From Deltaproteobacteria bacterium (GTDB lineage: Bacteria; Desulfobacterota; Desulfobacteria; Desulfobacterales; Desulfobacteraceae), in contig JAADHV010000127.1 in the NCBI GenBank assembly GCA_013151635.1, positions 1 through 64,000 of the forward strand: a DNA stretch of 64,000 bases, read 5' to 3'. Both the position numbers and the translations under genes were made by a program. The notes beneath the pieces were generated by a model. It was not told the origin of the DNA and did no database searches. It saw only the letters and a program-made list of their open reading frames with translations. Position 1 is the first letter of the stretch, and every line of letters starts with the position of its first letter. Of the stretch, positions 1 through 64,000 are shown piece by piece.

Positions 1-6
1 TTTTTC

Positions 7-543
7 TTAAGAAAATTTACCTGCAAGGAAATTTGCCATGGTCTTAAATTCTGCGGTCTCATTTTTTTCCACAATATCCCTTGACCGGTTTGACACGTCA
101 TGCAGGTTTTTTATGGTTTTTTGAAACATGTCAAACTGGTTTTCCCGGCTTTCCAATGACAGGTCAAGGTATTCTTTCACTGTTTTAAAAAGATGGTTGC
201 TGCCGATTTTTTTAATTTCATAGGTCAGAGTTTCTCCCGGGTATCGTTCCATCATAGAGGGTGTTATCACCATTAAATCATCAATAATGGCTTCTATTTC
301 CCCAGTCATTTCAGAGGCAAGGTCTTTGTCTTTTCTCAAAAGGATATTCAGTTTTAATAAAGAATCCAGGATGGCTTTGTACTCCCGGTCAGGGCTTGCT
401 TCAGGCCGGGATGCGTCAGGAGCAGGAGGCGATGTGCTGCCTTTTGCTTGCACATTTTTTCCTTTGGCTTTAAGATTTTTCATTATAACGCCAAAACCGA
501 TAACGGCAATAAGAAAGATGAGTGCTGCAATGATTATAGTCAT
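7..543 (-). CDS. Membrane-anchored hypothetical protein
   Basis: I do not recognise a family. The protein of about 178 residues begins with one hydrophobic segment (about residues 4-21), then a Pro/Ser/Ala-rich linker, then a mostly helical, charged region that would sit on one side of the inner membrane. The start is taken at 543 rather than 573 because AGAAGGAG lies about six bases before this ATG and there is nothing comparable before the upstream in-frame codon. It follows the six-gene operon on the same strand, but a hairpin at 699-721 and about 185 bases separate them, so it is probably a separate unit. No catalytic motif is visible. Confidence 0.6.
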   Translation of the reverse strand: MTIIIAALIFLIAVIGFGVIMKNLKAKGKNVQAKGSTSPPAPDASRPEASPDREYKAILDSLLKLNILLRKDKDLASEMTGEIEAIIDDLMVITPSMMERYPGETLTYEIKKIGSNHLFKTVKEYLDLSLESRENQFDMFQKTIKNLHDVSNRSRDIVEKNETAEFKTMANFLAGKFS

Positions 544-698
544 TGTGTTGCTCCTTCTGGTTAAGGTAATCAATCAACAATAGTTTGAAAAATAATGCAA
601 AATTATATTTTTACAAGGCTAGAAATTCTTAAAACCTGGCAACAGTCTATATGGGGTGTTTTAAAAAATCAAGAAAGTAAGATAATCTTTAAAAATTA

Positions 699-721
699 CC
701 TTTGAAAGGTAACTTCAAAGG
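699..721 (-). terminator. Probable terminator of the six-gene operon
   Basis: On the minus strand, just after the stop of the urea-transporter/M23 gene, CCTTTGAA and TTCAAAGG form an 8-bp stem with a 7-base loop, followed by TAATTTTT. The U-run is interrupted, so termination may be partial. Confidence 0.45.
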
Positions 722-728
722 CTGGCCA

Positions 729-2828
729 TTACGTTTCAATTCTTTTCAGGTAAACTTCCTTGTGGCCTGCCACAAAGGTGAGTTTTGTAAGACCTTTATC
801 AAAAGTCATCCATCGTTTGGCTATGGGAACTCGGGTGTTTTTAAAAATTTTAGAAGATAATGTAAGCTGGTTGCCCTGTGATTGAAACGTATGGGTTGAG
901 CGGACAAAATTTTTATTTAAAAAAGGAAGAATCGGTTCCCATAAAAATGCTTTAATGCCGAAAAGCATATCAGAATAAGGAATATTTTTTTGCCACCTTA
1001 ACCGCTCGTCCGTATAGAATGGTATTTTATCAATGGCAAGGCTCATCAAGTGAAGCCCGCTGTTTTTCCCACCGACGTATTCAATAAATGAAATAGACCG
1101 TTCATTTTTCAAGAAAAACAATCTGTCTTTATACAATGATGATTCAATAAATAAAATTCCTTTTGAATCCATATCGCATGTCCAGAGCTCTGTATATTTT
1201 TTAGAATTTACCCGGAGCTCGTATTTTTTGGTTTCACCCAGTTCAAATCCAATAATATCTTTTAGATTGATATCAACCGGTATATTTGAAACAATCTGCT
1301 TTTCTTCAGGTATACCAAGAGGGACATACTCATCATGGTTTTTTCTTTTTACTAGATAATCTGAAAAATGTACCGGGATTGCAGGGGCGCCCGCCACCCC
1401 TGCTGCCTGGAACTGCAAATGCAGATGGGGATATGGGGCAAGCCCGGAACTGCCGGTATTTCCAATATAATCTCCTGCTTTAATAATGGTGTTGGGATAT
1501 ACAGATATTTTTTTTTGTCCCAGGTGGCACAGGATAGAAAATAAAGTGGGATGATGCTGGATAATCACATAATTGCCCCAGGTGTTATCAAGGTTTGTCC
1601 TGGTGACAGGGTTGTCAGGTGTTGAGGATTCAACCGCATAAACAAGTCCGTTCCCGGGAGACGTCACAGGCTTGTTGAAACAAAAATGATCTTCAAGATC
1701 AACTCCGTTATTCCTGTAGGAGCAAAAGTTTTGGTCTGTTACAATGAAATCCAGCCCCCATTTATATATTCCCTGGTGGGTATGCCTGCCGTCAATGCCT
1801 TGACTGACAAACCACCATCCCATAAAAGGCAGAATAAAATTTCGATCCGTCTTTCCTGAATTGTCTATACCTTTTATAAAGCGTTTATAGTTTTCTTCAG
1901 GAGAACCGGGAATAAAAATTCTGAAAAGGCCTGTTTGAATAAAATTATACTGCATGGCGTAGATAAAAAGCAGGGTCGCAATATTGAATGAGGCAGTCAG
2001 GGAGGAGATGTTGTAAATTGAAAAATACCGGGTCAGTACATCTCCGATAATGGCGGTAAAAAGTGATGCAATAACTGCCATTAAAAGGCTTAGCGGCCCA
2101 GGGGTAAAAAAAATGCCGCCAATGGCAATAGCCGTAAGGATAGCATTAAATCCATCGTTGATCACAAAGCCATAATATTCAGGGACAATATACGCAAGCC
2201 CGATGATGGCTGCAAAAGAAAGGATGGAAATGAACAATATAATTCTTGAATAATAAACCAGGGCGGCAACAACGAGCAATCCTGAGATTACATTGGGGCT
2301 GAAGATGATATGCCCCATATTTTTTAAAAAGGTTTCAGCAAGAAAAGGGAATGCATATCCTCCAAATTCTGGAATTGAAAGCAGGATAGCGTTTTTCCCG
2401 GTTACTGCGCCGGAAAGGATGACAATCCAGGTCATTAAGACAAAAGGAATGCTTAAAAACGGCAGAGACCGCTTCTGGCACAATTCGGTTACCCATGTTT
2501 TAATGACCATTAATAAAATGGAAAATAAAGTTACAAGAAGGATGATCTTTACATGTGAGATCCGGCTGTAGAGGCTTAAGGCCATCCCGAACAGGATTCC
2601 GTTAAATCCAAAAACTCCGGCCCTTATCTGTATTTTTTCATGGCCAAGCTTACAGGCAAAAAAATTGATAAATAAAGCGCCTATCAATCCATTAAACCCT
2701 GCGAACGGATGAATAAATGTCGATATCAAAAGCATGGCCCCTAATCCCCGGTCTTCTGAAAACAGGATTTGGGAATAACTGTGCAAAATACCATCAAGAA
2801 AAAAGGAATGATTTCGGTCAAAGGTCAT
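729..2828 (-). CDS. Urea-transporter domain fused to M23 metallopeptidase
   Basis: Residues 1 to about 300 look like a bacterial urea channel (UT family): many membrane helices, the paired signatures GVFGFNGILFG (about 71-81) and GFNAILTAIAIGG (about 226-238), and LPFLSIPF (about 122-129). The second LPxxTxPF copy is degenerate (SLTASF, about 276-281). Residues about 335-490 look like an M23 peptidase: H351 and D360 in the HQGIYKWGLDF segment, and the HLH pair at 468-470, would be the zinc ligands. The C-terminal about 200 residues are soluble and beta-rich with no family I know. It is the last gene of the operon, starting four bases after the decarboxylase stop, so it is probably translationally coupled. 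The fusion suggests a membrane protein with a zinc-hydrolase or binding domain, but the substrate is unknown; urea conduction is an inference from the fold. Confidence 0.8.
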   Translation of the reverse strand: MTFDRNHSFFLDGILHSYSQILFSEDRGLGAMLLISTFIHPFAGFNGLIGALFINFFACKLGHEKIQIRAGVFGFNGILFGMALSLYSRISHVKIILLVTLFSILLMVIKTWVTELCQKRSLPFLSIPFVLMTWIVILSGAVTGKNAILLSIPEFGGYAFPFLAETFLKNMGHIIFSPNVISGLLVVAALVYYSRIILFISILSFAAIIGLAYIVPEYYGFVINDGFNAILTAIAIGGIFFTPGPLSLLMAVIASLFTAIIGDVLTRYFSIYNISSLTASFNIATLLFIYAMQYNFIQTGLFRIFIPGSPEENYKRFIKGIDNSGKTDRNFILPFMGWWFVSQGIDGRHTHQGIYKWGLDFIVTDQNFCSYRNNGVDLEDHFCFNKPVTSPGNGLVYAVESSTPDNPVTRTNLDNTWGNYVIIQHHPTLFSILCHLGQKKISVYPNTIIKAGDYIGNTGSSGLAPYPHLHLQFQAAGVAGAPAIPVHFSDYLVKRKNHDEYVPLGIPEEKQIVSNIPVDINLKDIIGFELGETKKYELRVNSKKYTELWTCDMDSKGILFIESSLYKDRLFFLKNERSISFIEYVGGKNSGLHLMSLAIDKIPFYTDERLRWQKNIPYSDMLFGIKAFLWEPILPFLNKNFVRSTHTFQSQGNQLTLSSKIFKNTRVPIAKRWMTFDKGLTKLTFVAGHKEVYLKRIET

Positions 2829-2832
2829 TCAT

Positions 2833-4254
2833 CTACCCGATAATTTTTTTTTTGTCTGGCACCATTTTTAAATGTTTTGGAAGCAGTTTGGAATTTTTTC
2901 CATTAGTCTTCCGGGCAAAACGTTCTGGCAGGTGATCCTTTTGATGGAGGTATGAAACATCTTCGGCTTCCCTTATAATATCCACTTCTTTTAACATGCC
3001 AATCATCACGATAGCCGGGCGCATTTTAATGAACTGCATCCACTGGGTGGTGTTGTATGCGCCAAAAGGCCGGATAACCAGGTTGTCCCCTTTACTGAGT
3101 ACAGGCAGTTTGATCAGGTCCCTTATTACATCGATCTGCATGCATAAGGGGCCGAATACGACATGGTCTTCTAAAAAAGTACTTTTTTTCTGGACGGGAA
3201 GCATTTCCAGATCATACCAGAAACTGGTTACCATGATGTTTACCCCTGCATCCAGGACAAGTGCGCGAAGCCCGGTCGGCAGCCTTTTGGTTGCTTCCAC
3301 TGTTGTAATCAGGTATCCTGCTTCGTCTATTATCGCGCGGCCGGTTTCCAGGAACAGTATGGGCAGATTGTCTTTTGGAAAGGAGTTTAAAAGAACACTG
3401 CAGATGGCTTCAGCAAAAGAATCAAAATCAGGTGCCAGGTCGGTTGTGGGCAGATAGGTGGATTTAAGCCTGTTTCTAGATGCAAACCCTCCGCCGATGT
3501 CCATATATTTTAAATCAATTTTAAATTTTTCTTTCATCCTGCCGGCAAACCCACATAAATTCAAAACCGCCTGTTGGTAAAACCGGGGCTCAAGAATAAA
3601 GGTGCCTATATGGGAATGAAGCCCGGTAAGTTTCAGCTTTTTGCTGGACATGATCCGTTCTGCAGCTTCATCGGCCTGCCCGTTTTCAAGGTTAAAACCA
3701 AACCGGTCCCAGGCCGGATACATTCCAGTATCCATATTGATACGTATGCCGACTTCCACTGTCCTGTTTAAAGAGTCTGCAATTTTTTCCAATAAGTAAA
3801 CCTCTTCAAAATTATCAATGTTAATGATAGTGCCTTGCTGGACTGCTGTTATTAATGAGGGTTCAGGTTTATGAGGACCGTTGTATATGATTTTTTTGCC
3901 TTCGACCCCTAAGTTTATAGCCATTTCATATTCATACTCCGATACAACTTCTGCAAAGGAACCTTCATCATGCATAACAGCACAAATGGCCTTTTGATAA
4001 TTAGTTTTATATGACCATGCGATCTGGACTTTCGGGTATCTAAGTTCAAAAGCCCTTTGTAATGCCGCATGCCTTTTCCGGATGCTAGCTTCGGAAAATA
4101 CCACCAGGGGGGAACCGTGATTTTTAACCAGCTGCTCTACTGATATACCGTCAATCTTTTCGCAACGTTTCTGGCCGGAAGGTCTGCCAAATTCGTTCAT
4201 TGTGCCTATGGTGTGCCTTATGATACTTGGCTTTTCATAACTTTCTTTACTCAT
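2833..4254 (-). CDS. PLP-dependent decarboxylase, DapDC/OrnDC fold
   Basis: This 473-residue protein has the alanine-racemase-like fold of group IV decarboxylases (diaminopimelate, ornithine and arginine decarboxylases). The Schiff-base lysine is in AWSYKTN (about residue 83), HSHIGT and DIGGGF follow as phosphate and PLP contacts, ETGRAI matches the usual EPGR segment, and GPLCMQID matches the GPxCxxxD segment that carries the second active-site cysteine. The substrate cannot be read. The gene overlaps the ATP-grasp gene by eight bases, and AAGGAG precedes its start. Being joined to an ATP-grasp ligase and a PqqD-like protein argues for biosynthesis of a modified amine or peptide rather than lysine synthesis, so I do not call it lysA. 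Confidence 0.85.
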   Translation of the reverse strand: MSKESYEKPSIIRHTIGTMNEFGRPSGQKRCEKIDGISVEQLVKNHGSPLVVFSEASIRKRHAALQRAFELRYPKVQIAWSYKTNYQKAICAVMHDEGSFAEVVSEYEYEMAINLGVEGKKIIYNGPHKPEPSLITAVQQGTIINIDNFEEVYLLEKIADSLNRTVEVGIRINMDTGMYPAWDRFGFNLENGQADEAAERIMSSKKLKLTGLHSHIGTFILEPRFYQQAVLNLCGFAGRMKEKFKIDLKYMDIGGGFASRNRLKSTYLPTTDLAPDFDSFAEAICSVLLNSFPKDNLPILFLETGRAIIDEAGYLITTVEATKRLPTGLRALVLDAGVNIMVTSFWYDLEMLPVQKKSTFLEDHVVFGPLCMQIDVIRDLIKLPVLSKGDNLVIRPFGAYNTTQWMQFIKMRPAIVMIGMLKEVDIIREAEDVSYLHQKDHLPERFARKTNGKNSKLLPKHLKMVPDKKKIIG

Positions 4255-5305
4255 AATGCAGTTCTCCTTCCATGTTCATTATTTCAAGTTGCTTCATATC
4301 GAAAACAAGATCGCATGTTCCCCTGTTATAGATAATGCCTATTTTATGGCTTTTATTTTTTTTTACGGGTTCTCCTTTTGCCATCATAACTGTCAAATAG
4401 GGCAAATTAATCCCGGCGGCTTTTGCCAAATAAATCCAGGCGGGAAACCGGTTGTTTATTTCGATCAGATAATAATCCCGGGACTCTTCTTTTTTAATGA
4501 TCTCAAGCTCAACAGGCCCCTGCCATTTTGTGAGTAAAAAAAAACGATCCAACAGGCTGGCGATTTTTTTATCCTCTATCGTAACAGCAGCCCACCCCTT
4601 GCCCTTATCCGTAATAATGAGTTTTCTCATGGGGACATACCCGATGCACCCGCCTTTCCCGTCGCCCAGGGCAGCTACATCAAGCTCAACTCCTTTAACA
4701 TGTTTTTGCAGGATGATGGGCATTCCCCATTTTGATATGATTTTTCTTGCAAATCTATAAACCTCGTCATAGGAATAAGCCAGATATGCATCATAATAAA
4801 TTCCTTTTACCATCAGGGGGAATCCGATTTTTTCAATGCCTGTGCTGACCTTTTTAAGCTCCTTTTCAACGGAGGTCTTTGGTACAAGGATATTGGATTT
4901 TTCACCTAGTTCATGGAGTTTGACCTTGGAGCACAACTCAAATTGTTCCCTGGTAGGGAAAAATGTCATGATTCCTTCTTTATGGAGGTCCTTTCTAATA
5001 GAAATAAAATTAAATAATTCTGCATCCAGGGTTGGGACAATCACATCCATGGGTGTTTTCTCATGAATTTTCAAGATTCTTTCCAGAAGATTTGCAGGGC
5101 CCTCAGATGGATAGGGCAGCAAATATACATGTTTGAAAAATTGTTTTTCGTAAAGCCCCGCATCCATAGAATCATACCCGAATCCAATCCCGGTAAAATG
5201 ATTTTTAAAACCTTCCTTGATACATCTCATCACAGCGACTCCCGGAGCAGGGCTGTCCGTCATGTTAAGTCCGGTTACTCCAACGCAGATATTAGAAAAA
5301 TTCAT
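4247..5305 (-). CDS. ATP-grasp family ligase
   Basis: A 352-residue enzyme of the carbamoyl-phosphate-synthase-like ATP-grasp type, which joins a carboxylate to an amine or other nucleophile through an acyl phosphate. The N-terminal pre-ATP-grasp region has VIVPTLDAE; the ATP-binding core has PLMVKG, an EL..A strand, and a C-terminal EINNRFPAW segment whose Glu and Asn would bind Mg-ATP. Its ATG overlaps the TGA of the upstream PqqD-like gene (ATGA), and its own stop lies inside the start of the decarboxylase gene, so the three products are made in a coupled way. The substrate is unknown. A peptide or amino-acid ligase role is inferred from context only. Confidence 0.85.
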   Translation of the reverse strand: MNFSNICVGVTGLNMTDSPAPGVAVMRCIKEGFKNHFTGIGFGYDSMDAGLYEKQFFKHVYLLPYPSEGPANLLERILKIHEKTPMDVIVPTLDAELFNFISIRKDLHKEGIMTFFPTREQFELCSKVKLHELGEKSNILVPKTSVEKELKKVSTGIEKIGFPLMVKGIYYDAYLAYSYDEVYRFARKIISKWGMPIILQKHVKGVELDVAALGDGKGGCIGYVPMRKLIITDKGKGWAAVTIEDKKIASLLDRFFLLTKWQGPVELEIIKKEESRDYYLIEINNRFPAWIYLAKAAGINLPYLTVMMAKGEPVKKNKSHKIGIIYNRGTCDLVFDMKQLEIMNMEGELHYE

Positions 5306-5553
5306 GTATTTTCCACCTTGAATCCCATTTTCCTCATTAATGATACAAATTCTCTTATATCTTCCTTGGCATCCTTTTCTTCAACATCATATTCCTTTTC
5401 CAGAAATGCAGGCGTATCCTTTAAAGATGTTCCGGCCTGAAGCATTTTTACGAGACTTAAACCGGTTTTGTTTAATAAAAATGTCTGGCCTGTGGAAGGG
5501 TCAAACACAAAGCCTGTATCACTCACAGTAATACTTGTCAGCTGTTTTTTCAT
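5302..5553 (-). CDS. PqqD-like small protein
   Basis: An 83-residue protein with the pattern of PqqD-family peptide-binding chaperones: an early strand (TGFVFDPSTGQTFLLN), then LNKTG, a short helix with a GTS turn, and a C-terminal helix ending in a DIREFVSLMRKMGF-type segment. PqqD proteins bind leader peptides of ribosomal peptide precursors and hand them to modifying enzymes. Here the partner would be the overlapping ATP-grasp gene rather than a radical SAM enzyme, which is absent from the operon. No precursor peptide gene is visible in the 12-base gap upstream or elsewhere in the operon. AAAGGG lies eight bases before the ATG. Fold assignment is fairly good; function is open. Confidence 0.7.
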   Translation of the reverse strand: MKKQLTSITVSDTGFVFDPSTGQTFLLNKTGLSLVKMLQAGTSLKDTPAFLEKEYDVEEKDAKEDIREFVSLMRKMGFKVENT

Positions 5554-5565
5554 AAAGAGCCCTTT

Positions 5566-8001
5566 TTATTTTTTTAACTTTTTTAATACTTTTAATCCTG
5601 CCAGGGAATTTGCATACCCTGGTGTACGCTTTAATGATTCCTTAAAATTAATTTCGGCTCTGGGTGCATCGCCTATTTTCAGATAGCTCCACCCCATACC
5701 GTCATAAGGTGCGGCCCATATATCATCATCTTTATGCAGTTTGACAAATTTTTCAAATATTTCAAGGGATTTGGAATAATTTTTTTCATTATAATAGGAC
5801 CATCCAAGATCGTATAAAGATTTGCTGTATTTTCCGTACCCTTTTTCCGTTCCGGGAGACTGGGTAAGAAAGTTTTCAAGCAATTGTATTGCATTATTGT
5901 ACTGCTTATTAGCAAAATAAATAAAGCCAAACAGCATATCAAGATCAGGATATTCCACATCAATGAGCTTTGCATTCTTTAAGGCATCAGGATACAGGCC
6001 AGAATTATAATAGGACCAGGCAAGGGTAATATACAGATCCTTGAGACCAGGGTTCTCCTGAACCAGGCTGGTAAACGTATCATTATCTACAGTCTTGGGA
6101 AAAATATTAATGGCGGTTATGATACTAAGCCTGCCCTCATTCACTTTGCCAAGTTTGACCTGTGAATATCCGGTTCCCCTGTATGGTTCAGCAATGCCCG
6201 GATACAGCCTTATAGCCTTACTGAACTCCATAAGGCTTTCACTGAATTTTTTAACATGATAGAGGCTCCATCCATAGGCAATGGCAGCATTAACATCCAT
6301 GGGGAACATCTTGACTGCCAGTCCCAATGTGTCTGCGGCCTTATTATATTTTTTTTCTCCATAATAAACGTATCCGAGTCCCAGGATGGCATCAAAATCC
6401 TTTCTGTCCTGTTTGATCAGCCAGTTAAAATACCGGCCAGCATCTTTATATTTGTCAAGTTTGAGATAGCTCCAGCCAAGTCCCCTTTTTGCAGACAGTT
6501 TTTCATCTTTTGTTGCATCTTTCCCGGCCATTATACGGTCAAATTTTTTAATGGATTTATCAAATTGTGACAAATAATAATATTTCCATCCTTCTCCGGA
6601 CCTTCCTATCCTTGCCTTGCTCACTGCGGCCAGGCCGTTATAGGCATCATTGTAGGCCGGATCTGCTTTTAAGGCAGCACGAAAATATTTTTCTGCATTA
6701 TCATATTTTTTTTGTGAATAATAAATCCATCCAAGGCCGTTGTTTGCATCAGGCCATTTTGGGTGAAGTTTTATTGTTTTTTTAAAATTTGCCATGGCAT
6801 TGGCATAATCCTGTTTGTAAAAATAAGCCCACGCCATGGTGCTTCTGGCATCACTGTGGAATTTATACGGCAGGCCCGTTCTGGTATAGCCGGTCTCAAA
6901 AATCGCAGGCAGGCTGTCATTTTTGGATAAGGATTTTTGACAATATGCAATGGATTCGTCATAATTTTTAAGGCTATATGCAGCATAACCTGCCCCTCTC
7001 AGCAGGACTGCATTTTCAGGGTCATATTTCAGCCCTTTTTTAAAAACCTTGAAACTTTGATCGGCAAGGCCGGTAAAATAAAGAGCCCACCCAAGATCCA
7101 TGTACAGGGGTTTATATTCTTTTTCATTTTTTAATATATTATAAAATTCATTTGTTGCAAGATAACCCGGCAAAAGGGATACCACCGCATAAAACTGCTC
7201 AACAGCTGATTTTTTTTCACCTTTTTTATGTAATGCAAGGCCCAGTCCGTAATGTGCATCCGCGATATAGGGGTTAATGGCAACCTGGTTTTTAAAACCC
7301 TTTATGGCATTTTTATTGTCCCCTTTTTTAAATTGGCACCAGGCAATTAAAGAAGCCACGTCATATTGGGCCGGATACAGTTTTAATGACTCCTTAAATG
7401 CTGAAACAGCCTGGTCATAGTTTTTTTCATAATACGCTATAAGCCCGAGTCCTTTGTGCGCATCGAAATTATCTTCAAGGTTCAAAGATCTGTTGAAATA
7501 ACGTCTGGCCTGGAAGCGGTCATTTTTTTTGTAATAAGTGTACCCCATCTGCAGGTAAACCTTATATAGCTCTTTTTCGGGCATCAACCTGTTCTGGTCA
7601 TCTAAAATAGCCTGAAATGCTTTTATGGCACCATCATAATTTCCTGTGTTACTTTTAGCCAGGGCAGCATTGAAATTTCCATAAATTTTTGCATTAACAG
7701 CAGCAATGCCCTGGGTTGCACCGGTATGATAAGGTTGTTTGCGAAGAATACTTTTGAACATGGCCCGGGCTTTTTTCAGCTTTCCCATCTGAAATTTGCA
7801 CCATGCCATTCCGTTAAGGGCCGTCATGTCACCGGAGTCTTTGATATAGGCATTTTCAAACTTGGAATATGCTTCTAAGTATTGCTTTGCCTTATAAAAT
7901 TTGCCTGCTGTTTCAATATCCTGGGCCCAAAGAGGTCCTGCAAAAAAAACAATCAAAGCCAGAACAAGAATATATTTTGGAAGATATCTGATATTAGACA
8001 T
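5566..8001 (-). CDS. Secreted multi-TPR protein
   Basis: An 811-residue protein with a signal peptide (about 27 residues, ending PLWAQ) followed by tandem tetratricopeptide repeats over nearly its full length. Repeats with the pattern A...G.GW.Y...K.Y..A...F..A....P recur about every 34 residues, with the variant GLGWSYxxxxKYxxA prominent. TPR arrays act as scaffolds for protein or peptide partners, here most likely in the periplasm. It lies between the TPR lipoprotein and the PqqD-like gene, in the same direction with gaps of 11 and 12 bases, so it belongs to this operon. AAAGGAG precedes the start. No enzymatic domain is visible. Confidence 0.85.
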   Translation of the reverse strand: MSNIRYLPKYILVLALIVFFAGPLWAQDIETAGKFYKAKQYLEAYSKFENAYIKDSGDMTALNGMAWCKFQMGKLKKARAMFKSILRKQPYHTGATQGIAAVNAKIYGNFNAALAKSNTGNYDGAIKAFQAILDDQNRLMPEKELYKVYLQMGYTYYKKNDRFQARRYFNRSLNLEDNFDAHKGLGLIAYYEKNYDQAVSAFKESLKLYPAQYDVASLIAWCQFKKGDNKNAIKGFKNQVAINPYIADAHYGLGLALHKKGEKKSAVEQFYAVVSLLPGYLATNEFYNILKNEKEYKPLYMDLGWALYFTGLADQSFKVFKKGLKYDPENAVLLRGAGYAAYSLKNYDESIAYCQKSLSKNDSLPAIFETGYTRTGLPYKFHSDARSTMAWAYFYKQDYANAMANFKKTIKLHPKWPDANNGLGWIYYSQKKYDNAEKYFRAALKADPAYNDAYNGLAAVSKARIGRSGEGWKYYYLSQFDKSIKKFDRIMAGKDATKDEKLSAKRGLGWSYLKLDKYKDAGRYFNWLIKQDRKDFDAILGLGYVYYGEKKYNKAADTLGLAVKMFPMDVNAAIAYGWSLYHVKKFSESLMEFSKAIRLYPGIAEPYRGTGYSQVKLGKVNEGRLSIITAINIFPKTVDNDTFTSLVQENPGLKDLYITLAWSYYNSGLYPDALKNAKLIDVEYPDLDMLFGFIYFANKQYNNAIQLLENFLTQSPGTEKGYGKYSKSLYDLGWSYYNEKNYSKSLEIFEKFVKLHKDDDIWAAPYDGMGWSYLKIGDAPRAEINFKESLKRTPGYANSLAGLKVLKKLKK

Positions 8002-8012
8002 AATATGCTCCT

Positions 8013-9101
8013 TTATTGTTGGTAGGCTGAATTTTTAAGTTCTTCAAGCCCGGCTGTTGAACTTATATAATCAGGATACAGGTCAAGTGCTTTTTTAAAC
8101 GCCTCTTTAGCCTCGCTGTCTTTACCCAGTTTCAGCATGCTCCAGCCAAGACCGTCATAACCGTCATAGGAAAGTTTGTTGAGCTTCAAACCAGCCTCAA
8201 AGCTCTTTTGTGCTTCCCTGTAGTTCAATTTTTTATATTGAGTCCATCCTATTGCTGTGTGGACTTCAGCCCATAAAGGATATTTCTGTTCCACTTTCCT
8301 AAAGGCATTCAAGGCCCTGGAATATTGCTTTTGTGTATAAAATTCAGATGCCCTGGCCATAGCAGTACGTTTGATATAGGCAAGGCTTGCCCTTCCGGCT
8401 GTTGCACCCGGATGCTTTGCATTCTGCTCAAGCCCTTTGTTAAACCAGAGGTCAGCATTGTTATAGTCTTTTTGTGCAAGGTAAACATTCCCAATGGCCG
8501 TAAGTGTGTCGGGATCAGGTTTTTCAGACAGTTCCAAAGATTTATTAAAATACTTGATGGCAAGAGGATAGTCTTTTTCCATAAATGCTATATACCCTCT
8601 GATGACATGATTATCAGCAGATTCAGGGTCTTTTTTAAATGCGGTTTTCAGATATTTTTTTGCTTGTTCAAGCTTTCCAAGTTTAAAATAATTATATGCG
8701 ATACCTTCAATGGCACCGATATGGTTTTTCTTTTTTTCGTGCATGGTTTCAAAGGTTTCCAGGGATTTTTTAAAATCATGCAGTTTGAATGTGGACCAGC
8801 CGATACCTTCAAGTGCATCAAAAGATTTTTTGTCCAGTTCTTTTAACCGCTCAAAAGACATTAAAGCTTCTTCATATCTTTCCAGCTTGAAATAGCACCA
8901 CCCTGCCATTAAAAGAGAGACTTGATGGTCTGGTTCCTCATTGAGTATATTCTCATAGTATCTGGCGCTCAGGGCATATTCTTTTTTATCAAAGTATTTC
9001 CACCCATTTGCCAGGTTGGCGCCAATGGACTTACATCCCGCTATGAAAATACTGATCATAAAAAAAACTAATATCAGTTTTATCCATTTGTTTTTAAACA
9101 T
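8013..9101 (-). CDS. TPR-repeat lipoprotein
   Basis: A 362-residue protein with a lipoprotein signal peptide, lipobox IAGC with the acylated cysteine at residue 23, followed by about nine TPR units (for example GWSTFKLHDFKKSLETFE and GLGWSMLKLGKDSEAKEAF). It would be anchored in the outer or inner membrane facing the periplasm. It is the first gene of the six-gene operon and shares the GWxxxKLxxxxEAxxxF repeat style with the next gene, suggesting the two arose from a common ancestor. GGGAGGGG lies two to three bases before the ATG. A possible -10 (TATAAT, 9123-9128 on the minus strand) lies upstream with no clear -35. Confidence 0.85.
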   Translation of the reverse strand: MFKNKWIKLILVFFMISIFIAGCKSIGANLANGWKYFDKKEYALSARYYENILNEEPDHQVSLLMAGWCYFKLERYEEALMSFERLKELDKKSFDALEGIGWSTFKLHDFKKSLETFETMHEKKKNHIGAIEGIAYNYFKLGKLEQAKKYLKTAFKKDPESADNHVIRGYIAFMEKDYPLAIKYFNKSLELSEKPDPDTLTAIGNVYLAQKDYNNADLWFNKGLEQNAKHPGATAGRASLAYIKRTAMARASEFYTQKQYSRALNAFRKVEQKYPLWAEVHTAIGWTQYKKLNYREAQKSFEAGLKLNKLSYDGYDGLGWSMLKLGKDSEAKEAFKKALDLYPDYISSTAGLEELKNSAYQQ

Positions 9102-9420
9102 TTCCCCTCCCTTTTTTTATTAATTATATGATTTTTAATCAGCTAAACTGACGTTGCAGTCTTTTTGCATTTATCAACCAAGTATATTTTCGCAAACGTG
9201 AAAAAAATTTTCAATTAATGCTTTGACATTATTATTAAACAATAAAAAACGAATGGATACGAATAATAAAAAATACCATTTGGCAAGCTGATTGGCAAGG
9301 CTAAAATTCGGAATATTGCAATTATTTTATAATTTGCAACAGCATTATAAGCGTTAATGTTAAACATGACCTGGATGTATTTAAAAAAGATCCTGGTAAC
9401 AATTTTAAACAATTGAAAGC
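9102..9420. other. AT-rich divergent intergenic region
   Basis: This stretch separates the minus-strand TPR operon from the plus-strand ridA unit. It holds a minus-strand TATAAT at 9123-9128 (a weak candidate for the operon promoter) and an isolated plus-strand TTGACA at 9223-9228 without a good -10. A short minus-strand reading frame at 9215-9436 has low-complexity composition and no ribosome binding site, and I do not consider it a gene. Confidence 0.4.
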
Positions 9421-9449
9421 TTGAAGCATGGGTCAAGGTGCGGTAGAAT
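9421..9449 (+). promoter_or_regulatory. Sigma-70-type promoter of ridA unit
   Basis: TTGAAG at 9421-9426, a 17-base spacer and TAGAAT at 9444-9449 match a vegetative promoter, placed about 36 bases before the RidA start. Confidence 0.55.
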
Positions 9450-9485
9450 AAGACAAGTATTCACACAGGAAAGAGGAAAATTATA

Positions 9486-9872
9486 ATGGGAATTCAAAAA
9501 ATAAATTGTGAGAGTCTTGCAAGGCTTCCTGCATTCAGCCATGCTGCTGTTGCGGGAGATTTTATTTATGTTTCAGGTATTCTCGGCACAAAACACGATA
9601 AGCTTGAAATTGTCGAAGGGGGAGTGGGAAAACAGACCGAGCAGGTCCTGTTCCACATCGGAACTATTTTAAGCCAGTGTAATGCCGGCCTGGAAGACAT
9701 GGTCAAGGTGAGTGTATATTTAACGGATATGGATAATTTTCATGATATGAATTCAGCTTACCTTGATGCAATACAATTTGAACCTCCTGCCAGAATAACG
9801 GTGGGGGTAAAGGAACTTGCACTCGGCGCATTAGTGGAAATGGATTGTATAGCATATAAGCCCAGAGTGTAA
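9486..9872 (+). CDS. ridA: RidA family protein
   Basis: A 128-residue member of the Rid/YjgF/UK114 family, which hydrolyses reactive enamine and imine intermediates released by PLP-dependent enzymes. Family marks are the N-terminal FSHAAVAGDFIYVSG, the central VKVSVYLTDMDNF, and PPARITV, whose arginine binds the substrate carboxylate. The length is typical. AAAGAGG precedes the ATG. It is followed closely by a lipoprotein gene with which it has no obvious functional link. Several PLP enzymes lie in the window, but RidA is a general housekeeping enzyme. Confidence 0.92.
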   Translation: MGIQKINCESLARLPAFSHAAVAGDFIYVSGILGTKHDKLEIVEGGVGKQTEQVLFHIGTILSQCNAGLEDMVKVSVYLTDMDNFHDMNSAYLDAIQFEPPARITVGVKELALGALVEMDCIAYKPRV

Positions 9873-9897
9873 TTTTATGTTTATAAAGGATGTTTTT

Positions 9898-10368
9898 ATG
9901 AAAACTTTAAAATCAGCAATAATTATGATTTTTCTTGTGGCAGTGGTTGCCGTATATGTGACAGGGTGTGCATCAAGCAGGTCAGGCCAGGTCTATTCAC
10001 GGGACGAAGCAAGACAGGTGCAGACCGTTGAAAACGGAACGGTTGAGTCTGTAAAACAAGTGATGATTGAAGGGACTAAAACCCCTGTTGGTACGGCCGT
10101 CGGCGCCGTGACAGGCGGAGTCCTGGGCAGTACTGTGGGAAGTGGTTCAGGCAGGACTGTCGCAACCGTATTAGGCGCCCTTGCCGGAGCCGCAGCAGGC
10201 ACGGCAGCAGAAGAAGGGATAACCCGGAAACAGGGCCTTGAAATTATTGTTAAAAAAGACAATGGGCAATCAATCGTTGTCGTACAGGAAGCAGATGTCC
10301 TGATTGCTGCAGGAGACAGGGTCAGGATTATTACGGCTGCCGACGGAACGACAAGGGTGTCAAAGTAA
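9898..10368 (+). CDS. Glycine-zipper outer-membrane lipoprotein (SlyB-like)
   Basis: About 156 residues from this start. A signal peptide ends in the lipobox VTGC with the modified cysteine at about residue 24. The middle carries a glycine zipper (GTAVGAVTGGVLGSTVGSG and VLGALAGAAAGTAAEEG), the feature of the SlyB / 17-kDa antigen family that inserts hairpins in the outer membrane. The C-terminal part is beta-rich. I chose the ATG at 9898 because AAAGGA lies at good distance, while the in-frame ATG at 9877 has no ribosome binding site. SlyB proteins stabilise the outer membrane under stress; the role here is inferred from the family. Confidence 0.8.
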   Translation: MKTLKSAIIMIFLVAVVAVYVTGCASSRSGQVYSRDEARQVQTVENGTVESVKQVMIEGTKTPVGTAVGAVTGGVLGSTVGSGSGRTVATVLGALAGAAAGTAAEEGITRKQGLEIIVKKDNGQSIVVVQEADVLIAAGDRVRIITAADGTTRVSK

Positions 10369-10439
10369 TATTTGCCTTTTTTATTTTCATGGTTATCTTC
10401 CCTGCCTGTAAATAAAGACGGCATAAGAACTGGAGAATC

Positions 10440-12281
10440 ATGAAAAGAAATACAGAATATAATAACAACTTAAGAAATGTTGCCATCATTGCTCATGTTG
10501 ACCATGGCAAAACCACTCTTGTTGATGCGATGTTCAGGCAGAGCGGGCTTTTCAGGGAAGGGCAAAAGGTGGATGACCGCCTCATGGACAGCATGGACCT
10601 TGAAAGGGAACGTGGTATCACCATTGCTGCAAAAAACTGTTCTGTGACCTGGCAGGATGTTAAAATTAATATTATTGACACTCCAGGGCATGCGGATTTC
10701 GGTGGCGAGGTGGAGAGAGCGCTTTCCATGGCCGACAGCGCGATTCTTCTGGTTGATGCATCTGAAGGGCCTTTGCCCCAGACCCGCTTTGTCCTTAAAA
10801 AGACCTTTGAAGCCAATCTTCCTGTCATGGTCATTATAAATAAGATTGACCGGAAAGATGCAAGGCCGGATGAGGTACTTGATATGGTATATGATCTTTT
10901 CATCGATCTTGATGCCACGGAGGAACAGCTTGATTTTACTTACCTTTATGCCATTGGCCGTGATGGTATTGTTAAAAAAGAACTGGATGATGATGTTGAC
11001 AATTTAACGGTTTTGTTTGATATCATATTGGAAGAAATGCCACCTCCTTCCTATGATCCTGATGCCCCTTTCCAGATGCTGGTTTCGGACCTCGGGTATT
11101 CTGATTATCTCGGCAGGCTTGCCATTGGCAAAATATTTAACGGCAGTGCCAAGTCCAATGAAAATCTTGTATGCATGAATGAAAACAATGAACTATTACC
11201 TTTAAAAGTATCCAAGCTTCAATCCTATGAGGGCATGGTGCTCTTACCCGTGGAACAGGCCCAGGTCGGCGATATTATAGTATTATCAGGAATCGAGGAT
11301 GTTAAAATCGGAGACACAATCTGCACAAAACTGGAACCTGTGCCCTTAAAAAGAATCACGGTTGACGAACCAACAGTATCAATGCAGTTTTCCATCTCCA
11401 CATCCCCTTTTGCAGGCATGGACGGAAAATATGTCCAGTCCAGGAAAATCAGGGAGCGCCTTCTTAAGGAAACCTTGATGAACGTGGCCATAGAAGTGGA
11501 GGAAAGCCAGACGGATGAAAGTTTTACTGTCAAGGGAAGGGGGGAACTCCAGCTTGCCATATTGATAGAAACCATGCGCAGGGAGGGGTTTGAACTTAGT
11601 GTAGGACGTCCAAAAGTTATATATAAGTATGCGGATGGGGAAAAGCTTGAACCTGTTGAGCATTTGTTTGTGGATTGCGGTGAGGATTTTTTAGGCGTTG
11701 TAACTGAAAAACTTTCCATCAGGAAAGGCAAGATGATCAACCTTGTTAATAACGGCAAAGGCAGGGTTCGAATTGAATTTTCAATACCTTCAAGATCTTT
11801 GATCGGGTACCGGGACGAGTTTATGACAGACACAAGGGGAACAGGAATTATGAACTCATATCTTTCCGGGTATGAAGAATACAGGGGTGATTTTCCTGTC
11901 CGTTATAACGGGTCCATTGTTGCAGACCGAAAGGGTAAAGCCGTTCCTTATGCATTGTTTAATCTTGAGCCAAGGGGGCAGCTTCTCATTGAGCCCGGCA
12001 CTCTGGTGTATGAAGGCATGATCATAGGAGAACACAACCGCCACCAGGATATCGATGTGAATGCCTGTAAGGAGAAAAAACTTACCAATATGCGGGCATC
12101 CGGGAAAGACGACAGCGTTATCTGTTCCCCGGTAAAAGCCATGACCCTGGAAAAAGCCATTCATTTTATAAGGGATGATGAGATGGTGGAAGTTACGCCT
12201 CTTTCCATCCGTTTGAGAAAAAGTGTGCTGAATGCTTCCCGGCGCCAGGCTTTGAAAGCAAAACAAAAAAAGGAAAGTTAA
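10440..12281 (+). CDS. typA: Ribosome-associated GTPase TypA/BipA
   Basis: A 613-residue translational GTPase, the usual BipA length. G motifs are AHVDHGKTT (G1), RGITI (G2), DTPGHADF (G3) and NKID (G4), followed by EF-G-like domains II, III and V and the BipA-specific C-terminal domain. BipA binds the 70S ribosome, helps 50S assembly and is needed under stress and low temperature. GGAGA precedes the ATG. It is on the same strand as the preceding lipoprotein with a 71-base gap and is convergent with the histidine kinase that follows. Confidence 0.97.
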   Translation: MKRNTEYNNNLRNVAIIAHVDHGKTTLVDAMFRQSGLFREGQKVDDRLMDSMDLERERGITIAAKNCSVTWQDVKINIIDTPGHADFGGEVERALSMADSAILLVDASEGPLPQTRFVLKKTFEANLPVMVIINKIDRKDARPDEVLDMVYDLFIDLDATEEQLDFTYLYAIGRDGIVKKELDDDVDNLTVLFDIILEEMPPPSYDPDAPFQMLVSDLGYSDYLGRLAIGKIFNGSAKSNENLVCMNENNELLPLKVSKLQSYEGMVLLPVEQAQVGDIIVLSGIEDVKIGDTICTKLEPVPLKRITVDEPTVSMQFSISTSPFAGMDGKYVQSRKIRERLLKETLMNVAIEVEESQTDESFTVKGRGELQLAILIETMRREGFELSVGRPKVIYKYADGEKLEPVEHLFVDCGEDFLGVVTEKLSIRKGKMINLVNNGKGRVRIEFSIPSRSLIGYRDEFMTDTRGTGIMNSYLSGYEEYRGDFPVRYNGSIVADRKGKAVPYALFNLEPRGQLLIEPGTLVYEGMIIGEHNRHQDIDVNACKEKKLTNMRASGKDDSVICSPVKAMTLEKAIHFIRDDEMVEVTPLSIRLRKSVLNASRRQALKAKQKKES

Positions 12282-12336
12282 AAAAATATAGCAAAGGGGA
12301 AAGTAATAATCCTTTCCAATAATTTAATTGCAAAGT

Positions 12337-14253
12337 TCAGCTTTTTTTTGACAGGATTTTTTGTATCTCAGATGCAAGCTCATGGCTTAGTATTGGTTTT
12401 TGTAAAAATTTTTTAATACCGATTTCTGTCATCTCCCTTTCAGAAATTTTTTCACTGAAGCCTGAACATAGTATGATCGGGAGATCCGGTCTTAACTCCA
12501 ACAGGTTTGCTGAAAAAATATCCCCGGTCATGCCGGGCATGGTAATATCTGAAATAACAAGATCAAATTTTAACGGATCATTTTTAAATACCTCTAATGC
12601 ATCCATGCCGTTTGAAAATGATCTTACAATATAACCATAATGCTCTAATAAACTTTTTGTCGATTCACGGATATTTTTTTCATCATCAACCAGCATTATT
12701 CTTTCTCTTCCCGGGCAAAGTGGTGTTTTTGTAGTTTCTTTGCTTTGTAAAATTGTTTTCTGGGTTGTTATCGGAAGAAAAATTTTAAAAGAAGATCCTT
12801 TGCCTTCAACACTGTCGACTTTTATTAATCCATTGTGCTCTTCAATAATGGCATGAACCACTGCAAGCCCGAGTCCTGTCCCCTTGTCTGCATCCTTGGT
12901 CGTGAAATAGGGATCAAATATTTTTTCAATTGTTTCTTTTGTCATTCCCCTGCCTGTATCTTTTACTTCAAGCCTGATATAGTCCTTGGGTGGTAAATTT
13001 GATTCAGGTGTGCCGGTTCCTTTTTTTATTTGTTTCAGTGCCACCGACAATGTGCCGCCGGTATCGCTCATGGCATGGTAAGCATTTGTGCAAAGGTTCA
13101 TAATCACCTGGTGTATTTTTGTGGGATCGGCCATCACCATGTCGTGGGAATCAATCATTCCCTTTATGTCGATGGTTGATGGAAGCGATGCCCTCAGCAG
13201 TTTCAGAGCCTCTTTTATAATAATGTGTATCTTGACAGGTTTCTTCTCATTGGTCGATTTCCTGCTGAATGTCAGAATCTGTTGAACCAGTTCAGCAGCT
13301 TTTTTTGATCCGCTGATGATTTCCTCAATATATATTTTTACTTTTACAGGATCATTGACATAGTCTTTTGCAAGCTGGGAAAATCCGAAAATGCCTGACA
13401 GAATATTATTGAAATCATGAGCGATCCCCCCGGCAAGTGTTCCTATGGCCTCCATTTTCTGGGCCTGATGCAGTTGGTTCCTCAACGCTTGCCTTTCCAC
13501 CCGGTTTTTTACTTGTTTTGTGATATCACGTGTGATGCCAAGTTGTATTATTTCATTTTTTGGGCCATAATGTATAGGAACGGCTTTTGAGTCCATATGA
13601 TGCACATTCCCGTCCAATGCATTTATTTTAAAAGTTAAGCCGGCTTCTTTCCCGCTGCATATGGTTTCATTAAATCTAATAAAATCATTCCTGTCTTCAT
13701 CTGCAATAAGATCATAGATATTTTTTCCAATGACATCGTTTTTTGACAGGGCACCCACCATGGAAAGACCGGACGGGTTCATATCAATCAGGGTTCCGTC
13801 TTTTTTGATAAGTTTTACACAGATCGGCAAATTGGTGAAAATAGAATCCAACAATTCAATATTATTGTGAAGTGCTTTTTCTCTTTGCTTTCGTTCTGAA
13901 ATATCCCGCCAGACTACATGGAGTGTTTTGTTGATACCATCCGTAACCGCGGTTAATAAAACTTCCACAGGGAAAATATCGCCATTGGCTTTTTTATGGT
14001 TCCATTCAAACCTGTGGCTCCCCTTTTTAAAGGCAATCTTTATTATTTCATTAGCTTTTTCATAGGACATGCGGCCGTCAGGCTGCCTTTCAGGGGACAG
14101 TTGAGAAGGATGAGTGTTTAATAATTCCTGCTTGTTGCTGTAGCAAAGCATTTTAACTGTGGCAGCATTGCAGTCAACAAATTTGCCGTCCCGGATAATT
14201 AAAATAGCATCGGCAGACCGTTCAAACAGCTCTTTGTATTTATCTTTTTCCAT
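12337..14253 (-). CDS. Soluble hybrid histidine kinase (PAS-PAS-HK-REC)
   Basis: A 638-residue sensor kinase without membrane helices. Two PAS domains (about 5-120 and 130-250) sense an unknown signal; the second ends with the usual IQLGITRDIT segment. The HisKA domain has GGIAHDFNNILSGIFGFSQ with the phosphorylated histidine, a catalytic ATPase domain follows (DTGRGM, GTGLGLAVVHAI), and a C-terminal receiver (about 515-635) has its phosphoacceptor Asp in LVISDITMP. It lies next to the ROK regulator on the same strand with a 215-base gap. This is one of three similar hybrid kinases around the amino-sugar locus; no cognate output protein is visible. Confidence 0.9.
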   Translation of the reverse strand: MEKDKYKELFERSADAILIIRDGKFVDCNAATVKMLCYSNKQELLNTHPSQLSPERQPDGRMSYEKANEIIKIAFKKGSHRFEWNHKKANGDIFPVEVLLTAVTDGINKTLHVVWRDISERKQREKALHNNIELLDSIFTNLPICVKLIKKDGTLIDMNPSGLSMVGALSKNDVIGKNIYDLIADEDRNDFIRFNETICSGKEAGLTFKINALDGNVHHMDSKAVPIHYGPKNEIIQLGITRDITKQVKNRVERQALRNQLHQAQKMEAIGTLAGGIAHDFNNILSGIFGFSQLAKDYVNDPVKVKIYIEEIISGSKKAAELVQQILTFSRKSTNEKKPVKIHIIIKEALKLLRASLPSTIDIKGMIDSHDMVMADPTKIHQVIMNLCTNAYHAMSDTGGTLSVALKQIKKGTGTPESNLPPKDYIRLEVKDTGRGMTKETIEKIFDPYFTTKDADKGTGLGLAVVHAIIEEHNGLIKVDSVEGKGSSFKIFLPITTQKTILQSKETTKTPLCPGRERIMLVDDEKNIRESTKSLLEHYGYIVRSFSNGMDALEVFKNDPLKFDLVISDITMPGMTGDIFSANLLELRPDLPIILCSGFSEKISEREMTEIGIKKFLQKPILSHELASEIQKILSKKS

Positions 14254-14468
14254 TTGATGAAAATAAATTTTTAAAAACTATATTTTTATTGAGTATTTCC
14301 ACAAAACCGTCATGTTTCATTTTTTAATACTGGATCTTTTTGTTCAGGCCAGCCTGATTATAAGTAAATAAGGCCGAACAATACTGCATATGTATGTCTA
14401 TTGTTAAGTTTATATCGCCGGGTTTGTGATTAATCAAGGGAAATCAGGTCATCATGGCAATATTTGTA

Positions 14469-15677
14469 CTATAATTCAGTAAAAAAATCAGTATGTTCGA
14501 TCAAATAGGCAATGGCCCCGATTACGGCAGCTTTGTCTTTCAAGTCTGATATGGCTAATTCCGGCATTATGAGAACCTTGTCTTTGATTTCATTTTCCAC
14601 AAAGCTTAGCAGGAAGTCCCCGGCATTGGATATTCCCCCGCCGATAATGATTCGTTGCGGGTTCAGCATATTAATAATGTTGCAAAGCCACATGTTAAAA
14701 TACTTGAACGCTTCTTTCAGGATGTAATACGCATGGGGGTCACCTTTTTCTGCTGCATCGAATACGGTTTTTGCCGTGATTCTTTTTTTGTCTTTATTGG
14801 CAAGTTTTAAAATCAGAGTGTCCTTTTGTTTTTCAGCAACTTCAATGCCCTTTTTTTGCAATGCTTTTCCTGAAATAATGGTTTCAAGGGCTCCCCAGCC
14901 GTATGGTTTTAAACAATAGGAGTTGAATTCCTTAAGTTCGGAATAAACATATCCGATTTCTCCTGCAGATTTGTTTGCGCCAAAATAGATCTGGTCATTA
15001 AACATAAAAGCGCTTCCTAGTCCATAGCCGAAATCTATGTATACGGCATGGCTTATGTCCCGGGCCCTGCCTGCGATTTTTTCGCCGAACAGGGATATTT
15101 TACTGGAATGGTTAAGAAGTACCGGTGTATTAAAAGCCTGTTCGAGAAAAGCCTGCATGTTCTGTTCCTCCGGGAAGCCATGATCAGACCATTTTAATGC
15201 TTTTCCCGGTTCAACATACACCCCTGGTGCAGCACCATGTATCTTTAAAAGATCCTTGGATGTGATTTTTATTTTTTCAAGAAGCTCCTGCATGTGCGCG
15301 TAAAGAAGTAAGAGACGGTCATGGTGGTTTTGAAGGTGTTTGAACGCTCCTGTGTAACTTTCTTGTATATTTCCTTTAAGGTCTGAGACAGCCACATGAA
15401 AATCTTCCCTTCCAATGGTGAAAACAAGAAAATATTTCAGGGTGCTGTTGAATTTTATCAGGATGGGTTTCCTCCCGGTCCTGGAGTGGCCCTGGCCTAT
15501 TTCCAGAACCAGGTCCTGTCCTAGTAAATCCTCAATCAGGTTTGAGACCGTGGGCTTTGAAATATGGGTCAGCCTGACCAGGTCGGCCCGGGAAAGTGTT
15601 TCATGATTGATAATTGTTTTTAAAATCAGTTGGAGATTGTTGAGTTTGACATTGAATTGTGATTGTTTTTCAAGCAT
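14469..15677 (-). CDS. ROK-family transcriptional repressor
   Basis: A 402-residue regulator of the NagC/XylR (ROK) type. A winged helix-turn-helix (about 25-75, LSRADLVRLTHISKPTVSNLI) is followed by an actin-like sugar-binding ROK domain (HSSKISLFGEK, FGYGLGSAFMF, AGEIGY, IIIGGGIS). It is divergent from the sugar-transport operon, and two 19-bp repeats in the gap between them (15745-15763 and 15852-15870) are likely its operators, one near each promoter. Expected role: repress the operon and itself until an amino sugar or its phosphate binds. Ligand unknown but probably GlcNAc-related from the operon content. Confidence 0.92.
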   Translation of the reverse strand: MLEKQSQFNVKLNNLQLILKTIINHETLSRADLVRLTHISKPTVSNLIEDLLGQDLVLEIGQGHSRTGRKPILIKFNSTLKYFLVFTIGREDFHVAVSDLKGNIQESYTGAFKHLQNHHDRLLLLYAHMQELLEKIKITSKDLLKIHGAAPGVYVEPGKALKWSDHGFPEEQNMQAFLEQAFNTPVLLNHSSKISLFGEKIAGRARDISHAVYIDFGYGLGSAFMFNDQIYFGANKSAGEIGYVYSELKEFNSYCLKPYGWGALETIISGKALQKKGIEVAEKQKDTLILKLANKDKKRITAKTVFDAAEKGDPHAYYILKEAFKYFNMWLCNIINMLNPQRIIIGGGISNAGDFLLSFVENEIKDKVLIMPELAISDLKDKAAVIGAIAYLIEHTDFFTEL

Positions 15678-15744
15678 GTTTGCGTTCTCCTCTATGCCAG
15701 TGCAGATTCTTTCAAGGCTGCTGCCAGGTGGCTTGCAGGTTTTA

Positions 15745-15763
15745 ATAGTTCACTTAACTAACT
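15745..15763. promoter_or_regulatory. Probable ROK operator, copy 1
   Basis: The 19-mer atagttcacttaactaact matches copy 2 at 17 of 19 positions and contains an AGTT-N5-AACT dyad like known ROK/XylR-type sites. It overlaps the likely -10 of the minus-strand ROK gene promoter (TTGCAA, 17-base spacer, TAGTTA), implying autoregulation. Confidence 0.65.
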
Positions 15764-15821
15764 AATTATGGGTTTTTTTGCAAGTATTTTTGTATTTTTT
15801 TAAAGAAAGTTAAAATTATCC

Positions 15822-15850
15822 TTGACAAAACAATACAAAAGCGATTAAGA
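15822..15850 (+). promoter_or_regulatory. Promoter of the amino-sugar operon
   Basis: TTGACA at 15822-15827 is followed after 17 bases by TTAAGA, an imperfect -10. Operator copy 2 starts two bases downstream, where a bound repressor would block the start of transcription. Confidence 0.5.
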
Positions 15851-15851
15851 G

Positions 15852-15870
15852 ATAGTTAACTTAACTAACA
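15852..15870. promoter_or_regulatory. Probable ROK operator, copy 2
   Basis: The 19-mer atagttaacttaactaaca is the partner of copy 1, 107 bases away, and lies over the expected transcription start of the amino-sugar operon. Two spaced sites would allow repression by DNA looping, as with NagC; that is inference. Confidence 0.65.
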
Positions 15871-16015
15871 AACTATTCCAGATATTTAATTTTGAATGGA
15901 TATCAGGATTCATGATTTCCATGCGTTAAAAATGGTTGGTATGAGTTTGGTTTATAACAGGCAGAAGGGTAATTTAATAAGGGGTTTAAACAAAACATTC
16001 AGAAAGGAGAGTGTT

Positions 16016-17290
16016 ATGAAAAAAGGTGTAAGAGTTTTCTTCTTCATTTGTGCAATCTTTATGGCCGGTATCTTCGGGCTGGGTTTCGGCGGACAGGCCC
16101 TGGCAGGCGGCAAGATAAAATTGACGTTTACAAGCTGGCGTAATGACGATATCGAAGGGATGGAAAGGGTCCTGGCTGTTTATAATAAAGCGCATCCAAA
16201 TGTTGTGGTTGAATTTGAACCAAAGGCAGACACTGAATATGATGCCCAGCTTATGTCCTCCCTTCAGACCGGAACCGGTTCGGATGTCATTTTTTTACGC
16301 TCTTTTTCTGCCGGAAGGGCGGTTTATGACGGCGGGTTCCTCCATGAGCTGAACAATGACATTCCCGTGTTAAAGGACTTTCCTTCTTCTGCAAAAAAAG
16401 CCTGGTCAACAGATGATGGCAAAATTTATGGAGTCCCCATATTTGGTGTGACCCACGGTGTTTACTACCACAAAGATATTTTTAAAAAATATAATCTGAC
16501 TCCCCCTGAAACATGGGATGAATTTATCGCTGTCTGCAAGACTTTAAAAGACCATAATGAAACCGTTCTCGCCCAGGGTGCTATGGATGAATGGACTCTT
16601 TATGAAGTGGTTTTCAGCGGGCTTGGGCCTAATTTCTATGGCGGGGAAAAAAGCCGGCAGGCCTTGATTGCAGGAAAGATGAAATTAACAGATGCTCCTT
16701 TTATCGATGCTTTCAAGCATATAGACCAGTTACAGCCATTCCTTCCAAGGGGGTATCAAGGTCTTGATTATGTCAGCATGCAGCAGATGTTTGCAGCAGG
16801 CCGTGCCGCAATGTTTTTCGGCGGCTCCTGGGAAATCGGTACGTTCAGGGCCATTGGGTCAAGTGATATCGCATGGTTTCCCCCGCCTGTAAGGAGCAAG
16901 GGAGACCGTCTCTCCTATTGCTTTCATGTGGATGCAGGTATCGGCCTTAACAAGAATTCCAAACATTTTAAAGAGGCGCTGGAATTTGTAAAATGGACTG
17001 CAACACATGAATATGCCCAGCTTGTAATGAAGGAAGTCCCAGGATTTTATGCATATACACCGGGTAAATTTAACCTGGATGATGACCTTGCCAGGGCCAT
17101 GATTTCAGCAGCCCAGGGTGCGGATATCACTATCCGGACCACCTGGGAAAAATTGTCTGACCAGGCGCCCAGCGGGAATTCCTTGATGAATGAAGCGTTA
17201 ATCAAGATGCTCACTGATAAGTTTACCCCCCAACAGGCTGCCGCCTTTGTTCAAAAAGGCTTGTCATGGTATAAACCGTTTCAGAAATAG
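16016..17290 (+). CDS. Sugar ABC transporter substrate-binding protein
   Basis: About 424 residues, family 1 extracellular solute-binding protein (MalE-like). The start at 16016 has AGAAAGGAGAG at good distance and gives a clean signal peptide (MKKGVRVFFFICAIF..., cleavage near QALAGG); the 40 extra codons upstream would bury it. Family features include TSWRNDD, a sugar-contact WDEF segment after TPPETWDEF, and MFFGGSWEIG. It would bind the sugar in the periplasm and deliver it to the two permeases that follow. First gene of the operon; a stem-loop after its stop (17302-17332) probably raises its level relative to the permeases. Confidence 0.92.
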   Translation: MKKGVRVFFFICAIFMAGIFGLGFGGQALAGGKIKLTFTSWRNDDIEGMERVLAVYNKAHPNVVVEFEPKADTEYDAQLMSSLQTGTGSDVIFLRSFSAGRAVYDGGFLHELNNDIPVLKDFPSSAKKAWSTDDGKIYGVPIFGVTHGVYYHKDIFKKYNLTPPETWDEFIAVCKTLKDHNETVLAQGAMDEWTLYEVVFSGLGPNFYGGEKSRQALIAGKMKLTDAPFIDAFKHIDQLQPFLPRGYQGLDYVSMQQMFAAGRAAMFFGGSWEIGTFRAIGSSDIAWFPPPVRSKGDRLSYCFHVDAGIGLNKNSKHFKEALEFVKWTATHEYAQLVMKEVPGFYAYTPGKFNLDDDLARAMISAAQGADITIRTTWEKLSDQAPSGNSLMNEALIKMLTDKFTPQQAAAFVQKGLSWYKPFQK

Positions 17291-17301
17291 TCCTGGTATA
17301 A

Positions 17302-17332
17302 AGGGTTCCGGGATGACGGGTCCTGGAACCCT
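17302..17332 (+). promoter_or_regulatory. Stem-loop between binding protein and permease genes
   Basis: AGGGTTCC and GGAACCCT form an 8-bp stem with a 15-base loop in the 94-base gap. No U-run follows, so it looks like an mRNA-stabilising or attenuating hairpin of the kind seen after malE-type genes. Confidence 0.5.
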
Positions 17333-17384
17333 GACAGGCATATGTAAATTATAGAGATTTTTTTAAAACAGGAGAGCATCATCA

Positions 17385-18314
17385 ATGGCAATTCGTTCCC
17401 CCATACCACGGCATAAACTTTTTATGATGTATTTTCTTTTTCCTGCTCTTATTATTTATACTGTTTTCTTTTTCATACCGATCATTGATTCGATCCGGCT
17501 TAGTTTCTATAATTCTGACGGACTTATTGTAAAAGAGTTTATCGGTTTTGGAAATTTTATAAAATTATTTACACAGTTCCCGTTTAAGGAACGCCTGGTT
17601 AATGCATTTTACAATAATATTAAATTTTTTTTGATTGTGACTTTTATACAGAATTTTATAGGGTTTGTGATAGCCTATATGATTACCCGCCGCATGTGGG
17701 CGGCAGACGCTGTCCGCAAATTCAGTTTTCTGCCAACGACCTTATCTGTGATTGTTGTGGGGTTTCTTTTCAGCAAGCTGATTTTCAACCCGGTATTTGG
17801 AATATTCGATAAAATTCTTGAAACCATGGGCCTTGGGGCTTTGATCAGGCCATGGCTTGGCGATCCTGTTTTTGCGCTGCCTGTACTGGCCATTGTCATA
17901 AGCTGGCAGTTCATGGGGGAAACCATCCTTTTTTACACAGCCGCCATTGACAACATTCCAAGGGAGGTCATTGAAGCCGCCAAAATTGATGGGGCAGGCC
18001 ATCTTTGCATGATCCGGCATATTATAATCCCCTATATCATGCCGGTTATCGGGATTGTCACCATTATGATCTTTATTGGTGATTTTACCCAGTTTGATAT
18101 TGTCTATGCCATGTCAACCACCCAGGGAAACCCGGCCTTTGCCACGGATCTCTTTGGTTCCCTTTTCTACCGTGCAGCCTTTACCGTTCCTGCAAGGGGC
18201 GGCTGGGGGATCGGCATGGGTGCTGCCGTGTCAACCGTGATGTCGATCATCGTCTTTATCGGACTGGCCGGATGGATGTTCTTTTTTAATGCAAAGAAAA
18301 AAGTGGATTACTAA
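17385..18314 (+). CDS. Sugar ABC transporter permease (MalF type)
   Basis: A 309-residue inner-membrane permease with six predicted helices and the cytoplasmic EAA loop (EVIEAAKIDGAGHLCMIRHIIIPYI), which docks on the ATPase. The short N-terminus without the large MalF periplasmic loop fits the lactose/raffinose-type subgroup. CAGGAGAG precedes the start. It forms the channel together with the next gene. Confidence 0.92.
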   Translation: MAIRSPIPRHKLFMMYFLFPALIIYTVFFFIPIIDSIRLSFYNSDGLIVKEFIGFGNFIKLFTQFPFKERLVNAFYNNIKFFLIVTFIQNFIGFVIAYMITRRMWAADAVRKFSFLPTTLSVIVVGFLFSKLIFNPVFGIFDKILETMGLGALIRPWLGDPVFALPVLAIVISWQFMGETILFYTAAIDNIPREVIEAAKIDGAGHLCMIRHIIIPYIMPVIGIVTIMIFIGDFTQFDIVYAMSTTQGNPAFATDLFGSLFYRAAFTVPARGGWGIGMGAAVSTVMSIIVFIGLAGWMFFFNAKKKVDY

Positions 18315-18318
18315 AAAA

Positions 18319-19149
18319 ATGACTCTGAAAAAAGCATTAAACCGGATTCTTTATTATTGTACAATCATCATCTATGTCATGACCATTGTGTATCCGATTT
18401 TTTTGATGACTGTAACTTCATTGAAACCCACAAGGGAAATTTTTAAAAATCCTTTTGGATTTCCAAAGGGCATATACCTGGATAATTATATCCACCTTAT
18501 TGTAAAGGCTAATTTTGATGTCTATTTTTTAAATAGTATTCTTATCGTATTAATAAGCCTCTTGTTTATTGTTATGGTTTCCGCTCCGGCATCCTTTGTT
18601 TTTGCAAGATATTCTTCCAGGTGGAACACATTTTTTTATATTTATTTTCTGGCAGGGCTTGTGATCCCCATAAGGCTTGGAACCATAAGCCTTTTAAAAA
18701 TGTTTGTGGGTATGGGGTTAAACGATAATATTGTTTCACTTATCATCATAAATATTGCAGTGGGTATTCCCCTGGGGGTGTTTATACTTACAGATTTTAT
18801 CAAAATGATCCCGAAAGACCTTTTTGATGCAGCACGCCTTGACGGGTGCAGCGAGCCCAGCGTATTTATGCGCGTGGTCCTGCCCCTGCTCATGCCGGCA
18901 ATCTCGGCTCTGGCCATTGTTATTTTTATTCCCATCTGGAATGATTTCTGGTTTCCACTGATTTTGATAAAATCAGACTCGATGAAGACCATACCACTTG
19001 CTACTGCATTGCTTTTTGGACAATACCGGACAAATTTCGGCCTTGTGTTTGCTGCCCTTTCCATGGCCTCACTTCCCATTGTGGCATTTTACCTTGTTTT
19101 TTCAAAATTTTTTGTTAAAGGCCTTCTGCACGGGGCGATCAAGGGATAG
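18319..19149 (+). CDS. Sugar ABC transporter permease (MalG type)
   Basis: About 276 residues, six membrane helices, with the EAA loop DLFDAARLDGCSEPSVFMRVVLPLLMP near residue 190. I place the start at the ATG at 18319, just after the stop of the first permease, because it gives the usual N-terminus (MTLKKALNRILYY); an in-frame ATG at 18289 inside the previous gene is possible and would add ten residues. Partner of the MalF-type subunit. Confidence 0.9.
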   Translation: MTLKKALNRILYYCTIIIYVMTIVYPIFLMTVTSLKPTREIFKNPFGFPKGIYLDNYIHLIVKANFDVYFLNSILIVLISLLFIVMVSAPASFVFARYSSRWNTFFYIYFLAGLVIPIRLGTISLLKMFVGMGLNDNIVSLIIINIAVGIPLGVFILTDFIKMIPKDLFDAARLDGCSEPSVFMRVVLPLLMPAISALAIVIFIPIWNDFWFPLILIKSDSMKTIPLATALLFGQYRTNFGLVFAALSMASLPIVAFYLVFSKFFVKGLLHGAIKG

Positions 19150-19195
19150 AGCCTAAAAAACCTAATGGATTGAAAATAAAAGGATAAAAGGCATT

Positions 19196-19987
19196 ATGGA
19201 AATTATTATACGGGACAACCCACAAGATTGTGCCAGGGTTGCAGCAAAAATTGTGGCAAAGTATTTAAGGGGGAAAAAAGGTCCGGTTCTGGGCCTTGCA
19301 ACGGGCGGTACACCGGAAGGATTGTACAGGCAGCTCATATCCCTTTACAGGGCAAAAAAAATAAGTTTTAAGAACAGTACCACCTTCAACCTTGATGAAT
19401 ATGTAGGGCTTACTCATTCCCATCCTCAATCTTATCACAGGTATATGAAAGAACACCTTTTTGATTTCATTGACATACCAGAGGATAAAATTAATATCCC
19501 TGACGGAACAGCATGTGATTTAAGGCAGACCTGCCTGGATTATGAAGCAAGAATAAAAGCATCCGGCGGCATTGACCTCCAGGTACTCGGCATTGGACGT
19601 AACGGGCATATCGGGTTTAACGAACCCATGGGCTCTCTTTCTTCCAGAACCTGGATTAAAATCTTAACCGAGAATACCATCAAGGATAATGCCAGGTTTT
19701 TTGAGGATGCCGGCAAGGTCCCAAGGCATGTTATAACCATGGGGATCGGTACGATTATGGAAGCCCGGCACTGCATGGTCATGGCCTGCGGCTGGAAAAA
19801 ATCCCAGGCTGTAAAAGCCATGATTGAGGGGCCTGTAACTGCTAAGTGGCCGGCATCCGCCCTGCAGTTCCATAAAAGAACAACCGTTGTTCTGGATGAA
19901 GCGGCAGCAAGCCTGTTGTTCCATAAGGAACACTATGGCTGGGTGGAAAAAAACCTGCTGGAATGGCAGAATTATGAAATGCCCTGA
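19196..19987 (+). CDS. nagB: Glucosamine-6-phosphate deaminase
   Basis: A 263-residue enzyme converting glucosamine 6-phosphate to fructose 6-phosphate and ammonia. Motifs: GLATGGTPEGLY (phosphate loop), TTFNLDEYVGL with the catalytic aspartate, and GIGRNGHIGFNEP with the catalytic histidine. The length and order match NagB. Its presence is the strongest sign that the operon handles an amino sugar. AAAGG precedes the ATG. The kinase gene follows after 14 bases. Confidence 0.96.
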   Translation: MEIIIRDNPQDCARVAAKIVAKYLRGKKGPVLGLATGGTPEGLYRQLISLYRAKKISFKNSTTFNLDEYVGLTHSHPQSYHRYMKEHLFDFIDIPEDKINIPDGTACDLRQTCLDYEARIKASGGIDLQVLGIGRNGHIGFNEPMGSLSSRTWIKILTENTIKDNARFFEDAGKVPRHVITMGIGTIMEARHCMVMACGWKKSQAVKAMIEGPVTAKWPASALQFHKRTTVVLDEAAASLLFHKEHYGWVEKNLLEWQNYEMP

Positions 19988-20001
19988 GGAAATTTAACGC
20001 A

Positions 20002-21168
20002 TTGAAAATTAAAAAAAATATTAATATAGATGATCAACTCCTTGCGGCAATTGACATCGGTGCCGGGCTGGGTACAAAAATAGCCATTGCAGGCCTTAAG
20101 GATTTTAGAACCGGATGCTTGTGTGAGAAACTGCTGCACCAGCAGGAATACGGGACCGATCCTTTAAGGTTCATCCAAAAACTGGCCCATACCCTGAAAA
20201 AAATGATGGCATCATGCGGCCTTGATTTTGCGAGGCTTGATTCTATAGGTGTCAGTATTCCGGGGTTTTCAGATGACACACAGAAGATCATTTCCTGCAA
20301 CAACCTGCCCTTTCTTGATCACTGTGATATTAAAGGCCCGTTGTCTTGTGCCTGTGGTGCCGATGTTTCCATTATAAATGATGGCGACTGCGGTGCCCTG
20401 GCCCAGTGGAATGTCCATCGGTGCGAATTGTTATACTGGACTTTTGGCGGCGGTTGGGGCGGTTCATGGATAAGCAGGGAGGGAAGCGTACAATTTCCCA
20501 ATATAAACTGGGACGGGCAGGACAGGACCATCCATATCACCAATGAACCCGGTTATGTCTCAAAAATTACCAAAAAAGAACTGGGAGATATATTTAAAGA
20601 TTATGGAGCATCATGGGACTTGTTCCTTGAAAATTATGCACGGGAAGTTGCGCTTGAGCCCTGCAGGGTGGCAGGCCCGGATAATGATACTAATGCCTTG
20701 AGGGCAGAAACATGTGTTTCAGGGAAAGGTCTGTGGCGGATTTATCATGCTTTTATTACAAAGGATGATCTTGACCATGTGCCGGAGGATGCAAAAAATC
20801 ATCTTCTGAATCCCGGAACAGCAGGGCCCATGATCTTTAAGCAGTATGTAAAAGGTGATCGAACTGCAAGAAAAGCCGTGTCGCTTTTTGCAAGGATATT
20901 TGGTGAGGCTGCTGTTGATATCCTTAAAAAAATCAAATGTGACGGTGCAGCTTTTGATATCCCGGTATACCTTGGCGGGGGCCTTTCCAAGTCCTTTGAC
21001 CTGTTTGTCCCCAAGGTTCGGCAGGTGCTTGACAAAGCCGGGGTTAAATCTGAAATCCGCCCATGCCATTTTTTAAAAACCGGACAGAATGCCAACCTTA
21101 TAGGTGCCTTCTGTCTTGCAGCCAAAAATAGTTTTATGCTGGAAAATATAGAACTTAAAAAAGGATAA
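20002..21168 (+). CDS. ROK/actin-like sugar kinase
   Basis: A 388-residue protein with the ATPase fold of sugar kinases: AAIDIGAGLGTKIAIAGL (phosphate 1), SIGVSIPGF, IINDGDCGALAQW (catalytic Asp in NDGD), FGGGWGGSW (phosphate 2) and a C-terminal YLGGGLSKSF adenosine segment. It is divergent from standard ROK kinases and lacks a clear CGxxGC-type zinc motif. In this operon it probably phosphorylates the imported amino sugar (GlcNAc or GlcN) to the 6-phosphate. The start is TTG, with GAGG about 12 bases upstream; no suitable ATG lies nearby. Confidence 0.75.
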   Translation: MKIKKNINIDDQLLAAIDIGAGLGTKIAIAGLKDFRTGCLCEKLLHQQEYGTDPLRFIQKLAHTLKKMMASCGLDFARLDSIGVSIPGFSDDTQKIISCNNLPFLDHCDIKGPLSCACGADVSIINDGDCGALAQWNVHRCELLYWTFGGGWGGSWISREGSVQFPNINWDGQDRTIHITNEPGYVSKITKKELGDIFKDYGASWDLFLENYAREVALEPCRVAGPDNDTNALRAETCVSGKGLWRIYHAFITKDDLDHVPEDAKNHLLNPGTAGPMIFKQYVKGDRTARKAVSLFARIFGEAAVDILKKIKCDGAAFDIPVYLGGGLSKSFDLFVPKVRQVLDKAGVKSEIRPCHFLKTGQNANLIGAFCLAAKNSFMLENIELKKG

Positions 21169-21179
21169 ATTTATTCATC

Positions 21180-22274
21180 ATGACAACAGTATCCCTTAAA
21201 AATGTGGTAAAACGGTATGACAAAACCGAAGTGGTGCACGGCATCAACCTTGAAATCGAAGATTCGGAATTTATTGTTCTTGTCGGGCCGTCAGGCTGTG
21301 GGAAATCCACCATTCTGCGTATGGTGGCAGGGCTTGAAGAAATATCGGACGGGACGATCATGTTTGGCGACAGGATCATCAATAATACCTCTCCTAAAGA
21401 TAGGAATGTCGCCATGGTATTTCAAAATTATGCGCTTTATCCCCACATGAATGTTTACCAGAACATGTCCTTTGGTTTGAAAATGGGTAAAAAATCCAAA
21501 AAAGAAATAGCAAAAAGGGTGGAAAAAGCAGCCGGGATTCTCAATATTCAGAATTTGTTCAAAAGGAAGCCCGGCCAGCTTTCAGGCGGACAAAGGCAAA
21601 GGGTGGCCATGGGGCGGGCCATTGTCCGTAACCCGGACCTGTTTCTGTTTGACGAACCGCTTTCAAACCTTGACGCAAAATTGCGTAATAAAATGCGGGT
21701 TGAAATAAAAGAACTTCATCAGCGGGTAAAAAATACAATTATTTATGTAACCCATGACCAAGTTGAGGCTATGACCCTGGGGGACAGAATTGTGGTGCTG
21801 AGAGCCGGGCACATAGAGCAGGTCGGGAGTGCCATGGAATTATACCGGAACCCGCTCAACGTATTTGTTGCAGGGTTTATAGGAAATCCACCCATGAACC
21901 TTGTGAACGCCCAGGCAGTAAAAGAGGGTGGTAAAATTAAAATTTGCCTGTCAAAAAACTGGTTAATAGAGGCTCCGGCCGGTGCAATATCTAAATTAAA
22001 GCCTGGCCAGAAATTGGTTGTGGGGCTGCGCCCTGATGATGTTATACTCAAAGGTCTGGAAAACGGTTCTCTTGACAATGCTGCGCAGGGTGTGGTTGAG
22101 GTGATAGAACCCCTTGGCAGTGAAATCCATGTCCATTTGAATATTGACGGTGTGAAAATTACGGGCAAGTGTGAAGGTTCAAGGGACATCACCGCTGGTG
22201 AAAGAGTAACCATGGCCTGCAATATGGACAAGCTCCACCTTTTTGATGCAAAAACCGAAAACGTGGTGAAGTAA
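21180..22274 (+). CDS. Sugar ABC transporter ATPase (UgpC/MsmX type)
   Basis: A 364-residue ATPase of the carbohydrate-uptake CUT1 family. Walker [11 protein letters not shown]-loop [11 protein letters not shown], signature [14 protein letters not shown], Walker [13 protein letters not shown] and the H-loop [13 protein letters not shown] are all present. The C-terminal about 130 residues form the TOBE-type regulatory domain (GLRPDDV). It powers the two permeases upstream; the operon is unusual only in that NagB and the kinase are placed between the permeases and this gene. Confidence 0.96.
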
Positions 22275-22278
22275 ATTT

Positions 22279-23133
22279 ATGAAATTGCACATGAACAGCG
22301 CAAAAATAATTATCACTGACAAATCAAGCAGGTCTGGTGCACTTGAAAGAACCACGCACATGGCCATAGGCGCCCACCCCGATGATATTGAAATCATGGC
22401 AGTTGAAGGTATCATGAAATGCTATCATTCCAATGACCTGTGGTTCACCGGGGTTACACTGACCAGCGGCGGTGGATCACCAAGAGGTGGTGCGTACAAG
22501 GATGTCACGGATGAACAGATGCGGGCCATCAGGCATAAAGAGCAAAAAAAGGCCGCCATGGTTGGTGAGTATTCAGCCCAGGTCATGTTGGACTACAGGG
22601 ATTACGACATCCGGGATGTGCAGCAGAAAAAGGTTGTCCGGGATCTTGTCATGGTTTTGGAAAAAACAAAACCCGGTATAGTATATACCCATAACCTTGC
22701 AGATAAGCACGATACACATGTTGCTGCAAGTTTAAGAGTGATTGAGGCCATCAGGAAGATGCCCCAGGTCCATCGGCCGGATTCTTTGTTCGGGTGTGAG
22801 GTCTGGCGGAGCCTGGACTGGCTGCCGGACAGGGATAAAAAAATGCTTGATTGTTCCCCAAAAGAGAATCTTAAGGCAGCCCTTCTTGGTGTGCATGACT
22901 CACAGATTTCAGGGGGCAAAAGGTATGATCTGGCTGTCCAGGGCCGGAACCGGGCCAATGCAACTTTCCATGAAACCCTTGCTGTGGATTCAGCAAGCAG
23001 TTTATCAATTGCAATGGACATGACCCCGCTTATCAGGGGCCTGGATCTTGATCCCGCTGTCTGGGTAAAAGAAAAGATCCGGAATTTTGAAAACGATGTT
23101 TTTCAAAGTATTAAAATTTTTACATCACACTAG
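22279..23133 (+). CDS. PIG-L (LmbE-like) deacetylase
   Basis: A 284-residue zinc hydrolase of the PIG-L/LmbE family, which removes acetyl groups from N-acetylglucosamine derivatives. The metal and catalytic motif is IGAHPDDIE (about residues 30-38), and the third ligand is in NLADKHDTHVAA. It is the last gene of the operon. No nagA-type deacetylase is present, so I infer that this enzyme supplies the deacetylation step before NagB. It follows the ATPase after four bases and is convergent with a response-regulator kinase 20 bases away. Confidence 0.88.
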   Translation: MKLHMNSAKIIITDKSSRSGALERTTHMAIGAHPDDIEIMAVEGIMKCYHSNDLWFTGVTLTSGGGSPRGGAYKDVTDEQMRAIRHKEQKKAAMVGEYSAQVMLDYRDYDIRDVQQKKVVRDLVMVLEKTKPGIVYTHNLADKHDTHVAASLRVIEAIRKMPQVHRPDSLFGCEVWRSLDWLPDRDKKMLDCSPKENLKAALLGVHDSQISGGKRYDLAVQGRNRANATFHETLAVDSASSLSIAMDMTPLIRGLDLDPAVWVKEKIRNFENDVFQSIKIFTSH

Positions 23134-23153
23134 TCTTGATTACCATATTAGAA

Positions 23154-24815
23154 TTATTTTTTTGCCAGGATGTTGTTAATAGTTTTGATAAGCGTCTTCA
23201 TTGGTATTGGTTTTTGCATGACCTCAACAATACCCGCATCTTTTGCGTGTTCGACAAGTTTGTCGCTTTTAGTGCCGGTACACAGCATTACAGGAATATT
23301 GCCGCGAATTTTCAGAATTTTTTCGACAAGTTCCATTCCCTGCATTTTTGGCATGATATGGTCTGTAATGACAAGGTCAAATTTTTGAGGATTTTTTTTG
23401 AAAATCTCCAGTGCTTCAATGCTGCTTTGACATCCGTCAACCTTGTATCCAACCCTTTCAAGAACAGCCGTTCCAAAATCAACCAGGGATTCTTCATCAT
23501 CAACAAATAATATATTGCCGCTGCCCCTGGGAAGTGTTTGATCCCCTTTAATATCAGGCTTTACACGTTCTGTCTGCCTGCATGGAAGAAGCACCTCAAA
23601 AGAAGATCCCGACCCGGGCCGGGTTTCAACCAGGATTGTCCCCCCATGGCTGACGGCTATCCCGTAGGCAACGGAAAGGCCAAGCCCGGTCCCTTCCCCA
23701 GGCTCTTTCGTGGTGAAATACGGATCAAAAATCCGTTCAACAATTTCCTGATCCATGCCTGGGCCCTTGTCTTGCACCACAATACTGATATAATGGCCGG
23801 AAACCAGATTTGGATATTCAGTGACTTCTTCTGAATTTAAAAAGACCTGTTTAAGGCTGACTTTCAAGGTTCCACCGCTTTCTATCATAGCCTGGCCTGC
23901 ATTCTGGCAGAGATTTAATATCAATTGATGGATCAAGGCCGGATCAGCCAGGACCATACCGGTTTCTTCCTGAATCTCTTTTCTTATTTCAATGGAGGAC
24001 GGAAGGTCGGCTTTAAGATAATTTAATACATAGTTGAGAATCGGTGAGATTTTAATATGTGTTTTTTTCTGTTCTGTCTTGCGGCAGAAGGTCAGGAGGT
24101 TCTGGACAAGTTCTTTGGCCCTGAAAGCGGCAGCATTAATCTTTTCCAGGCATTCGCCAACTATTGAATCCAAAGACAGTTTTTCCATGGCCGCCATTTC
24201 AGAGTAGCCTATGATAATGGAAAGAATATTATTAAAATCATGGGCAATCCCGCTGGACAATGTGCTGATGGCTTCCATCTTCCGGGCCTGTTCTAATATT
24301 TTTTCCATTCTTTTATGTTCGGCAAGCTCTTTTTTTAACTGGTCGTTTGACCTTGCAAGTTCCCGTGTTCTCACGTTTACCTTATCATCCAGTGTCTGCC
24401 TTGTCCGGTCAAGCTGCATCTGGAGTTGCTGCATCACGAAATGTGTTTTTACCCGGGCCAGTACCTCTTCTTTTTGAAAAGGTTTGGTAATATAGTCAGC
24501 CGCACCAATCTCAAGGCCTGTGACCTTGTTGATCGCCTCTGCAAGAGATGTCATTAAAATAACAGGGATACCCCGGGTTTTCTTGTCTTGTTTCAGCCTG
24601 CGGCACACTTCAAATCCGTCCATTTCAGGCATTAATACATCAAGAAGAATGATACGGGGAAGTTTTCCTTTTAAAAGCTCAAATACCTGGAAGCCGCTAT
24701 GTGCCACCTGTAGATCAAAGCCGAATTGATCCAGAATTTTTTTTAAAAATTCAATCTGTTCTTGTTCGTCATCAACAATCATGATGGTACTTTCAGGTGG
24801 CTTTAACGTATTCAT
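23154..24815 (-). CDS. REC-HK-REC hybrid signalling protein
   Basis: A 553-residue soluble protein starting with a receiver domain (about 10-130, LLDVLMPEMDGF with the phosphoacceptor Asp), then a coiled coil, a HisKA domain (SSGIAHDFNNILSIIIGYSE with the histidine), an ATPase domain (DKGPGMD, GTGLGLSVAYGI) and a second receiver (about 430-550, LVITDHIMPKM). The N-terminal receiver suggests it accepts phosphate from another kinase, very likely the PAS hybrid kinase encoded immediately upstream (52-base gap, same strand). No DNA-binding output domain is seen. GAGAGG precedes the start. Confidence 0.9.
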   Translation of the reverse strand: MNTLKPPESTIMIVDDEQEQIEFLKKILDQFGFDLQVAHSGFQVFELLKGKLPRIILLDVLMPEMDGFEVCRRLKQDKKTRGIPVILMTSLAEAINKVTGLEIGAADYITKPFQKEEVLARVKTHFVMQQLQMQLDRTRQTLDDKVNVRTRELARSNDQLKKELAEHKRMEKILEQARKMEAISTLSSGIAHDFNNILSIIIGYSEMAAMEKLSLDSIVGECLEKINAAAFRAKELVQNLLTFCRKTEQKKTHIKISPILNYVLNYLKADLPSSIEIRKEIQEETGMVLADPALIHQLILNLCQNAGQAMIESGGTLKVSLKQVFLNSEEVTEYPNLVSGHYISIVVQDKGPGMDQEIVERIFDPYFTTKEPGEGTGLGLSVAYGIAVSHGGTILVETRPGSGSSFEVLLPCRQTERVKPDIKGDQTLPRGSGNILFVDDEESLVDFGTAVLERVGYKVDGCQSSIEALEIFKKNPQKFDLVITDHIMPKMQGMELVEKILKIRGNIPVMLCTGTKSDKLVEHAKDAGIVEVMQKPIPMKTLIKTINNILAKK

Positions 24816-24867
24816 TTTTGCCTCTCATGATTTTTGTTGAACAGCTTATTGACTGTCCCGGTTTCTT

Positions 24868-26724
24868 TTAAAGGTATTTTTCAAACATCCGGGCAAGCCT
24901 GGCAAAGGCAAAAGGCTTTTGAAGGCTTGCTGTAAAACCGAAGTCTTTCGGGTTTGCTATGGCTGCGTCTTCTGAATAACCGCTTGCAACAAATACAGGT
25001 ATGTTTTTATTTATTTTACGGATTTCTTTTATAGTTTCTTTGCCCCCCATTCCGCCCGGGACGGTAAGATCCAGAATAACAGCACAAAATTCTTTGTCTT
25101 GACCAGCAGCCTTGTTAAATGTTTCTACTGCCTCAAGACCTTCGCTTGTGGGGGTTGCAGTAAATCCCATGGTAGTAAGCATATCAATCAGCATTTCCCG
25201 GACCATATCATCATCATCCATGACAAGGATGGAGCCTGAACCCTGATAGGTCTTTTCCACTGTGGCTTTTTTTTTGATTTCCTGGTGTTCTGCCGCAGGA
25301 AGAAAGGTATGAAACATGGTTCCGGTACCCTGCCTGGATTCAACATCTATAATCCCGTCATGGTGCTTGACAATGGAATAGGATGTCGCAAGTCCCAGGC
25401 CGCTGCCTTTTTGTTTGGTCGTAAAAAAAGGGTCAAAGATCCTTGTAATATATTTTTCCGGGATTCCCGTTCCTGTATCAGATATGCTTATTTTAACGTA
25501 TTTACCGGGATTAAGGCCGGGGTGTTCTTTTTCCCTGAGAATTTCATTGGATGCAGTTACCTGGATATTGCCGCCGGCAGGCATGGCCTGCTGTGCATTG
25601 ATAATAATATTGTCAATTACCTGGCCGATCTGGTTTTTATCATAATCACATAACCAGAGGTCACGTGGAAGCGCAAAACTGCAGGACACATTTGCCCCGC
25701 TTAAAGCAAATTCAGTGGTTTCCTGAAGAAAGGGAACAAGAGGTTCGATTTCTTTTACGGGAACCCCTCCTTTTGAAAATGTCAGAAGCTGGCGGGTAAG
25801 TCCTTTTGCTCTTTCAGATGTATTAAACGCCTTTGTAAGAAATTCTGCTACGTCCGGCTCTTTTGTCAGTTTGCGTGCCAGATCAAGATATCCGAAAATT
25901 CCGCTGAGAAGGTTGTTGAAGTCATGGGCAATGCCTCCTGCCAGAGTTCCTAAGGATTCCATCTTCTGGGCCTGTTCATACTGGACTTCAAGAGCTTTTT
26001 TTTCTGTTACGTCCGTAAGATTGACAACCATCCCTGTGGGTATTCCGTCATCTGTCTTGGTCACGGCAGCACTGAGGAATATGTCAAGTGTACGATGGTC
26101 TTTTGTAACCCTTCTGGTTTCAAAGCTCAATGGCTTCCCGTAGGTGTAGATTTCCCTGATTTTCTGGCCGGTCAGTTCTTCCTGGTCTTGTGGAACAAAT
26201 GGAATAATTTTTTTTTTCAGTTCGTCAAGGGTCCATCCGAATACCTTTGTAAAAGCAGGATTAATGTATCGGGGGTGCCCAATTTTGTCATACATGACTA
26301 TCGGGTCCGGGCTTGCTTCCAGAATGGCCCTCATCTGCTGCTCACTTTTCAGCAAAGCCTTTTCTGCCTGCTTTTGCCGGGTCATGTCCATATAGGTTCC
26401 CACAAGGCCAATAATCTGATCGTTCTCATTTTTTAGGGCATAGGCCTTCAGCAGGATATTTAAAGTCTTTTGATTCTTATCGAGCATTGCAACTTCACCG
26501 ATCCACTGGCTACCGCCCATCATGGTTTTAAAAACCTCGCGGTTCATTTTTTTATCAATATACATGTTTCCGGGCGGGCCATGTCCGATATCACCGAACA
26601 GGTCGCCAAAAGCCTTGTTTGCAAACAAAAAGGTACCATCGCGACTCCATACCGTGATGCCCAGAAGAATATTGTCAAACAGGGAGATTAAAAGATCTGT
26701 CCTGTCCTTTAGGGCTTTATCCAT
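24868..26724 (-). CDS. Soluble PAS hybrid histidine kinase
   Basis: A 618-residue sensor kinase with no membrane helix: two PAS domains (about 10-125 and 130-245), HisKA with LAGGIAHDFNNLLSGIFGYLD, an ATPase domain (DTGTGIPEKY, GSGLGLATSYSI) and a C-terminal receiver with AVILDLTVPGGMGG. It precedes the REC-HK-REC gene in the same operon, so the two may form a phosphorelay. The signal is unknown. AAGGA precedes the ATG at some distance. Confidence 0.9.
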   Translation of the reverse strand: MDKALKDRTDLLISLFDNILLGITVWSRDGTFLFANKAFGDLFGDIGHGPPGNMYIDKKMNREVFKTMMGGSQWIGEVAMLDKNQKTLNILLKAYALKNENDQIIGLVGTYMDMTRQKQAEKALLKSEQQMRAILEASPDPIVMYDKIGHPRYINPAFTKVFGWTLDELKKKIIPFVPQDQEELTGQKIREIYTYGKPLSFETRRVTKDHRTLDIFLSAAVTKTDDGIPTGMVVNLTDVTEKKALEVQYEQAQKMESLGTLAGGIAHDFNNLLSGIFGYLDLARKLTKEPDVAEFLTKAFNTSERAKGLTRQLLTFSKGGVPVKEIEPLVPFLQETTEFALSGANVSCSFALPRDLWLCDYDKNQIGQVIDNIIINAQQAMPAGGNIQVTASNEILREKEHPGLNPGKYVKISISDTGTGIPEKYITRIFDPFFTTKQKGSGLGLATSYSIVKHHDGIIDVESRQGTGTMFHTFLPAAEHQEIKKKATVEKTYQGSGSILVMDDDDMVREMLIDMLTTMGFTATPTSEGLEAVETFNKAAGQDKEFCAVILDLTVPGGMGGKETIKEIRKINKNIPVFVASGYSEDAAIANPKDFGFTASLQKPFAFARLARMFEKYL

Positions 26725-26860
26725 CGTGTTGCAATTCCTTGTAAAAGGCTTTAAACACTGCTTAAAAAACTAGATGTATCTTTGAATCAAATCGACTTAC
26801 AAACAATGAAGACAACATAAAATAAAATATATTGGAAATCAATAATAATGTTGTTTTTTT

Positions 26861-28183
26861 CTAATGGTCTTTTTTGAAGGATATCAGCCTGTCTTCAAGG
26901 TCCTTGAACCTGTCCTGCCCTGTCAGGGAAACACAGGCCCTTAATCCTTCATGCCTGTCACTTCCCGTGGTGGTAAGAGAAATAGCACTGATGCCATAAT
27001 ATAAAAGTTCTTCCACAAGCTTAACACCGGTGAACCCGGGGTATGAAATTGTGAAATAAAACCCGTCTGCAATTTGTTTATCATCATCCATGTCATAGAC
27101 AATTTTAAAGCCATTGGAAATAAAGAGTTTTTTCATGATCCCGGCTCTTTTTCCATATTCTTTGACATTTTCAACAAAATTATATTCACCGTTGTTGACA
27201 GCTTTTAAAAGTCCTGCAAGCCCCCATTGGTTGGAGTGGGAGACACCTGAGCTTAAGGCATACATGGCACCGAAAATATAAGAATACCCAAAATTACTGG
27301 AGCCGAAAAAGGGTTCAAGATTATCCCCGTTGGAATTGAAAAGCTTGTCCGGGATAGCGGTCATACCGATTCTCTGGCCTGCTAAGGAAAAGGATTTGGA
27401 ACTTGAAATAAGCAGGATGTAATTGTCAGTATATTTGGCAACAGAGGGGATATAGGGTTCTTTTCCGGGCAGGGAATAGTCTTTCCTGAAATCCATGCCG
27501 AAATAGGCAAGATCTTCCATGACAATGCAGTTATATTTCGTAGCAAGCTCCCCTATGGTTTCAAGCTCCTGTCCGGTAAAGCATATCCAGGCAGGGTTAT
27601 TGGGGTTGGAATACATAAGGGATGCAATATCACCTTTTTCAAGATATGATTCAAGCTTTGCTTTGAGTTTTTTGCCCCTGTATTCATACACATCAAAATT
27701 ATCATAGGGCACACCAACAACACTGGCCTGGCGTTTGTTGACAGGAAAGCCGGGATCAATGAAGAGAATTTTGTTTTTGCCTTTCAGCCTTCTTGTGGTA
27801 CACATCATGGCCATGTAGCATCCCTGCATGGAACCCACCGTGGGAAAACAGGATTCAGGGGAGATATCAACATCAATGAAGTTTTTTACAAACCTTGATA
27901 TTTCATGTTTTAATTGAGGAATGCCGTCAAAGGGCGGGTATTTCGATCCCACGCCTTTTTTTAATGCTTTTATTTCCTCCTCAACTGCTATTTCAGGTGG
28001 ATCAAGGCCGGGAACTCCCATTTCCATGCGGATATATTTTTCACCGGAAGCGGTTTCTATATTGTTCACGATCCGATTCAGCTCCCTGATAGAGGCAAGG
28101 CCAACGGATTTAAGGCCCATTTTTTTAATTTCCTGTTTTACGATGGAAGCATCAATCGGTGTTTTGAACTTTGGTGTATTCAT
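26861..28183 (-). CDS. PLP-dependent class I/II aminotransferase
   Basis: About 440 residues. Fold type I aminotransferase marks: YPPFDGIPQLKHEI (substrate entry), NPNNPAW with the PLP-binding Asn, EDLAYFGMDF with the Asp/Tyr pair, and SSSKSFSLAGQRIGM with the Schiff-base lysine. I chose the ATG at 28183 since AAAGAGG lies six bases upstream; the 14 extra codons to 28225 have no ribosome binding site. It is the last gene of the GntR-dehydrogenase cluster (162-base gap), suggesting it processes the amino acid or keto acid from the dehydrogenase reaction. Substrate unknown. Confidence 0.88.
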   Translation of the reverse strand: MNTPKFKTPIDASIVKQEIKKMGLKSVGLASIRELNRIVNNIETASGEKYIRMEMGVPGLDPPEIAVEEEIKALKKGVGSKYPPFDGIPQLKHEISRFVKNFIDVDISPESCFPTVGSMQGCYMAMMCTTRRLKGKNKILFIDPGFPVNKRQASVVGVPYDNFDVYEYRGKKLKAKLESYLEKGDIASLMYSNPNNPAWICFTGQELETIGELATKYNCIVMEDLAYFGMDFRKDYSLPGKEPYIPSVAKYTDNYILLISSSKSFSLAGQRIGMTAIPDKLFNSNGDNLEPFFGSSNFGYSYIFGAMYALSSGVSHSNQWGLAGLLKAVNNGEYNFVENVKEYGKRAGIMKKLFISNGFKIVYDMDDDKQIADGFYFTISYPGFTGVKLVEELLYYGISAISLTTTGSDRHEGLRACVSLTGQDRFKDLEDRLISFKKDH

Positions 28184-28345
28184 GCGGGCCTCTTTTAAAT
28201 TTAATTTATATGAAAGTCTTTGCAATCCAAATCAGAACTTTCATGTTTTGTTGTGGGCAAACTCTGGTAAAATACCAGGTCTGCCCGTGGCAGTTAGCAA
28301 GTTTAAAGGATTGTTTGGTCAGAACCGGAATTAAGGCAGGCTTAC

Positions 28346-29062
28346 CTAAGTTTTTCCTTTTAATTTTTCCTGCATTTTGTTGTTAAAGCGTTTTACATGA
28401 TCCATGATAATGCGGGAGGCTGCCTTGCCGTCGTTAATTCTCATGGCATCAAGGAGCCTCTTAAAATCTGTCAGGTTTTCAAGGGTTCTTTTCTTGTTCA
28501 TGGGAAGGTATTCTTCATAATACTTATGAATATTGTCATGGATGCTTTTCTGCACAAACTGGAACACAGGGTTCCGGGTCATAATGCCGATATAGGTGTG
28601 CATTTCTTCATCGGTTTTAAGAAAATTTTCCCAGTCGTGTTCTTTATAATAAGCTTTTGCCTTGTTATAAAGCGTTTCCAGCTCCCTGATATCTTTTTTT
28701 GTGGCACGTTGGGCAGCAAGTTCCACAAGGCTGCCCTCGATTTTTATCCTAAATTCTGAAATATGTTCAAGGCTGACTTCTCCTGAACGGATTAAAAGAG
28801 CCAGGGATTCAGCAATGGGCTCGGTATCAATGCGCTTGACAATGGCACCGCCTGAAACGCCAAGTTTGATTTCAATTAGGCCTTTTTGCTCAAGCACCCT
28901 TAAGGCTTCCCTTAAGGTTCCGCGGCTGGTGTTAAACATATCTTTTAATTCCCTTTCCGGCGGAAGTTTTGTGCCGGGGGAAAGTTTGCCGCTTAAAATG
29001 GCATTTTGTATTTGTTCAACCACATCCTGAAATACCCTGCTTTGCTTTGCTTTTTTAAACAT
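28346..29062 (-). CDS. GntR/FadR-family regulator
   Basis: A 238-residue regulator: N-terminal winged helix (LSPGTKLPPERELKDMF and TSRGTLREALRVLEQKGLIE, about 25-70) and a C-terminal all-helical FCD ligand domain (about 90-225) with its usual acidic and histidine metal-site residues. It lies between the dehydrogenase genes and the aminotransferase on the same strand, 22 bases after the FAD subunit. The perfect TGGT-N3-ACCA dyad upstream of the operon (32354-32368) is the type of site this subfamily binds, so it probably represses its own operon until a substrate acid or amino acid binds. Confidence 0.9.
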   Translation of the reverse strand: MFKKAKQSRVFQDVVEQIQNAILSGKLSPGTKLPPERELKDMFNTSRGTLREALRVLEQKGLIEIKLGVSGGAIVKRIDTEPIAESLALLIRSGEVSLEHISEFRIKIEGSLVELAAQRATKKDIRELETLYNKAKAYYKEHDWENFLKTDEEMHTYIGIMTRNPVFQFVQKSIHDNIHKYYEEYLPMNKKRTLENLTDFKRLLDAMRINDGKAASRIIMDHVKRFNNKMQEKLKGKT

Positions 29063-29084
29063 TGACGGATCCCTGGAGGTTTTC

Positions 29085-30251
29085 CTATTTAAATTGTTCT
29101 ATTCCGGTAAAGTCTCTATATAAATTAAAACATTTTAAAACATCTATATCATCTTCTGTCAATTTACAAGTAACAATTCTTGATAGTAATTCTCCTAACC
29201 CGGGTCCCAACATGTAACCCTGGCCGCACATTCCAACGGCATTAATGAAATTAGGAAATTTTTTTGTTTCCCCGATAATGGGGAACCCGTCAGGTGTCAT
29301 GGGGTATTGCCCCCTCCAGGTTCTCCTGACTTTAAGATTGGCAAGCTTTGGAAAGAGTTCCACCATACGTTTTGCCACCTGGGGGAGGAATACGGATGTG
29401 GACTTACTGGCGGTTCCCTTGATCAGGTGCATTGGTGTCAGGCAGAAAATTACCTGGCCTTCATTGTTCTGATAAAAATAAAAATTGGCTGAATCCTCTG
29501 TGGCAGGATCATGGCAAGGCCTTAAATCAACAATCATCGGGCCGAAAAATCTTTTTACCGGTTCTGTTATAGCGCCTTCGTGGCTGTCGGGCTCCACAGG
29601 TAAATCAAGCCCGATTAATTTGCCCATCGCGCGGGCATAATTGCCTGCGGCATTTATGACTTTGCCAGCTTTGTACTCGCCCTTGTCTGTTTTGATTTTT
29701 ATTTTTTTTTCACCTGAAATAATTATAGCCTTGACTTTTTCTCTAAATTTATACCTGGCACCATATTCGAGGCTTTTAAAATAAAAAGCGTTGATGGCTA
29801 AAAGAGGAGAAGCACTGCCGTCTTTAGGAGAGTATGTGGCACCTTTAAGATTTTTTTTGTTAATTCCCGGAACTATTTCAAGATATTCTTCCGGGGTGAG
29901 CCAGTCAATATCCAGGTTAAAAGATTTTTGAACTTTCATTAACTCCTTTAATTTTTCAGCATCAGCGTCAGTATAGGCAGGAAAACTGTATCCATTCTGA
30001 ATCCAGCCGATATCATCGCCATGAGTCTCTTTCCAGGTGGAAAAGATTTCAATACTTTTATGACAGGTGGTGATTTTCCCTTTATCAGAGTGGGTGGCCC
30101 TGATGCCTCCGATGGCTTTTTTGTTCTGGCCCTGGCCAGGGGAGGCTTTGGCATCAATGACCAGAACCTTGATTTTATTTCGGGCAAGCGACATGGCAGC
30201 AGGGACTCCAACAGAGCCTGCACCGATAATGATTACATCATAATTTTTCAT
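29085..30251 (-). CDS. FAD-dependent amine/amino-acid oxidoreductase (DAO family)
   Basis: A 388-residue flavoprotein of the D-amino-acid oxidase / sarcosine oxidase beta family. The N-terminal dinucleotide fold is VIIIGAGSVGVPAAMSLARN, with NAAGNYAR midway and MCGQGYMLGPGLGELLS at the C-terminus binding FAD. It starts in a TAATG overlap with the stop of the larger Fe-S subunit, so the two form a complex like HcnBC, opine oxidase or hydroxyproline dehydrogenase. It would oxidise a secondary or primary amine and pass electrons to the partner's Fe-S clusters. Substrate not readable. Confidence 0.88.
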   Translation of the reverse strand: MKNYDVIIIGAGSVGVPAAMSLARNKIKVLVIDAKASPGQGQNKKAIGGIRATHSDKGKITTCHKSIEIFSTWKETHGDDIGWIQNGYSFPAYTDADAEKLKELMKVQKSFNLDIDWLTPEEYLEIVPGINKKNLKGATYSPKDGSASPLLAINAFYFKSLEYGARYKFREKVKAIIISGEKKIKIKTDKGEYKAGKVINAAGNYARAMGKLIGLDLPVEPDSHEGAITEPVKRFFGPMIVDLRPCHDPATEDSANFYFYQNNEGQVIFCLTPMHLIKGTASKSTSVFLPQVAKRMVELFPKLANLKVRRTWRGQYPMTPDGFPIIGETKKFPNFINAVGMCGQGYMLGPGLGELLSRIVTCKLTEDDIDVLKCFNLYRDFTGIEQFK

Positions 30252-32323
30252 TATTGACCTCCATTGGCAAATTTGCCCAGGGGAACTTCAACGTAAAGAG
30301 GGCGCCTGACATTGTTGACAACATCTTCTCCGGCTATTTTTTCTGCCCGGAAGATCTGGTTCATCAGGTTCTTGCAGGTCTTCTGGCCGCAGGGCCCCAT
30401 GCCGGCCCTTGAAATGGCCTTGATCTGGTTCATATCTGTAATGCCTTTCCTGACAAGGTTTCTTACCTGGCCTGCTGTTACTCTTTCACAAAGGCAGACC
30501 ATCTCGTCATTCTGGATATGGTCAAGGGGGATTTTTTTTGTCATTTGCCTTGTCACCGCTTTTTCCTGGATGGTAAAGGCCACAGCTTTTTTAGCAATAT
30601 TTTTTGGTACCCGTACCCTTACAATCCAGGTTTTATTGCTGCCCTTTGTTGCTCTGGCACCAAGTGCCTTATGCGTGCCCAATGGGTTCCCATCCACATC
30701 CGCAAGTGCTATTTCATCTTCTTTTTCAACCTTTATATTGGATATTTCATATGGGAGAAAGACCACAGGGTTGTCCTTGTCTTTCCTGTAATCCACAAGA
30801 GTGATGGCAAGGCCCGGGCATATGGCCAGACATTTCATGCATCCTTTGCATTTGCCGTCAAACCTTGGCCGTCCCTTTATTGGATCTCCCTGCATATTGA
30901 TTGAGCCTTCAGGGCAGACCGTACTGCATGGATTGCAGGGGATTTCCTGTTTGCAGTGAATTACAGGAAAGATTCCTTCTTCTGTGTCAGGAACCTCAAT
31001 TTTTTGAACAGGTCCGGGAAGGGATTTGAGGACCTCAGCTTTTTTATACCAGGTGTCAGGGATGTCTTTTACACCTGGTTTAAAGTGGCCAACTATTTTT
31101 AATCCTGCAATCCGGCCGTTGAACATGGCGGACGATGCTTCTGCAATTTCACCGGCATCGCCTGCTGAAAACACTTTGATGCCGGCAGATTCGGCCTCAC
31201 TGGTGAACTCTGAAACAGACTCAAGACCCACGGCAATCAAAATAGTGTCACACTCAAAGGTTTTGTTGGTGCCATCAATGATCTGAAAATTTTTATCGAT
31301 TCCGGCAATGGTGACGGAAGAAACAGATTCAAGGCCATTGGCAGAGACAATGGAATGGGATGTGTATATGGGAACGCCAAGCCTTTTTAGTTTGTCTTCA
31401 TGCACCTTGTACCCGCCGCATTCAGGAAGGGCTTCACAAAGGCCCACAACCTTAATGCCTGCCTGCAATGCATGATATCCGGCAATAATGCCGACATTGC
31501 CGCCTCCGACAATAAAGAGTTTTTCAGCGGGTTTGACAAGATCCCGGTTTGCAAGGGTCTGGAAAGCACCTGCGCCATATACTCCCGACAATGAATTGCC
31601 TTTGAATTGTAAGAATTTTTCCCTGGCACCGGCTGCATTTAAAATCAGTTTCGGGGTGACAATTTTATATGTTTGATTTTTGAGAATGCCAACTTTCTTA
31701 TCGTCAAATATATAAAGGGCTGTGCTGTTTTTCCATACATCAATATGCGTACTGTTCTCAACTTTGAGGGCCAGCATACGCCCGATATCCATGCCGCGCA
31801 TACCAGCATGGGAGTCTTCTTGTGAACCGAAAAATTTATGGGTCTGCAAGACAAGTTTCCCGCCAAGTTCATCCTTGTCGTCCACAAGGATTGTGTTTAT
31901 TTTGTGTTCTTCCAACTGGATGGATGCTGACAACCCTGCCGGGCCCCCGCCGATTATGAGTACATCCGTGTCTAAATGTTCGATATCACTGATGTCTGGA
32001 TTTTCATCTGCTGAGGGAAGACTGGGCAGGCCTTCAACACTTTTGACAATCATGTTTTTTTTGACACCTGTCATGCACGCTTTTACCGGAACTCCATTGG
32101 CAATGACCGTACATTTCGCACACTGGCCGTTGGCACAGAAAATTCCACGGGCAGAGCCGTCTTTATGGTGATGCCCGAATATTTTTATATTGTTTGCAAA
32201 AAGTGCGGAAGAGATCATCTCGTCCTTTTTTGCCTTAAGTTTTGAGTTGTTCCAATAAAAAGAAACGGGTTCTTTTTTTAAAACATCTAAAACCGGGTGG
32301 GTGTTGATTCTATTATCCGTCAT
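30251..32323 (-). CDS. Fe-S/FAD/NAD oxidoreductase subunit, multi-cluster fusion
   Basis: A 690-residue protein with, in order: a Fer2-type [2Fe-2S] domain (CANGQCAKC plus a later Cys, about residues 60-85), a two-dinucleotide-fold pyridine-nucleotide reductase (IIGGGPAGLSASIQLEE and IVGGGNVGIIAGYHAL), a two-[4Fe-4S] ferredoxin region (CNPCSTVCP and CKGCMKCLAICP, about 475-530), and a C-terminal BFD-like [2Fe-2S] domain (CLCERVTAGQ, CGQKTC). HcnA/HcnB or OoxA-type subunits normally carry fewer clusters; the added ferredoxin fits an anaerobe that sends electrons to a low-potential pool. First gene of the operon, AGGAG six bases before ATG. Confidence 0.88.
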   Translation of the reverse strand: MTDNRINTHPVLDVLKKEPVSFYWNNSKLKAKKDEMISSALFANNIKIFGHHHKDGSARGIFCANGQCAKCTVIANGVPVKACMTGVKKNMIVKSVEGLPSLPSADENPDISDIEHLDTDVLIIGGGPAGLSASIQLEEHKINTILVDDKDELGGKLVLQTHKFFGSQEDSHAGMRGMDIGRMLALKVENSTHIDVWKNSTALYIFDDKKVGILKNQTYKIVTPKLILNAAGAREKFLQFKGNSLSGVYGAGAFQTLANRDLVKPAEKLFIVGGGNVGIIAGYHALQAGIKVVGLCEALPECGGYKVHEDKLKRLGVPIYTSHSIVSANGLESVSSVTIAGIDKNFQIIDGTNKTFECDTILIAVGLESVSEFTSEAESAGIKVFSAGDAGEIAEASSAMFNGRIAGLKIVGHFKPGVKDIPDTWYKKAEVLKSLPGPVQKIEVPDTEEGIFPVIHCKQEIPCNPCSTVCPEGSINMQGDPIKGRPRFDGKCKGCMKCLAICPGLAITLVDYRKDKDNPVVFLPYEISNIKVEKEDEIALADVDGNPLGTHKALGARATKGSNKTWIVRVRVPKNIAKKAVAFTIQEKAVTRQMTKKIPLDHIQNDEMVCLCERVTAGQVRNLVRKGITDMNQIKAISRAGMGPCGQKTCKNLMNQIFRAEKIAGEDVVNNVRRPLYVEVPLGKFANGGQ

Positions 32324-32353
32324 ATTTTCTCCTGATGTACAATTTCCCTATAT

Positions 32354-32368
32354 AATGGTTAAACCATT
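32354..32368. promoter_or_regulatory. GntR-type operator
   Basis: AATGGTTAAACCATT is a perfect 15-base palindrome with the TGGT-N3-ACCA core known from FadR/LldR-type regulators. It lies 31 bases before the first gene of the dehydrogenase operon and just downstream (minus-strand sense) of a TTGACA at 32379-32384. The GntR gene in the same operon is the obvious ligand. Confidence 0.65.
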
Positions 32369-32401
32369 CGACGTTATTTGTCAATAATATTTTTTGTAAG
32401 A

Positions 32402-32587
32402 TCAACTTGTTTTTCCCTTTAGCCCTGGCAACCCGCAGCGAAGATAACGATATAACCATTTTCTAAGGGTTTCACCACTCAGGGTAATATGGGAACCGTC
32501 CGGGTGGACGTATCTTTGCCAGGATGCTTGGTCAAGCATCTCCCCAAAACGCAGCCCATTAGCATCCCGATGCAAAAGAGGCCCTGA
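32402..32587 (-). pseudogene. Transposase N-terminal remnant
   Basis: Reading the minus strand gives a 61-residue frame bounded by stops on both sides, with PLLHRDANG at the start, then SWQRYVHPDGSHITLSGET, LRKWLYRYLRCGLPGLKG at the end. This matches the N-terminal helix-turn-helix of rve-type (IS481/Mu-like) transposases, where the pattern is PLLHRD, a proline/serine-rich turn, TLxRWLYRYRxGGLxGLxP. The catalytic DDE domain is missing and the frame has no start codon or ribosome binding site, so this is a fossil. Family assignment rests on recall of the pattern only. Confidence 0.5.
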
Positions 32588-32830
32588 CTATTGGCAGAAA
32601 TGCATGCAGCAGTATTGAAAATGTTTTATTGGGGCATAAATCATTATCACATCGGTAACGAGGATGAAAGGCATCGGGCGGTTCTTGCTGTCTGATTTAA
32701 AAACGATTGATTTTCTTATTTTTCAATACCTGATTTTTTTCACGTTGGTAATGTAACTTGAGAATTTATGCGGTATTTTGGGGATATTAAAGCGACTCTC
32801 TACAATTACAAACCCCAATTGATATCCTTA
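32588..32830. other. Intergenic stretch, no gene seen
   Basis: Between the transposase remnant and the stop of the PEP-synthase-like gene. It may hold further decayed transposase sequence, but I see no open frame, hairpin terminator or promoter I can support. Confidence 0.4.
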
Positions 32831-35398
32831 TCAGCTTTTTTCACTGTAAGGCTCATCTTCCTGATCATAAAATTTTTTGACATAATATTCAACTGTATTT
32901 TCATTTTCAAGGGACAGATCAAGCAATCTTGTCATGCCAAGCATTCTCCCTGCTGTATAAAGGCTATGTTCAATTATTTGTGCATCTTCTGCTTTTATCC
33001 TGGCCTTTAAAAAATCTTTATTTATATTGGTCTTAAATCCCACTCTTTTTAAAATTCGGGAGATAAGCAAAATCCTTAAGTTTTTTTTCCGTGCATCTGC
33101 TGCACCGCCTTTGAAGGAAATCGTGATATGATTGAGGTATGGGTCGTCTGAAAGATAGGAATCCAGAGTAACATAGTGATACCCCATACTAAGACTCAAA
33201 TTCAGGTATTCCGGGGTTACCACGGCATAGCTTTTTGTATCGTAGCTTACGTTTTCTAAAGCAGGAGTTCTCGTCATTGCTGCGAAAATACCTCCCGCAT
33301 CAGCCATCCGTTCCGGTCCCCTCCAGGATATACTATGTGAATTCATACCACTCCACAGGGCCTGGAATGGCCTGCATACAATTGACTTGGCGCTAATCAG
33401 CTTTTGCTTGGGATAGGTTTGGATATCTTCAAATAAATTCAAAAGGCAGATGCTCAAGGGAAGGTCTGTCTTAACCTGATAAACATTTTTTATTTTTCCA
33501 AGAAAAGTCTTGTCTTTTAAGGAGAACATTTCATTTAATGCTGTCTCATGACTGAACCTTATGATATCGTGCCAGCTCTGACAAGCCCCTTCTTTAAAAT
33601 TAGCAGATCTAGGATCAGTCAGGTGCAGTGGAAAGATAAGTTCGGCAAGTCTTTTTAGCATGCGGTATGATTCTGTACGTTCCACATTTATGGAAATTGG
33701 GTCAATGATGATGTCATTATCCAAAATTTCGTTAATGATGCCTTTGTATATAACTCCCCTGTTAGCATCAACAGTTATTTTCTGGCCATTTTCTAAAATT
33801 GAAAATATATCGGGAACCCTCACAACGCAGGGTATTTTGAATTCCCTGACCACTGAGGATATATGATCAGTAAGATTCCCTTTTTCTACAATAACGGCTG
33901 TTGCTTTTTGAAAGGCCCCTATATACTGGAGTGAAGAATTTTTTAAAACCAGAATACCGCCTTTAGAAAATTCAGAAAGGCTGTGAATATCCGTGGCCTT
34001 AAAAACCAGCCCGGCTCCCACCCCCGCAGCAACTGACTGAGCCTTGTCAGAAATGACAGGAGCATGGACTTCCTGGGTTGAGGCTTCCCGCCTTGTGTTG
34101 AGATGTAAGGGCCTTGTCTGCACGATAAATAGTCGATCCTGTTCATCAAAGCACCACTCTATATCCTGAGCATATTTATTATGTTTTTCAATAAGCATTG
34201 CAGCCTGTCCAAGCTTATGCAGCTGATTCCCTGTCAGGCAGGGCTTGTTTCTTAATTCTTCAGGAACAATACCATGCCCTACACCACCATGTTTCAATTG
34301 TTTCAAAAAAATTTCTTTTTGAACGATCTCCTGTCTGGCTATGCTGAAGTCAGGAGTGCGTTTAAGGATATAGGTGTCAGCCGAGACTACACCCTCAACC
34401 AAAAGTTGCCCAAGCCCCCAAATTGCTGAAATAACAATTTCTTGTTTATCAGGTCGAACCGGATCCGTGGTATAAAGGACTCCAGAGCATTTTGCGTTAA
34501 CCATTTCCAAAAAACCGACACTCATATCGACATCGTCTGACCGAATGCGTTTCATCCTTTGATAAAGAATGCTGCGTGTATTATATTTACTGGCCACCAC
34601 GGACTTGTACTCTTCTAAGAGTTGTTCTGTTGGAATATTAAGAGTGCTGGAAAATTGTCCAGCAAAGGAATGTTCAAGGTCTTCACCTATGGCACTGCTG
34701 CGCACAGCCCAGAAAATGGGTCGGTTATATTTTTTTTCTATTTCTTCGCTCTCGCGACAGATAATATGAGCGATTTCAGCCGGAACCGGGGCATTTTTAA
34801 TTAATTTTTTTATTTTTGTCTCTGCAGCAAGAAGTTCATGGCTTTTGTTGACTTCAGTCTTACGTAAAATATTGGAAATTTTTTCAGACAGATCATTATA
34901 ATCAGCAAATTGAGTATAAGCACAGGCAGTAAGGCCAAAGCCGTCCGGTATATGCAGATCACATTTGTTTTTTAGTTCTCCTAAATTGGCCATTTTACTG
35001 CCGACTTTATCAATAAATTTTGTTGTGATTTTATCCATGGGAATAATGATAGGGGTGTAAATGGGATCTTTGCTGCCAGTTATGATTTCACGGACATCTT
35101 TTTCCAGGTCTCCAAAGATTTGAAACAAATGCTTATAATCTTCACCTGCCAAGGCTGAAAGGTCAAAGAGTATATTCTTGGTCCTTCGAGTCAAATTTTT
35201 AATCATGCCTTTAAGATAGGGGATACTGATTAATTGCTGATTATAATATTTATTTTCTAATTCAGTCATGAGATCAAGAGCATGCTCATTTTCTGTGAGC
35301 AGATCTAAAAAAGCTTTGTATCGCAATTGAAGACTGTTTTGAAGTTCGCTGTTATTGTTGGTTATTTTTTGTTGTAGCTTTTTCCAAAATTTAATCAT
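32831..35398 (-). CDS. PEP-synthase-like protein without the TIM barrel
   Basis: An 855-residue protein. After a helical N-terminal region (about 1-110) comes a pyruvate-phosphate-dikinase ATP-grasp domain (DGFGLTACAY; WAVRSSAIGEDLEHSFAGQFSS; VQTRPL near its end) and a swivelling phosphohistidine domain (GILVLKNSS, then KGNLTDHISSVVREFKIP, whose His matches the catalytic residue). The C-terminal about 300 residues contain GYHYVTLDSYLSDDPYLNHITISFKGGAA-like sequence and lack the GTNDLTQ and CGE motifs of the PEP/pyruvate TIM barrel, so ordinary PEP synthase activity is unlikely. It overlaps the receiver gene upstream by four bases, pointing to a shared signalling or phosphotransfer role. AAGGA precedes the ATG. 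Confidence 0.75.
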   Translation of the reverse strand: MIKFWKKLQQKITNNNSELQNSLQLRYKAFLDLLTENEHALDLMTELENKYYNQQLISIPYLKGMIKNLTRRTKNILFDLSALAGEDYKHLFQIFGDLEKDVREIITGSKDPIYTPIIIPMDKITTKFIDKVGSKMANLGELKNKCDLHIPDGFGLTACAYTQFADYNDLSEKISNILRKTEVNKSHELLAAETKIKKLIKNAPVPAEIAHIICRESEEIEKKYNRPIFWAVRSSAIGEDLEHSFAGQFSSTLNIPTEQLLEEYKSVVASKYNTRSILYQRMKRIRSDDVDMSVGFLEMVNAKCSGVLYTTDPVRPDKQEIVISAIWGLGQLLVEGVVSADTYILKRTPDFSIARQEIVQKEIFLKQLKHGGVGHGIVPEELRNKPCLTGNQLHKLGQAAMLIEKHNKYAQDIEWCFDEQDRLFIVQTRPLHLNTRREASTQEVHAPVISDKAQSVAAGVGAGLVFKATDIHSLSEFSKGGILVLKNSSLQYIGAFQKATAVIVEKGNLTDHISSVVREFKIPCVVRVPDIFSILENGQKITVDANRGVIYKGIINEILDNDIIIDPISINVERTESYRMLKRLAELIFPLHLTDPRSANFKEGACQSWHDIIRFSHETALNEMFSLKDKTFLGKIKNVYQVKTDLPLSICLLNLFEDIQTYPKQKLISAKSIVCRPFQALWSGMNSHSISWRGPERMADAGGIFAAMTRTPALENVSYDTKSYAVVTPEYLNLSLSMGYHYVTLDSYLSDDPYLNHITISFKGGAADARKKNLRILLISRILKRVGFKTNINKDFLKARIKAEDAQIIEHSLYTAGRMLGMTRLLDLSLENENTVEYYVKKFYDQEDEPYSEKS

Positions 35399-36462
35399 TG
35401 ATTATTCCTTGAGTTAAAAGTTTGCTCTAAGATGGCTTTTTTGACACTTTGATGCAAGGCTTTTAAATCAAGTGGCTTTGGGAAAAAAGCAAAAATGTTA
35501 TCTCGGATATTTATGATTGATTCTTCCGAAGAAGGCATGAAGCTGACCATGATGATCGGAGTCTCAGGAGACAGCCGTTTAAGCAGATGAACTATTTGAT
35601 CTCCACTCATATTATCCATCATAAGGTCTGTGATAACAATATCAAATTGGGTGTATTCCAAACGCTGGCATGCAATTAAAGGATCTACACAGGCCTCAAC
35701 CTCATAGCCTTTCTTATTGAAAAAAACCTTGAGCAGGTCACATATGGCAGGATCATCATCAATAACCATGATGCTCGCTTTTTTGTTCATTAATTCGTCT
35801 TCCTTTTGCCGCAGGGTCTTCAGAAGTCCAACTTCCCGTTTTCTGGTAGGCAGGTAATAATAAATTCCGATAATAACCATAATACCGCCTAAAAGCAGGA
35901 TACTTGCATCCAATACCGTCCACCAGCTAATGCCGAAGTAGCGGATAAGACCGGTGGCCAAGGTTATAAAAGCCACCCCGGTCCTGATAAAAGCCAAGTC
36001 AGTCCTGGCCTTGGCCAGAAGATTTCGCTGCTGGGCCATGATAGTTCTTTTTTCCGACAGGAATGAACGTCGTCTAGCCAAGACTGTTCTGATCCTGGCG
36101 AAGCCGCTGCGTTTTTCTGATAATTCAGTGCGTTTAACAGAGGCCTTGGTTCTCTTTTTCCCAAATAAATTGCTTCTTTCAGCCAGGATATTACGTTCTT
36201 CAGCTAGGAGAGTTCTCTCAATGGCATATTTTGTCCCCAGTAAAGGAAGCATATCTTTAAAAGATTCAGTCTTGATAATCTCCTGGGTAATTTCCTCTAA
36301 GTCACTTGTCAGATCATCTATATATTCCTTGCGCGCAGCAAGAGTTTGACTCAGCAGGGAAGAATATTTTTCAGTCAGCGTTCCTTTGTCTTTTAACGCC
36401 AATTCGAGAGGCTTTAAAATTGCCAGTCTTTTTTTTTCTATTTCAGACTCGTATTTGGACAT
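35395..36462 (-). CDS. Arg-heptad / DUF202-like / receiver protein
   Basis: About 355 residues. A helical N-terminus (1-80) leads into a striking 7-residue periodicity from about 83 to 160: Arg recurs at every seventh position (one exception) in the pattern R-T/S/N-x-x-L/A-A/S-x. The last units, ARTDLAFIRTGVAFITLATGL, match the start of a DUF202 (YidH-like) membrane domain with two helices (about 160-205). A receiver domain follows (about 228-350, IDDDPAI; VITDLMMDNMSG with the phosphoacceptor Asp). So a membrane-tied receiver. Start at 36462: AGGA lies seven bases upstream; an upstream GTG at 36534 lacks a site. It overlaps the PEP-synthase-like gene. Confidence 0.75.
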   Translation of the reverse strand: MSKYESEIEKKRLAILKPLELALKDKGTLTEKYSSLLSQTLAARKEYIDDLTSDLEEITQEIIKTESFKDMLPLLGTKYAIERTLLAEERNILAERSNLFGKKRTKASVKRTELSEKRSGFARIRTVLARRRSFLSEKRTIMAQQRNLLAKARTDLAFIRTGVAFITLATGLIRYFGISWWTVLDASILLLGGIMVIIGIYYYLPTRKREVGLLKTLRQKEDELMNKKASIMVIDDDPAICDLLKVFFNKKGYEVEACVDPLIACQRLEYTQFDIVITDLMMDNMSGDQIVHLLKRLSPETPIIMVSFMPSSEESIINIRDNIFAFFPKPLDLKALHQSVKKAILEQTFNSRNNQ

Positions 36463-36579
36463 TTTTTTCCTGTCAGGGGTGAAAGTAATGTTTATAATAT
36501 GATGGATAGTAACCGGACATTTTTTTATATCCACCAGATCTTCCTCTTATCCTATTTGAATTGTTTTTGAGAACCGATA

Positions 36580-37059
36580 CTACCATTTTTTAAAACTCGA
36601 TTCACGCATGCCCGCCGAAAAGGACACCGTGTAATAAAAACAGGGAACCTCTTTTTGACTGGCATCTTTCAGGGCCTGGTCGAATAACGCTGGCAGCTCG
36701 TGAGGCTCCGGTGGATGACAGGTAAAATCACCACCGGTTGCAGAGACAGCCCCATCCCTGATTATGCCTGGGGTTAAAGCTTCATCTTTTGCAACAATAT
36801 ATTCAAGTTTGCAGGTAATTTTTTTAGATAATTTAAACTTTCCCTGCTCGATAATCTCAATAAGTTTCTGCCATGCAATTTGCTGTTGCTTGAGTTTCTC
36901 CTGGTCTGAGATCTTATGTCCACCGATGGTGATACCCTGGAGGAATGTTTGGAGTTCTGGAAAAGTAAAAGGCATTTCTTCCAGGTATTGGAAATCATAA
37001 ACAAGTTGGGCAAACATCTTTTTAGCAACAAAAACAGCCTTTTTTATATTCTCTTTCAT
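36580..37059 (-). pseudogene. Truncated Fic-family protein
   Basis: The 159-residue product matches the N-terminal half of Fic/DOC proteins: PFTFPELQTFLQGITIGGHKIS, then VAKDEALTPGIIRDGAVSATGGDF and PPEPHELPALFDQALKDA. The family's catalytic HxFx(D/E)GNGRxxR motif, expected about 40 residues after this point, is absent; after KDASQKE the sequence turns into an unrelated tail ending SSFKKW. So it cannot AMPylate and is probably a broken gene, although the frame is open with a good AAGGGA site. It lies in a region with transposase remnants at both ends, which explains the loss. Confidence 0.65.
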
Positions 37060-37180
37060 ATTTCCCTTATGTGTTGTGCCAAAATTTTAGCAGGTATGCG
37101 CTGTTTTTTCTTCTGCCCGATCCTGGTTCATGATTTTTACTAAAAAAATTTTCGGGTTAATCCCAAAATAGTAATAAAGG
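37060..37180. other. Short intergenic stretch
   Basis: Between the truncated Fic gene and the transposase-like remnant. No gene, hairpin or clear promoter seen. Confidence 0.35.
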
Positions 37181-37375
37181 GTGTTGAAATCAATGCATAT
37201 TTTTCAAAAAAATATCAGACGATTGGCAAAAAGGCAATTGAAATATAATCATCTTCACTGGAAAAAAATGAAAAAGGAATTGTTCAAACAAATCATGGAT
37301 GAAGTGATGAAAGATTATGATTCTTTTCAGGCCGTAAATGTTCCTATAGAAGCGCTTGTCGGGATTGAAGATTAA
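37181..37375 (+). pseudogene. Probable transposase N-terminal fragment
   Basis: A frame of about 60-64 residues starting with GTG at 37181 or ATG at 37193. FQKNIRRLAKRQLKYNH, then KKELFKQIMDEVMKDYD and VPIEALVGIED look like the extreme N-terminus of a transposase family seen in deltaproteobacteria. After the stop, SPKGYSPAHRE is readable, which fits a later part of the same protein type, so the gene seems to have lost internal sequence. Family name uncertain; it could instead be a small hypothetical gene. Confidence 0.4.
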
Positions 37376-37414
37376 ATGTCCCCAAAAGGGTATTCTCCGG
37401 CCCATAGGGAGAGC

Positions 37415-37734
37415 CGGTCTTATTAGATGCTATTGATTTCAAAGATGGCAATTTCGATTTGATTGCCTGGGAATTAACGGATTTCCATCATATATTTCCA
37501 GACTGTTTTGTCTGCATTTTCTTTTCCGTGTAAGACAAACTCTTAAAAAAAAACCTAACCTTAGCCATGGCTAAAAAATTGCCTCAGGTTGTTTTACCAC
37601 TTCACTCTATGACACGAAAAGGCGCATTAGAAATTATCAAATACACCATAAAACATAACCGCATTGCTCACCATAGTCACAGAAAAAAACAAATTGCTAT
37701 AGCTAAAAAATTAGGTGTTCAACTGTCGTTGTAA
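37415..37734 (+). pseudogene. Probable transposase C-terminal fragments, frameshifted
   Basis: Two frames in series. From about 37415 to 37533 reads VLLDAIDFKDGNFDLIAWEL and PDCFVCIFFSV before a stop; from 37567 an ATG opens a 55-residue frame, MAKKLPQVVLPLHSMTRKGA followed by LEIIKYTIKHNRIAHHSHRK and ending LGVQLSL. The basic, helical ending resembles the C-terminus of a transposase, and an RVRQTLKKKP reading across the junction in another frame suggests a frameshift. I infer a decayed insertion sequence together with the fragment at 37181. Confidence 0.35.
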
Positions 37735-37822
37735 TGATAGGTACTTTTTAATATTTACATGCGTTGGCCCTGATGCAATTACAGGATTGACTCTGGCAAG
37801 TGTTTATTCTATGCTTTCAGGT

Positions 37823-38872
37823 ATGAAAAAATATATCTGGATCATTATAGGATTTTTTTTGATTTTAGCGTTGGGATTTGCAGGCCTTGTCGGGTATGCG
37901 AGTATTTCAGACTATAAGCCCGCTCCAACAACATTGGTTTTTTCAAACAAGAATGCAAGAATAATTCCTGAATCAAAAATCTATACGCTGATTGCCTGGA
38001 ATATCGGGTACGGCGGCCTTGGCCGGGATATGGATTTTTTTTATGACGGTGGGAAACAGGTCAGACCTCAAAAGAAAATCGTTAAAAAGAACATATCGGC
38101 CATTGAGACCTTTATCTCCCGGCAAACCGGCATTGATTTTTTTTTATTGCAGGAAGTGGATAAAAAATCCAGGCGAAGTTATTACTTTGATGAGGTTGCC
38201 AAAATTGCCGGCCTTTTCCCCGGGTTCCATTCAAGTTTCGGTAAAAATTATGACGTTTTTTTTGTACCGGTTCCACCTGCCAGCCCGCTTGGTGCTGTCC
38301 TGTCGGGTCTTCAGACCCTGTCCCGGTTTGAGCCTGTTTTAGTTATCAGGCATTCTTTCCCTGGAAATTATGCATGGCCCCAGGGCCTGTTCATGCTGGA
38401 CAGGTGTTTTTTAGTGTCAAGATACAGGCTTGATAAAAAAAGGGAGCTCCTGGTGATCAACACCCACAACTCAGCCTATGATGACGGAACATTGCGGAGC
38501 AACCAGATGGCATATCTTAAGAATTTTTTAATCCGGGAATATGAAAAAGGCAATTATGTCATTGTGGGAGGAGACTGGAACCAATGTCCGCCCGGTTTTA
38601 ATCCGGAATTCAGACAGAACCTCATGGATAAGAAAAATCGCATGGACATTAAAAAAGATTACCTGCCGGACTGGCAATGGGCGTATGATCAAAAGATTCC
38701 AAGTAACAGGCGCCTTGCAGCCCCATATGATGAAAAAACAACCCTTACAACACTGATTGATTTTTTCCTGGTGTCACCGAATATTGAAATCAAAAAGATC
38801 CAGGGGATCTACCTTAATTTTGAACATTCAGACCATAACCCTGTAAAACTGGAAGTTAAATTAAAGGATTGA
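37823..38872 (+). CDS. Endonuclease/exonuclease/phosphatase-family hydrolase
   Basis: About 349 residues from the ATG at 37823, which gives an N-terminal membrane segment or uncleaved signal (KKYIWIIIGFFLILALGFAGLVGY). The EEP fold (DNase I/synaptojanin-like phosphodiesterases) shows AWNIGYGG, LLQEVDKKSRR with the metal-binding Glu, INTHNSAYDDG, GGDWNQCP with the Asp-x-Asn pair, IDFFLVSP and HSDHNPV with the final Asp-His. All catalytic elements are present. It would act outside the cytoplasm on a phosphodiester or phosphate ester; substrate unknown. The upstream extension to 37715 runs into the transposase remnant and lacks a ribosome binding site. Confidence 0.82.
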   Translation: MKKYIWIIIGFFLILALGFAGLVGYASISDYKPAPTTLVFSNKNARIIPESKIYTLIAWNIGYGGLGRDMDFFYDGGKQVRPQKKIVKKNISAIETFISRQTGIDFFLLQEVDKKSRRSYYFDEVAKIAGLFPGFHSSFGKNYDVFFVPVPPASPLGAVLSGLQTLSRFEPVLVIRHSFPGNYAWPQGLFMLDRCFLVSRYRLDKKRELLVINTHNSAYDDGTLRSNQMAYLKNFLIREYEKGNYVIVGGDWNQCPPGFNPEFRQNLMDKKNRMDIKKDYLPDWQWAYDQKIPSNRRLAAPYDEKTTLTTLIDFFLVSPNIEIKKIQGIYLNFEHSDHNPVKLEVKLKD

Positions 38873-38900
38873 GGAAAGTTAATTTTTCAAGGAAAAGACA

Positions 38901-39266
38901 ATGGACACCGACCTTTTTCGAAACAATGAAAAGCGAAGATTTGACAGACAGCAATTATATTATTATTTAAAGGTAAACTATTTCAAGACAGGCAGGCTTG
39001 CAGGATACCTCGGTGATATTTCCGCCCAGGGGTTGATGCTGTTCTCAAAAAAGGCTGTGGACCTGGACCAGGTCTTTCATTTCAGGATCAACCTGGATGA
39101 AGGCTTTGGCATGGATGAAAACCTGGTGTTTGAAGCAAGGAGCCTCTGGTGTGAAAAGGATGCCAACCCTGAATATTATATTATCGGCTTCAAGTTTATT
39201 GATATGAACCAGGCAAGTATTGATATCGTAAAGTATCTGATTAAAAAATACGGATTTAATAAATAA
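38901..39266 (+). CDS. PilZ-domain protein, c-di-GMP receptor candidate
   Basis: A 121-residue single PilZ domain. The RxxxR element is RRFDRQ near residues 12-16, and the D/NxSxxG element is GDISAQG near 40, both needed to bind c-di-GMP; a beta-barrel pattern fills the rest, ending in YIIGFKFIDM. It follows the EEP hydrolase after 28 bases on the same strand with an AAGGA site and is convergent with ygiQ. Its effector target is unknown. Confidence 0.82.
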   Translation: MDTDLFRNNEKRRFDRQQLYYYLKVNYFKTGRLAGYLGDISAQGLMLFSKKAVDLDQVFHFRINLDEGFGMDENLVFEARSLWCEKDANPEYYIIGFKFIDMNQASIDIVKYLIKKYGFNK

Positions 39267-39278
39267 GTTTTAAAACCA

Positions 39279-41012
39279 TTACCGGTTGTGCTGCTTTCTT
39301 CTTCTAAAACCCTGCCTTGACAGCTTGTCTGTTATGATTTTTTTTTGTTTTTCCTTCTTTTTTTGATCTTTCTCAATATATATCGCTGCCATCAGGAAAG
39401 GATCAAGGCCTGTGTAATACATAAGTGTTGAATAGGTTGAAGGCGACGGGGTAAAAATTTGTACTTGTTCAGGCCTTGTTTTAAGCTTATTGGTACAAAA
39501 TTTTTTTAATGCTGCCATATCCTTCATGTCGCATCCGGGGTGGGCAGCGATTAAATAATAGGTTAAAAACTGTTTTTTCCCTGATTTTTTGCTCAATAAA
39601 TCAAATTTATTTTTAAACTGCAAAACCAGGTTGGAAGACTGCTTGCCCATTAAGTTTAAAACATGGGGTACTATATGTTCCGGCGCAATTTTCATTTGGC
39701 CTGACACATTATCTTTTACTATTTTTTCAAGGTATGCAGTGCCGTTGTTTTTATCATTGAATATAAGGTCATAACGGATGCCTGAGCTGATAAATACCTT
39801 TTTAATGTTGGAAAGTTTTTCAATTTTCCGGATCAAGTCCATATGTTTTGAATGATCCGGGCAAAGACTTTTGCAGGGAACAGGGAAAAGACACCTCTTG
39901 TCGTTGCAGGCTCCTTTTTTAAGCTTTTTTTTACATTCAAATCCGTACATGTTTGCTGTGGGGCCTCCAAGGTCTGTAATATATCCTTTAAAATCTTTAA
40001 GCCGTGAAATGGTTTTTGCTTCATTTATAATGGATTCTGAACTTCTATACCGGACAGTCCGGCCCTGGTGGACCGAGATGGCACAAAAATTACACTCGCC
40101 ATAGCAGCCGTAATGGGTGGGAATGGAAAATTTTATGGTGGAAAGTGCCCTGACGGTTCCGTGTCTCTTATAATACGGGTGAAGGTCCCTTTCAAATTCA
40201 AGAGAATGGATATGGTCAAGCTCCAGGCTTGTGCTATAGGGCTCTGGAGGGTTTAAAACAAGATAGCGGTCCTGGTGCCGCTGGCAGAGTCCAATGGCTG
40301 TGATGGGATCATTGTTTTCATAGAAAAGCTGAAAGCTTTTAATATATTGGTCTTTGTTTTTCCGGACTGTTTCAAATGAGGGAAGTTCTTTCCCTTTTTT
40401 TTTATTTGAAATATAAGCCACGCCATTTAAAGACTCCGGGTTTTTGTTTTCCCTTATTGCCCTTGCAAATTTGATGATGGAGCTGTGGGCCATTCCAAAT
40501 AAGAGAAAGTTTGCTTTTGCATCAAAAAGAACGGACCGTCTGATTTTGTCAGACCAGAAATCATAATGGGCTATTCGCCTGAGGCTTGCTTCAATCCCGC
40601 CAAGGACAATTGGCCGGGTTTTTTTAAAATATTTTCTGACAAGATTGGAATAGGCGATCACGGCCCTGTCCGGCCTTTGGTTATTAATACCGCCGGGTGT
40701 ATAATCATCTTTTTTCCTTTTTTTTTTCAAGGCTGTGTAATTTGTCACCATGGAATCCACACAGCCGCCTGTAATGCCCCAGAACAGGGCCGGTTCCCCG
40801 AGTCTTGATATGTCTTTTCCGGCATCCATACCAGGCTGGGCAATGATTCCCACGCGAAATCCTTGATCGACAAGAACCTTTCCTATGACGGCAATACCCA
40901 TAAAGGGTGAATCAATATAAGCGTCCCCTGTGACAAGGATCACATCAAGCCTGTTCCAGTTAAGCTTTTTTACCTCATTTTGCGTTGTGGGAAGAAACAT
41001 GTTTAAGGTCAA
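39279..41012 (-). CDS. YgiQ-family radical SAM protein
   Basis: A 577-residue protein of the YgiQ (UPF0313) family: an N-terminal B12-binding-like region (LVTGDAYIDSPFMGIAVIG), the radical SAM cluster CYGECNFC near residue 300 in HYGCYGECNFCAISVHQGR, and the conserved SSGIRYDL and IAPEH segments later. The C-terminus ends shortly after the YYTGLDPF segment with a basic tail, so it is on the short side for the family. The reaction is unknown. The start may be TTG at 41012 or ATG four codons later. Confidence 0.9.
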   Translation of the reverse strand: MTLNMFLPTTQNEVKKLNWNRLDVILVTGDAYIDSPFMGIAVIGKVLVDQGFRVGIIAQPGMDAGKDISRLGEPALFWGITGGCVDSMVTNYTALKKKRKKDDYTPGGINNQRPDRAVIAYSNLVRKYFKKTRPIVLGGIEASLRRIAHYDFWSDKIRRSVLFDAKANFLLFGMAHSSIIKFARAIRENKNPESLNGVAYISNKKKGKELPSFETVRKNKDQYIKSFQLFYENNDPITAIGLCQRHQDRYLVLNPPEPYSTSLELDHIHSLEFERDLHPYYKRHGTVRALSTIKFSIPTHYGCYGECNFCAISVHQGRTVRYRSSESIINEAKTISRLKDFKGYITDLGGPTANMYGFECKKKLKKGACNDKRCLFPVPCKSLCPDHSKHMDLIRKIEKLSNIKKVFISSGIRYDLIFNDKNNGTAYLEKIVKDNVSGQMKIAPEHIVPHVLNLMGKQSSNLVLQFKNKFDLLSKKSGKKQFLTYYLIAAHPGCDMKDMAALKKFCTNKLKTRPEQVQIFTPSPSTYSTLMYYTGLDPFLMAAIYIEKDQKKKEKQKKIITDKLSRQGFRRRKQHNR

Positions 41013-41056
41013 TATCCTGATGGTTTGCAGTTAATTTTTATTTGGGCATACCATAC

Positions 41057-41094
41057 AGGATAAAGCCCTGGATTACAATCCAGGGCTTTATCCT
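41057..41094. repeat. Perfect 18-bp inverted repeat
   Basis: AGGATAAAGCCCTGGATT, two bases, then its exact reverse complement. It lies between the divergent ygiQ and kinase genes. No U-run follows on either strand, so it is not a standard terminator; it may be a mobile palindromic element, a protein-binding site or an mRNA leader hairpin. Confidence 0.8.
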
Positions 41095-41205
41095 GGCCCT
41101 TTATATTCTGGTTGCATTTTCACAGGGTTGTGTTAGATTAATAAGGTAATGCAAATTTTGCAGTCTCGCAAGTTTTCTTTTTCATAAACAATGGAACGAT
41201 AAATA

Positions 41206-43491
41206 TTGAACCGGAAATTAAAAAATAAACTTCTCATGCCGCCAAAGGGAAGAAAGTTCAGTTTAAAAAATCTTTCTATCCAGCTGAGTTTGATTGCCAT
41301 TGTCATCCAGACCCTGGTTCTGGCAGCATTCGGAATTTACCGTATTAAAACCCGGACCGCCAGTATGGAAGAAAATTTAAATACTTCCCTTAAAAATGAA
41401 GCGGTTCAGCTTTCTGCGAGCCTGTCAATGGCTTTGTTTGATTTTAATGATGGGATCTTAAAAGTGATTTGCATGGCAGCTTTAAAAAAGCCTGAGATAA
41501 TTAAGATTACAATCTGGGACCAGAACCAGGAATATCTTTCATTTCAAGATGAACAATACCGGTCCGGATATCTGGGAAACGGTATTAAATCCGTTGACTA
41601 TCCAATATATTTCAAAAAAGAAAAAATCGGGAAAATCAAAATTATTGCCACAAGCGTTTTTTTAAATAAAAAGATTTCAATGCTTAAATCCAGCAGCATC
41701 CTCCAGGTTGTGATCCTGGATCTAACCCTGGGATTGGTATTGATCCTGGTTCTGATTATAAGATTTGTAAGACCTTTGCAGGAATTACGGAAGGGTTCGG
41801 AAAAAATAGCCTCGGGACATCTGGATCATCCCATCAACGTTAACAGGAATGATGAATTGGGTGCCCTGGCGGATAATCTTGTCATTATGCGTGATGCTGT
41901 GAAAGAAAAAGTAGAATCCCTTCAATTTGAAGTGGACCAGCATCAAAAAACAAGCCTGGCCCTTGAAAAGAGTGAATCCTTCTTAAGGTTGATAATTGAC
42001 CTTATCCCCCATATGATTTTTGTAAGAGATGTAAAAGGCAGGTTTCTGGTTGTCAATAAGGCTGTGGCAGATGATTTAAACTCTACAGTGGAAGGGATAA
42101 CCGGAAAATTACAAGGGGATGTCATGCCTGACCGGGATGCAGCGGCAAAGATTCTGGCGGATGATCAACAGGTAATTAAAACAGGGCAAACATTGACTTT
42201 GTTAACAAAATCCCATGGCACATCACCCGGGATGTCCAAATGGTATTCCACAAAAAAAGTACCGTTTAAGGCACTGGATGGTGACAGGGGAATTGTCGGG
42301 ATAACCATTGATATATCCGATCTTAAACAGGCGGAAGAAGAGCTTAAAAAAACTAAAAATTATATTGATAATATAATCAATTCCATGCCGAGTGCTTTAA
42401 TGAGCCTGGACCGGGAATTCAAGATTACCCAGTGGAACCATAAGGCGGAAAAACTTTATGGTATAAAGGCATCGGATGCTATTTCAAAACCTCTGTACCA
42501 GGTGCTTCCGAAAATGAAGCCGTTTATGGGCAATATAAGTAAAGCAATTCAGACAGGTAAACCTTATTATTTTCCAAAACAGGCCGGCAAAACATCTGAA
42601 GGGATAGTATATGAAGATATTACAGTCTACCCATTGGTTGCCGACAGTGTTGAAGGTGCTGTCATACGTGTGGATGACATCACAGAGCATGTCCGCATGG
42701 AAGAAATGGTGGTCCAGTCGGAAAAGATGCTCTCCATCGGGGGCCTGGCCGCAGGAATGGCCCATGAGATAAACAACCCGCTGGCAGGCATGATGCAGAA
42801 TGCCCAGGTTGCCTTACGGAGAATACAGGCTGATATCCCTGCAAGCACAAAAGCAGCAGAGAAGGCCGGAATCTCCATGGACCAGATCAGGAATTTTATG
42901 GAAAACCGGGGGATCATAAGACAGCTTGGGCTGATACATGAAGCCGGTGTCAGGGCATCTCAGATTGTTCAAAATATGTTGAGCTTTTCCAGGAGGGATT
43001 TTTCCGGTAAAGTCAGGCAGGATATTGCACTTATCCTTGATCAGACCATAGAACTTGCCAAAAGTGACTATGATCTTAAAAAACAATATGATTTTAAAAA
43101 GATCAAAATTGTCAGGGAATATCACCCGGATACACCCCTGGTGTTGTGTGAAATCAGCAAAATCCAGCAGGTGTTTTTCAATATTTTAAAAAATTCTGCC
43201 GAGGCAATGCAGGAATTTGAGTCATTAAAGGATCCCATGTTTTTCCTGAGAGTCAGGCCAAAAGGGGCGTTTGTCCGTATTGAAATAGAAGATAACGGAC
43301 CTGGGATGACCAAAGATACCCGCAAAAGGATATTTGAACCTTTTTTTACGACAAAACCTGTGGGAAAAGGCACGGGCCTGGGACTTTCTGTTTCTTATTT
43401 TATTATCATTGAAAACCATAACGGTGAAATGAATGTCGTTTCAGAGCCTGGCAAAGGGGCAAAATTTATTATCCACCTGCCGATTATATAG
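41206..43491 (+). CDS. Membrane sensor histidine kinase (HAMP-PAS-PAS-HK)
   Basis: A 761-residue kinase. Two membrane helices (about 25-48 and 165-188) enclose a periplasmic sensor of about 120 residues; a HAMP linker follows (PLQELRKGSEKIASGHLDHPI), then two PAS domains (about 255-375 and 380-500), HisKA with AAGMAHEINNPLAGMMQNAQ and the phosphorylated histidine, and an ATPase domain (IEIEDNGPGM; GTGLGLSVSYFII). There is no receiver domain, unlike the other kinases here, so it needs a separate response regulator, not adjacent. The start is TTG with a weak GGAACG site; the ATG ten codons later has none. Confidence 0.9.
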   Translation: MNRKLKNKLLMPPKGRKFSLKNLSIQLSLIAIVIQTLVLAAFGIYRIKTRTASMEENLNTSLKNEAVQLSASLSMALFDFNDGILKVICMAALKKPEIIKITIWDQNQEYLSFQDEQYRSGYLGNGIKSVDYPIYFKKEKIGKIKIIATSVFLNKKISMLKSSSILQVVILDLTLGLVLILVLIIRFVRPLQELRKGSEKIASGHLDHPINVNRNDELGALADNLVIMRDAVKEKVESLQFEVDQHQKTSLALEKSESFLRLIIDLIPHMIFVRDVKGRFLVVNKAVADDLNSTVEGITGKLQGDVMPDRDAAAKILADDQQVIKTGQTLTLLTKSHGTSPGMSKWYSTKKVPFKALDGDRGIVGITIDISDLKQAEEELKKTKNYIDNIINSMPSALMSLDREFKITQWNHKAEKLYGIKASDAISKPLYQVLPKMKPFMGNISKAIQTGKPYYFPKQAGKTSEGIVYEDITVYPLVADSVEGAVIRVDDITEHVRMEEMVVQSEKMLSIGGLAAGMAHEINNPLAGMMQNAQVALRRIQADIPASTKAAEKAGISMDQIRNFMENRGIIRQLGLIHEAGVRASQIVQNMLSFSRRDFSGKVRQDIALILDQTIELAKSDYDLKKQYDFKKIKIVREYHPDTPLVLCEISKIQQVFFNILKNSAEAMQEFESLKDPMFFLRVRPKGAFVRIEIEDNGPGMTKDTRKRIFEPFFTTKPVGKGTGLGLSVSYFIIIENHNGEMNVVSEPGKGAKFIIHLPII

Positions 43492-43520
43492 TGTTTTTTA
43501 AATTCTTTACAGAGAGAAGT

Positions 43521-44435
43521 TCACATCATGAGCAGGTAAATTCCAAATACGGCTGTCACGGCACCTGCCGCAGCTCTTAAAGATACATGTTCTTTGTGAA
43601 GGAAAATTGAAAACGGGATAATGAAAACCGGGACAAGAGAGAGAAATGTGGAGGCAACACCGGTTGAAAGGTAATGCAGCACTAAAAGGGATAAAGATAC
43701 CCCTAAAAACGGGCCGATGGCCGAACCGATGGCTGTAAAAATTACAGCTTCAGTATTTTTGACGGCAGTTTTAACATTTTTCCATTTTCCAGTGATGGTA
43801 AAGAAAACAAGAAAACAGATAAAAGCTGCAATAACCCTTATCTGGGTTGCTGAAAATGCATCCAGATAACCTGACCCTGTCTGCATGCCGGTCTTGCTTA
43901 ATATGTACCCTAATGCCTGGCCGAACATTCCGCCGAATCCAAATATCACACCCTTAAAAGAGATGTTCCTGATTTTAAGTTTCGAAGTTTTGGATATTTT
44001 TTGGTTTCTCTCAAGGATAACAATGCCGACGCCGGAAAGGGTAACAAACATGCCGATCCATTGGTGGAAAACATATATTTCATCCAGGAAAATCCAGCCG
44101 ATTAAGGCTGTAGTGGGTGCTGACAAGCTGAAAATCAGCATGGAAACCCTTGGCCCGATTTCAACAAGGGACTTGAAAAGAAAGATATCCCCTATGAAAA
44201 AGCCGATGATCCCGGAAAGACTTAGGTAAAACCAGGCAATGGCCGGGAAGTGAACAGGAAGGATATAACCGTGTTTGAAAAATAAAAAAATGCTGAAAAA
44301 TACTAATGCAAAAGAGAGTCTTATGATATTCACCGGGGTTGCTCCGACTTTTTTGGATGCGGCTTCGAAAAATTGAACGCTGATGCTCCAGCAAAGCACG
44401 GTTGCAATAGCTATTATTTCACCATTGTAGGCCAT
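43521..44435 (-). CDS. EamA/DMT-family transporter
   Basis: A 304-residue integral membrane protein with about ten helices in two EamA repeats. The first repeat ends LDEIYVFHQWIGMFVTLSGVGIV, the second LHKEHVSLRAAAGAVTAVFGIYL, both matching the family's E-x5-G-x3-G-V pattern. These permeases move small metabolites or amino acids, usually outward. Substrate cannot be read. AAAAGGA precedes the ATG. Convergent with the kinase gene, 30 bases apart. Confidence 0.88.
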   Translation of the reverse strand: MAYNGEIIAIATVLCWSISVQFFEAASKKVGATPVNIIRLSFALVFFSIFLFFKHGYILPVHFPAIAWFYLSLSGIIGFFIGDIFLFKSLVEIGPRVSMLIFSLSAPTTALIGWIFLDEIYVFHQWIGMFVTLSGVGIVILERNQKISKTSKLKIRNISFKGVIFGFGGMFGQALGYILSKTGMQTGSGYLDAFSATQIRVIAAFICFLVFFTITGKWKNVKTAVKNTEAVIFTAIGSAIGPFLGVSLSLLVLHYLSTGVASTFLSLVPVFIIPFSIFLHKEHVSLRAAAGAVTAVFGIYLLMM

Positions 44436-44506
44436 GGGGATCCTTTTAGGGTTTGAAGTAAAAAAAATATAGTTAGACGATATGCAATAAAATTACAAGG
44501 TAAATA

Positions 44507-44520
44507 TCCGGCCCGGGCCG
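44507..44520. repeat. GC-only 14-bp palindrome
   Basis: CCGGCCCGGGCCGG, a perfect palindrome in an AT-rich 184-base gap between the EamA gene and radA. Its purpose is unknown; it may be a regulator site or chance. Confidence 0.4.
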
Positions 44521-44619
44521 GCCTGTTATGACCTGCATTATCGGAATCTTGATATGGATGCCACAAAATGCTATAGTTCCCGGACTTTATAAATTAAAGA
44601 CAGGCATGGTTAAAATAGA

Positions 44620-45978
44620 TTGAAAAAAAAGGATAAGCTTACATTCAGATGCCAGTCCTGCGGAGGGTTAACCCCTAAATGGATGGGAAGGTGCCCTGAT
44701 TGCGGTGCCTGGGATACTTTGACGGAAGAACGGGTTGTCCCGGGTATTTTAAAAAAGAAAAAATCTTCTTTTTTACCGGAACCTGTTTTGATTGATTCTG
44801 TGGCAGTGAAAGAAACCGACAGGATCAAAACCGGTGTGGCTGAATTCGACCGTGTACTGGGGGGCGGAATTGTTGATGGCTCATTGATCCTGATTGGCGG
44901 AGACCCTGGAATAGGAAAGTCCACTTTGATGCTTCAGGTATTGTCAAAATTATCCGGTTCCGGTAAGAAGTGTCTCTATGTGTCAGGAGAAGAGTCTGTC
45001 CGGCAGATTTCCATGAGGGGAAAACGGCTTGACTCCCATGGGGCATCCCTGTTTGTCGTGTCTGAAACCGATCTGGATTCCATACTGGCCATGGTGGGTC
45101 AGTCTGGATATGATGCATTGGTAATTGATTCCATCCAGACGATATTTCATCCTGATGTTTCTTCAACACCGGGCAGCGTGACACAGATAAGGGAAGCTGC
45201 AATGCAGTTTATGAAACTTGCAAAGTCAACCGGTATTCCTGTTTTTCTGGTTGGTCATGTGACTAAGATCGGAGCCATTGCAGGTCCAAGGATTATGGAG
45301 CACATGGTGGATACGGTTCTTTATTTTGAAGGGGATAAAACCCATGTATTCAGAATCCTCAGGGCGGTTAAAAACAGATTCGGGCCCACAAATGAGATCG
45401 GCGTATTTGAGATGAACGAAAACGGCCTTTCCCAGGTTCCTAATCCGTCAGCCGTTTTTTTGTCTGAACGTTCAGCCATTGCCCCGGGTTCTGTTGTGAC
45501 CTCGTGCATGGAAGGTACCAGGCCTATTTTAGTTGAAATCCAGGGCCTTGTGTCAAGCTCCGGCCTTGGTACACCGCGGCGGACTGTTTTAGGCCTGGAT
45601 AATAACAGGGTCGCTTTAATTGTCGCTGTCATGGAAAAAAGGCTTGGGATGAACCTTTCCGGCCTTGATATTTTTATGAATGTCACAGGCGGTGTGAAAA
45701 TTGTTGAGCCTGCGGTGGATCTTGCTATTGCGGCAGCACTGGCTTCGAGTTTTTTAGATAAGCCTGTGGATAAGAAGACAATATTGATAGGTGAGATCGG
45801 GCTTACAGGAGAAATAAGGGCTGTGGGCCATGTCCAGTCAAGGATTAAGGAAGCTGCAAAAATGGGATTTGCAAAATGTCTTGTACCATGCAGCACCATA
45901 AAGCAGCTGTCCAGGGTAAAAGGGATGGCCATAGAAAGCATAAGTTTTCTTAAAAGCGCCATGGAGGTATTGTTTTAA
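44620..45978 (+). CDS. radA: DNA repair protein RadA (Sms)
   Basis: A 452-residue branch-migration ATPase of homologous recombination. The N-terminal zinc finger is CQSCGG...MGRCPDCG, Walker A is GGDPGIGKSTL, the KNRFG motif is present (VKNRFGPTNEIGVF), and the C-terminal part is the Lon-protease-like domain without active-site residues (GGVKIVEPAVDLAIAAAL). The start is TTG with a weak site; the resulting N-terminus is typical. The stop overlaps the start of rlmE (TAATG). Confidence 0.96.
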   Translation: MKKKDKLTFRCQSCGGLTPKWMGRCPDCGAWDTLTEERVVPGILKKKKSSFLPEPVLIDSVAVKETDRIKTGVAEFDRVLGGGIVDGSLILIGGDPGIGKSTLMLQVLSKLSGSGKKCLYVSGEESVRQISMRGKRLDSHGASLFVVSETDLDSILAMVGQSGYDALVIDSIQTIFHPDVSSTPGSVTQIREAAMQFMKLAKSTGIPVFLVGHVTKIGAIAGPRIMEHMVDTVLYFEGDKTHVFRILRAVKNRFGPTNEIGVFEMNENGLSQVPNPSAVFLSERSAIAPGSVVTSCMEGTRPILVEIQGLVSSSGLGTPRRTVLGLDNNRVALIVAVMEKRLGMNLSGLDIFMNVTGGVKIVEPAVDLAIAAALASSFLDKPVDKKTILIGEIGLTGEIRAVGHVQSRIKEAAKMGFAKCLVPCSTIKQLSRVKGMAIESISFLKSAMEVLF

Positions 45979-46589
45979 TGGCAGCCGGAAAAAAGAAAAA
46001 GCAAAATAAGAATCAATGGGCCGATCACCTGACAAGGAGAGCAAAAGCCGAGAATTACCCGGCACGATCCATATATAAACTTGAAGAAATTCAAAATAAA
46101 TTCAAAGTTATCAAAAATAAAAACCGGGTGCTTGACCTTGGCTGCGCTCCTGGCTCATGGCTTTTATACGTATCCAGGCAGGTGGGAGACTGCGGCAGGG
46201 TTTTTGGTATTGATCTAAAAGCACTTGATATTGAATTGCCCGGTAATGTTTTTGTTATTAAAGATAATATATTAAATTTGAATAATGACTCTTTCCTGGA
46301 TGAAAATACAGGATTTAATGTGGTCTTGAGCGATATGGCCCCTGGAACAACCGGGAGAAAGGACGTGGATGCATTAAGATCTTTTGAGCTTTGTAATATG
46401 GCTTTAAAGGTTGCAGACAGGTTTCTTGCGCAAAACGGCCATTTTGTCTGCAAGATATTTCAGGGCAATGACTTTAATGCTTTTCAAAAAAATGTTAAAT
46501 CAAAATTTAAAGAATGCAAAATATTCAAACCGGACAGCTGCAGAAAACAAAGTAAAGAAATATATATTATAGCAAAATATAAGAGGTAA
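45978..46589 (+). CDS. rlmE: 23S rRNA 2'-O-methyltransferase RlmE
   Basis: A 203-residue SAM-dependent methyltransferase of the FtsJ/RrmJ family that modifies U2552 of 23S rRNA. Motifs: [11 protein letters not shown] with the first catalytic Lys, [10 protein letters not shown] (SAM site), [11 protein letters not shown] with the catalytic Asp, and FVCKIFQG with the second Lys; the Glu is in KEIYIIA. It starts inside the radA stop and is followed after 14 bases by yebC, with GGAGG between. Confidence 0.95.
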
Positions 46590-46603
46590 GGAGGTTAAAA
46601 ATA

Positions 46604-47347
46604 ATGTCAGGACACAGCAAATGGTCAACGATAAAGCATAAAAAAGGTGCCACCGATGCAAAAAGGGGTAAGCTTTTCACGAAACTGATAAAAGAGATTA
46701 CCGTTGCGGCCAGGATGGGCGGGGGTGATCCTGATTCTAATCCAAGATTGAGGCATGCTTTGAATTCAGCAAGGTCACAGAATATGCCCAAGGACACATC
46801 TGACAGAGCGATTAAAAAGGGAACAGGTGAACTTGAGGGGGTAAATTACGAGGAAATTTTATATGAGGGATATGGCCCAGGTGGCGTTGCTGTCCTTGTT
46901 GAATGCTTGACTGACAACAGGAACAGAACAATTGCCGAGGTACGCCATGCTTTTGGTAAAGCCGGCGGGAATGTCGGGACTGACGGCTGTGTTGCCTGGA
47001 TGTTTGATAAAAAAGGGCTTATTTCTGTCAGCAAAGAAGAGTCAGACGAGGACACCTTGATGGAAGTGGCTATAGATGCAGGGGCAGAAGATATTAAAGA
47101 AGAGACAGACTCATTTGACATAATAACAGAACCTGCCGATTTTGATACGGTAAAAGACGCTGTTGATGCGGCAGGAATCAAGTATGAACTGGCGGAAATA
47201 ACCATGATCCCTCAGAACTTGACAAAGGTGGAAGGCAAAGAAGCTGAACAGATGATCAAGTTCATGGAAGTTCTGGATGACAGCGAAGATGTCCAGAAAT
47301 TTTACTCTAATGCAGACATCCCGGATGAAATTTTTGACGCAATGTAA
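46604..47347 (+). CDS. yebC: YebC/PmpR-family protein
   Basis: A 247-residue protein matching the YebC/TACO1 family: [20 protein letters not shown] at the N-terminus, [18 protein letters not shown], and [19 protein letters not shown]. Family members bind the ribosome or DNA and help translation of difficult stretches or regulate genes. The site AAGGAGG lies just before the start. It ends the radA-rlmE-yebC run, where a strong terminator follows directly. Confidence 0.96.
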
Positions 47348-47404
47348 TCGTTGGCAAACCTGACCCCTGGTGTTGCAGCGGCCAGGTTTGCCAACGATTT
47401 TTCT
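47346..47404 (+). terminator. Intrinsic terminator after yebC
   Basis: AATCGTTGGCAAACCTG pairs with CAGGTTTGCCAACGATT (17 bp) around a loop, followed by TTTTTCT. The stem starts within the yebC stop codon. The minus strand has no U-run, so it serves yebC only. Confidence 0.9.
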
Positions 47405-47419
47405 AAAGAAGAAATCTGT

Positions 47420-48310
47420 TCAAAGATTAATCATTCTTTGAACAGCTCCCAAAGCATCTTTCCTTATATTTTCCGGAACCTTTATTTCTCCGGTTAAGTT
47501 CTTAAGGCTGTCAGCTAAATTTTCAAGGTTAATTTTCTTCATATCCTTGCAATACATTTTTTCAGATGCGGGATAGAATTTTTTATCCGGGTATGCTTTT
47601 GAGATGGGATAGATCAATCCTGTTTCCGTTCCAAGAATAAAAGAAGATAAATCAGATTCCCCTGCAAAACGTATCATTCCCGAGGTTGACTGGATGGTGT
47701 CGGCAAGAGCAAGAACTTCGGGCGGACATTCAGGGTGGGCAATAAATAAGGCTTTGGGGTGGTCTTTTCTGGCTTTATTTACGTCTTGTGCACTTAATAA
47801 GTTGTGAAAGGGGCAGTATCCATCCCAGAGATGGATTTTTTTTGACGTGTTGGAAGCAGCATATTGAGCAAGGTTTTTATCCGGCGTCATCAGGATTTCA
47901 TCAGCATCCATACTGTTTACAACTTTTATCACATTGGCAGAAGTGCAGCAGATATCGGAAACGGCTTTTACTGCGGCAGAAGAATTCACATAGGTGACAA
48001 CCGGGATATTGCCAAGCGCTTGTTTTTTTGCTTTTAAATCAATTGGATCAACCATGTCCGCCATGGGGCATCCGGCATCAATATCGGGCAGGAGTATTGT
48101 TTTTTCAGGGGAGAGGATGGATGCTGTCTCAGCCATGAAATGAACACCGCAGAACACTATTACATCAGCGTTTGTTTTTGAAGCTTTGATACTCAATTCA
48201 AGAGAATCCCCGCAAAGATCAGCCACGTCCTGGATTTCCGGCGGCTGGTAATTATGGGCAAGGATGATGGCATTTTTTTCTCTGGCAAGTTGTTTTATTT
48301 TTTCTTTCAT
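47420..48310 (-). CDS. nadA: Quinolinate synthase NadA
   Basis: A 296-residue [4Fe-4S] enzyme that condenses iminoaspartate with dihydroxyacetone phosphate to quinolinate for NAD synthesis. HNYQPPEIQDVADLCGDS and CGVHFMAETA near the N-terminus, CCTSANV in the middle and HPECPPEV toward the C-terminus carry the three cluster cysteines (the second and third of each repeat). The length is that of the short NadA form. AAGG precedes the ATG. Convergent with yebC. Confidence 0.96.
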   Translation of the reverse strand: MKEKIKQLAREKNAIILAHNYQPPEIQDVADLCGDSLELSIKASKTNADVIVFCGVHFMAETASILSPEKTILLPDIDAGCPMADMVDPIDLKAKKQALGNIPVVTYVNSSAAVKAVSDICCTSANVIKVVNSMDADEILMTPDKNLAQYAASNTSKKIHLWDGYCPFHNLLSAQDVNKARKDHPKALFIAHPECPPEVLALADTIQSTSGMIRFAGESDLSSFILGTETGLIYPISKAYPDKKFYPASEKMYCKDMKKINLENLADSLKNLTGEIKVPENIRKDALGAVQRMINL

Positions 48311-48330
48311 TTTATAACCTTATATTATCA

Positions 48331-49005
48331 TTAATCCATATTTATAATATTTAATCCTTCAGAAGGTTTGAATTCAAATACATCCCGGTCAATCTTTTTA
48401 AAGTGAATATCACTGAATTCAAACATGGTGGTGTCATTGTAAGCGTTATAGGTGACAACCCTCACAATGTCATGGTTTTTTTGTGATATCCTTATGGTAA
48501 TTGAAGAAATATCAGGAGTTTTTTGCTTTGCATTGAGCTCAATTTCCACATAATCGGCTGTGACTTCTTTTACCTTGATATCATAATTTTTCCTGATAAG
48601 GGAAATATCTGATAAAAAAGCCCCGCCAGCACCTGATTTAAAAAATGAGGATGCGTCACCTTTCATAACCTGGTTTTCCTGTGGCCGGAAAATCCATAAT
48701 GTTTTTCCATTGGTGATGATTTCATGATGTTCAGGTTTCAGGTATTCCCATTTCATCTTCCCAGGATGGCTGAAAAAAGCCTTGCCAGATGCTGTTTCCG
48801 TGATATCAAGAGCGGCAAGTTTTGAAATCTGGGTAAACTTGGTTTCAAAACTTTTTCCTGAGTATTTTTTTTCAATTGAGCTTAAGATATCATCTTTGAC
48901 AGTATTGCTTCCGGTGGCAAAGACCAGGGTTGTGGAAAAAAAAATGCAAAAAAAGGCAATAAGGAAAAATATGTTCAGGCCGGTGTTTTGGAATAAAAAT
49001 TTCAA
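48331..49005 (-). CDS. lolA: Outer-membrane lipoprotein carrier LolA
   Basis: About 225 residues from a TTG start at 49005, chosen because AAAGGAG lies five bases upstream and gives a normal signal peptide (KFLFQNTGLNIFFLIAFFCI, cleavage near VFATG). A longer frame to 49125 would add 40 residues and overlap the acyl-CoA ligase gene. The LolA fold shows FTQISKLAALDITETASGKAFF, GKMKWEYLKPEHHEIITNGKTLW and EFKPSEG. LolA takes lipoproteins from the inner membrane through the periplasm to LolB. It supports the lipoproteins seen elsewhere in the window. Confidence 0.88.
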   Translation of the reverse strand: MKFLFQNTGLNIFFLIAFFCIFFSTTLVFATGSNTVKDDILSSIEKKYSGKSFETKFTQISKLAALDITETASGKAFFSHPGKMKWEYLKPEHHEIITNGKTLWIFRPQENQVMKGDASSFFKSGAGGAFLSDISLIRKNYDIKVKEVTADYVEIELNAKQKTPDISSITIRISQKNHDIVRVVTYNAYNDTTMFEFSDIHFKKIDRDVFEFKPSEGLNIINMD

Positions 49006-49024
49006 ATTGTCTCCTTTGTAAAGA

Positions 49025-50614
49025 CTATCTAAGAAGTTTTTTAATATCTTTTCTCTTGTCTTCCGCATAGATTCTTCGCAGTTTTGGTTTTTCAATTTTC
49101 CCGGTGGGATTTCTTGGAACATCACCGAAAAATATTTTTTTTAAGTGTTTATACCGGGGCAGCTCCTGTTGAAATTCGATGATATCACTCTCACAGAGAA
49201 TACACCCTGGTTTAACGCTGATTATTCCTGCAGGGATTTCTCCTAAGCGGTCATCCGGAATGCCGATAACGGCAATATCTTTTATCTTGCTGTTTTTTAA
49301 AAAGAAATTTTCAATCTCAACAGGAAAGATATTTTCTCCACCATAAATAATCATGTCTTTTTTCCGGTCCACAAGCCAGATAAATCCGTCTATATCATAT
49401 CTTGCGATGTCTCCTGTATGGAGCCAGCCATCTTTGAGAGCCCTGGCAGTTGCCTCAGGGTTCTTATAATATTCTTTCATTACCCCGGGGCCCTTGACAA
49501 CGAGTTCACCTGATTCATTCCCGAAAAGCAGGTTCCCCTGTTTGTCTATGATTTTTGCTTCCCAGCTAAAACCTGGCAGGCCTATGGGGCCGATCCTGCC
49601 GGCATTTTTGGTGCCAAGATGGATACAGCCCGGGCCTGTTGATTCGGTCAGCCCGTAATTGGTATCATAATCCTGGCCTGGAAAATATTTTTTCCAGTTT
49701 TCAATCAGGCTTGGCGGAACAGGCTGGGCTCCGGCATGCATCAGGCGCCACTGGGAAAGTTTGTGTTTTGAAAGGTCTATTTCTTTGTTTTCAATGGCAA
49801 TGAGGATATCATGGGCCCAGGGAACCAGAAGCCAGACAATGGTGCATAGCTCTTGGGAGACAGCCTCAATAATCCACTTGGGATTTACTCCTTTTAAAAG
49901 AATACATTTCCCACCCACAAGAAAACTGCCCATCCAGTGCATTTTTGCACCAGTGTGGTATAAGGGCGGGATACAAAGGAAAATGTCTTCATGGGTCTGG
50001 CCGTGATGGACATTTTCTATTTCGCAGGCATGCTCAAGATTCCGGTGTGTTAATAGTACAGCTTTGGGGTTGCCGGTTGTCCCGCTTGTAAAATACAGGG
50101 CTGCATCATCCTCGATGCCAAGGTCAACCTCGGGAGGCTTATCTCCTGATGCAGACCCTATAAATTTATCATAGTGTGTTGCCCAGACAGGGCATGCTTT
50201 TTCAGAACCCGCGAAAATCCACAGGTGTACGGATTTTTCAAGTTCATCTTTGACAGGTTCAATCCTTTCGATAAATTCTTCACCGAAAATAAAGATTTCA
50301 GCTTCGGCAGTATTTGTGCAAACAAGGATCTTATCAGATTCAAACCTGAAATTTAAGGGGACTGCCCAGGCCCCGGAAGAAAGGATGCCAAAGTAGATGG
50401 GAAGCCATTCAAGGCAGTTTGTCATCAATTGTACAATTTTATCACCTTTTTGAATGCCTTGTTTTTCAAGTGCATTAGCAAATTTATTGGATGCCTTGTA
50501 AAATTCTTCCCAGGTAATGGTCTTCCTCTGGTTCAAAGAAGGGGTCCGCTCGACAAGTGCTGTCTGGTTTTTATACTTGCCGGCATTTTCGGCTAAAATT
50601 TTTGTTATAATCAT
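49025..50614 (-). CDS. Acyl-CoA synthetase (AMP-forming)
   Basis: A 529-residue adenylate-forming ligase. The P-loop is YFTSGTTGNPKAVLLTHRN (about residues 176-194), ATP contact YGLTESTGPG follows, then GWLHTGDIARYDIDGFIWLVDRKKD and YGGENIFPVEIE at the hinge, with the catalytic Lys in PTGKIEKPKLRR near the C-terminus. It would activate a fatty or aromatic acid to its CoA thioester; chain length cannot be judged. The lolA gene follows after 19 bases. Confidence 0.93.
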   Translation of the reverse strand: MIITKILAENAGKYKNQTALVERTPSLNQRKTITWEEFYKASNKFANALEKQGIQKGDKIVQLMTNCLEWLPIYFGILSSGAWAVPLNFRFESDKILVCTNTAEAEIFIFGEEFIERIEPVKDELEKSVHLWIFAGSEKACPVWATHYDKFIGSASGDKPPEVDLGIEDDAALYFTSGTTGNPKAVLLTHRNLEHACEIENVHHGQTHEDIFLCIPPLYHTGAKMHWMGSFLVGGKCILLKGVNPKWIIEAVSQELCTIVWLLVPWAHDILIAIENKEIDLSKHKLSQWRLMHAGAQPVPPSLIENWKKYFPGQDYDTNYGLTESTGPGCIHLGTKNAGRIGPIGLPGFSWEAKIIDKQGNLLFGNESGELVVKGPGVMKEYYKNPEATARALKDGWLHTGDIARYDIDGFIWLVDRKKDMIIYGGENIFPVEIENFFLKNSKIKDIAVIGIPDDRLGEIPAGIISVKPGCILCESDIIEFQQELPRYKHLKKIFFGDVPRNPTGKIEKPKLRRIYAEDKRKDIKKLLR

Positions 50615-50647
50615 TTAAAAGCAAAGGTCCTGTATTAAAAATAAAAA

Positions 50648-50682
50648 AATCCTGCCGCGCAACTATAGAACACGGCAGGATT
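50648..50682 (-). terminator. Intrinsic terminator after dnaK
   Basis: On the minus strand AATCCTGCCG and CGGCAGGATT form a 10-bp stem with a 15-base loop, followed by TTTTTATTTTT. It lies 25 bases after the dnaK stop. Confidence 0.85.
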
Positions 50683-50706
50683 ATATTCAACAGGTTTTAT
50701 ATACTA

Positions 50707-52629
50707 TTATTTGTCTTTTTTGACCTCTTCAAAATCAGCATCAACTACATCGTCATCATCCTTTGGTGAGGCTGCAGCTCCTGCATCGGCGGCGGCACCC
50801 GCACTTCCCTGGCCGTCTTGGGCAGCCTGCTGATACATGACCTCTGCAAGCTTGTGTGATGCTGTTGACAGGCTTTCGATTTTTTGTTTAATCTCGTCAA
50901 TATTGCTTGAATCTTTGGCCTGTTTCAGTGCTTCAACAGCAGATTCGATATTTTTCCTGGTCTCTTCATCAACTTTGCCACCATGCTCCTTCAAGGTTTT
51001 TTCAGTCTGGTCAACAAGAGCTTCTGCATTGTTTTTGGTATCAACCAGCTCTCTTTTTTGTTTGTCATCTTCAGCATGCATTTCAGCATCTTTGACCATT
51101 TTGTTTATTTCTTCTTCTGACAGACCGCTTGCTGCCGTGATACGGATGGATTGTTCTTTTCCTGTGGCCTTGTCCTTTGCTGCCACATGAACAATACCAT
51201 TGGCATCAATATCAAAGGAAACCTCAATCTGGGGAACACCTCTTGGTGCCGGTGGAATGTCTGACAATTCAAATTGCCCAAGGGTCTTATTGTCTGCTGC
51301 CATCTGCCTTTCACCCTGGAGTACATGAATGGAAACAGCAGGCTGGTTGTCAGCAGCGGTTGAAAACACCTGGCTCTTTTTAGTTGGAATGGTTGTATTT
51401 TTATCGATAAGTTTGGTCATGACACTGCCAAGCGTCTCAATACCAAGCGATAATGGTGTGACATCAAGAAGAAGCACATCATTTACATCACCCTGGAGGA
51501 CACCGGCCTGCACTGCAGCACCCATGGCAACAACTTCATCCGGGTTTACGCCCTTATGGGGCTTTTTCCCGAATATTTTTTCAACACGTTCCTGGACTGC
51601 CGGCATACGGGTCATGCCTCCGACAAGAACCACTTCATCAACACCGCCAGCGCCTAATTTGGCTTCCTTTAAGGCAGTGCGGCAAGGTTTTTCAAGTTTG
51701 TCCAGAAGATCTGCAACCAGGGATTCAAGTTTTGCCCTTGTCAGTTTTACATCAAGATGTTTCGGGCCTGATGCATCTGCCGTGATAAACGGCAGGTTGA
51801 TACTTGTCTCAGTTGAGGTTGAAAGCTCCATCTTGGCCTTTTCAGCAGCTTCCTTTAGGCGCTGGAGTGCCATTTTATCACCCCTGACATCAATTCCCTG
51901 GGCTTTTTTAAATTCATCTGCAATATAGTCAATGATTCTTAAGTCAAAATCTTCACCACCTAAATGAGTATCACCAGAGGTTGATTTCACCTCAAATACA
52001 CCGTCACCGATTTCCAGGACTGAAACATCAAATGTACCGCCGCCTAAATCAAATACAGCAATTTTTTCTTCGCCTTTTTTATCCAGTCCATAGGCAAGTG
52101 ATGCAGCAGTCGGTTCATTAATAATTCGTTTTACTTCAAGGCCGGCTATTTTTCCTGCATCTTTTGTGGCCTGTCTCTGGCTGTCATTAAAATAAGCCGG
52201 TACGGTAATAACCGCTTCTTTGACTTCTTCTCCAAGATAATCTTCAGCTGTTTTTTTAATATTGGCTAATATAAAAGAAGAAATTTCAGCAGGGCTGTGT
52301 TGTTTCCCCCTTAAATTGATTCTGGTGTCGCCATTTGATGCAGCTTCAATTATATAAGGAAGAATAGGGATATCATCCTGTATTTCCTTTGAATTGAATT
52401 TTCTTCCAATCAGTCTTTTTACACCAAATACCGTGTTTTCAGGGTTGGTGACAGCCTGCCTTTTTGCAGTTTGCCCAACGATCCTTTCTCCGCTTTCAGA
52501 AACAGCAACAATTGATGGTGTGGTACGCCCACCTTCGGCATTTGTAATGATTTTTCCTTCACCGCCCGTTTCCATGACAGCTACGCAAGAATTGGTTGTG
52601 CCTAAATCTATTCCGATTATTTTACCCAT
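50707..52629 (-). CDS. dnaK: Chaperone DnaK (Hsp70)
   Basis: About 640 residues from the ATG at 52629, where GGAGG lies about nine bases upstream and the product starts [18 protein letters not shown]; the frame extends 25 codons upstream into the end of grpE but that part has no site and overlaps. ATPase signatures ([35 protein letters not shown]), the linker [13 protein letters not shown], the substrate-binding domain and an acidic C-terminus ending [15 protein letters not shown] are complete. It uses GrpE as exchange factor, encoded upstream. dnaJ is not in the window. Confidence 0.98.
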
Positions 52630-52651
52630 AACATACCCCTCCAATATATCT

Positions 52652-53263
52652 TTAATTTTCTTTGGTTTTTTCAGTTTGCTTTTTTGCTTTTTTTGAAACA
52701 ACAACCATAGCGGGCCTGATCAGCCTGTCATGAAGAAGATAACCTTTTTGAAGTACCGTTATGACTGTATTATCAGGGAATTCGTCAGTCTCTTCCTGGT
52801 TGACGGCCTGGTGAAAATTGGGATCAAACGCTTGGTTTTCAGCCTCCACCGGCTTTACATTAAAAGTTTCAAAGAGTTTGATCATTTCCTTGTGTGTCAG
52901 TTGAACCCCTTTTAACAAACCGTCTTCATCCAGGTTTTCCCGGGCAGAAAGGATTGCCCTTTCAAGGTTATCTGCGAGCGTTAAGAGTTGTCTGAAAACC
53001 GTTTCATTGGCAAATTTTTTAAACTCATCCAATTCCCGCTGCTTTCTTTTTTTGTAATTTTCAAATTCAGCCGAAAGCCTTAATATACGGTCTTTCTCAG
53101 AGGAAAGCTGGTCTTTTAAATCTTTTATACTTACCTTTTTGCCTTTATCCTTTTTGGTGGAATTGGTTTTGGTTTTTTCAGCCTTTTTTTTGAGAGAATC
53201 CTCTTTTTGGGTTCCATCCGGGTTTTTCTTTTGTTCTTTAGCCAATTTTTTCTCCTGCTCCAA
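52652..53263 (-). CDS. grpE: Nucleotide exchange factor GrpE
   Basis: About 203 residues: a lysine-rich acidic-basic N-terminal extension, a long coiled coil ([20 protein letters not shown]), then the C-terminal beta wing ([18 protein letters not shown] and the [18 protein letters not shown] ending). It releases ADP from DnaK. The start is probably TTG at 53263 with AAAGGA; a second TTG six codons later with GGAG is possible. The dnaK gene follows after 22 bases. No CIRCE element (TTAGCACTC-N9-GAGTGCTAA) is visible upstream, so HrcA control is not supported here. Confidence 0.93.
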
Positions 53264-53404
53264 ATATTCCTTTACTTAAGAGTCGTTTTTTTAAATACCT
53301 GTTTAAATTATGGCTGAAAAATAAGTCTGTTTAAAAGCATGTCAAGATATAAAAATAAAGGCTTTGAAAAGAAAAGATCCGGCTGGCAGAAGGGTTAGGG
53401 GAAA

Positions 53405-53525
53405 ATTGCATGACCGGGATCGATCCACGACACAGAAGAATTCACTTATCGCTGCTTCCTTCCGGACCTGACGAGGTTCATGGCCTTCTGTTACGAGGCG
53501 ACCGATCAGAATAATCCGCACCCGG
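53405..53525 (-). ncRNA. ffs: Signal recognition particle 4.5S RNA
   Basis: Minus-strand sequence contains the universal SRP core GGTCCGGAAGGAAGCAGC (53451-53468), flanked by the helix CAGAAGG...CTTCTG and the outer pair GATCGG/TCGATC, as expected for the small bacterial form with the Ffh-binding hairpin. Boundaries are approximate. Complementary ends at 53379-53389 and 53527-53538 (11 bp with one bulge) may form a longer precursor stem. Confidence 0.9.
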
Positions 53526-53749
53526 CCTGCACAGCCGGAAGATGTATATATAAAGGTTTTATATATATTTTTCAAGCCTAATTTATTTTGGCTTAAAACT
53601 TAACAGGGACTGCGAAAATGGGGGTTTAAACAAGTTTTTTAAAGAGGGGCGGAATTATATGCCCGGATCATTGATTTAATGAAATTTTGGTGATATCCTA
53701 ATTGTTAATGTCAACAGGGTTTATTAATTCTTTACCACGGGAGAATAAT
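53526..53749. other. Intergenic region upstream of the STAS gene
   Basis: It holds the end of the SRP precursor stem (53527-53538) and divergent leaders. No gene is seen; a frame over the SRP RNA on the minus strand (53342-53575) is explained by the RNA. Confidence 0.4.
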
Positions 53750-54058
53750 ATGAGCGAAATAGTGAATCAGGGTGATCAGACAATTATTAAACCAGGCATG
53801 GATGTTGTGGCTTCCATGGCTGAAGATTTTAAAAGCGAATTGCTTTTGGTAATAAATGAATCTTCAGCAGAAGTTGTCATTGATCTGGAAGGCGTTGAAA
53901 TGGTCGATTCCGTTGGAATCGGTGTCATTATTGCTGCTCATAATACGCTGAACCAGTCTGGCAGGAAACTTAAGGTGATCAACGTTGTAAAGGATGTTTA
54001 CGGCCTTTTTACCACAATGAGATTAAACCGCCGTTTCACTGTTGAGGGAGTAGGATAA
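53750..54058 (+). CDS. STAS-domain anti-anti-sigma-like protein
   Basis: About 102 residues. GGGAG precedes this ATG, and the frame's 16 upstream codons have no site. The STAS fold shows VIDLEGVEMVDSVGIGVIIAAH with the phosphorylatable serine in DSVGIGV, and TTMRLNRRF near the end. Such proteins bind partner-switching kinases (SpoIIAA/RsbV type) or serve as domains near lipid transporters. No anti-sigma kinase is adjacent; a lipoprotein follows after 15 bases. Confidence 0.8.
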   Translation: MSEIVNQGDQTIIKPGMDVVASMAEDFKSELLLVINESSAEVVIDLEGVEMVDSVGIGVIIAAHNTLNQSGRKLKVINVVKDVYGLFTTMRLNRRFTVEGVG

Positions 54059-54073
54059 GCCCGGGGCAATAAA

Positions 54074-54442
54074 ATGAAATCAGGGAAAATTTTTTTTTAC
54101 TTGTTTTTAAGCCTGTTCTTTTTTCTTTCAGCCTGTAAAGATGAAAAAGGGAAGGGCGATTATTCAGGTGTTTCAGAACTTATTGCAAACAGGAACAAGG
54201 CGCGGTATGATCTGGCCGAGAACCCACCTGCAAAAAGTGTTAAGCTGAAAAAAAGGGCTAAAGCCTCCAATGCTTTAAAACCTGAATCAAACTCAAAGAA
54301 AAAAGAAAATTTTTCATCTGTGATCCTTTATTCGGAGGATGTAAAGATAATCGGTTCCGAATCAGGGCAAACCCTGGCAAAAGCCGTGGCCTATATTAAT
54401 AAAAGCGGTCAGATCGTAAAAATTAAAATTCTAAAAGAATAG
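54074..54442 (+). CDS. Small lipoprotein of unknown function
   Basis: A 122-residue protein with lipobox LSAC and the modified cysteine near residue 21. After it comes a charged, lysine-rich region with little predicted structure and a C-terminal segment ending in short beta strands (QIVKIKILKE). I do not recognise a family. It follows the STAS gene closely on the same strand, suggesting one transcript. Confidence 0.65.
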   Translation: MKSGKIFFYLFLSLFFFLSACKDEKGKGDYSGVSELIANRNKARYDLAENPPAKSVKLKKRAKASNALKPESNSKKKENFSSVILYSEDVKIIGSESGQTLAKAVAYINKSGQIVKIKILKE

Positions 54443-54489
54443 ATTAAAACGACATTATGGTTATCACGGATATGTGGCGGTGAAGATTT

Positions 54490-54936
54490 TTAACCCGGCA
54501 GTTTTTTTCTATTGGACCCGGAAGGAAGATCAATGAATTCCTCTGGTTTTTCTTCTTTGGGGGCTTCTGGCTCTGGCTTTGTTTTTTCTTTTATGTCAGA
54601 AGTGCTGCTTAAGGATGCATCATTATCCTTGTTTGCCAGTTTTTCTTCGTATTCTTTGATTTTTAGATTGGCCCTATAAAGTTTAGCAAGCGATTTTTCC
54701 TGGATATCTTCAAATTCCTTTATGGCCTTTTTTTGTGCGGCAATTTTGGCTTTATAGCCTTGTGCTATTTTCCCGAATTTTAAAGCAGCTTTTTTCTCAA
54801 CTGATTTAGTCAGGGTTTGTGTCATGAAAATATTTATAAATTCGGCTATGACTGCAATAATCGTGACGTAAATAAGCCCATCCGACTGTAAGTAATAGAG
54901 TATGAGTACTATGAGTATGGAAGTAAAAAATACCAT
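54490..54936 (-). CDS. Small membrane protein with coiled coil
   Basis: A 148-residue protein with two N-terminal hydrophobic helices (about 1-40), then a long lysine- and glutamate-rich coiled coil (about 55-100) and an acidic, proline-rich tail ending PSGSNRKKLPG. No family recognised. It might be a membrane-anchored scaffold facing the cytoplasm. The ribosome binding site is weak, and it is alone on this strand, convergent with the lipoprotein gene. Confidence 0.6.
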   Translation of the reverse strand: MVFFTSILIVLILYYLQSDGLIYVTIIAVIAEFINIFMTQTLTKSVEKKAALKFGKIAQGYKAKIAAQKKAIKEFEDIQEKSLAKLYRANLKIKEYEEKLANKDNDASLSSTSDIKEKTKPEPEAPKEEKPEEFIDLPSGSNRKKLPG

Positions 54937-55051
54937 TGGCTGATGCTTATCCTGATAATATAAATTGTGATTTCATTTTTTTAATCATACAATTGCCTTT
55001 AAAATAGATCAAGTAAAATAGACCGGGTTGAAAGGAAAGAATTAAAGAACT

Positions 55052-55128
55052 TGGTCGGGGCGGAGAGATTCGAACTCCCGACATCCTGCTCCCAAAGCAG
55101 GCGCGCTACCAGGCTGCGCTACGCCCCG
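55052..55128 (-). tRNA. tRNA-Pro (UGG)
   Basis: The cloverleaf on the minus strand has acceptor stem CGGGGCG/CGCCCCG, D arm with AGCGCAGCCTGGTAGCGC, anticodon stem CCTGC/GCAGG with loop TTTGGGA (anticodon TGG), T arm GTTCGAATC and an encoded CCA. It covers 77 bases including CCA. Confidence 0.97.
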
Positions 55129-55200
55129 TCTCAATATTTGGACACAAATGTTTTTAATATCATTTTCAGATATGAAAGACAAGAAAAATTTAAAAAAGTT

Positions 55201-55896
55201 TTATTTTTTTTGAAAATAAAGATCAATGCTTTTTGAAATGAGCAAAGCATACTCTTCAAGTATGTTATCCATCTCATCCTGGTATTGGGGCAGCATTGAA
55301 ATGGATAACGGTTCAATCAAGATGGCCGGCATGGTGGCGCCTTCAAGGAGCATTACCGGCGCACCTTCTATATAAAAACGACTGGTTTTTTTATTAGCGG
55401 AAAAAATCTTTAAAAATGCATTGGTGGCCTTTTTACTCCCTGCCTGGTGAATAAAGGGCTGCGACTTCCATGAGCTTTTGGAACCTGAAACCGGGTACTC
55501 GTGGTGTTCCGGGGGGTCAAAATAGTAAAAAAAGCCCGCAGGTTCATTTGAACGGTTCAAATGGATGCTGAGATAAAGGTCGGCATGGTTTTTATTTGCT
55601 ATAAAAATTCTGTCACGGGCGGAAATATCATTATCCCCTGTCCTTGTCATAAGGATATTATATCTGCTTTCAAGGTCCCGGGCTATTTTCCGGGCAAGCT
55701 TTGCAGTAATGATTTTTTCTTTTAAACCACCGGAAGAGACAAGGCCTTGGTTGCTTCCCCCGTGGCCGGGGTCAATCACGATAATGTGCTGGGTTGTCTG
55801 GATTTTTTTAAAACCAAATCCCGTGCCTGGAAATAATAATAAGGAGAGTATGATTACAAATGCTAAAATGTTTTCTTTGGCCAATTTTCTTGACAC
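55201..55896 (-). CDS. N-acetylmuramoyl-L-alanine amidase (Amidase_3)
   Basis: A 231-residue zinc amidase that cuts the bond between muramic acid and the peptide stem. An N-terminal hydrophobic segment (about 8-28) targets it out of the cytoplasm. Zinc ligands: His in DPGHGG, Glu in LKEK and His in SIHLNRS; the catalytic Glu is in ILIEPLSIS. The usual AMIN and LysM domains are absent, so it is a bare catalytic domain. The start is GTG with AAAGG too close, or the TTG five codons on; either is possible. Confidence 0.88.
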
Positions 55897-56040
55897 CTTT
55901 ATATATTATAGTTATCTTAATAGACTTTGTGTAAAAGTACTTTTGATGTAATATTAGTTTATATATTACATTTTTTTAATTATTTGAAGTAGTGTTTAAT
56001 ATATAATTCAATTTTAATAGAATTTAGACAGGACGGAGAC

Positions 56041-57390
56041 ATGCAGATAAAAATTGAAGATAAGAGCAGTGTCAAAAAAGTGCTCTCATTTGAAATCCCT
56101 AAAGAGGACGTTACAAAAGAACTTAATAATGCGTACAATGAGCTTAAAAAGAAAGCTGACGTAAAAGGATTTAGAAAGGGTAAAATCCCTCGCAAGGTAT
56201 TGGAAAACAGGTTTTCAAAAGATGTCCATGCGGATGTTGCTCCGCGCTTGATCCAGGAAGCGTTTGTTGAAGCCATTAAAGAGCACGATCTGGATATTGT
56301 AGGCGGCCCTCAAATGGACCCTCCGAAATTAGATCCCCAAAATGCATATGCTTTTGATATCACCGTGGAAATAAAACCCGAACTTGATGATATCGAATAT
56401 GAAGGGCTTGCTCTGGAACAAACAAAGTATGAAGTATCAGAAGGTGAAATCGAAAGCCAGATTTACATGATCCAGAAAACCATGGCTAAAAAAGAGACTG
56501 TAAAAGAAGAACGTCCTGTACAAGAGAATGATTTTGTCCTGATAGATTATGAAGGCTTTTTAAATGGCGAGCCTTTTGATAAAACACCAAAAATTGAAAA
56601 TTATGTAATGGGTATAGGCCGGGATGCCATGCCAAAAGAATTTTCCGAAAAATTGACAGGCACAATTCCGGTACAGGATATGGAAATCGAAGTGCCGTAC
56701 CCGGAAGACTACCATGATGAAAGCCTGAAAGGTAAAACCATTGTATATAAAGTAAGATTAAAAGAAATTCAGGAAGAAATCCTGCCGGAAGTAAATGATG
56801 ACCTTGTAAAAGGCCTGGGAAAATTTGAAACTCTGGACGATGTCAGAAAATCCATCCGGGAAAATCTGGAAAAGGGATATGCTCAAAGGGTAAAACATGA
56901 ATTGTCCGAACAGATTTTCCAGAAATTATTGGAAAAGTATGAGTTTGAGGTGCCCGAAGCAATGGTTGAAGGCGAACTCAATGGTATTACAATGGAAGCG
57001 GAACAGGCATATGCGGCAAATAATACATCCCTTGAAGAAGCAGGTTTGAGCAAGGATATGCTCAGAAATAAGTATCGTGATGTGGCAGAAAAGCAAGCCA
57101 GAAGACATTTGATCCTGGATAAAATTATCACCCAGCTAGATCTTGAACTAAACGATGCGGAACTGGAAAAAAGTTTTGAAGAAATGGCTCTTGGGATGAA
57201 TGCTCCTGTTGATGCGGTAAAAAATTATTTTAAAATGGACCCTAAACAACTTGAATATTATAAGCATACACAGCTTGAAAAAAAGGCTGTTGACCTTATA
57301 ATAGAAAAAGGCAGCATTACACAGGTTGAACCTGATACTGCTAAAGACGGAGAAAAAATAAACAAAGGGGATGTACCCAAAGAAGAATAA
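56041..57390 (+). CDS. tig: Trigger factor
   Basis: A 449-residue ribosome-bound chaperone and prolyl isomerase. The ribosome-docking signature GFRKGKIPRKV (about 41-51) lies in the N-terminal domain, the FKBP-like PPIase domain follows (DFVLIDYEGFLNGEPFD), and a helical C-terminal arm domain (about 250-430) holds the substrate. It is the first gene of a proteostasis run tig-clpP-clpX-lon, the classic order. GGAG precedes the ATG. Confidence 0.97.
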   Translation: MQIKIEDKSSVKKVLSFEIPKEDVTKELNNAYNELKKKADVKGFRKGKIPRKVLENRFSKDVHADVAPRLIQEAFVEAIKEHDLDIVGGPQMDPPKLDPQNAYAFDITVEIKPELDDIEYEGLALEQTKYEVSEGEIESQIYMIQKTMAKKETVKEERPVQENDFVLIDYEGFLNGEPFDKTPKIENYVMGIGRDAMPKEFSEKLTGTIPVQDMEIEVPYPEDYHDESLKGKTIVYKVRLKEIQEEILPEVNDDLVKGLGKFETLDDVRKSIRENLEKGYAQRVKHELSEQIFQKLLEKYEFEVPEAMVEGELNGITMEAEQAYAANNTSLEEAGLSKDMLRNKYRDVAEKQARRHLILDKIITQLDLELNDAELEKSFEEMALGMNAPVDAVKNYFKMDPKQLEYYKHTQLEKKAVDLIIEKGSITQVEPDTAKDGEKINKGDVPKEE

Positions 57391-57446
57391 CCATTTGGTG
57401 TGCATTCAGCAAGAACATGAAAACAAAATAATTAAAGGAGTTGAAC

Positions 57447-58067
57447 GTGCCTCTAATTCCAATGGTTGTAGAGCAAAGCAACAGAGGGGAGCGTGCTTAC
57501 GATATTTATTCACGCCTTTTAAAAGATAGAATCATTTTTATTGGATCTGCCATTGATAATGAGATTGCCAATCTTATTGTTGCCCAGCTTTTATTCCTGG
57601 AGTCAGAAGATCCTGAAAAAGATATCAGTTTTTATATCAATTCACCAGGTGGGATTGTAACGGCAGGGATGGCTATTTACGATACCATCCAATATATTAA
57701 ACCTGATGTGGCAACCGTGTGTATCGGGCAGGCCGCAAGCATGGGAGCTCTTCTTTTGACCGCCGGCGCAAAAGGGAAAAGGTTTGCCCTGCCAAATTCC
57801 AGGATAATGATTCATCAACCGCTCGGAGGTGCCCAGGGCCAGGCGACCGACATTAAAATCCAGGCCACCGAGATTTTAAAGATGAAAGATACCTTGAATG
57901 AAATTTTATCTTTTCACACAGGCCAGGATCTTGAAAAAATATCAGAAGACACAGAAAGAGATTTTTTTATGTCAGCAAAAGAAGCCTTTGGATATGGTAT
58001 TGTCGACAGGGTTGTCGCCGACAGAAGCGAATTGGAAGAAGTCAAAGAAGATTCTTCAAAGGAGTAG
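57447..58067 (+). CDS. clpP: ATP-dependent Clp protease, proteolytic subunit
   Basis: About 206 residues. The start is GTG at 57447, giving [10 protein letters not shown], since AAAGGAG lies six bases before it and would touch the TTG at 57441. Catalytic triad: Ser in [11 protein letters not shown], His in [10 protein letters not shown] and Asp in TDIKIQ. ClpP forms the 14-subunit chamber served by ClpX, encoded seven bases downstream. Confidence 0.97.
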
Positions 58068-58074
58068 CTAAATT

Positions 58075-59334
58075 ATGGCTCGGAAAGATGAGAACACGGA
58101 TAAGTTTTTCTGTTCTTTTTGCGGTAAAAATCAAAAAGAGGTTAAAAAGCTCATTGCAGGCCCAAGCGTTTATATTTGTAATGAGTGTATCAAATTGTGC
58201 GGTGAGATTATTGAGGATGAGGAAAAAGAAAAACAGACTGACAAGGACGGGTTAAAGGAATTTTTAACACCCAGGCAGATAAAGGAACTGCTTGATGCAT
58301 ATGTCATTGAGCAGGACCGGGCTAAAAAAGTTCTTTCCGTGGCGGTTTATAACCATTACAAACGCCTGAGCTCAGCCATTGAAAAGAAAAATGATGATGT
58401 GGAGATCCAAAAGAGTAATATCCTTATCATCGGCCCCACCGGATGTGGAAAGACGCTCCTTGCACAGACGCTTGCCAGATTTCTAGATGTTCCCTTTGCC
58501 ATTGCAGATGCAACAGCATTAACTGAAGCCGGTTATGTCGGGGAAGACGTTGAAAATATAGTGCTTTCCCTTGTCCAGAATGCAGACTATGATATTGAGA
58601 AAGCCCAGAAAGGCATTATCTATATTGATGAGATCGATAAAATATCCCAGCGTGGCGATAATCCGTCCATTACCAGGGACGTATCAGGAGAAGGTGTTCA
58701 ACAGGCGCTTTTAAAAATAATTGAGGGCACTGTAGCCAGTATCCCTCCAAAAGGGGGGAGAAAACATCCCCAGCAGGACTATGTGAAAGTTGATACCTCA
58801 AATATCCTTTTTATCTGCGGTGGTACGTTTACCGGGCTTGAAAAGGTGATTGAAAGAAGAATTACACAGAAGACAATGGGATTTGGTGCTAAGATTGCTG
58901 ATAAAAAAGACGTGAATATCGGAGATCTTCTGGAACAGCTCAAACCTGAGGATCTGATTCAATTTGGCCTTATTCCTGAGTTTTTAGGCCGTCTGCCCAT
59001 TATGACATCTATTGGTGAACTGAACGAGAAATCATTGGTTAAAATTCTGACCGAGCCCAGAAATGCACTTGTCAAGCAGTACCAGGAATTGTTCAAGATT
59101 GAAAATGTAGAACTTCAGTTTACAGATGAAGCCCTTGACGCCATGGCAAAAGAAGCCGTGAAAAGAAAATCCGGTGCAAGGGGACTTCGTGCTATTATGG
59201 AAGAAACCATGCTGGACATCATGTATGAAATTCCTTCAAAAGAGAACGTCAGGGAATGTGTGGTTGGCGAAGAAGTAGTACTAAAGAATGAAGATCCCAT
59301 ACTGCTTTATGAGCAGTCAAAAAAGCAGGCCTGA
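58075..59334 (+). CDS. clpX: ATP-dependent Clp protease ATPase subunit ClpX
   Basis: A 419-residue AAA+ unfoldase. N-terminal zinc finger CSFCGK...CNECIKLC, Walker A GPTGCGKT, Walker [10 protein letters not shown], the pore-loop GYVGEDVEN region, and the GFGAK segment that fits the IGF loop docking on ClpP. Sensor and C-terminal domains are complete. Adjacent to clpP and lon in the expected order. Confidence 0.98.
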
Positions 59335-59359
59335 AAATTAAAGAGAGTTTTAAAATTCA

Positions 59360-61714
59360 ATGATCAAAATTCCTAAGTTTTTTTACCAGGATGGTTCCGA
59401 GACCATAAAAAAACAGCTTCCCCTGGTACCGTTAAGGGATATGGTGCTGTTTCCTTCCATTACAACTTCAGTTTTTGTAGGAAGGGATAAATCAATCAAA
59501 GCCCTGTCTGAAGCCATGGCATCGGATAAGAAGATCTTTTTGACCACCCAGAAAGACCCTGAAGTATTAAAACCTAATATCAAGGATATTTTCCAGGTGG
59601 GCACGGAAGCCATGATCACCCAGCTTTTAAGATTACCCGACGGAACAGTTAAGGCATTGATTGAAGGGTGTGACAGGGGCAAGATTGTCAAGATGGTTGA
59701 CGAGAATGGTTTCCTCTGTGTTGAATATGTTGGGGTCGCAGAAGAGCTAATGCCTGAAAAGGCAAGAGAAGCTGCCATAAGAACAGTGAAAGAGGCATTT
59801 CAACATTATGCCAAACTTTCCGGGGCAGTATCAGAAAGCTTTTTTAAAAATCTTGATGCCCTTTCTGCCTATGAATCCAGATACGCCGACACTATTGCAA
59901 CCCAGATGCCGTTTAAAGTGGCTGATAAACAAAAGCTACTTGAATGTGGAAATATTGAAGACAGGTTTTTTTTGTTGCTGAAGTTTATTCAAAAGGAAAC
60001 AGAAGTTTTTACCATGTCCCAGAAAATCAAGGGAAGGGTAAAAGAACAAATGGAAACGCTTCAGAAAAAGCACTATTTGAATGAGCAGATGCGGGCTATC
60101 AAAAAGGAAATGGGAGAAGATGGCGAGGCAGGAGAGTTCCGGGATCTTGAGAACCGGATAAAGAAAAAAAGAATGTCAAAAGAAGCAGCTTTGGTTGTCA
60201 GAAGAGAACTTGCAAAATTAAAGATGATGTCTCCCATGTCATCGGAGGCCACGGTTGTAAGAAACTATATTGACTGGTTGATTTCCCTGCCCTGGTTTAG
60301 AAAGAACAGGTCGAGAAATGATCTTGAAAGAGCTGAGCAAATTCTGGACCGGGATCATTATGGGCTTGAAAAACCCAAGGAGAGAATCCTTGAGTATCTG
60401 GCCGTACAGATTCTTGTTAAAAAGATTAAAGGACCAATCCTCTGCCTGGTCGGACCGCCGGGTGTAGGGAAAACGTCTCTTGTGAAATCTGTGGCTTCCG
60501 CTACTGGAAGGGCCTTTGCAAGAGTTTCTCTTGGCGGTGTCAGGGATGAGGCGGAGATCAGGGGACACAGGCGAACCTATGTAGGTGCCATGCCCGGCAA
60601 GATTATTCAGACCTTGAAAAAAACAGGATACAATAACCCTGTGTTCTGCCTGGATGAGATTGATAAAATGACGGCTGACTTCAGGGGTGACCCATCATCT
60701 GCATTGCTTGAAGCGCTGGACCCCGAGCAGAATAAGAATTTCAATGATCATTACCTTGAAGTGGATTACGACCTGTCCCAGATTCTTTTTATCACCACAG
60801 CCAATATCTTGCATGATATCCCGGCCCCATTGAGGGACAGGATGGAAATTATACAAATCCCTGGTTATACAGAGTATGAAAAAGAAAGGATTGCCACAGG
60901 GTATCTGATACCAAAGCAATTGAAAGAAAACGGTCTTTTTGAGACTGATGCGGTTTTCTCAAAAAACGCCATTCATACCATTATAAAAAAATATACAAAA
61001 GAGGCAGGAGTAAGAAACCTGGAACGGGAGATATCATCTGTTTTAAGGAAAATAGCAAAAGAGATTGTCCAGACCAATATTAGAAAATGCCATAAGATTT
61101 CAACAACATCTCTTTTGAAATACCTTGGGCAGCACCGCTTTAGAGACAGTGTCCTGGAAAAGGAAGACATGATCGGGATTGTTACAGGCCTTGCGTGGAC
61201 CCAGGCCGGCGGTGAACTCCTGACCATAGAGGCCGTCACTATGCCGGGTAAGGGAAATGTACTTGTCACAGGAAAGCTTGGGGATGTCATGAAAGAGTCT
61301 TCCCAGGCAGCAGTCAGTTATGTAAGATCCCGCAGTAAAGAATTAAATATAAAAGATGATTTTTATAAAACCCGGGATATTCATATTCACGTTCCTGAAG
61401 GTGCAATTCCAAAAGACGGCCCTTCCGCAGGGATTTCCATGTGTACGGCAGTGGTTTCCGTGTTAACGGGAAAACCGGTTTCAAGAAAGGTTGCCATGAC
61501 AGGTGAAATCACCTTGCGTGGAAGGGTGCTTCCCATTGGCGGGTTAAAGGAAAAGCTTCTGGCGGCTCATGCCAATGGTATTAAAAAAGTAATTGTTTCT
61601 ACAGAGAACAAAAAAGATATTAAAGAAATTCCCAAATCCATTCAAAAGCAAATGGAAATCGTTTATGCCCGGGATATGTCCCAGGTACTTGAGAACGCAT
61701 TATTGAATGTATGA
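59360..61714 (+). CDS. lon: ATP-dependent protease Lon
   Basis: A 784-residue serine protease. N-terminal substrate domain ([23 protein letters not shown]), AAA+ module with GPPGVGKTS and CLDEIDKM, and a protease domain with catalytic Ser in DGPSAGISM and Lys in [10 protein letters not shown]. Complete. The ribosome binding site is weak (GAGAG far off). Its last 15 bases overlap the 3' end of rho on the opposite strand. Confidence 0.98.
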
Positions 61715-62770
61715 GATAAATTCCGGCATGGCATCTATTTCGCTCTTTTTAGCGATAGCCCTTCGAATTTCAATCATTTTTTTGTGTTCATCCTTATCCA
61801 TTAAGAGATCTTCTTTCCGGGTGCCGGATTTGTTGATATTAATAGCAGGCCAGATCCTGTTTTCTGCGCATTCCCGGGAGAGAAACAGGTCCATGTTTCC
61901 TGTTCCTTTGAATTCCTGGAAGATAATATCATCCATGCGGCTGCCTGTCTCCACAAGAATGGTGGCAATAATAGTTAAGGAGCCGCCGTTTTCAAGCTTT
62001 CTTGCGGCACCGAAAATTTTCCTTGGAAACTCCATGGCATTGGCACCAAGTCCGCCTGTCATGGTCTTGCCATAACTGTCTGTGTCAGCATTAAAGGCTC
62101 TGGTCATCCTGGTCAGAGAGTCGATGAATACAACCGAATTTTGTCCGATTTCAGCGCATCGTATTGCAGTATGCATGGCAAGGCGTGTCATCCTCATATG
62201 CTGGCCTATCTGCTGGTCTGCTGAGGAATAAAGAACATGGGCGTTTTTCAAGCCCCTTCTAAAATCCGTCACTTCTTCTGGCCTTTCGTCAACCAGGAGA
62301 ACAAAAACCTTTGAATCAGGATGGTTCATTACCACCGAGTTGGCCATATGCCGCAGTATGGTGGTTTTGCCGGATTTGGGAGGAGAAATAATCAGGCCTC
62401 TTTGACCCATGCCTATGGGGGCGATCAGGTCAAGAGCTTTTCCGGTTATATCATCCTCATTCTGGGCAATATGGTAGCGTTCAAAGGGATTAATGCTGAC
62501 CTGGTCCTGCAATAGAGGCGTATTGATAAATTCATCAAAGGGAAGTTTGTTAATCGTCTCAATCCTGATCAAGGCAAGATTCGGATTGCTCGGGCCTTTT
62601 TGTTCCCCAAAACCTTCTATGAAACTGCCCTCTTTCAGGTTTAATTTCCTGATTAAACTATTGGGGACATATGTGTTTTCAGGCCTGGGTTGGAAGTTTT
62701 CTTCAATATTTCTTAAAAATCCAAACCCTTTATCCATGATTTCGAGATATCCTTGTACAGGCTCCATCAT
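61700..62770 (-). CDS. rho: Transcription termination factor Rho, N-terminally short
   Basis: A 356-residue hexameric RNA helicase that ends transcription. It starts directly in the RNA-binding cold-shock-like domain ([16 protein letters not shown]) and lacks the N-terminal helical Rho_N domain (about 50 residues) of typical Rho, which has around 419 residues. AAGGAG just before ATGATG supports this start. Walker [14 protein letters not shown], Walker [11 protein letters not shown], and the Q/R-loops ([24 protein letters not shown]) are present, so activity should be kept. Confidence 0.95.
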
Positions 62771-63024
62771 AAGACTCCTTAAATGAAACTCAGGATTAAA
62801 ATAAAGAACAATCGATTGATCGTTGGTACCCCCGTTTAGTAAAATATAACAGGATGTGATATTTTAAAAACATAAATTCAAGTTTTTAAGTGAAAAATTG
62901 AATTGCTGTATATTGCTTTCTTACTTTATAGCATTTTTATTATGGCCTTGCAAGCAAGGCCGGGGGATTAATTTTATATCATTTAAAAATAGTAATGTTA
63001 TTCACTATTATTTAATAGTTTTGC
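62771..63024. other. Intergenic leader of the tRNA pair
   Basis: Contains an 18-base palindromic hairpin at 62944-62961 (GGCCTTGC, AA, GCAAGGCC) of unknown use. No gene seen. Confidence 0.5.
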
Positions 63025-63053
63025 TTGACACAAATTTTAATTATTGTTATAAA
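63025..63053 (+). promoter_or_regulatory. Promoter of tRNA-Val/tRNA-Asp
   Basis: TTGACA at 63025-63030, a 17-base spacer and TATAAA at 63048-63053 form a near-consensus vegetative promoter 14 bases before the first tRNA. Confidence 0.85.
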
Positions 63054-63067
63054 CGCTCTTGTTTTTC

Positions 63068-63143
63068 GGGCGATTAACTCAGTTGGGAGAGTGCAACCCT
63101 TACAAGGTTGAAGTCGCAGGTTCAAGCCCTGCATCGCCCACCA
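63068..63143 (+). tRNA. tRNA-Val (UAC)
   Basis: Acceptor stem GGGCGAT/ATCGCCC, anticodon stem CAACC/GGTTG with loop CTTACAA (anticodon TAC), T arm with TTCAAGC and encoded ACCA. 76 bases including CCA. Confidence 0.97.
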
Positions 63144-63158
63144 GAAAATACAGGTTCA

Positions 63159-63236
63159 GGGGGTGTAGTTCAGTTTGGTTAGAACGCTTGCCTGTCACGC
63201 AAGAGGTCGCGAGTTCGAGTCTCGTCACTCCCGCCA
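63159..63236 (+). tRNA. tRNA-Asp (GUC)
   Basis: Acceptor stem GGGGGTG/CACTCCC with one G-U pair, anticodon stem CTTGC/GCAAG with loop CTGTCAC (anticodon GTC), T arm with TTCGAGT and encoded GCCA. 78 bases including CCA. Cotranscribed with tRNA-Val, 15 bases apart. Confidence 0.97.
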
Positions 63237-63247
63237 CAATAAAAAAA

Positions 63248-63279
63248 AGGGTTTAGTAAAAAACTAAACCCTTTTTTTA
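63248..63279. terminator. Bidirectional intrinsic terminator
   Basis: AGGGTTTAGT, a 5-base loop and ACTAAACCCT, with a T-run on the plus strand and an A-run before it (a T-run on the minus strand). It ends both the tRNA transcript and the convergent leuB transcript. Confidence 0.9.
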
Positions 63280-63301
63280 TTTATAAAGCCTTGTTTAAGC
63301 G

Positions 63302-64000
<699 letters not shown>

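Follow-up and report, generated by a model that had tools for sequence, protein, structure and literature searches.

A conserved four-gene unit joins PqqD-like, ATP-grasp and PLP decarboxylase genes to a urea-channel and M23 peptidase fusion in distantly related bacteria

The window, by which we mean the whole stretch of 64,000 nucleotides analysed here, starts at a contig end and carries a minus-strand run of six open reading frames (ORFs) read from 9101 to 729. The first two encode TPR proteins recognized from ORF and Pfam evidence, each with a hydrophobic N-terminus: a lipoprotein-like protein of 362 aa (8013..9101) and a protein of 811 aa (5566..8001). They are followed, on the same strand, by a PqqD-like protein of 83 aa (5302..5553; PF05402), an ATP-grasp enzyme of 352 aa (4247..5305; ATPgrasp_Ter), a PLP decarboxylase of the alanine-racemase fold with 473 aa (2833..4254), and a 699-aa protein (729..2828) in which a urea transporter (UT) channel (residues ~1-322), an M23 peptidase (~326-505) and a LolA-like domain (~520-699) are fused, referred to below as UT/M23. 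The first-pass annotation had described six same-strand genes that overlap slightly or lie 4-12 bases apart, and the coordinates agree: the gaps are 11 (TPR/TPR), 12 (TPR/PqqD) and 4 bases (decarboxylase/UT-M23), and the overlaps are 4 (PqqD/ATP-grasp, ATGA) and 8 bases (ATP-grasp/decarboxylase). Its domain names also hold, each scoring over its curated Pfam cut-off (PqqD 39.0 bits vs 23.4, ATPgrasp_Ter 34.2 vs 29.1, Orn_Arg_deC_N 116.7 vs 23.4, UT 166.3 vs 25, and Peptidase_M23 47.7 vs 28.7), and, as it had stated, the run of six genes is not interrupted by any gene for a radical SAM protein, an HprK-type kinase or a peptide.

A terminator-like hairpin is located directly 3' of the UT/M23 gene (minus strand, 722-698), and this alone carries no evidence because the scan returned 12 such sites against 10.7 in shuffles. 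The DNA beyond the UT/M23 gene was read in the same-genus relative G020 (locus L006), in which the six-gene order is intact; there, at 6-5972, UT/M23 and a small OAD-gamma-like gene are followed by TelA, two genes that matched nothing in Pfam, then a DUF350 gene and one with a spermine/spermidine-synthase domain. Three relatives that lack the operon still have the small OAD-gamma-like gene next to a TelA-like gene, with a different opposite flank. No Rfam element was found beside the operon in the window or in L006, L031, L034 and L036; the Rfam matches were all within the window and comprise the bacterial small SRP RNA and three tRNAs (53411-53507 and 55055-55128 on the minus strand, 63068-63140 and 63159-63233 on the plus strand).

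The nearest solved relatives of the PqqD-like protein are the lasso-peptide leader-binding proteins TfuB1 and TbiB1. It scores 17.2 bits against the PQQ biosynthesis model TIGR03859, under the cut-off of 46, and 35.0 bits against PqqD_rel_X of the HPr-rel-A system, which is exactly the cut-off of 35, with the HprK-related kinase absent among the operon's genes. Its C-terminus varies, which does not readily suggest a carrier of the LysW type. A peptide substrate, which the first-pass annotation had considered, did not gain a linked precursor: among 1616 short ORFs at 105 loci (a set containing the repeats L049/L037, L072/L147 and apparently L050/L151) no family was common to four or more loci, a comparison that would miss a precursor encoded at another site or one of highly variable sequence. 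The ATP-grasp enzyme retains K127, K167, E207, E268, E282, N284 and R286 as invariant residues and has 2pn1 as its top solved relative. Its top solved relatives are carbamoyl-phosphate-synthase-like, a label that spans many unrelated ligases and leaves the substrate unfixed.

For the decarboxylase, assigned from Pfam, solved relatives and residue mapping, the best solved relative is the N-citrylornithine decarboxylase 7kh2 (274 bits), and LysA is the next named at 206 bits. The score falls under the cut-offs of both NCBIfam models compared, namely FslC/FigC (NF041039; 216.8 bits, cut-off 500) and LysA (TIGR01048; 201.8 bits, cut-off 297.9), while the lysA of the same genome, encoded elsewhere, reaches 357.6 bits with TIGR01048. 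Two more lysA-like decarboxylases occur in this genome (G000:C40:5382-6560 and G000:C10:4927-6132; 295.4 and 257.6 bits, under the lysA cut-off), one of which contains an internal TGA. PMC7857480 describes M355 of N-citrylornithine decarboxylase as standing in for the acidic residue by which the side-chain amine is bound, uses docking to propose H357 and R387 as likely contacts for citrate, and names citryl conjugates, carrier-bound glutamate (BtrK) and a modified peptide (MccE) as substrates within the clade. When these positions were mapped by alignment, the methionine beside the catalytic cysteine was present in all 84 decarboxylases (including the repeat pair L046/L006), and all 84 carried isoleucine in place of H357, glutamine in place of R387 and tryptophan in place of T330; T327 was threonine in 82 and serine in two, and Y331 was tyrosine in 79 and phenylalanine in five. 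Since the methionine is kept and both proposed citrate contacts are replaced, the side chain of the substrate is probably capped, and by a group other than citrate. The enzyme had been annotated as an amine-making decarboxylase; the fold stands, but the pocket does not look like that of a simple amine-maker of the ODC or LysA type, being of the N-citrylornithine-decarboxylase (FslC/FigC-like) type without the proposed citrate contacts.

The UT/M23 protein was examined by Pfam and by fold comparison of a predicted structure (mean pLDDT 80.6), in which residues 1-322 cover the full urea-transporter fold (Z ~35) and residues 326-505 align to M23 enzymes (Z ~13). Against the NCBIfam equivalog urea_trans_yut it scores 102.5 bits, under the cut-off of 274.6. 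Among 82 UT sequences (which include the repeats L046/L006 and L049/L037) the pore phenylalanines are found in 80 (F23) and 74 (F176), and the position that we map to E187 of dvUT is alanine in 56. H351, D360, H435, H468 and H470, presumably the zinc-ligand and catalytic residues of M23 enzymes, are kept in all 82. Folded alone, the C-terminal domain reaches a pLDDT of 89.8; its LolA-type Foldseek match has an E value of 5e-5 but a TM score of 0.34, and Z values reach 8.5 for LolA (rmsd 3.4, 117 aligned residues), with ApoB, YmcC-like, MTP and KdgM entries scoring close. The predicted domain appears to resemble LolA-like half-barrels (LolA, LolB, YmcC and similar folds), with scores that are middling and tied. 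Three further observations concern this protein. In L148 (6770-8077), of the Myxococcales genome G489, a second M23 protein fits the UT/M23 profile at 332-520, without a UT part and with a signal-peptide-like start. Separate UT and M23 genes in L144 (7944-10198) were at one point taken as proof of a cytoplasmic M23 domain without a signal peptide, and this argument was dropped because a T run at the junction and an M23 frame that is open upstream make a frameshift more likely. An apparent 1168-aa decarboxylase-UT fusion in L152 was likewise rejected as a spurious frame in a GC-rich genome, only UT/M23 having matched and the decarboxylase region lying in another frame.

The side of the membrane on which the peptidase lies was approached through loop charge. 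When the eleven loops were assigned to sides by the inverted symmetry of the fold, an assignment made after the charges had been seen, the mean charges over the 82 sequences were +1.4, +0.57, +0.73, +1.0, +0.89 and +3.28 for the loops placed inside and -0.15, -0.89, -0.12, -0.84 and +0.17 for those placed outside. All 82 sequences have a net positive charge in the stretch that follows the final membrane helix; just 11 have one in the loop joining the two halves. UT-B has both ends in the cytoplasm. Loop charge and fold together suggest that the M23 domain lies on the cytoplasmic side, which we regard as likely and well short of certain because M23 and LolA-like domains normally act outside the cytoplasm. 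The membrane UT/M23 protein of the first-pass annotation is present with both of its domains and belongs to the core, but its peptidase more likely faces the cytoplasm, a placement that can be disputed.

Among 97 close relatives the ATP-grasp gene was found in three genomes (its own, G020, and G095, which belongs to a different family), and 18 of the 395 genomes sampled in its own phylum matched, or 17 once the weak match L045 (G135; 1.8e-21), a lone ATP-grasp gene in another setting, was dropped and excluded from later counts. When 84,980 species of one collection were scanned with a single pattern and matches were confirmed at E ≤ 1e-3, at least 561 relatives were obtained, some of them possibly outside the ATP-grasp family. 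The best 80 of these carry titles that name Bacteroidota, Ignavibacteria, Myxococcota/Myxococcales, Deltaproteobacteria, Planctomycetota, Elusimicrobia and others, and are mostly metagenome assemblies; Mucilaginibacter, Flavihumibacter and Hymenobacter are among the genera named in the matched records. Within the phylum to which a Myxococcales record belongs, 11 of 112 genomes carry the ATP-grasp gene, the centre genome counted. A plasmid search with one ATP-grasp query gave no match, and PADLOC, which covers anti-phage systems, gave none for the four core proteins.

All four core genes, PqqD-like, ATP-grasp, PLP decarboxylase and UT/M23, occur together in 84 of 99 loci (19 plus the 80 best matches, with two repeats, L046 = L006 and L049 = L037). 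The trio that the first-pass annotation had singled out is therefore found together outside its own genome; the six-gene unit it had proposed is real and conserved, but the core has only four members, UT/M23 included, and the TPR genes are accessory. Fourteen of the 15 remaining loci reach a contig end, and the other, L005, holds the trio without UT/M23, which sits on a different contig of the same genome (L005/L140). In L078, one of the fourteen, no PqqD was detected, and the contig end is no explanation because the upstream DNA is present. Another locus, L042 (1783-3923), has two tandem ATP-grasp genes after PqqD where other loci have one. Given that the 80 loci are the closest matches, a phylum sample is the fairer test of linkage: in 296 Bacteroidota genomes (centre included), with each protein required at E ≤ 1e-60, ATP-grasp and UT/M23 were found in an identical set of 27, and in these UT/M23 always lies on the same strand, 1338-2800 bp downstream of ATP-grasp, an interval that corresponds to the decarboxylase. 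Pairwise distances of the three long core proteins correlate at 0.89-0.92 across the 80 loci (in which L049/L037 may remain), against ≤0.16 in permutations, and shared species history contributes to this correlation.

Around the core, the accessory genes vary. A TPR protein family of ~205 aa is found at 74 of the 105 loci; the two TPR proteins of the window are longer, and kinship drawn from TPR similarity is weak evidence because TPR repeats resemble each other. Response-regulator-like proteins lie nearby at 28 of 105 loci. Proteins that we call barrel-like, from sequence appearance and hydrophobic N-termini, form three groups at 35, 16 and 12 loci (63/105), which profile comparison unites (probabilities 96.6, 98.2 and 98.5); the short forms matched no Pfam family. 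In four genomes without such a gene at the locus (own, G020, G095 and G490) a search found none elsewhere, in a search run without a positive control.

Support is strong for the conservation of the unit and moderate for its mechanism. Since the four genes recur as a group in many bacteria that are only distantly related, they probably represent an unstudied pathway, one that we read as producing a small, amide-linked, decarboxylated compound and letting it out. The ATP-grasp enzyme would form an amide bond between a carboxylate and an amino acid, probably a diamino acid, and the FslC-like decarboxylase would then strip the alpha-carboxyl from the capped amino acid. Delivery of the substrate to these enzymes would fall to the PqqD-like protein, in the simplest case through a peptide scaffold that it binds and that is encoded at another site. 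The M23 domain, probably at the inner face of the membrane, might free the small product by cleavage, and the urea-channel pore fused to this domain might let the product cross the inner membrane, beyond which the TPR proteins and, in many species, the barrel-like protein may handle it. Because UT channels are known for passing urea-sized solutes, the size of such a product would be limited. The co-conservation of the genes, the predicted folds and the intact catalytic-type residues are observed; we infer the substrate, the order of steps, the scaffold and the direction of transport, and the complete reading, with ligation and decarboxylation on a scaffold, release by M23 and passage through UT, is tentative, to be given slightly under an even chance. 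It is supported by the gene co-occurrence and distance correlation, the FslC-like pocket, the resemblance of PqqD to leader binders, the whole UT fold, the kept M23 residues and the loop charges; against it stand the lack of a linked precursor, the normally extracytoplasmic place of M23 and LolA-like domains, the solute size of UT channels, the unlinked UT/M23 of L005/L140 and the undetected PqqD of L078. A modified, decarboxylated product handled at the envelope had been suggested by the first-pass annotation, and the parts do fit amide-bond formation and decarboxylation linked to the envelope, but a named product is not supported.

The FslC-like pocket, the barrel-like proteins at 63 loci and the failure to find a linked precursor at 105 loci would also suit a pathway to a free small molecule that needs no peptide scaffold and follows a siderophore-like or amine-conjugate logic as in rhizoferrin. 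Here a free diamino acid would be capped by ATP-grasp and the conjugate then used by the decarboxylase, with PqqD serving only as an adaptor that connects the enzymes and UT transporting either the product or a precursor. This would leave an M23 domain with all five residues roleless, does not account for a PqqD that resembles leader binders, and has to do without the citrate contacts and without an NIS synthetase among the operon's genes; we consider it a serious but improbable alternative. A decarboxylase acting on an N-carbamoyl, citrulline-like amino acid, with UT carrying urea or a ureido compound, is quite improbable: the UT fold with its pore phenylalanines, the capped non-citrate pocket and the carbamoyl-phosphate-synthase-like relatives of ATP-grasp are all compatible with a ureido product, but the last label is too broad to be specific, the position that we map to dvUT E187 is mostly alanine, and M23 and PqqD are left roleless.

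A further possibility is that UT is inverted and the M23 and LolA-like domains act in the periplasm on peptidoglycan or lipoproteins, to which an amine or peptide made by the cytoplasmic enzymes is attached. The usual extracytoplasmic site of both domains and the TPR and barrel-like partners with hydrophobic N-termini speak for such envelope modification, but the positive stretch after the last helix, set beside the inter-half loop, and the match of the UT part to the whole fold of UT-B, whose ends are cytoplasmic, argue against it, and we judge it unlikely. That the genes are mere neighbours without a joint function is very improbable; operons can contain unrelated genes and the unit is rare in close relatives (3/97), but ATP-grasp and UT/M23 share the same Bacteroidota genomes and UT/M23 is retained even when unlinked. 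Scaffold-borne synthesis with release by M23 remains our preferred reading. Its boldest form, a new kind of natural-product system found across several phyla, in which cytoplasmic scaffold-borne ligation and decarboxylation feed a peptidase-coupled urea-channel exporter that delivers a common, so far overlooked diffusible signal, metal-binder or amine conjugate, is doubtful.

No description of the four-gene combination was found in the PMC papers searched, a scope that does not extend to subscription papers and preprints, and in these papers the system is as undescribed as the first-pass annotation had supposed; the one paper returned for the combination was the review PMC10373908. A term search of PMC8939145 and PMC12710340 gave no match to M23, decarboxylase or urea, and one of PMC4431377 and PMC2922099 gave no match. 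Its presence in about one-tenth of the sampled genomes of two phyla (27/296, and 11/112 for ATP-grasp alone) points to an unrecognized small molecule, and it makes testable the substrate of a non-citrate FslC-like decarboxylase, the role of PqqD without a linked precursor and that of a urea channel bearing a peptidase.

Compared with known systems, the unit follows a biosynthetic logic already established, here arranged around a channel-peptidase protein that is unusual. It shares a PqqD-family protein, here closest to TfuB1/TbiB1, with the RiPP pathways that use such leader binders (lasso peptides, PQQ), but the operon has no radical SAM protein or cyclase and no linked precursor was found. 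In the butirosin starter pathway (BtrI, BtrJ, BtrK), BtrJ is an ATP-grasp ligase. According to PMC7857480, the decarboxylase BtrK shares this fold and takes an amino acid bound to a carrier; BtrK is a distant relative (~126 bits) and an acyl-carrier protein is absent among the six genes here. The decarboxylase comes closest to FslC of the Francisella rhizoferrin pathway (FslA/FigA and FslC/FigC), with which it shares the methionine next to the catalytic cysteine and the WSRFGF, GAYN and HIGT motifs, whereas the operon has an ATP-grasp enzyme in place of the NIS synthetase, adds PqqD and UT/M23, and has the citrate contacts replaced. As in urea transporters (dvUT, UT-B) and M23 peptidases, the UT fold is complete and the M23 residues are present; unlike in these, the two are joined in one fusion with a LolA-like domain, inside an operon with three biosynthetic-type genes.
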